A DNA stretch of 39,912 nucleotides from an uncultured Lachnoclostridium sp. (GTDB lineage: Bacteria > Bacillota > Clostridia > Lachnospirales > Lachnospiraceae), in NCBI GenBank assembly GCA_946415315.1, contig CAMKRZ010000027.1, positions 1 through 39,912 of the forward strand. The letters are read 5' to 3'. Both the position numbers and the translations under genes were made by a program. Each line of letters starts with the position of its first letter. Position 1 is the stretch's first letter. This document shows positions 1 to 39,912 of this stretch, piece after piece. The notes below the pieces were generated by a model. The model was not told the origin of the DNA. It searched no databases and saw only the letters and a program-made list of their open reading frames with translations.

Positions 1-56
1 GAGTTTTATGTTATTAGGCGATATTTCAGTCGGAAATTAGTTTTTCATTCAAGGGC

Positions 57-62
57 TATAAT
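57..62 (+). promoter_or_regulatory. Candidate -10 box upstream of the WYL regulator
   Basis: TATAAT lies 32 bases before the start codon of the first gene. No convincing -35 box is seen 16-18 bases upstream, so this rests on the -10 hexamer alone. Confidence 0.35.
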
Positions 63-94
63 AAAGTATCACTGCAGAAACGGAGGGAGACTTC

Positions 95-1090
95 ATGCCG
101 AAGGGAACAAACCAGAAACTGAAGCTGTATTACCTCGCCCGGATCATGGTCGAGAAGACAGATGACGAGCACATGATCACCATGCCGGAGATCCGGCAGG
201 CGCTGGAGGCGTACGGGGTGACTGCGGACCGAAAGAGCCTGTACGATGACATGGAGGCACTTCGCACCCTCGGCATCGACGTGATCGGCGAGAAGGTCGG
301 CCGGAATTTTTACTACCACGTCGGCGGCAAGCAGTTTGAGATTGCGGAGTTAAAACTCTTAGTGGATGCCATTCAGTCGTCCCGCTTTATCACGGAGAAG
401 AAGTCTCATGAGCTGATCAAGAAACTGACCGGGCTGGCAAGCCACTATGAGGCCGATCAGCTGAAGCGCCAGGTCTTCGTGCACGGCCGCGTGAAGACGA
501 TGAACGAGAGCATTTACTACTTTGTGGATGATGTCCATCGCGCGATCGCCGAGAACCGGCAGATCCGCTTTGAGTACATGCAGTGGAATACGGACAAGCG
601 CATGGTTCCCCATCGTGAGGAACCGTACATTGTCAGCCCGTGGGCGCTCACCTGGGACCACGAGAATTACTACCTGATCGCGTACGACGAGGAAGCCGGC
701 GGGATCAAGCATTTTCGCGTGGACAAGATGAAGAGCATCGAGATCCTCGAGAAGAAGCGCGTCGGCCGTGACCGCTTCCGCGAGTTCAACCTCGCACAGT
801 ACTCCAAGATGAGTTTCAGCATGTTCGGCGGCGAGAGCACAAAAGTGCGGCTGGCGTTCCGCAACGACTTTGTGGGTGTGATGATCGACCGCTTCGGTCG
901 TGACATCCCCGTTCATCCGTCGTCACGGGAGGGCTGGTCGGAGACCGCTGTGGACGTGTCGATGAGCCCTCATTTTCTGGGGTGGATCTTTGCCCTCGGC
1001 ACGGGGGTGCGCATACTGGGGCCTACGGAGGTTGCAGAGGAGTTAGCACGGAAAATGAAGGAGATCGAGGGGATGTACGGGCAGGTGTAG
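95..1090 (+). CDS. WYL-domain transcriptional regulator
   Basis: This 331-residue protein has a DeoR-like winged helix-turn-helix at about residues 1-80, a WYL ligand-sensing domain at about 145-240 (conserved run SPWALTWDHENYYLIAYDEE) and a C-terminal WCX-like extension. WYL proteins are DNA-binding regulators thought to sense nucleotides or nucleic-acid-derived ligands. The ATG follows a strong ribosome binding site, GGAGGGAGA. Only 47 bases separate it from the macro-domain gene, so the two may be co-transcribed. Because WYL regulators often control neighbouring genes, it may regulate the ADP-ribose group downstream; that is inference. Length is normal for the family and nothing is missing. 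Confidence 0.9.
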   Translation: MPKGTNQKLKLYYLARIMVEKTDDEHMITMPEIRQALEAYGVTADRKSLYDDMEALRTLGIDVIGEKVGRNFYYHVGGKQFEIAELKLLVDAIQSSRFITEKKSHELIKKLTGLASHYEADQLKRQVFVHGRVKTMNESIYYFVDDVHRAIAENRQIRFEYMQWNTDKRMVPHREEPYIVSPWALTWDHENYYLIAYDEEAGGIKHFRVDKMKSIEILEKKRVGRDRFREFNLAQYSKMSFSMFGGESTKVRLAFRNDFVGVMIDRFGRDIPVHPSSREGWSETAVDVSMSPHFLGWIFALGTGVRILGPTEVAEELARKMKEIEGMYGQV

Positions 1091-1137
1091 AGGATTTCCC
1101 TTTCGTCCTGCTTTCCGCGTGAAACGGAGGTAATCAT

Positions 1138-2256
1138 ATGCCATTTCAGATCATCAGAGATGATATTACCAGGGTAGAAGCGGATGCCATCGTAAATACG
1201 GCCAATCCGCTTCCGAAGTATGCCTCGGGGACGGATGCCGCGATCTATCAGGCGGCCGGCGCGGAGCAGCTCCTTGCGGAGCGGAAGAAGATCGGCGTGA
1301 TCCCGGTCGGCAGCGCGGCGGTCACCCCGGCCTTTGATCTGAAGGCGAAATATATCATTCATACGGTCGCGCCGACCTGGCAAGGCGGTGACAAGGGCGA
1401 GTTTGACGACCTGAAAAACTGCTACAGGACAGTCCTTGAGAAGGCGTTTGAACTCGGCTGTGAGAGCGTTGCGTTTCCCCTGCTTGCTGCCGGGAATTAC
1501 ATGTTTCCGAAGGCGGAGGCGCTCCGGATTGCGCTGGATGAGATCAGTGCATTTCTGATGCGGGAAGAGGTTGAGATGACCGTGAAGCTGGTCGTATTTG
1601 ACGAGAAGGCGTTCCGGCTGTCGAGGAACCTGTTCTTTCAGGTGGAATCGTACATCAGCGATGAGGAAGTGCTTGCCGTATATACGAAAGAGTACGGAAC
1701 CGACGAGAGGTCTGCGGCGAGTGAGCGGGGGCGCGTTCGGGATCGAATGCGGGCATCCGGCTATTACAACGATGCCTCTGCGGGGCGAGCGGAGAGCGTT
1801 CCGGTCAGTCCCGTCGGGGCACAGGGAGAGTCGTCCGAACCGCACCCCAAATACAGCGTAAGCTCGTTCGACGAGAATACATTTGACAAGAATCTTTATC
1901 TGCATGATGACAAGGAGGACTGCGCGTTCCGGGATTGTCTGATGGGATTTCTGGTGAAGAAGGGCGTCAATAACAACGTTGTCTATAAACGGTCCAACGT
2001 GTCGAAAGGTGCATTTTCCAAAATCCTGTGCGGGGATACGAAGAAACCGCAAAAGACGACCGTGCTCGGTTTCTGCATCGGTCTCCGGTTGACGGTTGAG
2101 GAATCGATCGACCTGCTGGCCAGCGCGGATATGGCATTCAACCCTTACAACAAGAGGGACAGCCTCGTGATCCGGTGCATAGAGCGCGGGCAATATGATA
2201 TCAATGAGGTCAATGCGATGCTGTTCGTTTGCGAACAGCCGCTCCTCGGAAACTGA
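1138..2256 (+). CDS. Macro-domain protein with C-terminal Cro/XRE-like domain
   Basis: This 372-residue protein opens with a macro domain (about residues 1-175). The ADP-ribose-binding segment DAIVNTANPLPKYASGTDAA and a second segment PLLAAGNYMFPKAEA are visible. Macro domains bind or hydrolyse ADP-ribose, O-acetyl-ADP-ribose or ADP-ribosyl groups. After a variable linker (about 180-250), the C-terminal 120 residues resemble a helix-turn-helix of Cro/XRE type (YKRSNVSKGAFSKILCGDTK and following helices), a combination seen in Firmicutes macro proteins. The start has GGAGG seven bases upstream. The next gene encodes an ADP-ribosylglycohydrolase, which supports a role in ADP-ribose turnover. 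No ADP-ribosyltransferase is seen nearby, so the substrate is unknown. Confidence 0.88.
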   Translation: MPFQIIRDDITRVEADAIVNTANPLPKYASGTDAAIYQAAGAEQLLAERKKIGVIPVGSAAVTPAFDLKAKYIIHTVAPTWQGGDKGEFDDLKNCYRTVLEKAFELGCESVAFPLLAAGNYMFPKAEALRIALDEISAFLMREEVEMTVKLVVFDEKAFRLSRNLFFQVESYISDEEVLAVYTKEYGTDERSAASERGRVRDRMRASGYYNDASAGRAESVPVSPVGAQGESSEPHPKYSVSSFDENTFDKNLYLHDDKEDCAFRDCLMGFLVKKGVNNNVVYKRSNVSKGAFSKILCGDTKKPQKTTVLGFCIGLRLTVEESIDLLASADMAFNPYNKRDSLVIRCIERGQYDINEVNAMLFVCEQPLLGN

Positions 2257-2265
2257 CGATCGGGG

Positions 2266-2306
2266 CGCCGGGAAAAAAAAGCATGTTTTTCAAACGTCTC
2301 CCGGCG
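2266..2306 (+). promoter_or_regulatory. Stem-loop between the macro-domain and ADP-ribosylglycohydrolase genes
   Basis: An 8-bp perfect GC-rich stem (CGCCGGGA with TCCCGGCG) encloses a loop that can itself pair AAAAA with TTTTT around GCATG. No T-run follows, so it is not a classical terminator. It could be a partial terminator, RNA stabiliser or processing site. Confidence 0.45.
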
Positions 2307-2371
2307 GGACACCATTTTCCATGTGGAGTGCGGTATGATACGGACAAAGAAAAAACAAGGAGGTACGTATT

Positions 2372-3178
2372 ATGTACGGAGCATTATTGGGAGATATGAT
2401 CGGAGCGCCCTATGAGTTTGATCAGGGTGACAAGACGAAGAATTTTGAGATGTTCAACCGGGGAGTTCATTTTACGGATGATTCCGTGATGACGATCGCG
2501 GTTGCGGATGCGTTGCTGGATGTTGCGGCGGATGCGACCGATGAGGAGATCCGAAAGGGTCTTGTTAAGTCCATGCAGAAGTGGGGTCACAGGTATCCCG
2601 ATGCCGGTTACGGCGGACGGTTCTACGGCTGGCTGTTCTACAATCAGGACCCGAAGCCTTACGGCAGTTTCGGAAACGGGTCCGCCATGCGTGTCTCGTC
2701 GGTCGGCTGGCTGTACAATACGCTTGATGAGACGAGGCGGATGGCGCGGCTGAGCGCCGATGTGTCGCACAATCATCCCGAGGGGATCAAGGGCGCGGAG
2801 TCGGTCGCTGCGGCAACCTTTCTTGCGAGATTCGGCGCTTCGAAGGAGGCGATCAAGGCGTATGTCGTGAACACTTTCGGTTATGACCTGAGTCGCACCT
2901 GTGACGAGATCCGCCCGACTTACCATCATGTGGAGAGCTGTCAGGAGACGGTGCCGGAAGCGTTTGCCGCATTTTTCGAAGGAACGGATTTCGAGGATGT
3001 CATCCGGACGGCGGTTTCCCTCGGAGGCGACTGCGACACGCTCACCTGCATCGCGGGCGGAATGGCTGAGGCATATTACGGAGTTCCGGAAGAATTCGTG
3101 CGCGAGTGCCGTGCGCGTCTGCCGAAGGACTTCCTGGAGGTCGTCGACAGGTTTGAACAGGCGAGACAGAAGAAATAG
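2372..3178 (+). CDS. ADP-ribosylglycohydrolase family protein (DraG-like)
   Basis: This 268-residue protein has the family's metal-binding and catalytic signatures: GALLGDMIGAPYEF at the N-terminus, TDDS at residues 35-38, and GGDCDT at 218-223 near the C-terminus. These enzymes use a dinuclear Mg/Mn centre to cleave the bond between ADP-ribose and a protein, nucleic acid or small molecule. Full length and intact. A strong AAGGAGG precedes the ATG. It lies 115 bases behind the macro-domain gene, with a stem-loop between them. Together they suggest removal and handling of ADP-ribose; the modified target is unknown. Confidence 0.92.
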   Translation: MYGALLGDMIGAPYEFDQGDKTKNFEMFNRGVHFTDDSVMTIAVADALLDVAADATDEEIRKGLVKSMQKWGHRYPDAGYGGRFYGWLFYNQDPKPYGSFGNGSAMRVSSVGWLYNTLDETRRMARLSADVSHNHPEGIKGAESVAAATFLARFGASKEAIKAYVVNTFGYDLSRTCDEIRPTYHHVESCQETVPEAFAAFFEGTDFEDVIRTAVSLGGDCDTLTCIAGGMAEAYYGVPEEFVRECRARLPKDFLEVVDRFEQARQKK

Positions 3179-3237
3179 CCTTTTGCTGTCACGGAAGGTT
3201 TTCGGGCTGAAAAAGACCATGATTTGCGAGGGAAACG

Positions 3238-3870
3238 ATGATCAAGATTAAACGAATAAAAGGCGGCACCGATAACTGCTATATCGTGGCGGAAGGCAAT
3301 CAGGCAATACTGATCGACACCGCAAGCAAGGCACACCTTGGCACGGTGATGTCGGAATGCGACAAGTATGAGATGAAGCTGATCGTGCTTACACATGTGC
3401 ATTTCGATCATGCTGAAAATGCCGCCGCGCTTTCCAAGCGATATGATATTCCGGTGGCCATCCACAAAGCGGATGAGGAGCTGTTTGAGAGTTTTGGTAA
3501 GCAACCGCTGAAGTCATACGGCCTTGTGGGTCGCGTTGTCATGGGATTATCACGCAAAGTGTTGGAAAACACAAAAGTGGAAAAGCCGGAAAAACTGATT
3601 TATGTAGAGGAAGGCGATGATCTGTCACAATACGGGATTAACGCTAAGGTCATTGAACTTCCCGGTCATACGCGCGGATCAATCGGAATCGATGTGGAAG
3701 GCAGGCATCTGTTTGTCGGAGACGAGCTGGACAACTGGATAAAACCGGGGGTTGGGCATCTCGTAAACGACCCTGATGCAATCAGAAAGAGCGCAGAAAA
3801 AGTCAGGAGCCTGGGGGACAGAACCGTCTATTACGGACACGGCAAGCCCACGCAGAACGGAAAGTATTGA
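3238..3870 (+). CDS. Metallo-beta-lactamase-fold hydrolase
   Basis: This 210-residue protein carries the HxHxDH metal motif as THVHFDHA (His53, His55, Asp57, His58). Later ligands appear in PGHTRGS, FVGDEL and the C-terminal YYGHGKPT. This arrangement is typical of the glyoxalase II-like branch, which hydrolyses thioesters or phosphodiesters using two metal ions. The substrate cannot be told from sequence. Codon use looks more AT-rich than in the preceding three genes, so it may not share their history. It starts 59 bases after the glycohydrolase gene with GAGGGAAACG before the ATG, and a strong terminator follows its stop. Confidence 0.88.
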   Translation: MIKIKRIKGGTDNCYIVAEGNQAILIDTASKAHLGTVMSECDKYEMKLIVLTHVHFDHAENAAALSKRYDIPVAIHKADEELFESFGKQPLKSYGLVGRVVMGLSRKVLENTKVEKPEKLIYVEEGDDLSQYGINAKVIELPGHTRGSIGIDVEGRHLFVGDELDNWIKPGVGHLVNDPDAIRKSAEKVRSLGDRTVYYGHGKPTQNGKY

Positions 3871-3920
3871 GCGGAACGGAAGCCGGAATCGTTTGCGGTT
3901 CGGTCAAATCATAATAAATG

Positions 3921-3971
3921 AAATCCAGTGAAGCAAAGACGTGTTTCGTTGTGCTTTACTGGATTTTTGTT
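3921..3971 (+). terminator. Rho-independent terminator after the MBL-fold gene
   Basis: A long imperfect stem starts with AAATCCAGT and closes with ACTGGATTT, with AAGCA pairing to TGCTT inside. It is followed by TTTGTTT and ends the transcription unit of the hydrolase gene. Confidence 0.8.
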
Positions 3972-3986
3972 TGAACGAAACCTCTG

Positions 3987-4013
3987 TTCAACGATGTGTT
4001 GTTATGGTAAAAT
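3987..4013 (+). promoter_or_regulatory. Candidate promoter for the P-loop kinase-like gene
   Basis: TTCAAC is followed after 15 bases by TAAAAT, which is preceded by TGG (extended -10). It sits just after the terminator, as expected for a new transcription unit. Spacing is slightly short. Confidence 0.45.
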
Positions 4014-4059
4014 ATTCAGGAATCACAAAAAGAAACCGATTGTAACGGGGGAGGGAGAA

Positions 4060-4110
4060 GTGACCGGTCATGAACACGGCACGGGCAGGGTGGATTTTGC
4101 GAGAATTTAA
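4060..4110 (+). CDS. Possible 16-codon leader peptide
   Basis: A GTG codon preceded by a strong purine-rich site (GGGGGAGGGAGAA) opens a 16-codon frame encoding VTGHEHGTGRVDFARI. It stops 15 bases before the ATG of the P-loop gene. The spacing suggests a translated leader or translational coupling. There is no sequence conservation to judge by, and it could be chance. Confidence 0.3.
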   Translation: MTGHEHGTGRVDFARI

Positions 4111-4125
4111 ATGGGAGGAAACAAT

Positions 4126-4725
4126 ATGATTTTGTCTTTGCAGGGGTGCATGGCAGTCGGGAAAACCACAGCCGTCAGATATCTCCAGACGAATGCGCCG
4201 TACATCAATATCAGTTATGAGATCAATACCGATATTGTGGAAGAAGTTAAGCGCAGGAATCTTGATAAGAATGTGTATGAGGATTACCTGGAGATTCAGA
4301 AGCTATGGCTCAAGAAGGAAGTGCTTCGCTATGAAAAGGCGAAACAGTATCCCTGCAGCGTGATGGACTTCGGGGCGGAGGAGATCGAGTTTTACACACT
4401 GAATTATCCGAAGAGCATCGGCGTCGACTGGGAGATCGAAAATGCTCTGAAGAAGGAATTGGATGAAGTCAGACAATGTATGCCGGACAGAATTCTTTTC
4501 CTGGACGCATCGGATGATGTGTTGCGAAGCCACAAGCAGAACGATCCGACGAGAAGCAGAAACTTCTTCGAGCATCATTTGACTCATATGATGCCGCTGA
4601 AGAGACAATGGTTCCTGGGAAGGGAAAATGTGGACCTTCTTATGGTGGATGAACTGTCGGCGGAAGAAGTCGGTGCGGCGGTCAAAAAATGGTGCGATCA
4701 ATGCATTCAACAGTCTCAGAAGTGA
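4126..4725 (+). CDS. P-loop NTPase, nucleotide/nucleoside kinase-like
   Basis: This protein of about 199 residues begins MILSLQGCMAVGKTT, a Walker A motif. It then has a helix rich in charged residues, an acidic LFLDAS strand, and an arginine-containing lid-like stretch (RSHKQNDPTRSR). This order matches deoxynucleoside and adenylate kinase-like folds that transfer phosphate from ATP to a small substrate. I place the start at this ATG because GGGAGGAAAC is correctly spaced before it; an in-frame ATG 15 bases earlier lies on that ribosome binding site. The substrate is unknown. The gene follows its own candidate promoter and lies 65 bases before the transporter gene. Confidence 0.75.
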   Translation: MILSLQGCMAVGKTTAVRYLQTNAPYINISYEINTDIVEEVKRRNLDKNVYEDYLEIQKLWLKKEVLRYEKAKQYPCSVMDFGAEEIEFYTLNYPKSIGVDWEIENALKKELDEVRQCMPDRILFLDASDDVLRSHKQNDPTRSRNFFEHHLTHMMPLKRQWFLGRENVDLLMVDELSAEEVGAAVKKWCDQCIQQSQK

Positions 4726-4790
4726 CGGATGCGCAGAGAACCAAAGAATGAACGAAAAGCGAAATAAAAATGGATTCAGAGGACAAATCG

Positions 4791-5936
4791 ATGGAAGAAC
4801 AAAACAGTCGTGACCGGATCATAATCAGGACCAGCATTATCGGTATCGTGGCCAACGTATTTCTTGCGGCGTTTAAAGCGGTAGTCGGTCTGACAGCCAA
4901 TTCGATCGCGATCGTCATGGATGCGGTCAACAATATTTCGGACGCAGCAAGTTCCGTTATTACGATCATCGGAACAAAACTCGCGGGAAGGAAGGCCGAC
5001 AAGAAGCATCCGTTCGGGTACGGCAGGATCGAGTATCTGAGCGCGATGATCATTTCGGTGATCATTCTGTACGCCGGCGTGACCGCATTGATCGAATCCG
5101 TGAAGAAGATCATTCATCCGGAAACACCGGACTACGGAACCGTTTCTCTTATCATCGTGGGTGTTGCGGTGGTCGTGAAGATCATCCTCGGCAGATACGT
5201 CAAGAGCGTCGGGAATAAGGTGAATTCGGATTCGCTGGTGAACTCCGGAAGTGACGCTATGCTCGACTCGATCATCTCCGCAGCGACCCTCGCAGCCGCA
5301 GCTGTCTACCTGATCTTTGATCTCTCGATGGAGGCGTGGCTCGGCGCGATCATCGCTCTTGTGATCATCAAAGCCGGCATCGAAATGCTGCGGGAAACGA
5401 TCTCGAAGATTCTCGGGGAAAACGTGGACGCTGAGCTTGCCCGGAAGATCAAAGCGACGATCCTTGATTTTCCCGGGGTGAGCGGTGCCTACGATCTTGT
5501 CATGCATAATTACGGACCGGACGCATACAACGGATCGGTGCATATTGAAGTGCCGGACACGTTGTCGGCAGATGATCTGGATAAGCTTCTTCGGAAAATC
5601 CAGGTGAAGGTGTATCAGGACCATTCCGTGATCCTGACAGCCATCGGCGTGTACTCGTACAACACGAAGGATCCCGAGGCGGTGCAGGCGAGGGAGACGG
5701 TATCAAAGATCGTCGCGGGCGTGCAGTACGTGCTTCAGATGCACGGGTTCTACCTTGACAAAGTGGAAAAAACGGTCCGCTTCGACGTTGTGGTCAGCTT
5801 TGACGCGGCGGACAGGAGCGCGGTGTATCGGGAAGTGTGTGAGAAGGTTCAGAGCGAGTTCCCGGGATATACGCTTCAGGTGGCTATGGACACGGATTTC
5901 ACCGAGGAAAATGATTGCGAACCGGAAACGGTTTAG
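4791..5936 (+). CDS. Cation diffusion facilitator transporter, probable Mn(2+)/Fe(2+) exporter
   Basis: This protein of about 381 residues has six hydrophobic segments in the first 210 residues and a cytoplasmic C-terminal domain (about 215-375) of the CDF dimerisation type. The transport site reads NNISD in the second helix (Asn47, Asp51) and DAMLD in the fifth (Asp155, Asp159). This N-D/D-D set is found in MntE-type manganese exporters rather than the H-D/H-D set of zinc exporters. The usual interface motif KKHPFGYGRIE is present. I chose ATG 4791 because AGAGGA lies seven bases upstream; an in-frame ATG at 4770 has no such site. Metal specificity is inferred from the site residues only. 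Confidence 0.9.
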   Translation: MEEQNSRDRIIIRTSIIGIVANVFLAAFKAVVGLTANSIAIVMDAVNNISDAASSVITIIGTKLAGRKADKKHPFGYGRIEYLSAMIISVIILYAGVTALIESVKKIIHPETPDYGTVSLIIVGVAVVVKIILGRYVKSVGNKVNSDSLVNSGSDAMLDSIISAATLAAAAVYLIFDLSMEAWLGAIIALVIIKAGIEMLRETISKILGENVDAELARKIKATILDFPGVSGAYDLVMHNYGPDAYNGSVHIEVPDTLSADDLDKLLRKIQVKVYQDHSVILTAIGVYSYNTKDPEAVQARETVSKIVAGVQYVLQMHGFYLDKVEKTVRFDVVVSFDAADRSAVYREVCEKVQSEFPGYTLQVAMDTDFTEENDCEPETV

Positions 5937-6000
5937 GCAGCACTTAAATTTCCTTTAAGAAACGTTCTCTTTCTTTTTCCGGCTATGCGTACTGTTTTCT

Positions 6001-6033
6001 CGGGGAGGGTTTAGGCCCTCCCCGTATTGTTAT
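6001..6033 (+). terminator. Probable terminator after the CDF transporter gene
   Basis: CGGGGAGGG pairs perfectly with CCCTCCCCG around a six-base loop. The following tract (TATTGTTAT) is only moderately T-rich, so termination may be incomplete. Confidence 0.65.
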
Positions 6034-6061
6034 GGACGTTGATCCCCATGTATGTTAGAAT
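6033..6061 (+). promoter_or_regulatory. Candidate promoter for the Nudix-GNAT gene
   Basis: TGGACG is followed after 17 bases by TAGAAT preceded by TGT (extended -10), located 45 bases before the start codon and immediately after the terminator hairpin. Confidence 0.45.
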
Positions 6062-6106
6062 AGCACGAAAGAGATTTCGAAATCATCATGGTTTGGGAGG
6101 AGTTGT

Positions 6107-7018
6107 ATGGCGGATGAGAAAGCGTGCGGCGCGATCATTTTCACGAATGTAGGGAACGTCAGAAAATATGTTATTCTTTGCGGGGGAGGAGCCTATCGGG
6201 GAGACTACGGATTTCCCAAGGGACATGTGGAAGCAGGTGAAACCGAGAGGGAGACCGCGATCCGCGAGGTGAAGGAAGAAACAGGACTGGATGTTGTATT
6301 GTTTGATGATTTCAGAACTGTCGATGAGCATGCGTTGGCGCGGGAAGGTCGTCCGAATGACAGGAAGACAAATGTGTATTTTCTCGCGGAATACCATGAC
6401 CAGGAGTTCATCGCGCAGAAATCGGAGGTTTCGGAAATCGTTCTGCTGGATTACGGGGAAGCGATGAACTGTCTTCAGTATGAGGAATCCAGAAGAGAGC
6501 TCACGGAAGCCGAGCAGTATTTGAACAGCAGGACCGACGGGGGTGAAAAGAACGTGATGGTCATTCGTTTAGCGACAGAGAACGACATCGAAGCATTGCA
6601 AAAACTGTACTATGAGTTGGAAAATGACGCGGTTCGGTTTCAGCCGGAGCACTTTGTTCACGGCGCTCGTGACGAAGGATTCTTCCGGCCGATCCTGCAA
6701 GCCGATAACCAGGATATAATCGTTGCCGAACTCGACGGTAACGTCGTTGGGTTTGCGCACGTCATGATCCTGGAGCAGAAACGGGTGCCGTGTCTGAAAC
6801 CGGAGAGGGTGATCTACCTGCAGGACCTGGATGTCTCGGAGGAGATGCGCAGTCAGGGGATCGGGGCAAAACTGATCGACGCCTGCAAGGATTACGGGCG
6901 TGAAAAGGGTGCGGATTTTATGAGAACGCAGGTTTTTCCGCAAAATGTCAGAGGGATGAAATTTTACGAAAGAGCCGGTTTCTCCGAGAAAATGAAGACC
7001 ATCGAAGTCTATCTGTGA
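6107..7018 (+). CDS. Nudix hydrolase fused to GNAT acetyltransferase
   Basis: This 303-residue protein has two domains. Residues 1-145 are a Nudix hydrolase with a perfect Nudix box at 39-61 (Gly39, Glu45, Arg53, Glu54, Glu57, Glu58, Gly60). The surrounding GFPKGHVEAGET resembles diadenosine tetraphosphate hydrolases. Residues 151-303 are a GNAT acyltransferase with the acetyl-CoA loop RSQGIGAKL. Such enzymes cleave nucleoside diphosphate-linked compounds and acetylate amines respectively; neither substrate can be named. At the junction, GTG-ATG codons (ATG at 6557, residue 151) follow a G-rich stretch, so a separate GNAT protein might be made from an internal start. The gene lies 27 bases before the glycosidase-like gene and is probably co-transcribed with it. 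Confidence 0.9.
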   Translation: MADEKACGAIIFTNVGNVRKYVILCGGGAYRGDYGFPKGHVEAGETERETAIREVKEETGLDVVLFDDFRTVDEHALAREGRPNDRKTNVYFLAEYHDQEFIAQKSEVSEIVLLDYGEAMNCLQYEESRRELTEAEQYLNSRTDGGEKNVMVIRLATENDIEALQKLYYELENDAVRFQPEHFVHGARDEGFFRPILQADNQDIIVAELDGNVVGFAHVMILEQKRVPCLKPERVIYLQDLDVSEEMRSQGIGAKLIDACKDYGREKGADFMRTQVFPQNVRGMKFYERAGFSEKMKTIEVYL

Positions 7019-7045
7019 TCCTTTATCGCGTGGGAGGAAAACGAC

Positions 7046-9061
7046 ATGACAAGACCGTTGCCCATGAGGCAGATACATATCGATTTTCACACGTCGCCGT
7101 TCATCGAAGGAATCGGGGAACGGTTTGATCGTGAGGCGTTTGCGAGGACGCTTCGCGATGCGCATGTGAATTCGGTCAATCTGTTCGCAAAATGTCACCA
7201 TGGCATGTACTATTATCCGACCAAACTCGGGACCATGCACCCGAACCTGAAGTTTGATCTGTTCGGTGAGGAGCTGAAGGCCTGCCGCGAGAACGGGATC
7301 CGAGCGCTTGCTTACACATGTGTCTCGTGGAACGAAGACTGGGCGGACAGGCATCCGGAGTGGCTGACGGTCGATGCGCACGGTATCGTGGGAACGATCG
7401 ATCCGCAGTTTGAAAGGAGTGGCCGTCGTCCTTTTTATACCTGGAGGCACATATGCCACAACAACCGTGAATACCAGGAGATCCTGAAGGCGGAATACAG
7501 AGAAATCTATGATCGTTATCATCCGGACGGCTTCTGGATCGACATCATTCAGGGCAAGAGATGTGTCTGCGAAACTTGCTCCGCGGATATGCGCGCGATC
7601 GGATTGGATCCGACGTGTGATGCGGATGTTGAGCGTTTTGACCGGATCAGCGAGACTTCATTTTGCAGGACAATGTACAATTACATCAAGTCGCTCGGTG
7701 AGAATCTTGAGGTCTACTTTAACTCCTGGCCTTACCGGCTTGACGACGGTGAGGACACGGCAGCTTCCTCGGCTGAGAAGCGGAAGTATTTTGACTTCAT
7801 TGATATCGAGTCGCTGCCGAGCGATCAGTGGGGATATTCTCATTTTCCGGTGGCGGTAAATTATCTGAACAAATACGATACGCCACTTTGCATGATGAAC
7901 GGAAAATTCCATACTGCCTGGGGCGATTTCGGCTCGCTTCGCCATCCGGTTGCGCTCGAGTATGAGTGCCTGCGCGGCGTCGCAAACGGAACGGCAGTCT
8001 GTGTCGGAGACCAGCTTCATCCGAGTGGCGCATTTGACCGGCCCGTATATGAGCGGATCGGCCGTGTTTTCGAGAAGATCGAGGCGCTGGAACCGTGGCT
8101 GATCGGGACCCGCAAAGTGAGCGAGATCGGTGTACTGATCCCGTCGAAGGCGAGCGAGGACAGTGCGGAGAAGCACCGGAGTGAAGAAGGCGCATACCGG
8201 ATCCTTTCGGAATTGCACTTGTTGTTTGATTTCGTGAACGTAAAGGATTCGTTCGAGCCGTATAAATTGCTGATCCTCCCCGATTCCGTGCAGCTCAGCG
8301 CGGAGACCGCTGCTAAGATTGACCGGTTCGCGGAAACCGGAGGAAAAGTTCTGATGACCGGCGCCTCTGGCTTCGAGGGCGGCAAGTCGATGATCGCGTC
8401 CATGAATATTGTTCACCTCGGAAACAGCGCTCATGCGCAGCAGTACCTGCGTCTGGATAAAGCGTTCTTCCCGGGTATTCCGGACATTGACCATGTTCTC
8501 TACGAGGGAGGGGAACGCGTTCGGGGCGAGGATGTGCTTGCCCATATTGTGGAACCGTATTTTGACCGTTCTTTCGGAAAATTCTGTTCCCACCGTCAGA
8601 CACCGCCGTCTCTCGCTGTCAGCGAGGATGCAGGCATTGTCCGCTGCGAAGGCGGAATCTGCGTAAGCTTCCCTGTGTTTCGTCTGTACAGCGAATACGG
8701 CTATACCATTTACCGGGATATCCTGGAGAGATGCATCCGGGACATGCTTCCGGATCCGTACATCAAAACCGATCTGCCGGCTATCAGCGAGCTGACGCTG
8801 CGGCGCAGTGAGGAGGGCATGGTCCTTCATGTGCTGAACTATGTGATCACGCGGAAAGCGAAGATCATGGAAACCATTGAGGAACGGTTTACTGTGTGTG
8901 AGCGGGAAGTGAGGATTCGCACCGGTCGGTGTCCGTCGGAAGTGATCCGTCTGCCGGAGAGGGAGCGTGTCGCGTATTCCTTTGAGGACGGTTATACGCG
9001 GATTCCAATCGAGCGGGAGGAAGGGTATACAGGATTGTTCCTGCGACTGCCGCAGGATTGA
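7046..9061 (+). CDS. Putative glycoside hydrolase: TIM barrel plus beta-galactosidase trimerisation-like domain
   Basis: This 671-residue protein has a TIM-barrel-like N-terminal half (about 1-370). It includes the family-typical HIDFHTSPFIEGIG start, an AYTCVSWNEDWADRHPEW segment and FWIDI followed by a CVCETC cluster. A class I glutamine amidotransferase-like domain (about 375-520, KLLILPDSVQLSAETA) follows, as in the trimerisation domain of GH42 beta-galactosidases, then a beta-rich tail. Relatives are usually annotated as alpha-amylase-family, alpha-L-fucosidase-like or beta-galactosidase trimerisation proteins. No signal peptide is present, so it should act in the cytoplasm on imported sugars. 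No sugar transporter adjoins it. The substrate is unknown. Confidence 0.75.
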   Translation: MTRPLPMRQIHIDFHTSPFIEGIGERFDREAFARTLRDAHVNSVNLFAKCHHGMYYYPTKLGTMHPNLKFDLFGEELKACRENGIRALAYTCVSWNEDWADRHPEWLTVDAHGIVGTIDPQFERSGRRPFYTWRHICHNNREYQEILKAEYREIYDRYHPDGFWIDIIQGKRCVCETCSADMRAIGLDPTCDADVERFDRISETSFCRTMYNYIKSLGENLEVYFNSWPYRLDDGEDTAASSAEKRKYFDFIDIESLPSDQWGYSHFPVAVNYLNKYDTPLCMMNGKFHTAWGDFGSLRHPVALEYECLRGVANGTAVCVGDQLHPSGAFDRPVYERIGRVFEKIEALEPWLIGTRKVSEIGVLIPSKASEDSAEKHRSEEGAYRILSELHLLFDFVNVKDSFEPYKLLILPDSVQLSAETAAKIDRFAETGGKVLMTGASGFEGGKSMIASMNIVHLGNSAHAQQYLRLDKAFFPGIPDIDHVLYEGGERVRGEDVLAHIVEPYFDRSFGKFCSHRQTPPSLAVSEDAGIVRCEGGICVSFPVFRLYSEYGYTIYRDILERCIRDMLPDPYIKTDLPAISELTLRRSEEGMVLHVLNYVITRKAKIMETIEERFTVCEREVRIRTGRCPSEVIRLPERERVAYSFEDGYTRIPIEREEGYTGLFLRLPQD

Positions 9062-9188
9062 CCACGGACAAACAGGCGAGAAATTCTCGTTTTAGTTGAA
9101 TGATTCTCAACAAATGAGGTGTGGCGTTTTCCGATAAATGATGTAAAATCAGTTCAGAAGCTTCGAATATTTTACGGAGGTTTTTGAA

Positions 9189-10280
9189 ATGATAGCAATC
9201 GGAAGTAACATAAAAAAGTACAGAAAACAGAGGAAGATCACGCAGGAACAGCTCGCCGAGGTGTTGGGGGTGTCCGACCAGGCGGTGAGCCGCTGGGAGA
9301 ACGGTTCCACATATCCGGACATTGAACTGCTGCCGACCATTGCGCTTTACTTCGGCGTCACTCTGGATGAGATGATGGGGATGGAAGCCATCAAAGATGA
9401 GAGCGATATCGAGGATATTCTGAGCCGGCGGCAGGAATTACGAAATTCCGGGGAAGTGGTCAAGAGCTATAAAATGCTACGGGAAGCCGTCAAGAGGTAT
9501 CCGAACAACTTTAAGCTGATTCTCGCGCTGATCAGCGATCTGCAGTTTGCCAATTCGGAAGGCGATGAAACGTGGCATAAGAATCTGCAGGAGGCGGAAG
9601 GTCTCATAAACAGGGTTTTGAACGAATGTACCGACCCCGAGCAGTGTAAGAAAGCCACAATCGCCAAGATGTGGAACTGCCTTTGGCTTGAAAGGAGGGA
9701 AGAGGCTGCCGCGATTGCGGAGACACTTCCGAGTATGGATGATTGCCGCGAGAGTTATCTGCTGAACATCTATACCGGGGAAAAGTTCCGTTCCTTCTGC
9801 CGCGATTATCTTGAAGATTTATATTTTGAAATGAATATGGCGATTGAATCCTACTCAGACAAATTCTGCGAGGATGAAACACTGACCAACCGGGAGCGGA
9901 TTGCCATACTCGGGAAAGGAATTGCACTGACTGAGCTGATTTTTGACGGGAATCCGGCAATGCATTCCTGGAATATCATGTGGAACCATAATTATATCGC
10001 CAAACTTGCATGCGCGGAAGGAGATACGGAGCTCGCGCTTACGCATCTTGAGGCAGCCCGGGACGCTGCAGTCAAGATTGATTCCTTACCGGATGAAGTT
10101 CCTTATACCTCCGTGCTGATGCGCGGTAAAACGTACCGATTGAAAGACAACGCCAAGAATTACACCGCCACCGAGAGAGAAGCGCTCCTCAACTTCATGA
10201 AGCATAAGCGTTTTGACATTATCCGAGGGACAGAGCGGTTCCAAAACCTGGAGAAGGCACTTCGGGGAGAGCAGGAGTGA
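9189..10280 (+). CDS. XRE-family regulator with C-terminal helical repeat region
   Basis: This 363-residue protein has a clear XRE helix-turn-helix at residues 5-60 (ITQEQLAEVLGVSDQAVSRW, then YPDIELLPTIALYFGVTLDE). About 290 residues of helical sequence follow that resemble TPR-like repeats. Conserved positions include evenly placed Trp/Leu and repeated DLYFEM-like segments. Similar proteins are abundant in Lachnospiraceae as regulators with a sensor-like helical tail. GGAGG lies nine bases before the ATG. The 127-base region upstream contains a short hairpin (CGAGA/TCTCG, near 9078-9090) that may end the preceding unit. Target genes are unknown. Confidence 0.85.
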   Translation: MIAIGSNIKKYRKQRKITQEQLAEVLGVSDQAVSRWENGSTYPDIELLPTIALYFGVTLDEMMGMEAIKDESDIEDILSRRQELRNSGEVVKSYKMLREAVKRYPNNFKLILALISDLQFANSEGDETWHKNLQEAEGLINRVLNECTDPEQCKKATIAKMWNCLWLERREEAAAIAETLPSMDDCRESYLLNIYTGEKFRSFCRDYLEDLYFEMNMAIESYSDKFCEDETLTNRERIAILGKGIALTELIFDGNPAMHSWNIMWNHNYIAKLACAEGDTELALTHLEAARDAAVKIDSLPDEVPYTSVLMRGKTYRLKDNAKNYTATEREALLNFMKHKRFDIIRGTERFQNLEKALRGEQE

Positions 10281-10412
10281 TCACGGGAAATGATCTCGGA
10301 CTTCATTGATTTTTCATATTTTCGTCAATGATTTGTGACTTTAAAGCGGTACACTATGTCCGCACGTAAAATAACGCCCGCTTTCCGGGGCAAGTTAAGG
10401 GGGGCAAATACC

Positions 10413-12224
10413 GTGAAAAGAGGGAAGAGACTGCTTTCTGTTCTGTTGCTCTTTGTGATGATCGTCACAATGGCAGCATGCGGAACAGAGAAAGACACAA
10501 AGAAAAACGAAACAAAAGCAACACCGACGGCTTCCGCGCCGACAGAGGAGACAAAGAAGCCGTCGGAGGCTGTTACTGTGACACCGACGAATGAAGCGAC
10601 GCCGACACCGACGGATGAGCCGACGCCTACATTGACGCCTACATCAACACCGACACCGACGGTGGAACCGTGGCCGGCGAAAAGCTGCGACATTCTCTTC
10701 CCGGAAAGAGAGCTGTACCATTACGATATGGACCTTCAGCTGGATCCGGAGAACAGAACGGTCGGCGGCCATGTGGTATTTACGTTCTATAACGATTCGG
10801 AAGAGAGCTGGAATGAACTCTGCCTCAGAGATTACTCGAGCCTTTTCATCGATGCGAAGACGGCCGGTTATGACCCGAAACAATACACTCCGAACGGCGC
10901 TCTGACAGAGATTTTGAATGTGAGCGACAGCCGGAATGAAGGGGCGCTCGACGTAGAGCGCGACAAGGATGTTTCCGTCGTCTGGCTGAAACTGAAGACG
11001 CCGCTCGCTCCAGGCGAGAAGATGACGCTTTCGTATGATTTTTCGGCGAAGATCCCGACGGTTTCGGACCGCTACGGCGTTTACGACAATGTTTACAATG
11101 TCACGAACTTCTATCCGATCCTTGCGGAATACGACAAGAACGGCTGGTCGCACGAGGGCTTCATCAACTGCGGTGAATGCTTCTATTCCGAGGTTTCCAA
11201 CTACGATGTGCGCCTTACGGTGCCGAAGGGATTCCTCGTTGCCACAACGGGAACGGAATCGGACAAGAAGGAGGATGGGGATAAGGTTGTTTATACGCTG
11301 AAGGCTCCCTGTGTAAGAGACTTCGTATTTTCCGCGTCGGATCAGTTCGTTGTACACGAGGCCGATTATGACGGCGTTCACGTAAAATTAATGTACAACA
11401 AGAAGCTGGACTCGGAGATCATCTGGTCGGTGGACTCGCCGATCAAGATTGACATGTCCGATGCTGTCGCCGCAACCATGGAAGCAGCGAAGGACTCGCT
11501 TGCGGCTTTCGGAGAAGCACTCGGCCGGTACCCGTATGATGAGCTTGACATCGTGATCGCGAAGATTGACGCCGGCGGAATGGAGTACCCGAACATGATC
11601 ATCATTACCGACGAAGAGATCTACCCGATCGGTGTTTTCGATTATTCGGATGATATGCAGGGTGACAAGGAACCGGATGCGACGGATTTTACGCCTTCCT
11701 TCGTGCAGCTCACCACCTGCGTCGCGCATGAGATCGGACACCAGTGGTTCATGGGCATCGTCGGCAGCAATTCCGGTATGGAGCCGTGGCTTGATGAGTC
11801 GATCACATCCTACACCGAGCTGATCTACGAGGAGTACATCTGGGCGAAGAGAGGCAAGACCGATAAGCCGATCTCCCTGTTGAGACACAGCCGGCAGACC
11901 ACTGATCTCTGTGATGTCACGCAGCTGAAATATATGATGCAGCGAGGCATGATCCCGCTGAACCAGTCCTACTACGAATTCAAGGAGGACTCGGATTACA
12001 TCTCGGCGATCTATCAGGAAGGCCAGACGACACTCTACCAGATGGAGGAGATCCTCGGCCACGACGAGTTCCAATCGGTGCTCCGCGAATACGTGAGAAG
12101 GAACGCGTTTACGAACTCCACGACCGCACGGTTCTTCGAGGTCCTCTTCGAGTACGCGGGCCATGACAACGCGGATCTGAACAAGCTGATCGACAACATG
12201 TTTGATCTGGACAGAATCAAATAG
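10413..12224 (+). CDS. M1-family metallopeptidase, lipoprotein
   Basis: This protein of about 603 residues starts with a lipoprotein signal (KRGK, a hydrophobic core, then MAAC with Cys23 as lipidation site), so it should be anchored outside the membrane. A Thr/Pro-rich spacer (about 45-90) follows. The M1 catalytic set is complete: exopeptidase-type GGMEYPN near 388, HEIGHQWF at 439-446, and Glu462 in WLDESITSYTE exactly 18 residues after the second His. It is a zinc peptidase, probably an aminopeptidase acting on external peptides. I chose the GTG because AAGGGGGGC is well placed before it and the signal peptide then begins cleanly; an upstream ATG at 10335 would bury the signal. Confidence 0.9.
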   Translation: MKRGKRLLSVLLLFVMIVTMAACGTEKDTKKNETKATPTASAPTEETKKPSEAVTVTPTNEATPTPTDEPTPTLTPTSTPTPTVEPWPAKSCDILFPERELYHYDMDLQLDPENRTVGGHVVFTFYNDSEESWNELCLRDYSSLFIDAKTAGYDPKQYTPNGALTEILNVSDSRNEGALDVERDKDVSVVWLKLKTPLAPGEKMTLSYDFSAKIPTVSDRYGVYDNVYNVTNFYPILAEYDKNGWSHEGFINCGECFYSEVSNYDVRLTVPKGFLVATTGTESDKKEDGDKVVYTLKAPCVRDFVFSASDQFVVHEADYDGVHVKLMYNKKLDSEIIWSVDSPIKIDMSDAVAATMEAAKDSLAAFGEALGRYPYDELDIVIAKIDAGGMEYPNMIIITDEEIYPIGVFDYSDDMQGDKEPDATDFTPSFVQLTTCVAHEIGHQWFMGIVGSNSGMEPWLDESITSYTELIYEEYIWAKRGKTDKPISLLRHSRQTTDLCDVTQLKYMMQRGMIPLNQSYYEFKEDSDYISAIYQEGQTTLYQMEEILGHDEFQSVLREYVRRNAFTNSTTARFFEVLFEYAGHDNADLNKLIDNMFDLDRIK

Positions 12225-12240
12225 GCGAGCTGATGCGGAG

Positions 12241-12269
12241 GCACCCTCTTTAAGAGGGTGCTTTCTTTT
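12241..12269 (+). terminator. Rho-independent terminator after the M1 peptidase gene
   Basis: GCACCCTCTT pairs with GAGGGTGC across a short loop and is followed by TTTCTTTT, 16 bases after the stop codon. Confidence 0.85.
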
Positions 12270-12300
12270 CGCCTCATTCGGAAAATGTTTTCCATTGTTC

Positions 12301-12329
12301 TTGCAAAGGTTCGTATTGTTTGGTACAAC
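12301..12329 (+). promoter_or_regulatory. Promoter for the unknown gene at 12377
   Basis: TTGCAA and TACAAC are separated by 17 bases, and the -10 is extended by TGG. It lies between the terminator of the previous gene and the next start codon. Confidence 0.6.
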
Positions 12330-12376
12330 AATAGAAGGTGAGGAAGCCGATCGGATTCTATGTGCGGAGGTGTAAC

Positions 12377-12904
12377 ATGGGGTTTCTGGACATTTTTAGA
12401 AAGCGTAACAAGCAAAATTCTTTTGAATCGCTTCCGGATTTGAAGAATTACCGGATATTCCTGTTCTTGAAGGGCGGAGCGGTTGATGAACTCAGGGCCC
12501 ATATGGATGAGTATCACAAGATTTACAGTACGGAAACGGCATTTTTTATGGACCTGTTTAAGTTAGGGGATACATCGTGGACATATATTGCGCTCACGCT
12601 TATGCCCGAAGTGGCGGAGATTTCGCCGATGTGGGATTATCTCAACATCCTTTTGTGGATGAGCGAGAAGGCAGAGGTCTCTTTTGCCTATGCTTACTCA
12701 AGGGAGCAGGGAAAACTTCCTGTGGTTGCCGTTTTTGATGAGGAGAACCAGTACGGGGATTCCTGTAAAGGCATAGCGAACGGGAAGCATTTCCGCGCGG
12801 CAATTCCCGAGCAGGAGGTAACCTGGGGACAAAGCGTCCCCAAGCAGTTCGATTATGAAGAATACCTTCTGGGAAAATACTACGTTGATGTCAGGCAGGC
12901 ATAA
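12377..12904 (+). CDS. Unknown protein (175 residues)
   Basis: I do not recognise this protein. It begins MGFLDIFRKRNKQN, a short hydrophobic-basic N-terminus often seen in small cytosolic proteins. It has no signal peptide or transmembrane helix and contains aromatic-rich stretches (SWTYIALTLMPEVAEISPMW and YEEYLLGKYYVDV). The start is set by GGAGGTG six bases upstream; an in-frame codon 39 bases earlier would overlap this site. It has its own promoter and no obvious functional link to its neighbours. Confidence 0.7.
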   Translation: MGFLDIFRKRNKQNSFESLPDLKNYRIFLFLKGGAVDELRAHMDEYHKIYSTETAFFMDLFKLGDTSWTYIALTLMPEVAEISPMWDYLNILLWMSEKAEVSFAYAYSREQGKLPVVAVFDEENQYGDSCKGIANGKHFRAAIPEQEVTWGQSVPKQFDYEEYLLGKYYVDVRQA

Positions 12905-12975
12905 TATTTTCCGAGTTACTGTTCACTCCCCGAGAAATATCAAACAACCGCCGCCTGGGTATGGTATTGTTGATC

Positions 12976-13263
12976 CTGCAGGAGGCAATTTCCGGATTGT
13001 TTAAGGAGCAGTACGGATGTACATCGGCTGCGTAACGCAGAAATCCGATTCCCATCCGGCTTCAAATTGCAAAGAGGTTCGGCTACTAGACGTTCGATTT
13101 TATGACGGAAAACGTGGATGTCATGGGCGCGGTGGAGAACATGGCGTGGAACTTTGATCCGACCATCATGGGGTACGAGTGGAACGAGGAAGCGTGCCCG
13201 GACTACCAGCGCCACAACCCGGGGGTGCTGGGTTATCAGGTGCTTCGACCGGTGAAGAAGTAA
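12976..13263 (+). pseudogene. Decayed regulator remnant with effector-binding-like tail
   Basis: The 423 bases between the genes at 12377 and 13328 hold no intact long gene. From 12976 one frame reads LQEAISGLFKEQYGCT, which resembles an AraC-type helix, then hits a stop. From 13102 an open stretch of 53 codons encodes MTENVDVMGAVENM, then WNFDPTIMGYEWNEEACPD and a tail GVLGYQVLRPVKK. The tail resembles the end of a GyrI-like effector-binding domain found in AraC and MerR regulators. Different frames, an internal stop and missing middle suggest a decayed regulator gene. The family assignment is from memory and uncertain. Confidence 0.4.
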
Positions 13264-13327
13264 TTCAAAGAAATCATACATGAACGGGAGGTGTCCGCGC
13301 GGGTGCCTCCCGGGAGGCGGAACGGAC

Positions 13328-14791
13328 ATGGAAAATGATAAGAAACGAATTTCAGGCATTGTTTATGTCATCGCATCAGTCATTGTTGTCGCAGCAATTG
13401 TGACGGCAATCGTGTTGTGGAAGAATTCCGGGAAACCGAGTCCTTCCTCGGACGAAACGGCTGTGACTGTCACGTCATCGCCTTCGAAGGAACTAACACC
13501 GACGGCGACTGCGACACCTACTGTGACACCGACGGCGACACCGACTGCGACACCTACTGCGGAGCCGACGCTCACGGTTACGCCGACAGGAACCGAAGAA
13601 ATCATTTGGGACGAGGCCTTTTGGGTTACCTTCGTCACGGACGAAGACCCGGAATATCGCGAAAGCGTTGCGAAGTTTCCGGACGTACCGCTTGTGATCC
13701 CGAACAAGATTTCAACACGCGCATGGGATAGCCCTTATGTGTTCGAAGGATGGTATGACGTCGAGAATCCGGATGTTTTATATGTTCCCGGTTCGGAATA
13801 TAACGAGAATCGGGATATCGAGCTGCGGGAACGCTGGAAGCAGGTAAGCGAGGAGGAGAGAGAACTCGTTTCCATCACCTTGAGCGGCAACCGGGAGGAC
13901 CATGTGATCACCGACCGGTACAGCGTTTACGAGGGGGAGAAATTCTTCCTGTTCCTGGATAAAGACCTTGATATTCCGGGAGACTTCGGCGATAACATTG
14001 AGCTGATCATGGAGACGCTCGAGAATGAGATCGGATTTACATTTGACGTATTCGGAAGAGAAGAGCGGATGTATTTCGGAAGCTCCCTGTTCGGGGGGAC
14101 GGATCCCTGGAGAGCTGTTGATAACGGAACCAAACAGGCGATCTATGTCATTGCCGATCGCACGGATGAGCATATGATTTCGTATGCCTCAGCCGGAGCT
14201 GCCGTCTTCGTTATGTATGAACTGTTCAGCGATGAGCTGTGGAATTCCGTGGAATCGTATCGCGAAAATGATTGGCGCAGAGGTGATGACGTCTATTATG
14301 ATACGATCGCGCATGAGCTTACGCATAGTCTCACGAACCGATATTACGAGGGAATCACCAGGATCATGACGGAAGGAAGTGCCGAGTATTACGCGGAACT
14401 GGCGATAACCGCCCTGAAGGATCACTCGAAAGATTTCCAAGGGCGCTACAGTATGGTGGAAGCACTGAAAAATGAGTGGATTGACGAAACGATCACGAAA
14501 GACAACGCCGAAACGTTTTTTGCCGACGATTACCGGGACCTTTCACATGCCAACCGCGGAGATGAATATACCTTTGGACGTGTATTTTGCGAATTCCTCG
14601 GAGAGAAGTACGGCGCAACGTTTATGAAGAAGTATCTGGAAGCCGCGAAAGAACGCGGACTCGGTTCCCAGTATTGTTCGACCAACAACAATGTGGAACC
14701 GGAGAAGCACGCGGCGCTCATGAAGGAGCTGTTCGGCGACGATGTGTTTGTCAAGTTTGCGGAATGGCTTGACGGGAGCTATCAGAAATAA
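13328..14791 (+). CDS. Membrane-anchored HELTH (gluzincin-like) metallopeptidase with InlB-like repeat
   Basis: This protein of about 487 residues has an N-terminal transmembrane anchor (about 9-32, GIVYVIASVIVVAAIVTAIV). A Thr/Pro-rich spacer (about 50-85) follows, then a beta-grasp region like the InlB/Flg_new repeat (about 95-170, FEGWYDVENPDVLYVPGSEY), then a peptidase domain. The zinc motif is HELTH at 329-333, with Glu349 (or Glu353) in MTEGSAEYYAEL as the probable third ligand. It should act outside the cell on an unknown protein or peptide. The ATG at 13328 follows GGGAGGCGG; an ATG at 13280 would add 16 residues rich in Cys and Gly and looks wrong. The spacer resembles that of the M1 lipoprotein. 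Confidence 0.8.
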   Translation: MENDKKRISGIVYVIASVIVVAAIVTAIVLWKNSGKPSPSSDETAVTVTSSPSKELTPTATATPTVTPTATPTATPTAEPTLTVTPTGTEEIIWDEAFWVTFVTDEDPEYRESVAKFPDVPLVIPNKISTRAWDSPYVFEGWYDVENPDVLYVPGSEYNENRDIELRERWKQVSEEERELVSITLSGNREDHVITDRYSVYEGEKFFLFLDKDLDIPGDFGDNIELIMETLENEIGFTFDVFGREERMYFGSSLFGGTDPWRAVDNGTKQAIYVIADRTDEHMISYASAGAAVFVMYELFSDELWNSVESYRENDWRRGDDVYYDTIAHELTHSLTNRYYEGITRIMTEGSAEYYAELAITALKDHSKDFQGRYSMVEALKNEWIDETITKDNAETFFADDYRDLSHANRGDEYTFGRVFCEFLGEKYGATFMKKYLEAAKERGLGSQYCSTNNNVEPEKHAALMKELFGDDVFVKFAEWLDGSYQK

Positions 14792-14881
14792 AACTGCAAA
14801 CATATTTAGAACAGTTGGAATACTTCGATACGGTAACTTTTTGATTATTATATTTCGGCTTTTCTTTTTTGAGGAGTGTCT

Positions 14882-15415
14882 ATGGCAAAAGTTCATTTGG
14901 TCCCGTTAGAGCAAAAGGATCGGGATCAATTCATAAAAGATAACCAAGAAGCGTTCAATTACGGTGCCTTGGAAGAATTCGGACGCAGGGATGACCATTT
15001 CGAGGAAGAGGGGCAGATCATTTCCCGAGAGACGATAGAACAATCTATTGATGCAGGCGAAGCATATCGGATTGTTCAAAATGGGAAATCGGTCGGCGGA
15101 GTTGTCATCCGCGTGGAAGGCGAACACGGAGATTTGGAACTCTTGTTTGTCTCCCCAAAGGTTCACAGTAAAGGCATAGGCTATGCGGCCTGGTGCGAAG
15201 TGGAGAAGCTTCATCCGGAAGTGACTCTGTGGGAGACGGTTACGCCGTATTTCGAGAAGAGAAACATCCATTTTTATGTGAACCGCTGCGGATTCCATAT
15301 CGTTGAGTTCTTTAACAGTCATCATCCGGACCCGAATGACCCCGACATGAAACCGGGAGAACCGGATGATCAATTCCCGGATGGGATGTTCCGGTTTGAG
15401 AAGAGAATGGAGTAA
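14882..15415 (+). CDS. GNAT-family N-acetyltransferase
   Basis: This protein of about 177 residues has a GNAT fold. A beta strand LELLFVSPKVHSKGIGYAAW includes the acetyl-CoA loop KVHSKGIG, and the typical late segment YFEKRNIHFYVNRCGFHIVE follows. It should move an acetyl group to an unknown amine. GAGGAG is five bases before the ATG; a GTG six bases earlier overlaps that site. No partner gene is apparent. Confidence 0.88.
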   Translation: MAKVHLVPLEQKDRDQFIKDNQEAFNYGALEEFGRRDDHFEEEGQIISRETIEQSIDAGEAYRIVQNGKSVGGVVIRVEGEHGDLELLFVSPKVHSKGIGYAAWCEVEKLHPEVTLWETVTPYFEKRNIHFYVNRCGFHIVEFFNSHHPDPNDPDMKPGEPDDQFPDGMFRFEKRME

Positions 15416-15480
15416 TATTTCAGGATATATAGATACATATGGTGGGATTCAGGAAATTCACGGAGAAAGGAAGTAAGAAT

Positions 15481-16140
15481 ATGAAATATCAATACAAAGA
15501 TATGCCTGAAAGCTTGAAAGGAACATACGGAGATTTTTCCAAGAATTTTGGCTTCTCATGGAAGGAATTCGTGGCGACTGTTCCGTCTCCGCTTTTTCTT
15601 GTTACCACATACAAATCCAATGGTATGTCAAATGCCTGCATGCAGTCTTGGGCAACCTTTACAAGTGCCGATCGTGGTAATGGATTTTATGCTATTCTTG
15701 CCAGCGTGAATAAAAACGGACATCTGTATCAGAGCATAAATGAGACAAAAGAAGCCGTTATCAATTTCATGTCTGAAGAGTATCATGCGGCCTGTATGGC
15801 GACAATCCAAAACAATCAGTTTGAAGCAGATGAGATTACAGCTTCGGGTATGTCTGTTGAAAAGGCATCATGGGTTAACGCGCCTATGGTTCGGGAATGC
15901 TTTATGAACCTTGAATGCAGGTTTGTCTGGGAGAAGGAAATCGTACCGGGTGATGATCACGTTATGCTCTGCCTTGAGGTAGTCGGTATTCATATTGATG
16001 AAGATCATGTGGCCGATCGAACCGGAGAAAACGGAATTCTTTACAACATCCACTATCAGATGAATCCGGAAAAAGTAACAAAGACAGGTCATGATTATGC
16101 AGCAGTTCTTAAGAAAAAAATAGATGTTATGGAGTATTAG
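15481..16140 (+). CDS. Flavin reductase-like (FMN-binding split barrel) protein
   Basis: This protein of about 219 residues has the flavin reductase-like fold: PSPLFLVTTYKSNGMSNACM for the FMN-phosphate loop, an FYAILASVNKNGHLYQSI segment, and NEPKE-like ETKEAVINFMSEEY. Such proteins bind FMN and reduce flavins or act on small oxidised substrates. GGAAG is eight bases before the ATG; an in-frame ATG 42 bases upstream has no site. Base composition is more AT-rich than in genes before 15.4 kb. It ends 14 bases before the phosphatase-gene fragment marking the island's left edge. Confidence 0.85.
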   Translation: MKYQYKDMPESLKGTYGDFSKNFGFSWKEFVATVPSPLFLVTTYKSNGMSNACMQSWATFTSADRGNGFYAILASVNKNGHLYQSINETKEAVINFMSEEYHAACMATIQNNQFEADEITASGMSVEKASWVNAPMVRECFMNLECRFVWEKEIVPGDDHVMLCLEVVGIHIDEDHVADRTGENGILYNIHYQMNPEKVTKTGHDYAAVLKKKIDVMEY

Positions 16141-16154
16141 GATCAAAAAACAAC

Positions 16155-16193
16155 ATGATAAAAGTATTATTCATATGTCACGGCAGGAAATGA
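16155..16193 (+). pseudogene. 5' fragment of a low-molecular-weight tyrosine phosphatase gene (island left edge)
   Basis: ATG here opens a frame reading MIKVLFICHGRK and stop. The first ten codons match the start of the complete phosphatase gene at 21069 (MIKILFVCHG): 25 of 31 bases are identical and the last ten (TGTCACGGCA) are exact. Beyond that point the sequences diverge. The fragment ends inside the phosphatase P-loop, before the rest of CX5R. I read it as the original 5' end of the gene, cut off by insertion of the island. Confidence 0.75.
16176..16185 (+). repeat. Left copy of the putative attachment core
   Basis: TGTCACGGCA, the exact match shared with 21090-21099 at the other end of the AT-rich island. 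The longer flanking similarity (16155-16185) is coding sequence of the phosphatase start. Confidence 0.6.
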
Positions 16194-16214
16194 GCTTTTT
16201 TCAGAAAAGCCTTA
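16194..16214 (+). terminator. Weak hairpin after the phosphatase fragment
   Basis: GCTTTT pairs with GAAAAGC around a short loop, followed by CTTATT. It is AT-rich and short, so function is doubtful. It may end the flavin reductase transcript. Confidence 0.35.
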
Positions 16215-16248
16215 TTCTACTAGGGTTTATGGAGGTTTTGAGGTTGGC

Positions 16249-16270
16249 TTTAGACCAGTTTTAGACCAGT
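16249..16270 (+). repeat. Perfect 11-bp tandem duplication
   Basis: TTTAGACCAGT occurs twice in a row without a gap, 64 bases inside the left core site. Confidence 0.9.
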
Positions 16271-16348
16271 AAGACTTAGAAGAAAAGTAATGGGTCAGAG
16301 CCTGTACTATGTAGTCTTTTGTTCTATACATTCAGGTATATTTTAGCA

Positions 16349-16379
16349 AAAAGCATTCTGCGATTTGCAGGGTGCTTTT
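16349..16379. terminator. Strong bidirectional terminator-like hairpin in the island left end
   Basis: A 13-bp stem (two G-T pairs) runs from AAAAGCATTCTGC to GCAGGGTGCTTTT with loop GATTT. A-run and T-run flanks allow termination on either strand. No intact gene adjoins it, so it may insulate the island or belong to a lost gene. Confidence 0.65.
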
Positions 16380-16401
16380 AATGTTTCGCAATACTGACAG
16401 G

Positions 16402-16425
16402 ATGTCGGTTTGAATGTCGGTTTGA
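16402..16425 (+). repeat. Perfect 12-bp tandem duplication
   Basis: ATGTCGGTTTGA occurs twice in a row without a gap, in the gene-free left end of the island. Confidence 0.9.
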
Positions 16426-16602
16426 ATAAAACAGAAAAGAGCGGTTTTAAGATTATTGATTGAAAAGAAAGATATAGGATTGAAGAAATGGTAGCTTTTG
16501 GGTATAGAAACTTTGAAGAAACGGAACCTTTATTGGCTGGTACATTCTTCCGACCGAAATGATGAATCCGATGATTCCCACACTGCACATAACATTTGCG
16601 TA

Positions 16603-16626
16603 GGTGCAGAATATGGTGCAGAATAT
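16603..16626 (+). repeat. Perfect 12-bp tandem duplication
   Basis: GGTGCAGAATAT occurs twice in a row without a gap, 12 bases before the AbiE operator-like inverted repeat. Apart from the listed repeats, hairpins and promoter, I see nothing further in 16194-16751. Confidence 0.9.
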
Positions 16627-16637
16627 CAGTTATGATG

Positions 16638-16701
16638 TATATCTCGGCAAAAATGTTAAAATTACCGATATTTGCATTGACAATTTCACCGTCGAGATAT
16701 A
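16638..16701. promoter_or_regulatory. Inverted repeat, candidate AbiEi operator
   Basis: TATATCTCGGC (16638-16648) and GTCGAGATATA (16691-16701) form an 11-bp inverted repeat with one G-T mismatch. The right arm overlaps the spacer and first bases of the -10 box of the AbiEi promoter. Studied AbiEi proteins repress their own operon by binding inverted repeats at the promoter. Confidence 0.55.
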
Positions 16702-16705
16702 TATT
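16677..16705 (+). promoter_or_regulatory. Promoter of the abiE operon
   Basis: Consensus -35 TTGACA and -10 TATATT are separated by 17 bases, 46 bases before the first codon of the AbiEi gene. Confidence 0.75.
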
Positions 16706-16751
16706 TAAGTAAATATAGGTCAAAAATCACAATTTACCGAGGATTACATCA

Positions 16752-17294
16752 ATGATTTTGTCATATAGCGAAGCAGTAAATAGGTTTGGAAGCGAATACA
16801 AGCTTGGCCGTGCGGTGTCGGATAAAAAAATATATAAACAGGAAGAAGGAGTATATTCTACAGAAAGATATGTGCCTGAACTGGGAGTGATCATGAAAAA
16901 ATACCCAAAGGCTGTTTTGGCGGGCGAGTATGCATTTTATTGCCACGGATTAACAAATGTTATCCCGGAAAAATATGATCTGGCAACTCCATCCAAATCT
17001 GCAAAGATGGCGGATGCAAGAGTGCGACAGATATATGTTAAAGATGATGTATTCCCGCTGGGAATAGAAGAAAAGGATATTGACGGAGTAATGGTCCGTA
17101 TTTATGACAAGGAACGTATGCTTATAGAGTTACTACGAAATAAAAACACAATGCCCTACGATCTTTACAAGGAGATCATCGTCAGATATCGGGAGATGAT
17201 CATGAATCTGGAGATTTGGCGTATACAGGAATATGCTGCTGCTTTCCCGAAGAGCAAGATGATTTCAAAAGCGTTGGATGAGGAGGTAATGTAA
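16752..17294 (+). CDS. AbiEi-like type IV antitoxin / transcriptional repressor
   Basis: This 180-residue protein resembles AbiEi antitoxins. It has an N-terminal winged-helix region (about 1-60), then LAGEYAFYCHGLTNVIPEKYDLATPSKS-type sequence and the C-terminal VRIYDKERMLIELLR segment conserved in the family. In AbiE systems this protein opposes the AbiEii nucleotidyltransferase without direct contact and represses the operon. The stop overlaps the start region of the toxin gene (GTG follows TAA directly), giving the usual coupled order. The toxin gene behind it is broken, so this is an orphan antitoxin. It lies in the AT-rich island. Confidence 0.82.
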   Translation: MILSYSEAVNRFGSEYKLGRAVSDKKIYKQEEGVYSTERYVPELGVIMKKYPKAVLAGEYAFYCHGLTNVIPEKYDLATPSKSAKMADARVRQIYVKDDVFPLGIEEKDIDGVMVRIYDKERMLIELLRNKNTMPYDLYKEIIVRYREMIMNLEIWRIQEYAAAFPKSKMISKALDEEVM

Positions 17295-17652
17295 GTGAAT
17301 TTACATGAAATGATGGATAGTTATGCGGAGGAAGGTCTTACAAGGGCTTTGGCCGCATCTCGAGTATGCCAGGATATAGTTTTGAAAGCATTATCGGAAG
17401 GGCCACTCAGCCATAATGTTACGATTAAAGGTGGCGTTGTAATGCGTAGCCTTACAAATAATAACCGCAGGGCAAGGAATGTACGAATCTTCAACGAAGG
17501 ATATTGTCAGAAGGCGGAGGAATACGTTTAATGATGAGCAGTATCTGAAGCGTGTCTCTGAATCCAGGCAGAGGTGGCTTGATAATGATATTCATGAGAT
17601 TGTATCCGGTATTCTCGCTTTTGTTGAAGGATTATGTTGCCTTAAAGAATAA
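17295..17652 (+). pseudogene. AbiEii toxin gene with internal deletion and frameshift
   Basis: The frame opens with GTG right after the antitoxin stop and reads MNLHEMMDSYAEEGLTRALA through VTIKGGVVMRSLTNN, the usual N-terminus and GG(x)xxR nucleotidyltransferase entry of AbiEii. It then leaves frame and stops at 17531. In another frame, STKDIV and TFNDEQYLKRVSESRQRWL through FVEGL (to 17652) match the expected C-terminus. About 190 residues, including the metal-binding aspartates, are missing between the two parts. The toxin should be inactive. Confidence 0.78.
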
Positions 17653-17687
17653 TACGGACAAGGATGATTTTATGAGGGCAGAGTAGA

Positions 17688-20060
17688 ATGGGAAACTATA
17701 TAAAGGCATATGGAGTTAAGAAACATAACCTTAAAAACATCAATATTTGCATACCTAAAGGAAAACTAACGGCGATTACCGGAGTTTCCGGAAGCGGAAA
17801 ATCCAGCTTCGCATTTGATGTTTTATATGAAGAAGGAAAGAGAAAATATTTATCCATAACCGAATCCCAGTTTTCGCTGGAGACAAGCAATGATTTTGAA
17901 CGCATCGAAGGTTTGTCTCCGACAATCGGAGTGGAACAACGGATAATCAGGCAAAGCAATCCCTTAAGTACGGTCGGAACGAAAACAAGATTAACAAATG
18001 CTTTGGCTTCTTTGTTTTCGGTAAGCGGAGTTACCGATCCTGAATATGATGACGGGAAACCATTGTCCGTAGATATGTTTCAGAAGAATTCACCGAATGG
18101 TATGTGCCTGCATTGTTTGGGTACAGGTGTAAAAAAGGTATTTGATGAGGAAAAAATATTTGCAGACAGTAATGCAAAGTTAAACACGTTATTATTCGGC
18201 TTTTTGGACAGAGGCAAGGTGCAGAAAAAGTACAGGGCGTTCCTGGAACAAAATGGACTGTTTCCTTCGCAAACACTCGGTGAGTTAACAGATGAGCAAT
18301 TGAAAAAATTAAAGTACGGTGATCGGAAAGACAGTTTTCCGGGCATCATGCCTTTGATCATGAATGCTTCAAAATTCAATTTAATAAGCGGGCGTCAAAT
18401 AGAGATTATAACGGGAGAATACGGGAAAAAGATAATATGTCAGCGTTGTAATGGCGTTGGATTAAATCAGATCGCGTCACATACCAGATTGCAGGGCCGG
18501 ACATTTGCTGAAGTGAGCAATATGTCTCTGCATGAGTTGGACAAATTTTTATTAAGCGTAGAAGATGATAAAAACAAAAAGATCATAAATGCGATCAGAC
18601 TGAGAATTCAATATCTGCTTATGCTGGGACTTGGTCATCTGTCAATGTCAAGATCGATCCCGACTTTATCGGGAGGAGAGCTGCAGAGACTTTGTATCAG
18701 CGCATTCATTATGTCTGATTTTGATTCATTGACATTTATATTTGATGAACCGTCAACAGGACTGCATGAGAGAGAGAAGGAAAAACTCATTGAGGTTTTG
18801 AAAAATATTGTGTCTGCAGGAAATACAGTTATTGTGGTAGAGCATGATCAAAGTATCATTTCGATTGCGGATTATATCGTTGAGATCGGACCGGGAGCCG
18901 GAACCGAGGGCGGCGAATTGATCTTTCAGGGCGAATATAAGGATTTTTTAAACTGTGAAAATTCAGTTGTAGCTAAATATCTGAAGGATAGAAAGCATTT
19001 TATTGAAAATTATAAGCATCAAACAAAAAATGCCCCTGTTTTACATTACGATAAGAGACTTCGCATAAGTGGCGCAAAAATTCATAACTTAAAAACCGTG
19101 TCATTGTCGATTCCGTTATATAAACTGGTAGGAGTTGCGGGTGTTTCAGGCAGCGGAAAATCAAGTTTGATAGCGCATACACTCGTTCCGAAATTAAAAA
19201 TGCTGATTCGAAACCGTGTCATACAGAATGAGGATGAAGATATTTATGACTATCCAAGAGAACTTGATGATGTGGAGATTCATGGAACGGAATCAATAAA
19301 TAAGTGTTATGTGATCAACCAACAGCCGATCGGACGAGTGAAAACATCGAGTATTGCCACATATACCGGTGTTTTTGATGTTATTCGAAAATTATTTTCG
19401 CAGACACCGGACGCAGAAGATTTGGGCTTTGATATGAGCTTTTTCAGTTTAAATGCTCAAGGAGCTTGCCCGACATGCAAAGGACAGGGATTCCTGGTTT
19501 ATAATGTCGGGTTTGGTGATATTAATATGATCTGTGATAGCTGCCATGGAACCGGATACATAGATGATGTGCTTGATGTTAAGTACCATAATAAAAATAT
19601 TGCCGAAGTGCTTGAGATGACCGTAAAGGAAGCATGCGGATTTTTCAAAGACGTTCCCCCAATATATCAAATTTTATGTTTACTTGATAAAGTGGGCATG
19701 GGATATATCAAATTGGGGCAAAAGACTACCACGATATCCGGAGGAGAGGCCCAAAGAATTAAATTAGCAAAAGAATTGGGAAAAGGCAGAAATAAAGATA
19801 ATATCTATATATTGGATGAACCTACTGTCGGTTTATCACCGAAAGACTCAGAACATCTTGTTTACTTGCTCCGAGAAATCTGTAATGCCGGTAATACGGT
19901 TATTGTTACGGAGCATGATATCGATGTTTTATCCTGCTGTGATTATCTTTTTGAGTTGGGACCCAAAGGCGGAGATGAAGGCGGTTATTTGATCGCGGAA
20001 GGGACTCCGGAATCATTAAAAGAGAATTCAGATTCTGTTATTGGCGGCTATTTAAAGTAA
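17688..20060 (+). CDS. UvrA-like ATPase lacking the UvrB-binding region
   Basis: This 790-residue protein is built like UvrA but shorter (UvrA is about 940). It has two ABC ATPase units with Walker A GVSGSGKSS at 32-40 and about 484, signature motifs LSGGELQRL near 327 and ISGGEAQRI near 682, and Walker B FIFDEP and YILDEP. The C-terminal zinc module is intact (Cys594, 597, 616, 619), and Cys140/143 and Cys251/254 lie in the first half. Sequence between the first Walker A and Cys140 is too short for the UvrB-binding domain. Such paralogues are not standard repair enzymes; some accompany antibiotic resistance or production. AT-rich codon use marks it as island cargo, 13 bases before the hydrolase gene. 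Confidence 0.85.
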   Translation: MGNYIKAYGVKKHNLKNINICIPKGKLTAITGVSGSGKSSFAFDVLYEEGKRKYLSITESQFSLETSNDFERIEGLSPTIGVEQRIIRQSNPLSTVGTKTRLTNALASLFSVSGVTDPEYDDGKPLSVDMFQKNSPNGMCLHCLGTGVKKVFDEEKIFADSNAKLNTLLFGFLDRGKVQKKYRAFLEQNGLFPSQTLGELTDEQLKKLKYGDRKDSFPGIMPLIMNASKFNLISGRQIEIITGEYGKKIICQRCNGVGLNQIASHTRLQGRTFAEVSNMSLHELDKFLLSVEDDKNKKIINAIRLRIQYLLMLGLGHLSMSRSIPTLSGGELQRLCISAFIMSDFDSLTFIFDEPSTGLHEREKEKLIEVLKNIVSAGNTVIVVEHDQSIISIADYIVEIGPGAGTEGGELIFQGEYKDFLNCENSVVAKYLKDRKHFIENYKHQTKNAPVLHYDKRLRISGAKIHNLKTVSLSIPLYKLVGVAGVSGSGKSSLIAHTLVPKLKMLIRNRVIQNEDEDIYDYPRELDDVEIHGTESINKCYVINQQPIGRVKTSSIATYTGVFDVIRKLFSQTPDAEDLGFDMSFFSLNAQGACPTCKGQGFLVYNVGFGDINMICDSCHGTGYIDDVLDVKYHNKNIAEVLEMTVKEACGFFKDVPPIYQILCLLDKVGMGYIKLGQKTTTISGGEAQRIKLAKELGKGRNKDNIYILDEPTVGLSPKDSEHLVYLLREICNAGNTVIVTEHDIDVLSCCDYLFELGPKGGDEGGYLIAEGTPESLKENSDSVIGGYLK

Positions 20061-20073
20061 AAATGGGGTACAG

Positions 20074-21045
20074 GTGGATATGTTTGAACTGTCAGAAGAC
20101 GGATTGTCGGAAAACGGAATAGATGAGAATGTTATTAATTCAATTGATGATTTTATCAGAGCCAACAGATATCGATTGATGAGAAGTGTTCTTATCATAA
20201 AAGGTCAGAAGATAGTGTATGAATGGTACGGTGAAAAATGTAACAGAGCAACAAAACATGCATTACATTCGATAGAAAAAAACGTTGTAGCGACGGCAAC
20301 AGGAGTATGCCTGAAAAATGGTCTGATCGAAAGCCTCGATATACCGGTAACTCAGATATTGCCCGAGTATTTTAATGATGAGGCAAATGTATTTCATAAA
20401 TTGATCACGTTAAAGACATTACTGACAATGACATCCGGGTTTTATTGGAGAAACGGACCTCACTTGAATGACCCGATGCGTGAGCAGTTAAAACGTTCAA
20501 AAGATTGGCTGCAGGCAATTTCGGACTGCAATATTGTGAATACACCGAATACAGACTTCAAATATAAGGTGACAGATATTTATCTGATGAATGCCTGTAT
20601 TGAAAGATTAACCGGGAAAACGGTATACGACATATTAAATGAATTCATGTTTCCCTATGTCGGAATTGACTGTGACCCTTTTATTCTGACGCCGACCAGT
20701 ACTGTTTATCATGACTTAACACAGGTAAAAGGCTGCATCGAGTTATCCGCGATCGATCTTGCGAAGTTTGGCCTACTTTATTTGAATCATGGAAAGTTAA
20801 ACAACAGGCAGATCATTACGGCTGAATATATTGATGAGGCTACAACCGCACATATTGAAAATTATGGCTATTATTGGTGGATCAATGAGGACGGCAGCGG
20901 ATACAGGGGACTGGGTCGTGGTGGTCAGGAACTGCATGTTTATCCCGGGCATGATATGGTTGTTGTGTTGCAGGCACAGGATTCACCGAGATCGAAATTT
21001 TATACTCCGATCATTACAGATAAAATTTTAAAAGCTTTGAAATAA
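20074..21045 (+). CDS. Serine hydrolase of the class C beta-lactamase fold
   Basis: This protein of about 323 residues has SxxK as HSIEK (Ser66, Lys69), LLTMTSGFYW, and a late GGQELHVYPGHDM in the place of the third motif. The second motif, normally YxN, reads YKV in FKYKVTDIYLMN, so its Asn is absent. No signal peptide is seen. Such enzymes act as esterases, amidases or D-amino-acid peptidases; the altered motif makes the activity uncertain. It starts 13 bases after the UvrA-like gene, so the two form one operon. GTG at 20074 and ATG at 20080 are both possible starts. AT-rich like its partner. Confidence 0.82.
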   Translation: MDMFELSEDGLSENGIDENVINSIDDFIRANRYRLMRSVLIIKGQKIVYEWYGEKCNRATKHALHSIEKNVVATATGVCLKNGLIESLDIPVTQILPEYFNDEANVFHKLITLKTLLTMTSGFYWRNGPHLNDPMREQLKRSKDWLQAISDCNIVNTPNTDFKYKVTDIYLMNACIERLTGKTVYDILNEFMFPYVGIDCDPFILTPTSTVYHDLTQVKGCIELSAIDLAKFGLLYLNHGKLNNRQIITAEYIDEATTAHIENYGYYWWINEDGSGYRGLGRGGQELHVYPGHDMVVVLQAQDSPRSKFYTPIITDKILKALK

Positions 21046-21068
21046 TATAAGACACGGAGGTTTACCTT

Positions 21069-21572
21069 GTGATAAAAATATTGTTTGTGTGTCACGGCAA
21101 TATCTGCAGAAGCGTTGCCGCTGAGATGGTTTTGCGTCAAATGATTGACGAGGCGTGGCCGGGGAGCTTGCCGGAGATCTCCGTGGAGTCGTCGGCGGCG
21201 ACGCGCGAGGAGATTGGAAATGATATTTATCCGCCGATGAAGAGGGCACTGCAGGCGCGCGGGTATGTGTGCCATCACCATGCGGCATGGCAGACGACGC
21301 GGGCGGACTACGACCGGTTTGATTACATCATCGGCATGGACTCGGAAAATCTGTACGACATGCGTAGAATATACGGTGGAGACGCTTCCGGGAAGATTTC
21401 GCTGCTTCGCGCATGGGCGGGTCAGCCCGGCAGGGAGATCGACGATCCGTGGTATACGCGGAACTTCGAGGGAGTGCTGTCGCAGATCGAAGAAGGCTGC
21501 AGAGGATTGCTGTCGGCTCTGGCGCAGCGCGCCTTTTCGGAAAATGTTGACAAACACGGAAAGATGCAATAG
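21069..21572 (+). CDS. Low-molecular-weight protein-tyrosine phosphatase (island right edge)
   Basis: This 167-residue protein has the phosphatase P-loop CHGNICRS at residues 8-15 (CX5R with Cys8 and Arg14) and the general acid in DDPW at 125-128. It should hydrolyse phosphotyrosine or related phosphoesters in the cytoplasm. It starts with GTG, with CGGAGG eight bases upstream. Its first ten codons are AT-rich and nearly repeat the fragment at 16155, while the rest is GC-rich like the chromosome. This supports a hybrid gene whose 5' end came with the island. Its stop codon TAG forms part of the pheST -10 box. Confidence 0.9.
   Translation: MIKILFVCHGNICRSVAAEMVLRQMIDEAWPGSLPEISVESSAATREEIGNDIYPPMKRALQARGYVCHHHAAWQTTRADYDRFDYIIGMDSENLYDMRRIYGGDASGKISLLRAWAGQPGREIDDPWYTRNFEGVLSQIEEGCRGLLSALAQRAFSENVDKHGKMQ
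21090..21099 (+). repeat. Right copy of the putative attachment core
   Basis: TGTCACGGCA, identical to 16176-16185, lying over the Cys-His-Gly codons of the phosphatase P-loop. Confidence 0.6.
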
Positions 21573-21575
21573 AAT
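21547..21575 (+). promoter_or_regulatory. Promoter of the T-box-controlled pheST operon
   Basis: TTGACA and TAGAAT are separated by 17 bases. The -35 lies inside the phosphatase gene and the TAG of the -10 is that gene's stop codon. Confidence 0.75.
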
Positions 21576-21581
21576 ATGCGA

Positions 21582-21837
21582 TGTTAGGCGTTGAACGTAC
21601 ATCAGTACGGAAGAGGCAGTGAGACAGAGACGAGGTGTCAGCGGCTGGAAGCACTTCGCACGATCCTTTCGGAACCTTCGGTGCGGGAGCCTTCCGACGA
21701 AAAGCGTGAGCGGTAAGTCGGATGTTCGTGTAGCAAACATTTTACACGCAGAGTGCGGAAACAACAGGTTTCCGAAATAGGGTGGTACCGCGGTATATTA
21801 TCGTCCCTTGCGATATGCGAGGGGCGATTTAGTTTTG
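21582..21837 (+). promoter_or_regulatory. T-box leader (tRNA-Phe responsive) upstream of pheS
   Basis: The T-box sequence AGGGTGGTACCGCG (21779-21792) precedes a terminator (CGTCCCTTGC at 21802-21811 with GCGAGGGGCG at 21817-21826, then TTTAGTTTT). Uncharged tRNA pairing with the T-box bulge stabilises an antiterminator that excludes this stem. The upstream part (21590-21760) has the size and purine-rich internal motifs of Stem I. Several TTC triplets could be the Phe specifier (around 21668, 21677 and 21692); I could not fix which. Phe specificity is inferred from the downstream genes. Confidence 0.9.
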
Positions 21838-21854
21838 TTCGGAAAGGAGTCACT

Positions 21855-22892
21855 ATGAAAGAGAAAATCGAGAGCATTTTGTCGGAAGCGAAAGAGCGAA
21901 TTGCGCTGGCATCCGATGAAAATGAGCTGCAGAAAGTGAGAAGTGAGATCGTTGGCAAGCAGGGTACGCTTACGATGCTTCTGAAGGAGCTTCCGAAGGT
22001 GGATGCATCCGAGAGACCGGAGATGGGCAAGCTGTTGAATCTTGCGAAAAATGAAGTCACCGAGATGATCGATTCGAAGCGTACGGATCTGAAACTGAAG
22101 GCGTCCGAGGTCTCGCCGGATTTCGACTGCTCGGTTCCCGGTGTGATGCCGCAAAACGGAGGACTTCATCCGATCACGCAGATGTGCTATGACCTTAACG
22201 ATGCGTTCCGCTCGATGGGGTTCGAGGTGTTCCAGGAGGATGACATCACGAGCGAGATGTACGCGTTTGACAAGCTGAATTTTCCGCAGAATCATCCTGC
22301 AAGAGAGAGTATGGACACGTATTGGCTCGAAGGCCACGACAACGGTCCGACGAACGAGAAGTTGTGCCTTCGTCCGCACCTGACGGGCGGCAGCGTTCGC
22401 TATATGCAGACGCACAAGCCTCCGTACCGTTTTGTGTATCCGGGACGTGTGTACCGCAACGAGACGACGGACGCGCATCATGAGCGCGCGTTCTTCCAGT
22501 ACGAGGCGTTGATCGTCGACAAGGATATCACATTCACTTCGGGCAAGGTTCTGATCAAGAGTATTTTGAGCAAGGTGTTCGGCACGGACGTTCCGGTGCG
22601 TATGCGCTCCGGCTTCTTCCCGTTCGTTGAGCCCGGTTTTGAGATCGATATGCAGTGCCAGGTGTGCGGCGGCAAGGGCTGCAGCGTGTGCAAACATGTC
22701 GGTTGGATTGAAGTTATGCCCGGCGGTTCGCCGCATCCGAACGTGCTTCGCGCGGCGGGTCTTGACCCGGATGAGTACACGGGCTTCTATGTCAACATCG
22801 GTTTGGACCGCCTGGTCATGATGCGCTACGGCGTGGACGACGTTCGTCTGTTCCACAGCGGTGACCTGCGCTTCCTGAGCCAGTTCCGATAG
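21855..22892 (+). CDS. pheS: Phenylalanine--tRNA ligase alpha subunit
   Basis: This 345-residue protein is the catalytic subunit that charges tRNA-Phe, acting as an alpha2beta2 tetramer with PheT. It has an N-terminal coiled coil (about 1-90), class II motif 2 around FVYPGRVYRNETTDAHH, and motif 3 GLDRLVMMRYGVDDVR at the C-terminus. A CQVCGGKGCSVC cluster, seen in many Firmicute PheS proteins, lies near residue 270. AAGGAGT precedes the ATG. It is transcribed through the T-box and lies 12 bases before pheT. Confidence 0.97.
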   Translation: MKEKIESILSEAKERIALASDENELQKVRSEIVGKQGTLTMLLKELPKVDASERPEMGKLLNLAKNEVTEMIDSKRTDLKLKASEVSPDFDCSVPGVMPQNGGLHPITQMCYDLNDAFRSMGFEVFQEDDITSEMYAFDKLNFPQNHPARESMDTYWLEGHDNGPTNEKLCLRPHLTGGSVRYMQTHKPPYRFVYPGRVYRNETTDAHHERAFFQYEALIVDKDITFTSGKVLIKSILSKVFGTDVPVRMRSGFFPFVEPGFEIDMQCQVCGGKGCSVCKHVGWIEVMPGGSPHPNVLRAAGLDPDEYTGFYVNIGLDRLVMMRYGVDDVRLFHSGDLRFLSQFR

Positions 22893-22904
22893 GAGGTAGA
22901 ATAC

Positions 22905-25343
22905 ATGAAACTGTCATTATCCTGGATTAAAGATTATGTTGAACTCCCCGAAGACGCTGACCTGAAGCAGCTCGCTTACGACCTGACGATGGACACCGTC
23001 GAGGTGGAGGACGTGGAATACATCGGACGCCGTTTCGACAACATTGTTGTCGGTGTGATCACCGCGGTAAATCCTCATCCGAACGCGGACAAGCTTCGCG
23101 TCTGCACGGTGGATATCGGCGGCGAGGAGCCGAAGGAGATCGTCTGTGGCGGTATCAACTTAGCTGTGGGCATGAAGGTCGCAGTTGCCGTTCCCGGCGC
23201 TATGGTTCGCTGGCACGGCGAAGGCGAGCCTGTGGAGATCAAGAAGTCGAAGCTCCGCGGCGTTGAGTCCTACGGTATGATCTGTGCTTCTTCGGAGATC
23301 GGTCTCGGGGACCTGCTTCCGGCAAAGGAGGAGGCGGAGATCGTGGATCTCTCGGCATTTGACGCGCCTGCCGGTACGCCTCTTGCGGACGCTCTCGACC
23401 TGAACGACGTTCTGCTTGAGATTGACAACAAGTCCATGACGAACCGTCCCGACCTCTGGGGTCACTACGGAATCGCGCGTGAGATCGCGGCTCTCTACAA
23501 ACTTCCGATGAAGAAGATCGAGCCCGCCAAGATCGATGCGAAATCCGACTTCAAGGTGGAGATCGCGGACATCGACCGCTGCCCGAGATACATCGGCGTG
23601 GAGATGAACGGTGTGTGCGTAAAGCCGTCGCCGTTTGCGATGCAGAGCCGTATCTGGAGAGTCGGTATGCGTCCGATCAACGCCCTTGTCGACATCACAA
23701 ACTATGTCATGCTTGCGACCGGAAACCCGACGCACGCATTTGACGCGGACAATATCAAGGACCACATTGTGGTACGCCGTGCGGAGGAAGGGGAAAATCT
23801 TCTCCTGCTCAACGGCAAGGAGCTCGCGCTGTGCAACGATGACCTTGTGATCACCGACGCGGAGGGCCCTGTTGCTCTCGCCGGTGTCATGGGCGGCGCG
23901 AAGGATTCCATCCTTCCGAAGACGACGCGCGTTATCCTCGAGGTCGCGAACTTCGAGTCCACCGGCATCCGCCGTACCGCGCTTCGCTATGACAACCGTA
24001 CCGAGGCTTCGTCCCGCTACGAGAAAGCGATCGACCCTGAGCGCTGCGACCAGGCTCTGGCGCTGTCGCTTCAGTACTTCCGCGAGTTCTATCCGGAGCT
24101 TCAGGTGGTCGGTTACTGTGACCGCTATGAGAAGAAGCTGGAGCGCGCGGAGATCGATGTCAATCTTGACTGGCTCGCACGCCGCCTCGGCAAACATCTG
24201 ACCAACGATGACATCCGCGCAAAGCTTGAGATCCTCGGTTTTGACGTGGCCATCGACGGTGACAACATGCACGTGATCGCGCCGACCTGGCGTTCCACGG
24301 GCGATATCTCCATCAAGGACGACGTGATGGAGGAAGTTGCGAGAATGTACGGCTACGATCATTTCGAGGCAACGCCGTTTGAGACGAGTTTCACGGGCGC
24401 GATCAACCAGAAGGAGATTGACCTTGTGCGCAATATCAAAGAGTATCTGGCGATCCGTTGCGGCATGCAGGAGATTTACACCTACCCCTGGATGAACGAT
24501 GTGTTCGTCAATGCGGTGATGCAGAGCACGGACGGCATGCTCCGTCTCTCGACGCCGCCGGCTCCGGATTTAAGCTACCTTCGCTCCTCGCTGCTTCCGA
24601 ACATGTGCGAGGCGGTTGTGAAAAATGAGCGGTATTTTACGGAGTTCTCCATCTTTGAGGAGGCGCAGGTCTTCACCGATGCGGACTATACGTCCCCGTA
24701 CGATGCGACGGAGAGCCTTCCGAAGCAGCGCCGCAACATCGCGGCAGCGGTCGCGAGCGCGACGAAGAGCGTGAACGAGCTCTTCCGCGAGGTCAAGGGT
24801 GCGCTCGAGTACATGCCCCGCTACACGCACATGGAGAGCTTCACGTTCCGCAAGGAAACGAAGCCCGTGTGGGCGGACAATGTCGTATGGCAGAACATTT
24901 TCCGAGGCGATGTGAAGATCGGCGATGTCGGTCTTGTTGCGAAGAAGGTTTCCATGGACTGCGGAATCAAGAACCTTACGGTGCTTGTGTTTGAGATCGA
25001 CACGACGCTCCTGAAGCCGTTGATCTCCCGCACGAACCGGTTCACGCACCTTGCCGAGTACCCGACGACCGACTACGACATCTCGATGCTGTTTGATTCG
25101 GCGACGACCTGGGAGGAGATCAAGGGTGTGATCGCGATCAAGGAGAACGGTCCCGTGAAGAAAGCTGATTTCGTTGACGAGTACCGCGGCAAGCAGATCC
25201 CGGCGGGCAAGAAGTCCGTTACGATCCGCCTGACGATCGGCTCGAACGAGAAGACGCTCACGAGTGAGGAGATTGAAAATGCTGCAGGCAGCGTGATGAA
25301 GCAGCTGTCGAAACGTCTCGGCGCGGAGTTGAGAACACAGTAA
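22905..25343 (+). CDS. pheT: Phenylalanine--tRNA ligase beta subunit
   Basis: This 812-residue protein has the usual domain order: an EMAP II-like tRNA-binding domain (about 40-150, VNPHPNADKLRVCTVDIGG), B3/4 editing domain (about 210-385), B5 domain (about 400-470), a catalytic-like core, and a C-terminal ferredoxin-fold anticodon-binding domain (about 718-812). It partners PheS, binds tRNA-Phe and removes mischarged tyrosine. AGGAGG precedes the ATG. Length is normal and nothing is missing. A terminator follows 34 bases after the stop. Confidence 0.97.
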   Translation: MKLSLSWIKDYVELPEDADLKQLAYDLTMDTVEVEDVEYIGRRFDNIVVGVITAVNPHPNADKLRVCTVDIGGEEPKEIVCGGINLAVGMKVAVAVPGAMVRWHGEGEPVEIKKSKLRGVESYGMICASSEIGLGDLLPAKEEAEIVDLSAFDAPAGTPLADALDLNDVLLEIDNKSMTNRPDLWGHYGIAREIAALYKLPMKKIEPAKIDAKSDFKVEIADIDRCPRYIGVEMNGVCVKPSPFAMQSRIWRVGMRPINALVDITNYVMLATGNPTHAFDADNIKDHIVVRRAEEGENLLLLNGKELALCNDDLVITDAEGPVALAGVMGGAKDSILPKTTRVILEVANFESTGIRRTALRYDNRTEASSRYEKAIDPERCDQALALSLQYFREFYPELQVVGYCDRYEKKLERAEIDVNLDWLARRLGKHLTNDDIRAKLEILGFDVAIDGDNMHVIAPTWRSTGDISIKDDVMEEVARMYGYDHFEATPFETSFTGAINQKEIDLVRNIKEYLAIRCGMQEIYTYPWMNDVFVNAVMQSTDGMLRLSTPPAPDLSYLRSSLLPNMCEAVVKNERYFTEFSIFEEAQVFTDADYTSPYDATESLPKQRRNIAAAVASATKSVNELFREVKGALEYMPRYTHMESFTFRKETKPVWADNVVWQNIFRGDVKIGDVGLVAKKVSMDCGIKNLTVLVFEIDTTLLKPLISRTNRFTHLAEYPTTDYDISMLFDSATTWEEIKGVIAIKENGPVKKADFVDEYRGKQIPAGKKSVTIRLTIGSNEKTLTSEEIENAAGSVMKQLSKRLGAELRTQ

Positions 25344-25377
25344 AACAGGTATGATACCATTTTGGTATAGAACGGGG

Positions 25378-25403
25378 AAGCGCTGATTCGGTCAGCGCTT
25401 TTT
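25378..25403 (+). terminator. Rho-independent terminator after pheT
   Basis: AAGCGCTGA pairs perfectly with TCAGCGCTT around TTCGG, and TTT follows. Confidence 0.88.
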
Positions 25404-25470
25404 CCGTATCATTTGCCGGGCGAAGTTGGAATGAGACATGGCAGAATGATCCCCGGACGGCAATTAACGG

Positions 25471-25499
25471 TTGATTTTGAAGCCGCTGTCGAATACAAT
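25471..25499 (+). promoter_or_regulatory. Promoter of the surface protein operon
   Basis: TTGATT and TACAAT are separated by 17 bases, 82 bases before the start codon. Confidence 0.7.
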
Positions 25500-25522
25500 G
25501 GAAGGCAAGGCGGGGCGTTGTT

Positions 25523-25541
25523 CATGTCATGAAATGACATG
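25523..25541. promoter_or_regulatory. Perfect inverted repeat in the 5' leader of the surface protein gene
   Basis: CATGTCAT and ATGACATG form an 8-bp perfect inverted repeat around GAA, about 18 bases downstream of the expected transcription start. It could be an operator or an RNA hairpin. Confidence 0.5.
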
Positions 25542-25580
25542 CTCCGAAACCGCTTCGCTTTGTTTGGGAGGAAGGACAGT

Positions 25581-27407
25581 ATGAGAAGCAGACAATACCA
25601 AAACAAGATCCGGAGAATCGCAGCGATTGCACTGGCGCTGATCCTGCTGGCGACAACCGTCGGCACCGCGGTGGCCATGGCGGCTGATGCGGCGGAGCGC
25701 TCGCTTTCGTACGCGGTCAATCCGGGGAACGGCACTCTCCGCGAGATCGATGCGGAACTAAGTGAAGCCATTTCGGAGTTTCTGACGGCTCCGGTCAACG
25801 TTCGTGTCAAGTCGGCGGAAAATGCGGACGCTCCGAATATGCTTACCGTATCCTACGGCAAGGACTCGTATCTTGCAGTGTGGCTGGCTCAGGACGAAGC
25901 AACCCGGCAGGCGTTCGTCGCGAAGAACGGGTACGATGACTGCAAGGTGTTTGCGCAGGTCGACTGGGCAATCGACGATCCGAAGAAGTGGAACTACAGC
26001 GACAAATGGGATTCCGACACGGGTTGTGTGTACATCGATGAGGAGCATCCGAATGAGTATGCGCTCGGCGAGTGGGCGTACATCGATAGTCCCTGCACGA
26101 CTGCGATCGCGGACAGCCAGGATATTTTCCTCGAGTTCGGCAATCCGAAAGATGAGAACGATATCCACTGGAACAACGGCAAAAACGGCGATTACAGCAT
26201 CGGCTGGGGCAGTGTGCTGAAGCAATCGCAGTACACGGTCGTTAAGGTGGATTCCGCAGATTCCGGCAACTCCGGTGACAACGGCACCGGTGAAGGCAAT
26301 CAGAGCGGTGACGGCGCCGAGAGCAAGACCGGTGACGGCGATAACGACAATGAAAATGACGTGGATACCGCGGTGTACCGCGTTTCCATCGACATGGAGC
26401 AGCACACCGTATATGTGAGAGTCCGCTTCGGTCTTGCGCTCATCAAGAATGAGGGAAACTCGCAGCAGGGAGACGCCGGCGATAGCGGGAATACCGGTGA
26501 CAACGGCAACACCGGCGACACCGGGAATACCGGGGACGCTGATAATGGCAATACCGATAACGCAGACAATGGCAACACCGATAACGCAGACAATGGCAAT
26601 ACCAACGACAACGGAAATCCGGATGACAACGGCAATCCCGGAGAAAACGGTGAGAACGGAAACGGCGGAATCACCGTGACGAAGGTGTATGCATTTTCCG
26701 AATGGTCGAGAACGGCTGCGTTCGGCAAGGACGCGGGCGATCCGATGTACCGGCTTGATGAATTCTTCACGGCGCCGGAATTTGACAAGGTGAGTTTCCT
26801 GGAGGCGGACGAGAACGGTTTCGGACCGTACATGAACTATAACCTTGTTGTTTCCGAGGCGACCGTGGAAGCGGCGAAGACGATCGAGGAGAACGGCGGA
26901 TATGTGAAACTGATCCTGGAGGCGCGTCATCTCGGCGAAACCGAATGGGTGGAGTTGACCGACTACCGCGATGTGATCGAGGGGGAGGATCGCGTTCTTC
27001 TCACGGATCTGAATTACGGGGAAAACCCCGAGCTGGATGGTAAGCCGTTAGAGCTTCGGGCCAGCTATTACATTTACGGCAACGATCAAACCGAGTATTC
27101 CTCGGCTTTGTCGGATATCATCACCTGCGTGGTTGACGCGGATGGCAACCCAGTGGTAACGCCGGAGGCGACGCCCACGATCACCGTGGCACCGAGGTCT
27201 GCTTCGGAACTGAAGGAGCTCCTCTCGGCGACGGTTGAGAAGCCGGGCGACAATCACTGCAAGCTTTGCGGCGTGTGTCCCGTACAGCCTCTCGGAATCT
27301 GCCTGTTTGTGTGGATCGGCGGCGTGATCATTTTCCTCGTGATCATCATTCTGGTTGCCAAGGGTCGAAGCGAACGACGGAGAAAACCGGCGAAGCGCAG
27401 AAAGTAA
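25581..27407 (+). CDS. Exported, C-terminally membrane-anchored surface protein with Asn/Gly/Asp-rich repeat
   Basis: This protein of about 608 residues has a signal peptide (basic start, hydrophobic core about 11-33, AMA-ADA cleavage region) and an extracellular region without a recognised domain. A low-complexity stretch at about 225-370 repeats GNTGD- and DNADNGNT-like units. A second region (about 375-540) and a CKLCGVC cluster follow. The C-terminus has a transmembrane helix (about 570-595) and a basic tail, so it is anchored without an LPxTG motif. GGGAGGAAGG precedes the ATG at 25581. Twenty bases separate it from the phosphoesterase gene, so they share an operon. Function unknown; a spacer-bearing surface structure is likely. 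Confidence 0.8.
   Translation: MRSRQYQNKIRRIAAIALALILLATTVGTAVAMAADAAERSLSYAVNPGNGTLREIDAELSEAISEFLTAPVNVRVKSAENADAPNMLTVSYGKDSYLAVWLAQDEATRQAFVAKNGYDDCKVFAQVDWAIDDPKKWNYSDKWDSDTGCVYIDEEHPNEYALGEWAYIDSPCTTAIADSQDIFLEFGNPKDENDIHWNNGKNGDYSIGWGSVLKQSQYTVVKVDSADSGNSGDNGTGEGNQSGDGAESKTGDGDNDNENDVDTAVYRVSIDMEQHTVYVRVRFGLALIKNEGNSQQGDAGDSGNTGDNGNTGDTGNTGDADNGNTDNADNGNTDNADNGNTNDNGNPDDNGNPGENGENGNGGITVTKVYAFSEWSRTAAFGKDAGDPMYRLDEFFTAPEFDKVSFLEADENGFGPYMNYNLVVSEATVEAAKTIEENGGYVKLILEARHLGETEWVELTDYRDVIEGEDRVLLTDLNYGENPELDGKPLELRASYYIYGNDQTEYSSALSDIITCVVDADGNPVVTPEATPTITVAPRSASELKELLSATVEKPGDNHCKLCGVCPVQPLGICLFVWIGGVIIFLVIIILVAKGRSERRRKPAKRRK
26475..26655 (+). repeat. Imperfect tandem coding repeats in the surface protein
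   Basis: Units based on GGCAATACCG(G/A)(C/T)A with GATAACGCAGACAATGGC repeat in frame with small substitutions, giving GNTGD and DNADNGNT peptides. Confidence 0.8.
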
Positions 27408-27427
27408 CCGGGCAGTAAGGGAGAGTT

Positions 27428-28753
27428 ATGGGTATGTGGATTGCCATTTTGGCAGTTGCGATAGGACTGACGATTGCCGGAGCAGTGTATCTGCTCCGGC
27501 GTTTCCGGCGTTTTGGGATCGTGCTTGCCATCGCCGGCGACCGGAAGTGGCTGCAGTGGCTTGTGGCAGCGGCGCCGCTGTTGGGGTTTGTGGTGTACGG
27601 CCTTTTCGACGCGGTTAACGCAGTCATCGTAGTGCTGCACTTGGCGGCGTTCTGGCTGATCGCCGATCTGGTGACGGGGATCGCGGGATTAATCCTGCGG
27701 AAAAAGCGCGGCAGTCGTACGATTCCTGCTGCTAACGGCGAAGAACATGCGGCGGGACCGGTGGCGGGGAAACTCGTTAGGGCGGACGAGGCCGGCGACA
27801 GCCCCGTGACTCCTGTTGAAGCGCAGGAGACAACGGGAAAGAGACCGTTTCGCGTCTATTGGAAAGGTGTCGCGGTCATTGTGGTTTGCACGATATATCT
27901 GGCGGTAGGCTGGTACCTTGCGCACCATGTGGTCCGCACCGCGTACACGGTTGAGACGGACAAGAGCCTGCCGGGTGGTTCGCTGCGGATCGTGCAGCTT
28001 TCGGACTCGCACGTGGGAACGCTCTTTGACGGAAAGGAATTCGCGGAACACCTGCGGCGCGTGCAGGCGGAGCAGCCGGATATCGTTGTTTTCACCGGCG
28101 ATTTCGTTGACGACAATACCTCGAGGGAGGACATGGTCATCGCGTGCCGGGCGCTCGGAGAACTGAATACAACGTACGGCGTGTATTTTGCGTACGGAAA
28201 CCACGACAAGGGCTATTACAACAGTCGTGAATACACAGCGCAGGAGCTGGAGGCGGAGCTTCGAAAGAACGGGATAACCGTCCTGGAGGACGAGGTGAAG
28301 CTGGTTGCGGGCAGCATCTGTATCATCGGCAGAAAGGACCGCAATGAAAGGGACCGGCGTGCAACCTCCGACGGGAATCAAAACGGTACGGAAGGAAGGA
28401 ACGGGTCTGCGACGGACGGGACCGGGAAAACAAAAGGCCGCATGACCATGGACGAGATTACGACCGGACTTGACCGGAGCTGCTACATGATCGTGCTGGA
28501 CCACCAGCCGAACGACTACGAGGCGGAGGCAGCGGCTGACGTGGACCTCGTGCTCTCCGGGCACACGCACGGCGGACAGCTGATCCCGCTCGGTCCGATC
28601 GGGATTCTGATCGGCGCAAATGACCGGACGTACGGGACGGAGACGCGCGGGAACACGACATTTATCGTCAATTCGGGAATCGGAGACTGGGCGATCGATT
28701 TCAAGACGGGAACCGTTTCGGAGTATGTGGTGATCGACGTGAAGTCGAAGTGA
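27428..28753 (+). CDS. Membrane-bound metallophosphoesterase (YkuE/YaeI-like)
   Basis: This 441-residue protein has three or four transmembrane segments in the first 170 residues, then a calcineurin-like phosphoesterase domain. Metal ligands are visible in QLSDSHVG, FTGDFVDD, YGNHDKGYY and LSGHTHGGQ. Members hydrolyse phosphodiesters; some act on lipid or lipid A-type substrates at the membrane. A non-conserved Gly/Asn/Arg-rich insertion (about 305-340) interrupts the domain before the last His motifs. The ATG at 27434 has better spacing to GGGAGAG than that at 27428. It follows the surface protein by 20 bases. Confidence 0.88.
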   Translation: MGMWIAILAVAIGLTIAGAVYLLRRFRRFGIVLAIAGDRKWLQWLVAAAPLLGFVVYGLFDAVNAVIVVLHLAAFWLIADLVTGIAGLILRKKRGSRTIPAANGEEHAAGPVAGKLVRADEAGDSPVTPVEAQETTGKRPFRVYWKGVAVIVVCTIYLAVGWYLAHHVVRTAYTVETDKSLPGGSLRIVQLSDSHVGTLFDGKEFAEHLRRVQAEQPDIVVFTGDFVDDNTSREDMVIACRALGELNTTYGVYFAYGNHDKGYYNSREYTAQELEAELRKNGITVLEDEVKLVAGSICIIGRKDRNERDRRATSDGNQNGTEGRNGSATDGTGKTKGRMTMDEITTGLDRSCYMIVLDHQPNDYEAEAAADVDLVLSGHTHGGQLIPLGPIGILIGANDRTYGTETRGNTTFIVNSGIGDWAIDFKTGTVSEYVVIDVKSK

Positions 28754-28807
28754 GAAGCGATACTTCGGAAAATAAAACACGAAAACTATGATAGGAGAAT
28801 CAATACA

Positions 28808-30307
28808 ATGAGCGAAAAACTGGACAAACTGAAGGAAACTTTGGCAAAGCTGAACCGGCTGAAGCTGGTCAATGAACTGCTGTACTGGGATATGCGTACC
28901 ATCATGCCGGACGGCGGCTTTGAGGGACATGCGGACGCGACAGAGCACTATGAGACGGAAGCGTTTCGCATTAACACATCGGACGAACTTTACGAGCTGC
29001 TGCAGGGACTCTCGGAGAAGGACGAGTGGGATCAGCTCGATGATGACTGGAAGTTCATCGTGAAGACGATGCGCGAGGATCAGGAGCGTAGCCGCCGCAT
29101 TCCGGAGGAGCTGTTCAGCCGTATTGTTGCGGTGCAGACCGAGTCGGAGCGCGCGTGGGAGGAGGCAAAGGAGGCTTCGGACTACTCCATTTTCGCGCCG
29201 CACCTGGCAAAGCTGATCGAACTCACGAAGGAGGTCAAGGCGCTCACGCATCCTGAGATGGAGATCTACGATGCGCTTCTCGACGATTACGAGAAGGGGA
29301 TGGATTCCGCGACGATCGACCGGATCTTCACGGAACTGAAGGAAGGGCTTGTGCCGCTTGTTCATGACATTCTTGCCGCAGAGCAGCCGGACGACTCGAA
29401 GTTTATTCGAAAATATGATATCGACGCGCAGCGGAAAGTGCAGAAGCTGCTGCTCACATACATCGGGTTTGACTGGTCGAAGGGAACGGTCGGCGAGTCG
29501 GAGCATCCGTTTACGCTGGATCTTTCGTCGAAAGATGTGCGTGTGACGAACCATTTCCGCGAGGACAACGCGATCGACCCGATGTTCTCGGCGATCCACG
29601 AGGGCGGACATGCCATTTTCGAACAGAATGTCGACCCGAAGCTCGACGGCACTCCCGCCGGCGGATGCGATTACCTCGGCATTCACGAGAGCCAGTCGCG
29701 TTTCTTCGAGAATATCCTCGGTCGCAACATCAACTTCTGGAAGCCGATTTACGCGGATATCCGGAAACTGCAGCCGGAGTTTGCGGATATCACGCTCGAG
29801 GAGTTTGCCCGCGAGATCAACCATGTGCGCGCAAGCATGATCCGCACGGCTGCCGACGAGGTGACTTACTGTCTGCATGTCATTTTGCGCTACGAGGTGG
29901 AGAAGGCAATTTTCCGCGAAGGCGTCAGCGTCGACGAACTGCCGGCTCTGTGGAACCGGAAAATGGAAGAGTACCTCGGCGTTGTTCCGGCCAATGACGC
30001 GGAGGGAATCCTGCAGGATATGCACTGGAGCGACGGATCGTTCGGGTATTTTCCGACGTATCTCCTCGGAAGCATCTACGACGGAATGTTCCTCGATGCG
30101 ATGGAGGCGGAACTCGGTTCGGTGGATACGCTCCTTGCGGACGGAAAGATCGGCGAGATCCGCGCATGGCTCAACCGGAACATCCATCGTTACGGTTGTA
30201 CCAGACTTCCGAAGGAAGTTCTTCTCAATGTGTGCGGCAGAGAGGCGACAGCGGAGCCGCTGCTTCGGTATTTCCGTGAGAAATACGCGAAATATTACGC
30301 TATTTAG
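28808..30307 (+). CDS. M32-family metallocarboxypeptidase
   Basis: This 499-residue protein has all motifs of the M32 carboxypeptidase Taq family: DVRVTNHF, the zinc motif HEGGH at 264-268, and HESQSRFFEN with Glu294 as third ligand. It removes C-terminal amino acids from peptides in the cytoplasm using one divalent metal. Length is standard. AGGAG precedes the ATG. No terminator is obvious after it. Confidence 0.95.
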   Translation: MSEKLDKLKETLAKLNRLKLVNELLYWDMRTIMPDGGFEGHADATEHYETEAFRINTSDELYELLQGLSEKDEWDQLDDDWKFIVKTMREDQERSRRIPEELFSRIVAVQTESERAWEEAKEASDYSIFAPHLAKLIELTKEVKALTHPEMEIYDALLDDYEKGMDSATIDRIFTELKEGLVPLVHDILAAEQPDDSKFIRKYDIDAQRKVQKLLLTYIGFDWSKGTVGESEHPFTLDLSSKDVRVTNHFREDNAIDPMFSAIHEGGHAIFEQNVDPKLDGTPAGGCDYLGIHESQSRFFENILGRNINFWKPIYADIRKLQPEFADITLEEFAREINHVRASMIRTAADEVTYCLHVILRYEVEKAIFREGVSVDELPALWNRKMEEYLGVVPANDAEGILQDMHWSDGSFGYFPTYLLGSIYDGMFLDAMEAELGSVDTLLADGKIGEIRAWLNRNIHRYGCTRLPKEVLLNVCGREATAEPLLRYFREKYAKYYAI

Positions 30308-30331
30308 TGGTAAGTTTTTTACGTATATATA

Positions 30332-30360
30332 TTTACTTTTTCGGGAAAATACTCTATACT
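30332..30360 (+). promoter_or_regulatory. Candidate promoter for the zinc-ribbon protein gene
   Basis: TTTACT and TATACT are separated by 17 bases in an AT-rich intergenic region, about 96 bases before the start codon. Confidence 0.5.
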
Positions 30361-30455
30361 ACTCTATAAGTTTGTTGTGTTAGTGTATAACTTGACCGAC
30401 GACTTATGAAAGACTGAGAAATCCCTATACTATTTGATTTCAGGAGGACACAAAT

Positions 30456-30962
30456 ATGGCATTTTGCAATCAGTGCGGTGCTCAGCTCCAGGACGGAGCA
30501 ACGTTCTGCCCGGCTTGCGGTGCACAGCAGGGCGCAGCTCCTCAGCAGGCTCAGCCGGTACAGCCGGTTCCTCAGCAGCCTCAGGAGAATCAGGATTTCG
30601 CTTCCAAGGCGAAGGCATTTATCGAGAATACGGCAGATCATACGGCTGAGTTCGATCCGGCTGATATTCAGCAGAACAAGTCGATGGCTATGCTTGCGTA
30701 TTTGTGGTGGCTGTTCCTCGTCCCGCTTTTCGCAGCTCCGCAGAGCAAGTTTGCAAGATACCATGCAAACCAGGGTATCGTTCTTGCCATTGCAATTACG
30801 GTTGCATGCATCATGAGCGCTATCCTTCCCTGGTTCATTGCCTGGATCTTCTGGTTTGTTGATATCGCATGGCTGATTTATGTTATCATCGGCATCAAGA
30901 ATGTAAGTGAGGGCAAGGCGAAGGATCTTCCGATCATCGGCTCCGTTCGTATCCTCAAGTAA
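30456..30962 (+). CDS. Zinc-ribbon membrane protein, DUF4870-like
   Basis: This 168-residue protein starts with a zinc ribbon (Cys4, Cys7, Cys18, Cys21). A Gln/Pro-rich linker (about 24-48) follows, then three hydrophobic segments (about 77-160) with MLAYLWWLFLVPLF and FARYHANQGIVLAIAI, as in DUF4870/Tic20-like membrane proteins. The function of this family is not known. AGGAGG is well placed before the ATG. It appears to be a single-gene unit with its own promoter and a strong terminator. Confidence 0.85.
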   Translation: MAFCNQCGAQLQDGATFCPACGAQQGAAPQQAQPVQPVPQQPQENQDFASKAKAFIENTADHTAEFDPADIQQNKSMAMLAYLWWLFLVPLFAAPQSKFARYHANQGIVLAIAITVACIMSAILPWFIAWIFWFVDIAWLIYVIIGIKNVSEGKAKDLPIIGSVRILK

Positions 30963-30984
30963 TTTCAGTATTGCGAAACTGCTC

Positions 30985-31029
30985 CCCCGGCAGAAGGCAA
31001 GCATGCTTTCTGCCGGGGATTTTTCATTT
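30985..31029 (+). terminator. Rho-independent terminator after the zinc-ribbon gene
   Basis: CCCCGGCAGAA pairs perfectly with TTCTGCCGGGG around a 12-base loop, followed by ATTTTTCATTTT. Confidence 0.92.
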
Positions 31030-31093
31030 TCGGAACGGAAAAAAGAACGGAAAATGTCGCGGAAAACAATGCGTGAGAAACCTGTGAAAAACC

Positions 31094-31122
31094 TTTCCAT
31101 TTTTCGTATTGTATGATACAAT
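31094..31122 (+). promoter_or_regulatory. Candidate promoter of the MoxR-DUF58-transglutaminase operon
   Basis: TTTCCA and TACAAT are separated by 17 bases, with TGA extending the -10. It lies 84 bases before the MoxR start codon. Confidence 0.5.
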
Positions 31123-31206
31123 AAACAAGCTGTGCACAGTGCGCCGACAGGGGGACATGGTTTGCGGTGCGGGCACGGCGAATCCAAAGCACGGGGGACT
31201 GAAATC

Positions 31207-32238
31207 ATGAGTCTGGACAGAGAGCGCATCCAGCGCCTGTATGAGTCATTGGCAAGCAGAAGCGGAGATATCAACGACGAGTGGCTGAAGAACTCGGATG
31301 ATCTGTATGTTGCGCTGGAGCGCATGGAAGCGGAGATCGGCAAAGCCGTGGTGGGTAAGTCGCACATCATCCGGCAGGTGATCACCGCGATCCTCGCAGG
31401 CGGACATGTGCTGATGGAGGATGTGCCCGGAGTGGGTAAGACGACGCTTGCCGTCGCGCTGTCCCGCGTAATGGGCATGGAGTACCACCGTATGCAGTTC
31501 ACGCCTGACGTTATGCCGTCGGACGTTGTCGGTTTCTGCGTATATAACCGCGAGACGGGCGAGAAGGAGTACGTGCCCGGCAGTGTTATGTGCAACCTGT
31601 TTCTCGCGGACGAGATCAACCGTACGTCCTCAAAGACGCAGTCGTCTCTCCTCGAGGTTATGGAGGAGGGCAGCGTCACCGTCGACGGCGTTACGCGGCA
31701 TGTGCCACAGCCGTTCATCGTTATCGCTACGCAAAATCCTGTCGGAGCGGCAGGAACGCAGATGCTTCCCGATTCGCAGCTGGACCGTTTCATGATCCGA
31801 GTGAGCATCGGATATCCGTCCGGAGAGCAGGAGATCCGCATGATGAAGGACCGCAAGAGCGGGAACCCGCTCGATGATGTGCGGACGGTCATGTCGGCAG
31901 ATGATCTTTTCGTGCTTCGCCGGCTGGCGGAGGCTGTCGTAGTCGACGACCGTCTGTACGGTTACGTAACGGAGCTCGTCAACGCGACGCGAAGCCATGA
32001 TATGCTTTCCCTCGGGATCAGTCCGCGCGGATCGCTCGCGGTGATCGCAATGGCGAAGGCGAATGCGCTGATCCGCGGCCGCGGCTACGTGGTCCCCGAC
32101 GATATCAGCAGCGTCTTCGCGGTAACGACGGCGCACCGCGTTATGCTGACGCCGATCGCGCGTATGAACCGCGTGAGCGAGATGGAGATCATGGCGCAGG
32201 TGCTGTCGAGTGTTGTTCCGCCGAGAATTTTCGGATAA
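31207..32238 (+). CDS. MoxR-family AAA+ ATPase
   Basis: This protein of about 343 residues has Walker A in DVPGVGKTTLA, a MoxR-type pore/insert segment QFTPDVMPSDVVGF, Walker B LADEINR, sensor 1 ATQNP and a C-terminal lid. MoxR ATPases act as chaperones that insert cofactors or assemble complexes, and are often encoded next to DUF58 and transglutaminase proteins, as here. I use the ATG at 31207; longer in-frame sequence to 31132 has no ribosome binding site. The site before 31207 (GGGGGACT) is weak. First gene of a three-gene operon. Confidence 0.92.
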   Translation: MSLDRERIQRLYESLASRSGDINDEWLKNSDDLYVALERMEAEIGKAVVGKSHIIRQVITAILAGGHVLMEDVPGVGKTTLAVALSRVMGMEYHRMQFTPDVMPSDVVGFCVYNRETGEKEYVPGSVMCNLFLADEINRTSSKTQSSLLEVMEEGSVTVDGVTRHVPQPFIVIATQNPVGAAGTQMLPDSQLDRFMIRVSIGYPSGEQEIRMMKDRKSGNPLDDVRTVMSADDLFVLRRLAEAVVVDDRLYGYVTELVNATRSHDMLSLGISPRGSLAVIAMAKANALIRGRGYVVPDDISSVFAVTTAHRVMLTPIARMNRVSEMEIMAQVLSSVVPPRIFG

Positions 32239-32372
32239 GCGGACATAACCGCAACTTGCGGCAGGAGCCTGCTTCATGACACGGAACAGCAACGGGACAA
32301 ACCGGTGACAGGCGTTACCGCTGTTCGTTCGTCGCACGAACTGAGGCGGTGCGAGGGGGAGAAAGCGACACA

Positions 32373-33557
32373 ATGATTCTGAATTGGCTTTTTTATATAG
32401 TCGCAATGGGCATGCTGTCGATAGGCGCTGCGATCTTCGCTCAGCGTATTTTTGTCGTGCTGTTCATTTTCGGGCTGATGGTTCCGATCGTCAGCCTTTT
32501 TGTTATGCTTTTTCTCCGCGGACGGTTTCTTGCGACGCTTCATTCCGATACGGAAATGTGCCACGCCGGAGAGCGGTTCCGGTTTCATGTTCTGGTTACC
32601 AACCACGGCTGGATGCCCTGCTGGCATGTGGAGATCACCGTTACGAACGAGGATGTCCTCTTCCTGGACGGGCGGAGGATGAAGACGGACACCGCCATCC
32701 TCGGCAAATCCCAGACGCGTTGCGATATGTCCATGGACGTATCCCACTGCGGCCGGCTGCAGCTGACGCTTCGGTCGGTCCTGCTGGTCAGCCCGTTCGG
32801 ACTGTTCTCCACACACGCTAAGATCCAGAATGCAGTGTCCGTGTTTGACGTGTATCCGGATGAAGTGGAGCTGACGGGATCGCCGCTTCGGGAAAATCCG
32901 TACGCGTACATCGCGGACGAGGAGTACTCCACTTCGCGCCCCGGCGACGATCCTTCGGAGCTGTTCGGCGTGCGCGAGTACCGGCCGGGTGATCGTCAGA
33001 ACAGGATTCACTGGAACCTTACGGCGTCGCGCGATACGCTGATCGTAAAGGAACTCGGACTCCCGATCGACACTTCGACGGTTCTTCTGGTGGACTTCTA
33101 CGAGCTTCCCCGGAAGGACGGCGAGGAGCTGTATAACACTTTGATGACGACGGTGTCGGGTCTTGCCCGCGGTCTGATCGACCGCAGAAAGATCTTCTAT
33201 ATTTCCTGGATCAACGATTCCGGCAACGCGTGGCGGAACCGGATTGAGACGGAGGAGGAATACCTGGCCGCCCTGACGCAGATGTTTGAGATCCGCCCTT
33301 ATGCAAAGACAACCTCGGTAACGGAGCAGTATGCCTCCAGGTTTGCGTCGGAGCGATACCGGAACATTCTGTACGTCACAACGGAGATCGCGGATACGGC
33401 AAACGAGGGCATCGCGAAGATGCGCCACGAATCCAATGTCACGATCTACGAAATTGTTCCGAAAACCGAGACGGGCGGTGTGCGAACCCGCGAGGACGAT
33501 GTCCGCGTACAGAGCATACGTGTGAATCACGTGCGTGACGACATCAACGCGGAATGA
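32373..33557 (+). CDS. DUF58-domain membrane protein
   Basis: This protein of about 394 residues has two N-terminal membrane segments (about 1-50). The DUF58 signature REYRPGDRQNRIHWNLTASR lies around residues 205-225, followed by a von Willebrand A-like region (VLLVDFYEL). DUF58 proteins occur almost always with MoxR ATPases and transglutaminases; their exact job is unknown. The gene is preceded by GAGGGGGAGAAAG and lies 135 bases after the MoxR gene. Confidence 0.9.
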   Translation: MILNWLFYIVAMGMLSIGAAIFAQRIFVVLFIFGLMVPIVSLFVMLFLRGRFLATLHSDTEMCHAGERFRFHVLVTNHGWMPCWHVEITVTNEDVLFLDGRRMKTDTAILGKSQTRCDMSMDVSHCGRLQLTLRSVLLVSPFGLFSTHAKIQNAVSVFDVYPDEVELTGSPLRENPYAYIADEEYSTSRPGDDPSELFGVREYRPGDRQNRIHWNLTASRDTLIVKELGLPIDTSTVLLVDFYELPRKDGEELYNTLMTTVSGLARGLIDRRKIFYISWINDSGNAWRNRIETEEEYLAALTQMFEIRPYAKTTSVTEQYASRFASERYRNILYVTTEIADTANEGIAKMRHESNVTIYEIVPKTETGGVRTREDDVRVQSIRVNHVRDDINAE

Positions 33558-33657
33558 GAGCAGGACCGTTTAGAGCACGAAGATACAATGCGGCAGAGAG
33601 CCGAAACCCGCGAATACATTTGAAATACTGCTGAACAGCGGAGAAAGGAGGAATACC

Positions 33658-36168
33658 ATGGCAAAAAAGACTGCGTCGCGGAAGAAGTTTTATTTTTCGG
33701 ATACCATGATCCGTATTGTGGCTGCATGGCTCGGCGCATGGATTCCTCTCTGGATGCTGATCGGTCCGTGCGGAGTGAAGTTCCCGGCGGCATTGCCCGC
33801 GGTGCTGTTCGGTTATACCGTTTTTCTGAAAATCGTTTCCGGGTTCCGAAAGCGTCTGTGGCGGTTTCTGCCGAAAGCGGCGCTCGTGCTCGGTAATATT
33901 CTCTGGGTTTTGTTGTCCTTCGAAGAGGCAGAAGCAGGGTTTCACAGCATTTACGACGCTGTAGTCGATGCGCTCAACCGGTATTATGCGCTCGGGATCG
34001 AACTGTTTGAGGACGGCACACCGGCCAAGGCGGAGCTGTTTTTCGCACTTCTGCTCCCGACACTCGCAATACTTTTCCTGAGTGATATGGCGTCCGAAGG
34101 GCGCTTCTGGATTCCCTGGCTTCTTGTGTCCTGCATTTTCCCGTGGATGGCGATCCTTGTGGATGTATTCTGTCCGGTGTGGCTGGCATGCGTATATATC
34201 GGGCTGGTTCTGTTCTTCCTGATGACGCACGGTTCGCATGGACTGCGACCTAAGGTCGGCGCAAGATGCCGTATGTTTACGATAGTGGGACTTGCGTTAA
34301 TGATGCTGGTCGCGTGCCTGATCATCTCCGGGAATCGATATGACAAATCGATCCGGGACTGGAAGGGTCGCATGGCAGTCGGAGAGTTTCTGACGAAAAA
34401 GTTCCCGGTTCTGTTCGGGCGGAACCAGACAGCGGAACCGGGCGGAGAACCATACAACAAAAGCGGGATCAGCGGCGGTTCGCTTCCTATGGCAGGTCAT
34501 CTGGAGTACAGTGGGGAAGTCGCGGGTACGGTGACCGTTCCGAAAGATTTCGGCGACCTGTATCTCCGCACGGGAGCGTATGGCTCGTACATGGGAACGG
34601 CGTGGGTCGACAGCTATGCGGGGCTGGATCCCAATTATCCGTATTTGCTGGAACAGACTTGCATGGATTATGTCGGCGAGGGGTATGACGACCTTCTCTT
34701 TGAACTTCGTCGCGCCAAGATCACGGTGGAGCTGACCAGGGAGAGCAGGTATCTTCCGCTTCCGTATCAATCGGTGGCTCCGGGTTCCAGCCTTGTCACC
34801 ACAACGATGGAGGGCGTGGATCAGCTCAGCAAGCCGATGGCGGCTTCCTACTCGGTATTATGCTATTACAACCCGCTTCATCTGCCGGGTATAGCGGCCT
34901 ACGCGGATGATGTTCGCAATCCGGCGCAGGCGTTGCAGGGCAGTGGTCAAAACGATGACTCGGAGACCCCGGACTGGGGCAAGGCGGTATGGACGGAAGA
35001 TCGTCTCCGTAATCTGCAGGGCGCGCGCATTCCCGATTGGTATCAGGATCTGGTGTACTCATACTACCTGGATATTCCGATCAGCAGGCGCTGGGATCTC
35101 GGCGACCTCGTTCCGTTTAAGGAAAATGAGAGCGTCTTCGATTCCATTTTACGTGTACAGAAGTTCCTGAGCCACGACTACGCGTACACGACGCGGCCGG
35201 GCAAGCTTCCCGAGGGGGAAGACTTCATCGAGTACTTCCTTTTTACAAATAAAAAGGGTTACTGCGCGTATTACGCGAGCGCCGCTGTCATGCTGTTCCG
35301 TTCGCTCGGGATTCCCGCCCGCTATGTGGAGGGATACTATCTGGAGAGCGGGATCGTGCAGTCTTCTCCGAAAGCCGGGTCGCAATCCGTGATGGTACAT
35401 AAGAAGGACGGCAGTGTTGTCAATACAAACGTGGATTATGTTACGGTTGAGATCACGGACCAGTATGCGCATGCCTGGGTAGAAGTGTTCATCGACGATT
35501 ACGGATGGTATCCGGTGGAGGTGACGCATTCGTATGCTTCCTCCAATCTGGAGCGTTCGCTGGCAGGTGCGAAAAAGCAGGTGCCGGAGACGACGCCGAC
35601 GCCGGCGATTACGCCTTCCGTGCCGAAGAACACGCCGACGCCGAAGCCCAAGACGACAGTTACCGTGACGCCGACGCCGGTACCGGGCGGACAGAAGACG
35701 AACCCGAAGGGACCTTCGGAGGCGCAGAAGAATGCGGAGGATCATCTTCGCGTGCTGGTGAAAGCTCTCTCGATAATCGGTCTGATCGCCATACCGATCC
35801 TGCTTGTCGGGGCGAGATGGACGCGTCGGAAGCGGATCCGCCGCAGAAAGACGAGCCAGAGAAATGTCAATGCGGCATTTGTCGAAGTCTGCCGCGATAT
35901 CGGCCGCGTGATCCGGCTGCGCGGACTGGCGTACAATCGCAGCGAGACGGACTCCGCCTATATCGGACGGGCAGGAGAGGAGTACGGCCATGCGGAGGAT
36001 TTTGCGTGGCTGTATGAGACCGGAAACCGCGCGGCGTATTCCGGCGAGCAGATTGACAACGCGGAGCGAAAACGCGCGATCGCGTTCTACCGGACGCTCC
36101 GGAAGGAGACGCTCAGCGGCCTGAAACTGCCGAAACGGTTGATCATGAAGTATTTGTATGTACTGTAA
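33658..36168 (+). CDS. Transglutaminase-like membrane protein (TgpA-type)
   Basis: This 836-residue protein has six or seven transmembrane helices (about 20-230) and a large outside region with the transglutaminase core (about 525-630). A Thr/Pro-rich spacer (about 645-685), a further transmembrane helix (about 700-722) and a cytoplasmic DUF4129-like tail follow. The catalytic Cys536 lies in GYCAYYASA and His605 in YAHAWVEVF. The third residue is Glu621 in GWYPVEVT, where Asp is the classical choice. The core should be outside the membrane and may crosslink or cleave surface proteins or peptides. AAAGGAGG precedes the ATG. Last gene of the MoxR operon. Confidence 0.9.
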   Translation: MAKKTASRKKFYFSDTMIRIVAAWLGAWIPLWMLIGPCGVKFPAALPAVLFGYTVFLKIVSGFRKRLWRFLPKAALVLGNILWVLLSFEEAEAGFHSIYDAVVDALNRYYALGIELFEDGTPAKAELFFALLLPTLAILFLSDMASEGRFWIPWLLVSCIFPWMAILVDVFCPVWLACVYIGLVLFFLMTHGSHGLRPKVGARCRMFTIVGLALMMLVACLIISGNRYDKSIRDWKGRMAVGEFLTKKFPVLFGRNQTAEPGGEPYNKSGISGGSLPMAGHLEYSGEVAGTVTVPKDFGDLYLRTGAYGSYMGTAWVDSYAGLDPNYPYLLEQTCMDYVGEGYDDLLFELRRAKITVELTRESRYLPLPYQSVAPGSSLVTTTMEGVDQLSKPMAASYSVLCYYNPLHLPGIAAYADDVRNPAQALQGSGQNDDSETPDWGKAVWTEDRLRNLQGARIPDWYQDLVYSYYLDIPISRRWDLGDLVPFKENESVFDSILRVQKFLSHDYAYTTRPGKLPEGEDFIEYFLFTNKKGYCAYYASAAVMLFRSLGIPARYVEGYYLESGIVQSSPKAGSQSVMVHKKDGSVVNTNVDYVTVEITDQYAHAWVEVFIDDYGWYPVEVTHSYASSNLERSLAGAKKQVPETTPTPAITPSVPKNTPTPKPKTTVTVTPTPVPGGQKTNPKGPSEAQKNAEDHLRVLVKALSIIGLIAIPILLVGARWTRRKRIRRRKTSQRNVNAAFVEVCRDIGRVIRLRGLAYNRSETDSAYIGRAGEEYGHAEDFAWLYETGNRAAYSGEQIDNAERKRAIAFYRTLRKETLSGLKLPKRLIMKYLYVL

Positions 36169-36184
36169 ACAATGAGGGAGAAAC

Positions 36185-36214
36185 GGGCTTCCGCGAGGGC
36201 TTGCGCGGGAGTCC
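36185..36214 (+). other. GC-rich hairpin after the transglutaminase operon
   Basis: GGGCTTCCGCG pairs with CGCGGGAGTCC (two wobble pairs) around an eight-base loop. No T-run follows, so it may protect the 3' end or terminate weakly. Confidence 0.45.
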
Positions 36215-36245
36215 GGAGACCCCTGAAAACGGCGGAATTTTCTGC

Positions 36246-36275
36246 TTGACTTTCGGAAAAGACTTGTGATATAGT
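36246..36275 (+). promoter_or_regulatory. Promoter of the rpmG-secE-nusG-rplK-rplA operon
   Basis: TTGACT and TATAGT are separated by 18 bases, about 120 bases before rpmG. The leader contains a T-rich stretch and possible stem pairing of GGTCT with AGACC. Confidence 0.75.
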
Positions 36276-36396
36276 AGTGAGGCTATGGAAGAGGTCTTTT
36301 TTTTTGCCTAAAGGTAACTGATTAGACCCCGTTTTTTGCGAATGTACGGGGGATAAGCAGTTTTCCGAAACGCACTATATTACGGAGGTGAGAGTT

Positions 36397-36546
36397 ATGC
36401 GAGTTAAGATTACCTTGGCCTGCACCGAGTGCAAGCAGCGTAATTACAACACGACGAAAGAAAAGAAAAACCATCCGGATAGGATGGAGACTTCAAAGTA
36501 CTGCAGATTTTGCAAGAAGCACACGTTACACAAGGAAACCAAGTAA
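36397..36546 (+). CDS. rpmG: Ribosomal protein L33 (bL33), zinc-binding form
   Basis: This 49-residue protein begins [13 protein letters not shown] and has two CxxC pairs (CTEC and CRFC), as in zinc-containing L33. It is a 50S subunit component. ACGGAGGTGAG precedes the ATG. It is first in the conserved order rpmG-secE-nusG and 23 bases before secE. Confidence 0.96.
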
Positions 36547-36569
36547 TCTGCTTGGGGAAAGGATGAGAA

Positions 36570-36779
36570 ATGGGCGAGACTGCGAAAACCACCACTACTA
36601 AGGTGAAATCCAGCTGGTTCAAAGGCCTGAAGGCGGAATGGAAGAAGATTATCTGGCCGAGCCGCTCTACTTTGGCTAAGGAGTCTGTCGCAGTTGCCAT
36701 TATCACCGTGATTCTCGGACTTCTGATCAAATTGGTTGATCTGGGAGTAGGACAGATTCTTGAGTTGATCCTCAAGTAA
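36570..36779 (+). CDS. secE: Preprotein translocase subunit SecE
   Basis: This 69-residue protein has the SecE signature WFKGLKAEWKKIIWPSR followed by one transmembrane helix (about 42-66), the short form usual in Gram-positives. It holds SecY in the SecYEG translocon. It lies 16 bases before nusG. Confidence 0.96.
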   Translation: MGETAKTTTTKVKSSWFKGLKAEWKKIIWPSRSTLAKESVAVAIITVILGLLIKLVDLGVGQILELILK

Positions 36780-36795
36780 GGATAAGGGTGGCTAT

Positions 36796-37320
36796 ATGGC
36801 AGAGGCGCAGTGGTTCGTTGTACATACCTATTCCGGGTATGAGAACAACGTAAAAACAAGCATCGAGAAGACGGTCGAAAACCGCAAACTGCAGGATTTG
36901 ATCCTCGATGTGCGTGTTCCGTTACAGGACACATTGGAGTTGAAAAACGGTGAGCGCGTTCTGAAGAAGAAAATGATGTTCCCCGGCTATGTGCTTGTCC
37001 ACATGGTAATGAACGACAACACATGGTACGTGGTGCGCAACACCCGCGGTGTGACTGGTTTCGTAGGTCCCGGATCGAAGCCTGTTCCGTTAAAGGAAGA
37101 GGAAATCGTGAGTCTCGGACTTCTCGAGAGCAACACCGAGGTGATTCCGGAGTTCGTTGAGGGCGAGGAAGTCATCATTCAGAGCGGCGGCTGGAGAAAC
37201 TCCGTCGGTGAGATCAAGGCTGTCAACAACAGCAAGCGCAAAGTCATGGTGGAAGTAACCATGTTCAACCGCGCAACGATCGCTGAGTTCAGCTTTGACG
37301 AAGTAATCATCAAAAAGTAA
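36796..37320 (+). CDS. nusG: Transcription elongation/termination factor NusG
   Basis: This 174-residue protein has the NGN domain (about 4-110, QWFVVHTYSGYENNVK) and a C-terminal KOW domain (about 122-174, EGEEVIIQSGGWRN). It binds RNA polymerase and affects pausing, termination and coupling to translation. Standard length and position between secE and rplK. Confidence 0.97.
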   Translation: MAEAQWFVVHTYSGYENNVKTSIEKTVENRKLQDLILDVRVPLQDTLELKNGERVLKKKMMFPGYVLVHMVMNDNTWYVVRNTRGVTGFVGPGSKPVPLKEEEIVSLGLLESNTEVIPEFVEGEEVIIQSGGWRNSVGEIKAVNNSKRKVMVEVTMFNRATIAEFSFDEVIIKK

Positions 37321-37377
37321 ATTCGTGTTCCGTATAGGCAGCGGAACATGGCTGTCGGCGCGCATGCGCGTCGGCAC

Positions 37378-37404
37378 GTGGGAGGAATCTTCCGATAACA
37401 CCAC
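37378..37404 (+). promoter_or_regulatory. Candidate L1-binding hairpin before rplK
   Basis: GTG, GGAGG, CTTCC and CAC form two short helices separated by an asymmetric loop GATAACAC on the 3' side. It shares the frame GTGGGAGG...CCGA...ACCAC with the element at 37866. L1 represses its own operon through a structure mimicking its rRNA site. Confidence 0.5.
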
Positions 37405-37425
37405 ATTTTCAGGAGGTATGCTAAC

Positions 37426-37854
37426 ATGGCAAAGAAAGTTACAGGTTACATCAAGTTGCAGATCCCGGCTGCGAAAGCGACTCCGGCTCCTCCGGTAGGT
37501 CCCGCTCTCGGTCAGCACGGTGTCAACATCGTACAGTTTACGAAGGAATTTAACGCTCGTACCGCAGGTCAGGAGGGAATGATCATTCCCGTTGTGATCA
37601 CGGTTTACCAGGACAAGAGCTTCAGCTTCATCACGAAGACGCCCCCGGCTGCAGTGCTTCTTAAGAAGGCCTGCAAGATTGAGTCGGCTTCCGGAACCCC
37701 GAACAAGGTGAAGGTTGCTTCCATCAAGAGATCCGAGGTTGCGAAGATTGCCGAACTCAAGATGCCCGACCTGAACGCAGGTTCTCTTGAGGCAGCGACG
37801 AGCATGATCGCAGGTACTGCCCGCAGCATGGGCATCACCGTAGTTGATGACTGA
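37426..37854 (+). CDS. rplK: Ribosomal protein L11 (uL11)
   Basis: This 142-residue protein has the L11 signature [18 protein letters not shown] and the C-terminal rRNA-binding domain. It belongs to the GTPase-associated centre of the 50S subunit. AGGAGG precedes the ATG and rplA follows. Confidence 0.98.
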
Positions 37855-37865
37855 GAATTGAAAGA

Positions 37866-37895
37866 GTGGGAGGGATCGTCTCCCGACATTACCAC
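37866..37895 (+). promoter_or_regulatory. Candidate L1-binding hairpin before rplA
   Basis: GTGGGAGGGATCGTCTCCCG folds with stem GGGAG/CTCCC, then an asymmetric loop GACATTAC and closing CAC pairing with GTG. It matches the element before rplK and sits just before the rplA ribosome binding site. Confidence 0.5.
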
Positions 37896-37910
37896 TAGGA
37901 GGTTTGAATT

Positions 37911-38603
37911 ATGAAACATGGAAAGAAATACATGGACGCTGCCAAGAGCATCGACCGCACCACACTGTATGACATTTCAGATGCGGTTGAGCTGGTAAAG
38001 AAGTCCGCTACCGCAAAATTTGACGAAACTGTGGAAGCTCATGTCCGCCTCGGTGTAGACGGTCGTCACGCAGATCAGCAGGTTCGTGGCGCTGTCGTTC
38101 TTCCTAACGGAACCGGCAGAACCGTTCGCGTGCTCGTATTTGCGAAGGGACCGAAGATTGACGAGGCTCTCGCTGCAGGCGCTGATTACGCAGGCGGTGA
38201 GGAACTTGTTCCCCGCATCCAGAAGGACGGCTGGTTCGAGTTCGACGTAGTTGTCGCTACTCCGGACATGATGGGCGTTGTCGGTAAACTGGGTCGTGTG
38301 CTTGGACCGAAGGGCTTAATGCCGAACCCGAAGGCAGGCACCGTTACCATGGATGTAACCAAGGCTGTTAACGATATCAAAGCCGGTAAAGTGGAGTACC
38401 GTCTGGACAAGACAAACATCATCCACGTTCCGGTTGGCAAAGTTTCCTTCGAGCCTGAAAAGCTGAAGGAGAATCTCGAAACTCTCATGGGCGCGATCGT
38501 AAAGGCTAAGCCGGCAGCGGCTAAGGGCCAGTACCTCAGAAGCGTCACCATCAGTTCTACGATGGGCCCCGGCATCAAGCTGAATCCGGTACAGTTCAGC
38601 TAA
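37911..38603 (+). CDS. rplA: Ribosomal protein L1 (uL1)
   Basis: This 230-residue protein has the L1 signature ([19 protein letters not shown] region) and normal length. It binds 23S rRNA at the L1 stalk and can repress its own mRNA. AGGAGG precedes the ATG. A strong stem-loop follows its stop. Confidence 0.98.
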
Positions 38604-38662
38604 CAGAGGATTTACCGATTCATCGGCAATTCCTTGCACATAACCTCACACCATAGCAAACC

Positions 38663-38699
38663 AGCGGCTCCGGATAACCGGAGCCGCTTTACCATTATT
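38663..38699 (+). terminator. Terminator-like hairpin after rplA
   Basis: AGCGGCTCCGG pairs perfectly with CCGGAGCCGCT around ATAA. The T-tract (TTTACCATTATTTT) is interrupted, so read-through into rplJ is possible. Confidence 0.75.
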
Positions 38700-38723
38700 T
38701 TCCGAAATATTGAAAAGTTTTGC

Positions 38724-38753
38724 TTGACAGTGAAGCACACTGTGTGGTATAAG
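38724..38753 (+). promoter_or_regulatory. Promoter of the rplJ-rplL operon
   Basis: TTGACA and TATAAG are separated by 18 bases, and TGG extends the -10. It precedes the L10 leader. Confidence 0.8.
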
Positions 38754-38761
38754 AATAGTCG

Positions 38762-38892
38762 ACTGCCGAAGACAGCAGGTACCGATACGGTATAAGAGGA
38801 ACTCCGGTTCCGCGCCTGCCGAGGATATGTCAGCTCATTTGAAGTGATTTCATGTGCTGCGATTCCATTCGGGATCACGGCATTTTTTATTT
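38762..38892 (+). promoter_or_regulatory. Ribosomal protein L10 leader with terminal attenuator
   Basis: The start CTGCCGAAGACAGCAGGTAC and the later CGCCTGCCGAGG match the conserved pairing of the Firmicute L10 leader. It ends in a hairpin (TGCTGCGATTCC with GGGATCACGGCA, one mismatch, 38855-38882) followed by TTTTTT, an intrinsic terminator. L10(L12)4 binding is expected to favour termination and lower its own synthesis. The 338 bases between rplA and rplJ hold only the hairpin, promoter and this leader. Confidence 0.85.
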
Positions 38893-38941
38893 CAGTCAAG
38901 TGCGCGGGCTTCGGCGTTAGATTACAAAGGAGGTAATTCCC

Positions 38942-39436
38942 ATGGCAAAGATTGAGTTGAAGCAGCCGATCATCGAGGAAATCTGCAAGAATGTGGAAGC
39001 CGCTAAGGCGATCGTTCTGGTTGATTACCGTGGATTGACGGTGGAGCAGGATACCAAGCTTCGTAAGTCTCTGCGCGAGGGCGGTGTTGTATACAAGGTA
39101 TACAAGAACACGTATCTCAAGAGAGCATTTGCCGGTACGCCTTACGAGGAGCTCGCAAAGCACCTTGACGGACCTACGGCGGTTGCTTTCGGTCTCGATG
39201 ACGCTACCGCACCTGCACGTCTCCTTGCAGACGCAATGAAGACGGCAGACAAGCTCGAGTTCAAGGGCGGCGTTGTAGACGGCACGTACTACGATGCGCA
39301 GGGTTGCCAGGTCATCGCGACGATTCCTTCGAAGGAAGTGCTTATTTCCAGACTTCTCGGAAGCTTGCAGTCCCCGATTGCGAATCTCGCACGCGTCATC
39401 AAACAGATCGCAGAGAAGCAGGGCGAAGTTGCCTGA
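38942..39436 (+). CDS. rplJ: Ribosomal protein L10 (uL10)
   Basis: This 164-residue protein forms the base of the L7/L12 stalk and binds 23S rRNA. The N-terminal region AIVLVDYRGLTVEQDTKLR and the C-terminal helix that carries L12 dimers are visible. AAAGGAGG precedes the ATG. Controlled by the upstream leader. Confidence 0.98.
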   Translation: MAKIELKQPIIEEICKNVEAAKAIVLVDYRGLTVEQDTKLRKSLREGGVVYKVYKNTYLKRAFAGTPYEELAKHLDGPTAVAFGLDDATAPARLLADAMKTADKLEFKGGVVDGTYYDAQGCQVIATIPSKEVLISRLLGSLQSPIANLARVIKQIAEKQGEVA

Positions 39437-39545
39437 GTTTCGCGGTCAAACAGGCCGCATAGCGGCATGACGGGCGAAAGTACAAAACTGTAGTCCGAAG
39501 GGCACTTGTCAGCCCGCACACATTTTATTACGGAGGTTAACTACC

Positions 39546-39911
39546 ATGACAAATCAGGAATTTATTGATGCAATCAAGGGCATGACCGTTCTTGAGCTGA
39601 ACGATCTTGTAAAGGCTTGCGAGGAAGAGTTCGGCGTTAGCGCTGCAGCAGGCGTTGTTGTAGCAGCAGCCGGCCCGGCAGCAGCAGCTGAAGAGGAGAA
39701 GACTGAGTTCAACGTTGAGCTTACCGAAGTTGGTGAGAACAAGGTTAAGGTTATCAAGGTTGTTCGTGAGATCACCGGTCTTGGCCTCAAGGAAGCTAAG
39801 GATCTCGTAGACGGCGCTCCTAAGATGATCAAGGAGAACGCTACGAAGGAAGAGGCTGAGGAGATCAAGGCTAAGGTTGAGGCTGAGGGCGCTAAGGTTA
39901 CGCTGAAGTAA
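39546..39911 (+). CDS. rplL: Ribosomal protein L7/L12 (bL12)
   Basis: This 121-residue protein has the N-terminal dimerisation helices, an Ala-rich hinge (about 38-55) and the C-terminal factor-binding domain with [17 protein letters not shown]. It recruits translation GTPases. The stop codon TAA ends one base before the window edge, so the gene is complete. ACGGAGG precedes the ATG. rpoB-rpoC would usually follow, outside this window. Confidence 0.98.
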
Positions 39912-39912
39912 T

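Follow-up and report, generated by a model that had tools for sequence, protein, structure and literature searches.

A probable remnant of integrative elements in the 5' end of a Lachnoclostridium phosphatase gene, and a Tn916-type integrase clade found beside the same gene start

Background

Why should the beginning of a low-molecular-weight (LMW) tyrosine phosphatase (PTP) gene be written twice in one genome, with a block of AT-rich genes in between? The window analysed here, a stretch of 39,912 nucleotides from an uncultured Lachnoclostridium sp. (contig CAMKRZ010000027.1), contains a short PTP-like fragment that runs almost at once into a stop, and 4.9 kb further on an intact PTP gene (Table 1). 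A sequence-only reading of the locus had proposed that an island sits in the 5' end of the phosphatase gene and supplies it with a substitute start. Based on comparisons with related genomes, we consider (probability about 0.93) that positions 16155-21069 are the remnant of integrative elements that inserted site-specifically in the host PTP 5' end, i.e., in the codons that lead into and encode the P-loop. The recombinase would have been a Tn916-type tyrosine integrase accompanied by a Tn916-type Xis, and the attachment site of the element would imitate the start of the PTP gene. Insertion would then leave the host's own start far to the left as a 12-codon stub, and the right end of the element would provide the ribosome site and start codon along with the opening codons of the gene, in frame with the host PTP body. 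The window island itself would either have lost its integrase or never have had one.

Results and discussion

Two phosphatase starts in the window

A degenerate pattern describing the 30-base PTP start matched the window genome at only two places, 16155 and 21069, and the reversed control of this pattern matched 0 of 250 genomes. The left fragment (16155-16184) reads ATG ATA AAA GTA TTA TTC ATA TGT CAC GGC AGG AAA TGA, is translated as MIKVLFICHGRK and meets its stop two codons beyond HG; the right start at 21069 reads GTG ATA AAA ATA TTG TTT GTG TGT CAC GGC AAT, and GGAGG is found 8 nt ahead of its GTG. As the sequence-only reading had noticed, 25/31 bases are equal between the two (counted by eye), up to TGTCACGGCA, and the sequences diverge afterwards. 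The intact gene (21069-21572) is the only PTP homologue in the window genome, and joining the flanks of the island in silico yields a single open PTP frame that starts with MIKVLFICHGNICRS. GC content is 0.390 within the island versus 0.504 to its left and 0.552 to its right, and the flavin reductase-like gene on the left ends 14 bp ahead of the left PTP fragment. The AT-rich first codons of the right-hand gene, previously counted in favor of an imported start, turned out to be no evidence at all, because PTP starts are generally GC-poorer than the following 120 nt (0.378 in the first 30 nt vs 0.494 in the next 120 nt, averaged over the 153 PTP starts present in the fetched loci). No tRNA genes were found in the window, and a tRNA-targeted island was rejected for this reason.

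Table 1 Features of the island and its borders in the window
Feature	Position	Strand	Evidence
Flavin reductase-like gene, native upstream neighbour of PTP	15439..16140	+	PF01613; adjacency in G009, G002, G018
Conserved left element end (overlaps attL)	16152..16530	+	94%/379 bp vs G002 island; 98%/284 bp vs G016
attL, host PTP 5' end, severed after codon 10	16155..16187	+	start-pattern match, relatives' loci
Tandem 11-bp repeats (C/T)TTTAGACCAG x2, putative arm-type sites	16248..16269	+	only window occurrence
AbiEi-like antitoxin gene, cargo	16752..17294	+	PADLOC AbiEi, E 1.6e-74
Truncated AbiEii gene, 78 aa	17295..17531	+	PADLOC AbiEii, profile 1-61 of 265
UvrA-like double ABC ATPase, cargo	17688..20060	+	TIGR00630, E 3e-206, 687.6 bits, below cut-off 729.8
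Beta-lactamase-family serine hydrolase, cargo	20074..21045	+	PF00144
Right element end with ribosome site, start codon	21038..21107	+	90%/70 bp vs L136 right end
attR, replacement PTP 5' end, GTG start, codons 1-10	21069..21098	+	31/31 identical in G013
Intact LMW-PTP, target gene	21069..21572	+	PF01451, E 3.8e-29; 167 aa

Empty and filled sites in related genomes

The uninterrupted arrangement expected by the sequence-only reading for an island-free relative is found in genome G009, where the flavin reductase gene is followed by 65 bp and a single complete PTP with one start, i.e., an empty site. Filled sites are seen in two further genomes. The same flank in G002 leads to a PTP start severed after CACGGC, then to 4.5 kb of other DNA and finally to a complete PTP, and the same flavin reductase flank in G018 is followed by a PTP cut at the same place with other DNA beyond, a PTP match of this genome opening a contig at codon 8. 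The contigs of G010 and G012 open at PTP codons 9 and 8, respectively; such contig starts inside PTP (G018 included) are as expected, because repeats break assemblies.

Both junctions of the window island carry breaks in similarity. At the right junction, G013 is identical to the window at 236/242 bases upstream and at 31/31 bases of the gene start (267/273 for the island end together with the first 31 nt of PTP), and identity falls to 377/474 alignment columns over the remaining PTP gene. At the left junction, identity to G002 is 94% over the conserved element end (379 bp, Table 1), as against 67-71% to G002 and G009 over the flavin reductase flank. The replacement start of the window PTP belongs to the island, and the gene would now be expressed from island or element signals. 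One and the same element end is also seen on different continuations: G005 and G007 have a 100% identical integrase protein and an equal 30-nt start with different DNA downstream: a PTP body in G005, the left end of another element in G007. G003, too, has these last 25 bases and this start, and its PTP body is different. Together with the empty and filled sites, these breakpoints bear out an island in the PTP 5' end with a substitute start.

Several further arrangements were recorded at these sites. At L082 (G235), L079 (G186) and L094 (G187), two or three PTP-start fragments follow one another in tandem, which amounts to a stack of several elements on a single site. Short units of 156-194 bp combine a fragment of the PTP start with tandem repeats and another PTP start (L042/L098 in G007, L259 in G018, L039, L111, L112, L249); the 194-bp unit (224 columns with the end 30-mer) is identical at 216/224 columns between G007 and G018, both flanks being different, and may have been inherited by vertical descent with insertions beside it later. 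Longer replacement starts that give the phosphatase an N-terminal extension (MKYENGPQTPSHRT..., MICENEPLTPSPRD...) are present at L046:9076-9576 (G002) and L047 (G025). Some starts (L039, L042, L111, L112, L036, L140) carry the P-loop variant CWGN (TGCTGGGGC) instead of CHGN, and the site sequence itself is therefore variable.

A Tn916-type integrase clade next to the phosphatase start

Recombinases whose elements end at the PTP start, which the earlier reading had suggested looking for, were recovered from relatives: nine loci carry, upstream of PTP, a Tn916-type xis together with a full-length int, and in a tenth (L042) the contig stops 52 bp short of int. At L039 a 156-bp unit is placed between int and PTP. 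The integrase of L033 has both an arm-binding domain (PF02920, E 6.3e-28) and a catalytic domain (PF00589, E 7.1e-34), and its Xis matches PF09035 (E 2.4e-17). Profile A1, made of six integrases picked for lying beside PTP, matches the solved integrase domains 1bb8/1b69 and the Int chains 6emz/6en0, and R226, K264, H344, R347, H370 and Y380 are invariant in the six sequences; we take these R, K, H, R, H and Y to be the catalytic residues.

A similarity scan of one genome per species (84,980 species) recovered at least 465 relatives of these integrases, the best 80 of which were taken: a PTP lies within 900 bp downstream in 69 of them and only a PTP-start fragment in 10, and the remaining locus, L106, has neither in 360 bp of downstream sequence. 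Among viral loci (37 of 46 examined) 2 have a PTP, 8 a fragment and 27 neither, with less than 130 bp of downstream sequence in 11 of these 27. In a midpoint-rooted tree of these 117 integrase sequences (80 and 37), one branch parts 91 rows, 87 of them with a PTP or a fragment, from the other 26; the four exceptions among the 91 (L106, L178, L180, L183) have 360, 12, 18 and 36 bp of downstream sequence, respectively, and the 26 outside rows have 2 fragments only, 393 and 745 bp away. The hosts of these integrases include Lachnospiraceae, Oscillospiraceae, Anaerovoracaceae, Eubacteriaceae and Clostridiaceae.

Within the family, 250 evenly drawn genomes served as a sample. Of these, 117 carry a strict PTP start; integrase matches with an E of at most 1e-60, a count that takes in related groups, were obtained in 106. 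When 61 integrases of this sample were set against the strict start, 27 (in 27 genomes) were located 140-619 bp upstream of one; the strict start was 1.2-10.4 kb away in 10 of the other 34, and none was found downstream on the contig strand in 24. Given that the best 30 fetched family-sample integrase loci (30 genomes) all have a PTP downstream, at 151-596 bp, the strict pattern is too narrow; it misses true PTP starts, which accounts for part of the 34 integrases not close to one. As profile A1 was seeded with integrases lying beside PTP, the counts of 79/80 and 30/30 hold for near relatives and not for all Tn916-type integrases. In 43 of the 117 genomes the strict start occurs at least twice or has an int within 700 bp, and 11 further genomes came from the best-30 loci, giving at least 54/250 family genomes that look occupied, a figure to be read as an estimate because two starts on different contigs could be paralogues. 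A larger spacing was seen in G221, G131, G204, G271, G190, G281, G188, G092 and G265, where the integrase is 1.2-4.6 kb upstream of the nearest strict start and not ca. 200 bp, and the second int of G029 is 10.4 kb upstream of its nearest strict PTP start.

No integrase of the PTP-linked clade was found in the window genome, the only match, elsewhere in the genome, scoring 33.7 bits. The likely agent of the insertion is this clade of Tn916-type integrases, absent from the window, that is encoded with Xis just upstream of PTP; it appears to use the conserved PTP start as a landing site, and integrase action would be the cause of the insertions in PTP.

The point of exchange

With position 0 defined as the first base after CACGGC, we compared related right ends (18 pairs with PTP in both and 19 pairs with PTP in one) against a baseline of 2440 unrelated pairs. 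Most variable bases up to -18 clearly exceed the baseline in similarity; between -16 and -10 this holds in part, and at -4 and -1 similarity has dropped to the baseline. Left ends common to different flanks (8 pairs, non-independent) are alike mainly from +3, and the bases to about +2 past CACGGC are not common to the element. These two limits place the exchange within about -17 to +2, so that, as far as few and overlapping pairs can tell (18, 19 and 8), strands would be exchanged within ca. 20 bp, in codons 5-11. The break had earlier been placed after TGTCACGGCA: the divergence there is real, and the exchange itself falls not exactly there but within the first 11 codons. An exchange exactly after CACGGC was rejected, as the right-end bases to the left of it are at baseline and +1/+2 are unshared in left ends.

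Repeats at the element ends

Integrase-bearing elements have tandem repeats of 11-12 bp (e.g., TTTTAGACCAG twice) approximately 115-170 bp ahead of the start. Allowing 9/10 matching bases, a period-12 repeat is present in 65/79 right ends and a period-10 repeat in 45/79 (shuffled means 1.0 and 1.4), counts that are non-independent given that the 79 right ends include related elements. A fixed 11-bp period proved too narrow (11/79 right ends), and 9-mers common to the left and right ends of five elements yielded few clear repeats. By likeness to Tn916, we read the tandem repeats as putative arm-type integrase sites. A second set of repeats with a 10-bp period, often containing TATGCC, occurs in 45/79 right ends. 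Most of these lie on the PTP side of the arm-like repeats, ahead of the gene start, and they are possibly Xis sites.

The (C/T)TTTAGACCAG pair of the window (Table 1) is found also in the integrase-bearing element of G005/G007, at its right end, and, if a few mismatches at most are allowed, at the left ends in G002 and G016. The TTTAGACCA pair occurs at 12 right ends, all within one 22-row integrase subclade, and again at the left end of the window island and at those in G016 and (with one mismatch) G002. The right end of the window island is of another kind: over the 35 bases before the start, 27 are equal in L136, the next best of 89 right ends reaching 15 and the median being 11, and the L136 integrase belongs to a different subclade from the TTTAGACCA class.

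Cargo and present state of the window island

The four cargo frames of the window island (Table 1) contain no relaxase or conjugation genes. A full-length relative of the truncated AbiEii is encoded at L043 (265 aa, PF08843). The last 72 residues of the serine hydrolase are 98.6% identical in G013, where this gene too lies directly upstream of PTP, and in the window it is the last cargo gene, ending 23 bp ahead of the PTP start. More broadly, 78 of 114 island proteins of at least 120 aa were scanned (16 of 17 stretches), and the first 25 of the 71 Pfam families include DpnII, LlaJI, DNA methylases, two type I specificity subunits, two AIPR, AbiH, YhcG, two Fic, two SLFN-AlbA, one MobA/MobL and four IS21 helper proteins; PADLOC returned similar names. 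Defence-type genes thus recur, by raw count, in these islands.

Owing to the L136-type right end, the different class of the left end, the truncated AbiEii and the missing clade integrase, the window island is most likely a decayed and accreted remnant, in which two elements were joined at one site and then reduced by deletion, a part of our reading that is less certain than the rest. The sequence-only reading holds in its essentials, the insertion being borne out, with the qualification that the island is not one clean element: its ends resemble different subfamilies and the integrase is absent. CIMEs are cis-mobilizable elements flanked by att sites and devoid of an integrase. The window island, with attL and attR present, no recombinase and accretion at one site, is similar to these but differs from them in that its ends resemble two subfamilies. 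It is probably no longer mobile by itself.

The island could alternatively be a functional non-autonomous satellite, moved in trans by the integrases of related elements. In favor of this are the conservation of the left end (94-98% identity, G002 and G016) and of the right end (97-100%, G013), and the arm-like repeats retained at the left. We regard this as rather unlikely: the left arm class (TTTAGACCA) and the L136-type right end come from different integrase subclades, a cargo gene extends to within 23 bp of the PTP start and takes up the place, 115-170 bp out, of the repeats of integrase-bearing elements, AbiEii is truncated and the genome is without a clade integrase. It is far less probable still that the island brought in the entire right-hand PTP and that the native gene of the host has disappeared. 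The window PTP is indeed only ca. 38% identical to that of G009, as against 67% for the flavin reductase, but its body is 84-91% identical to those of three same-genus genomes, is likewise found upstream of PheS in G013 and G014 (with more DNA between) and belongs to the single PTP of the window genome, and identity to G013 breaks within the gene, after about 31 nt, and not at the gene end. A chance or duplicated piece of PTP on the left, beside AT-rich genes that came without site-specific recombination, would agree with an island in which neither integrase nor tRNA was found, and is hardly credible against the rarity of the start pattern, the empty site in G009, the integrase association, 55 non-identical PTP starts in the fetched loci that have no PTP codons after them, and strict starts repeated on one contig that always share a strand (16/16 contig-strands, spacing 1.7-35 kb; 0 contigs with both strands), and we rejected it. 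A site-specific insertion in the host PTP, followed by decay, is thus the reading that we retain.

Relation to known systems

The replacement of a gene's 5' end by a mobile element has precedents. According to PMC8409611, SGI1-like islands (IMEVchUSA3) sit in the 5' end of dusA, where expression was measured, and the ICE SXT replaces the 5' end of a protein gene, prfC, providing a new promoter and N-terminus. The dusA islands differ from the PTP islands in their target and hosts (Vibrio and others) and in that the present case is built on sequence. SXT resembles the PTP islands in replacing the 5' end of a protein gene, yet it is a conjugative element of Vibrio with an integrase of another subgroup (IntSXT). 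According to PMC8138268, many clusters of the IntTn916 subgroup have fixed target sites, whereas for Tn916 and Tn1549 themselves AT-rich DNA serves as target, with no strict specificity. The PTP-linked integrases are like this subgroup in having PF02920, PF00589 and a Tn916-type Xis, and unlike Tn916 and Tn1549, which lack a strict target.

A search of titles and abstract starts in the open literature did not find elements that target PTP genes. None of the main texts of PMC5357655, PMC5704250, PMC8138268 and PMC12884075 contains the word "phosphatase", and where PMC10763512 and PMC2605562 refer to such a gene, the context is a different one. Because 5'-end replacement is already known from dusA and prfC, fixed targets from the IntTn916 subgroup, and no PTP target from these open papers, the mechanism would be a known one and PTP as a target the new part.

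Conclusions

The window island belongs to a widespread family of mobile DNA in gut and rumen bacteria. A much broader reading, which we find doubtful, would have a large clade of Tn916-type integrases turn the P-loop codons of a housekeeping phosphatase into a main docking site, used in gut and rumen Clostridia by islands with defence genes and other cargo and by some contigs of prophage-like character; with int just upstream and a replaced start, each element would control the host phosphatase, insertion and excision would act as a phosphatase switch, and the non-coding units of 156-194 bp would be the smallest elements of this kind mobilised by an integrase. For these bacteria, the comparisons define an integration site by a gene and ca. 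20 bp, common to many gut and rumen genera, and name an integrase clade that goes with it. Elements can apparently land on the most conserved codons of an enzyme without destroying its gene. In draft assemblies, which in some cases break at exactly the PTP start, this sequence offers a simple marker of where islands end, and the integrases beside it are candidates for genetic work in gut and rumen bacteria.
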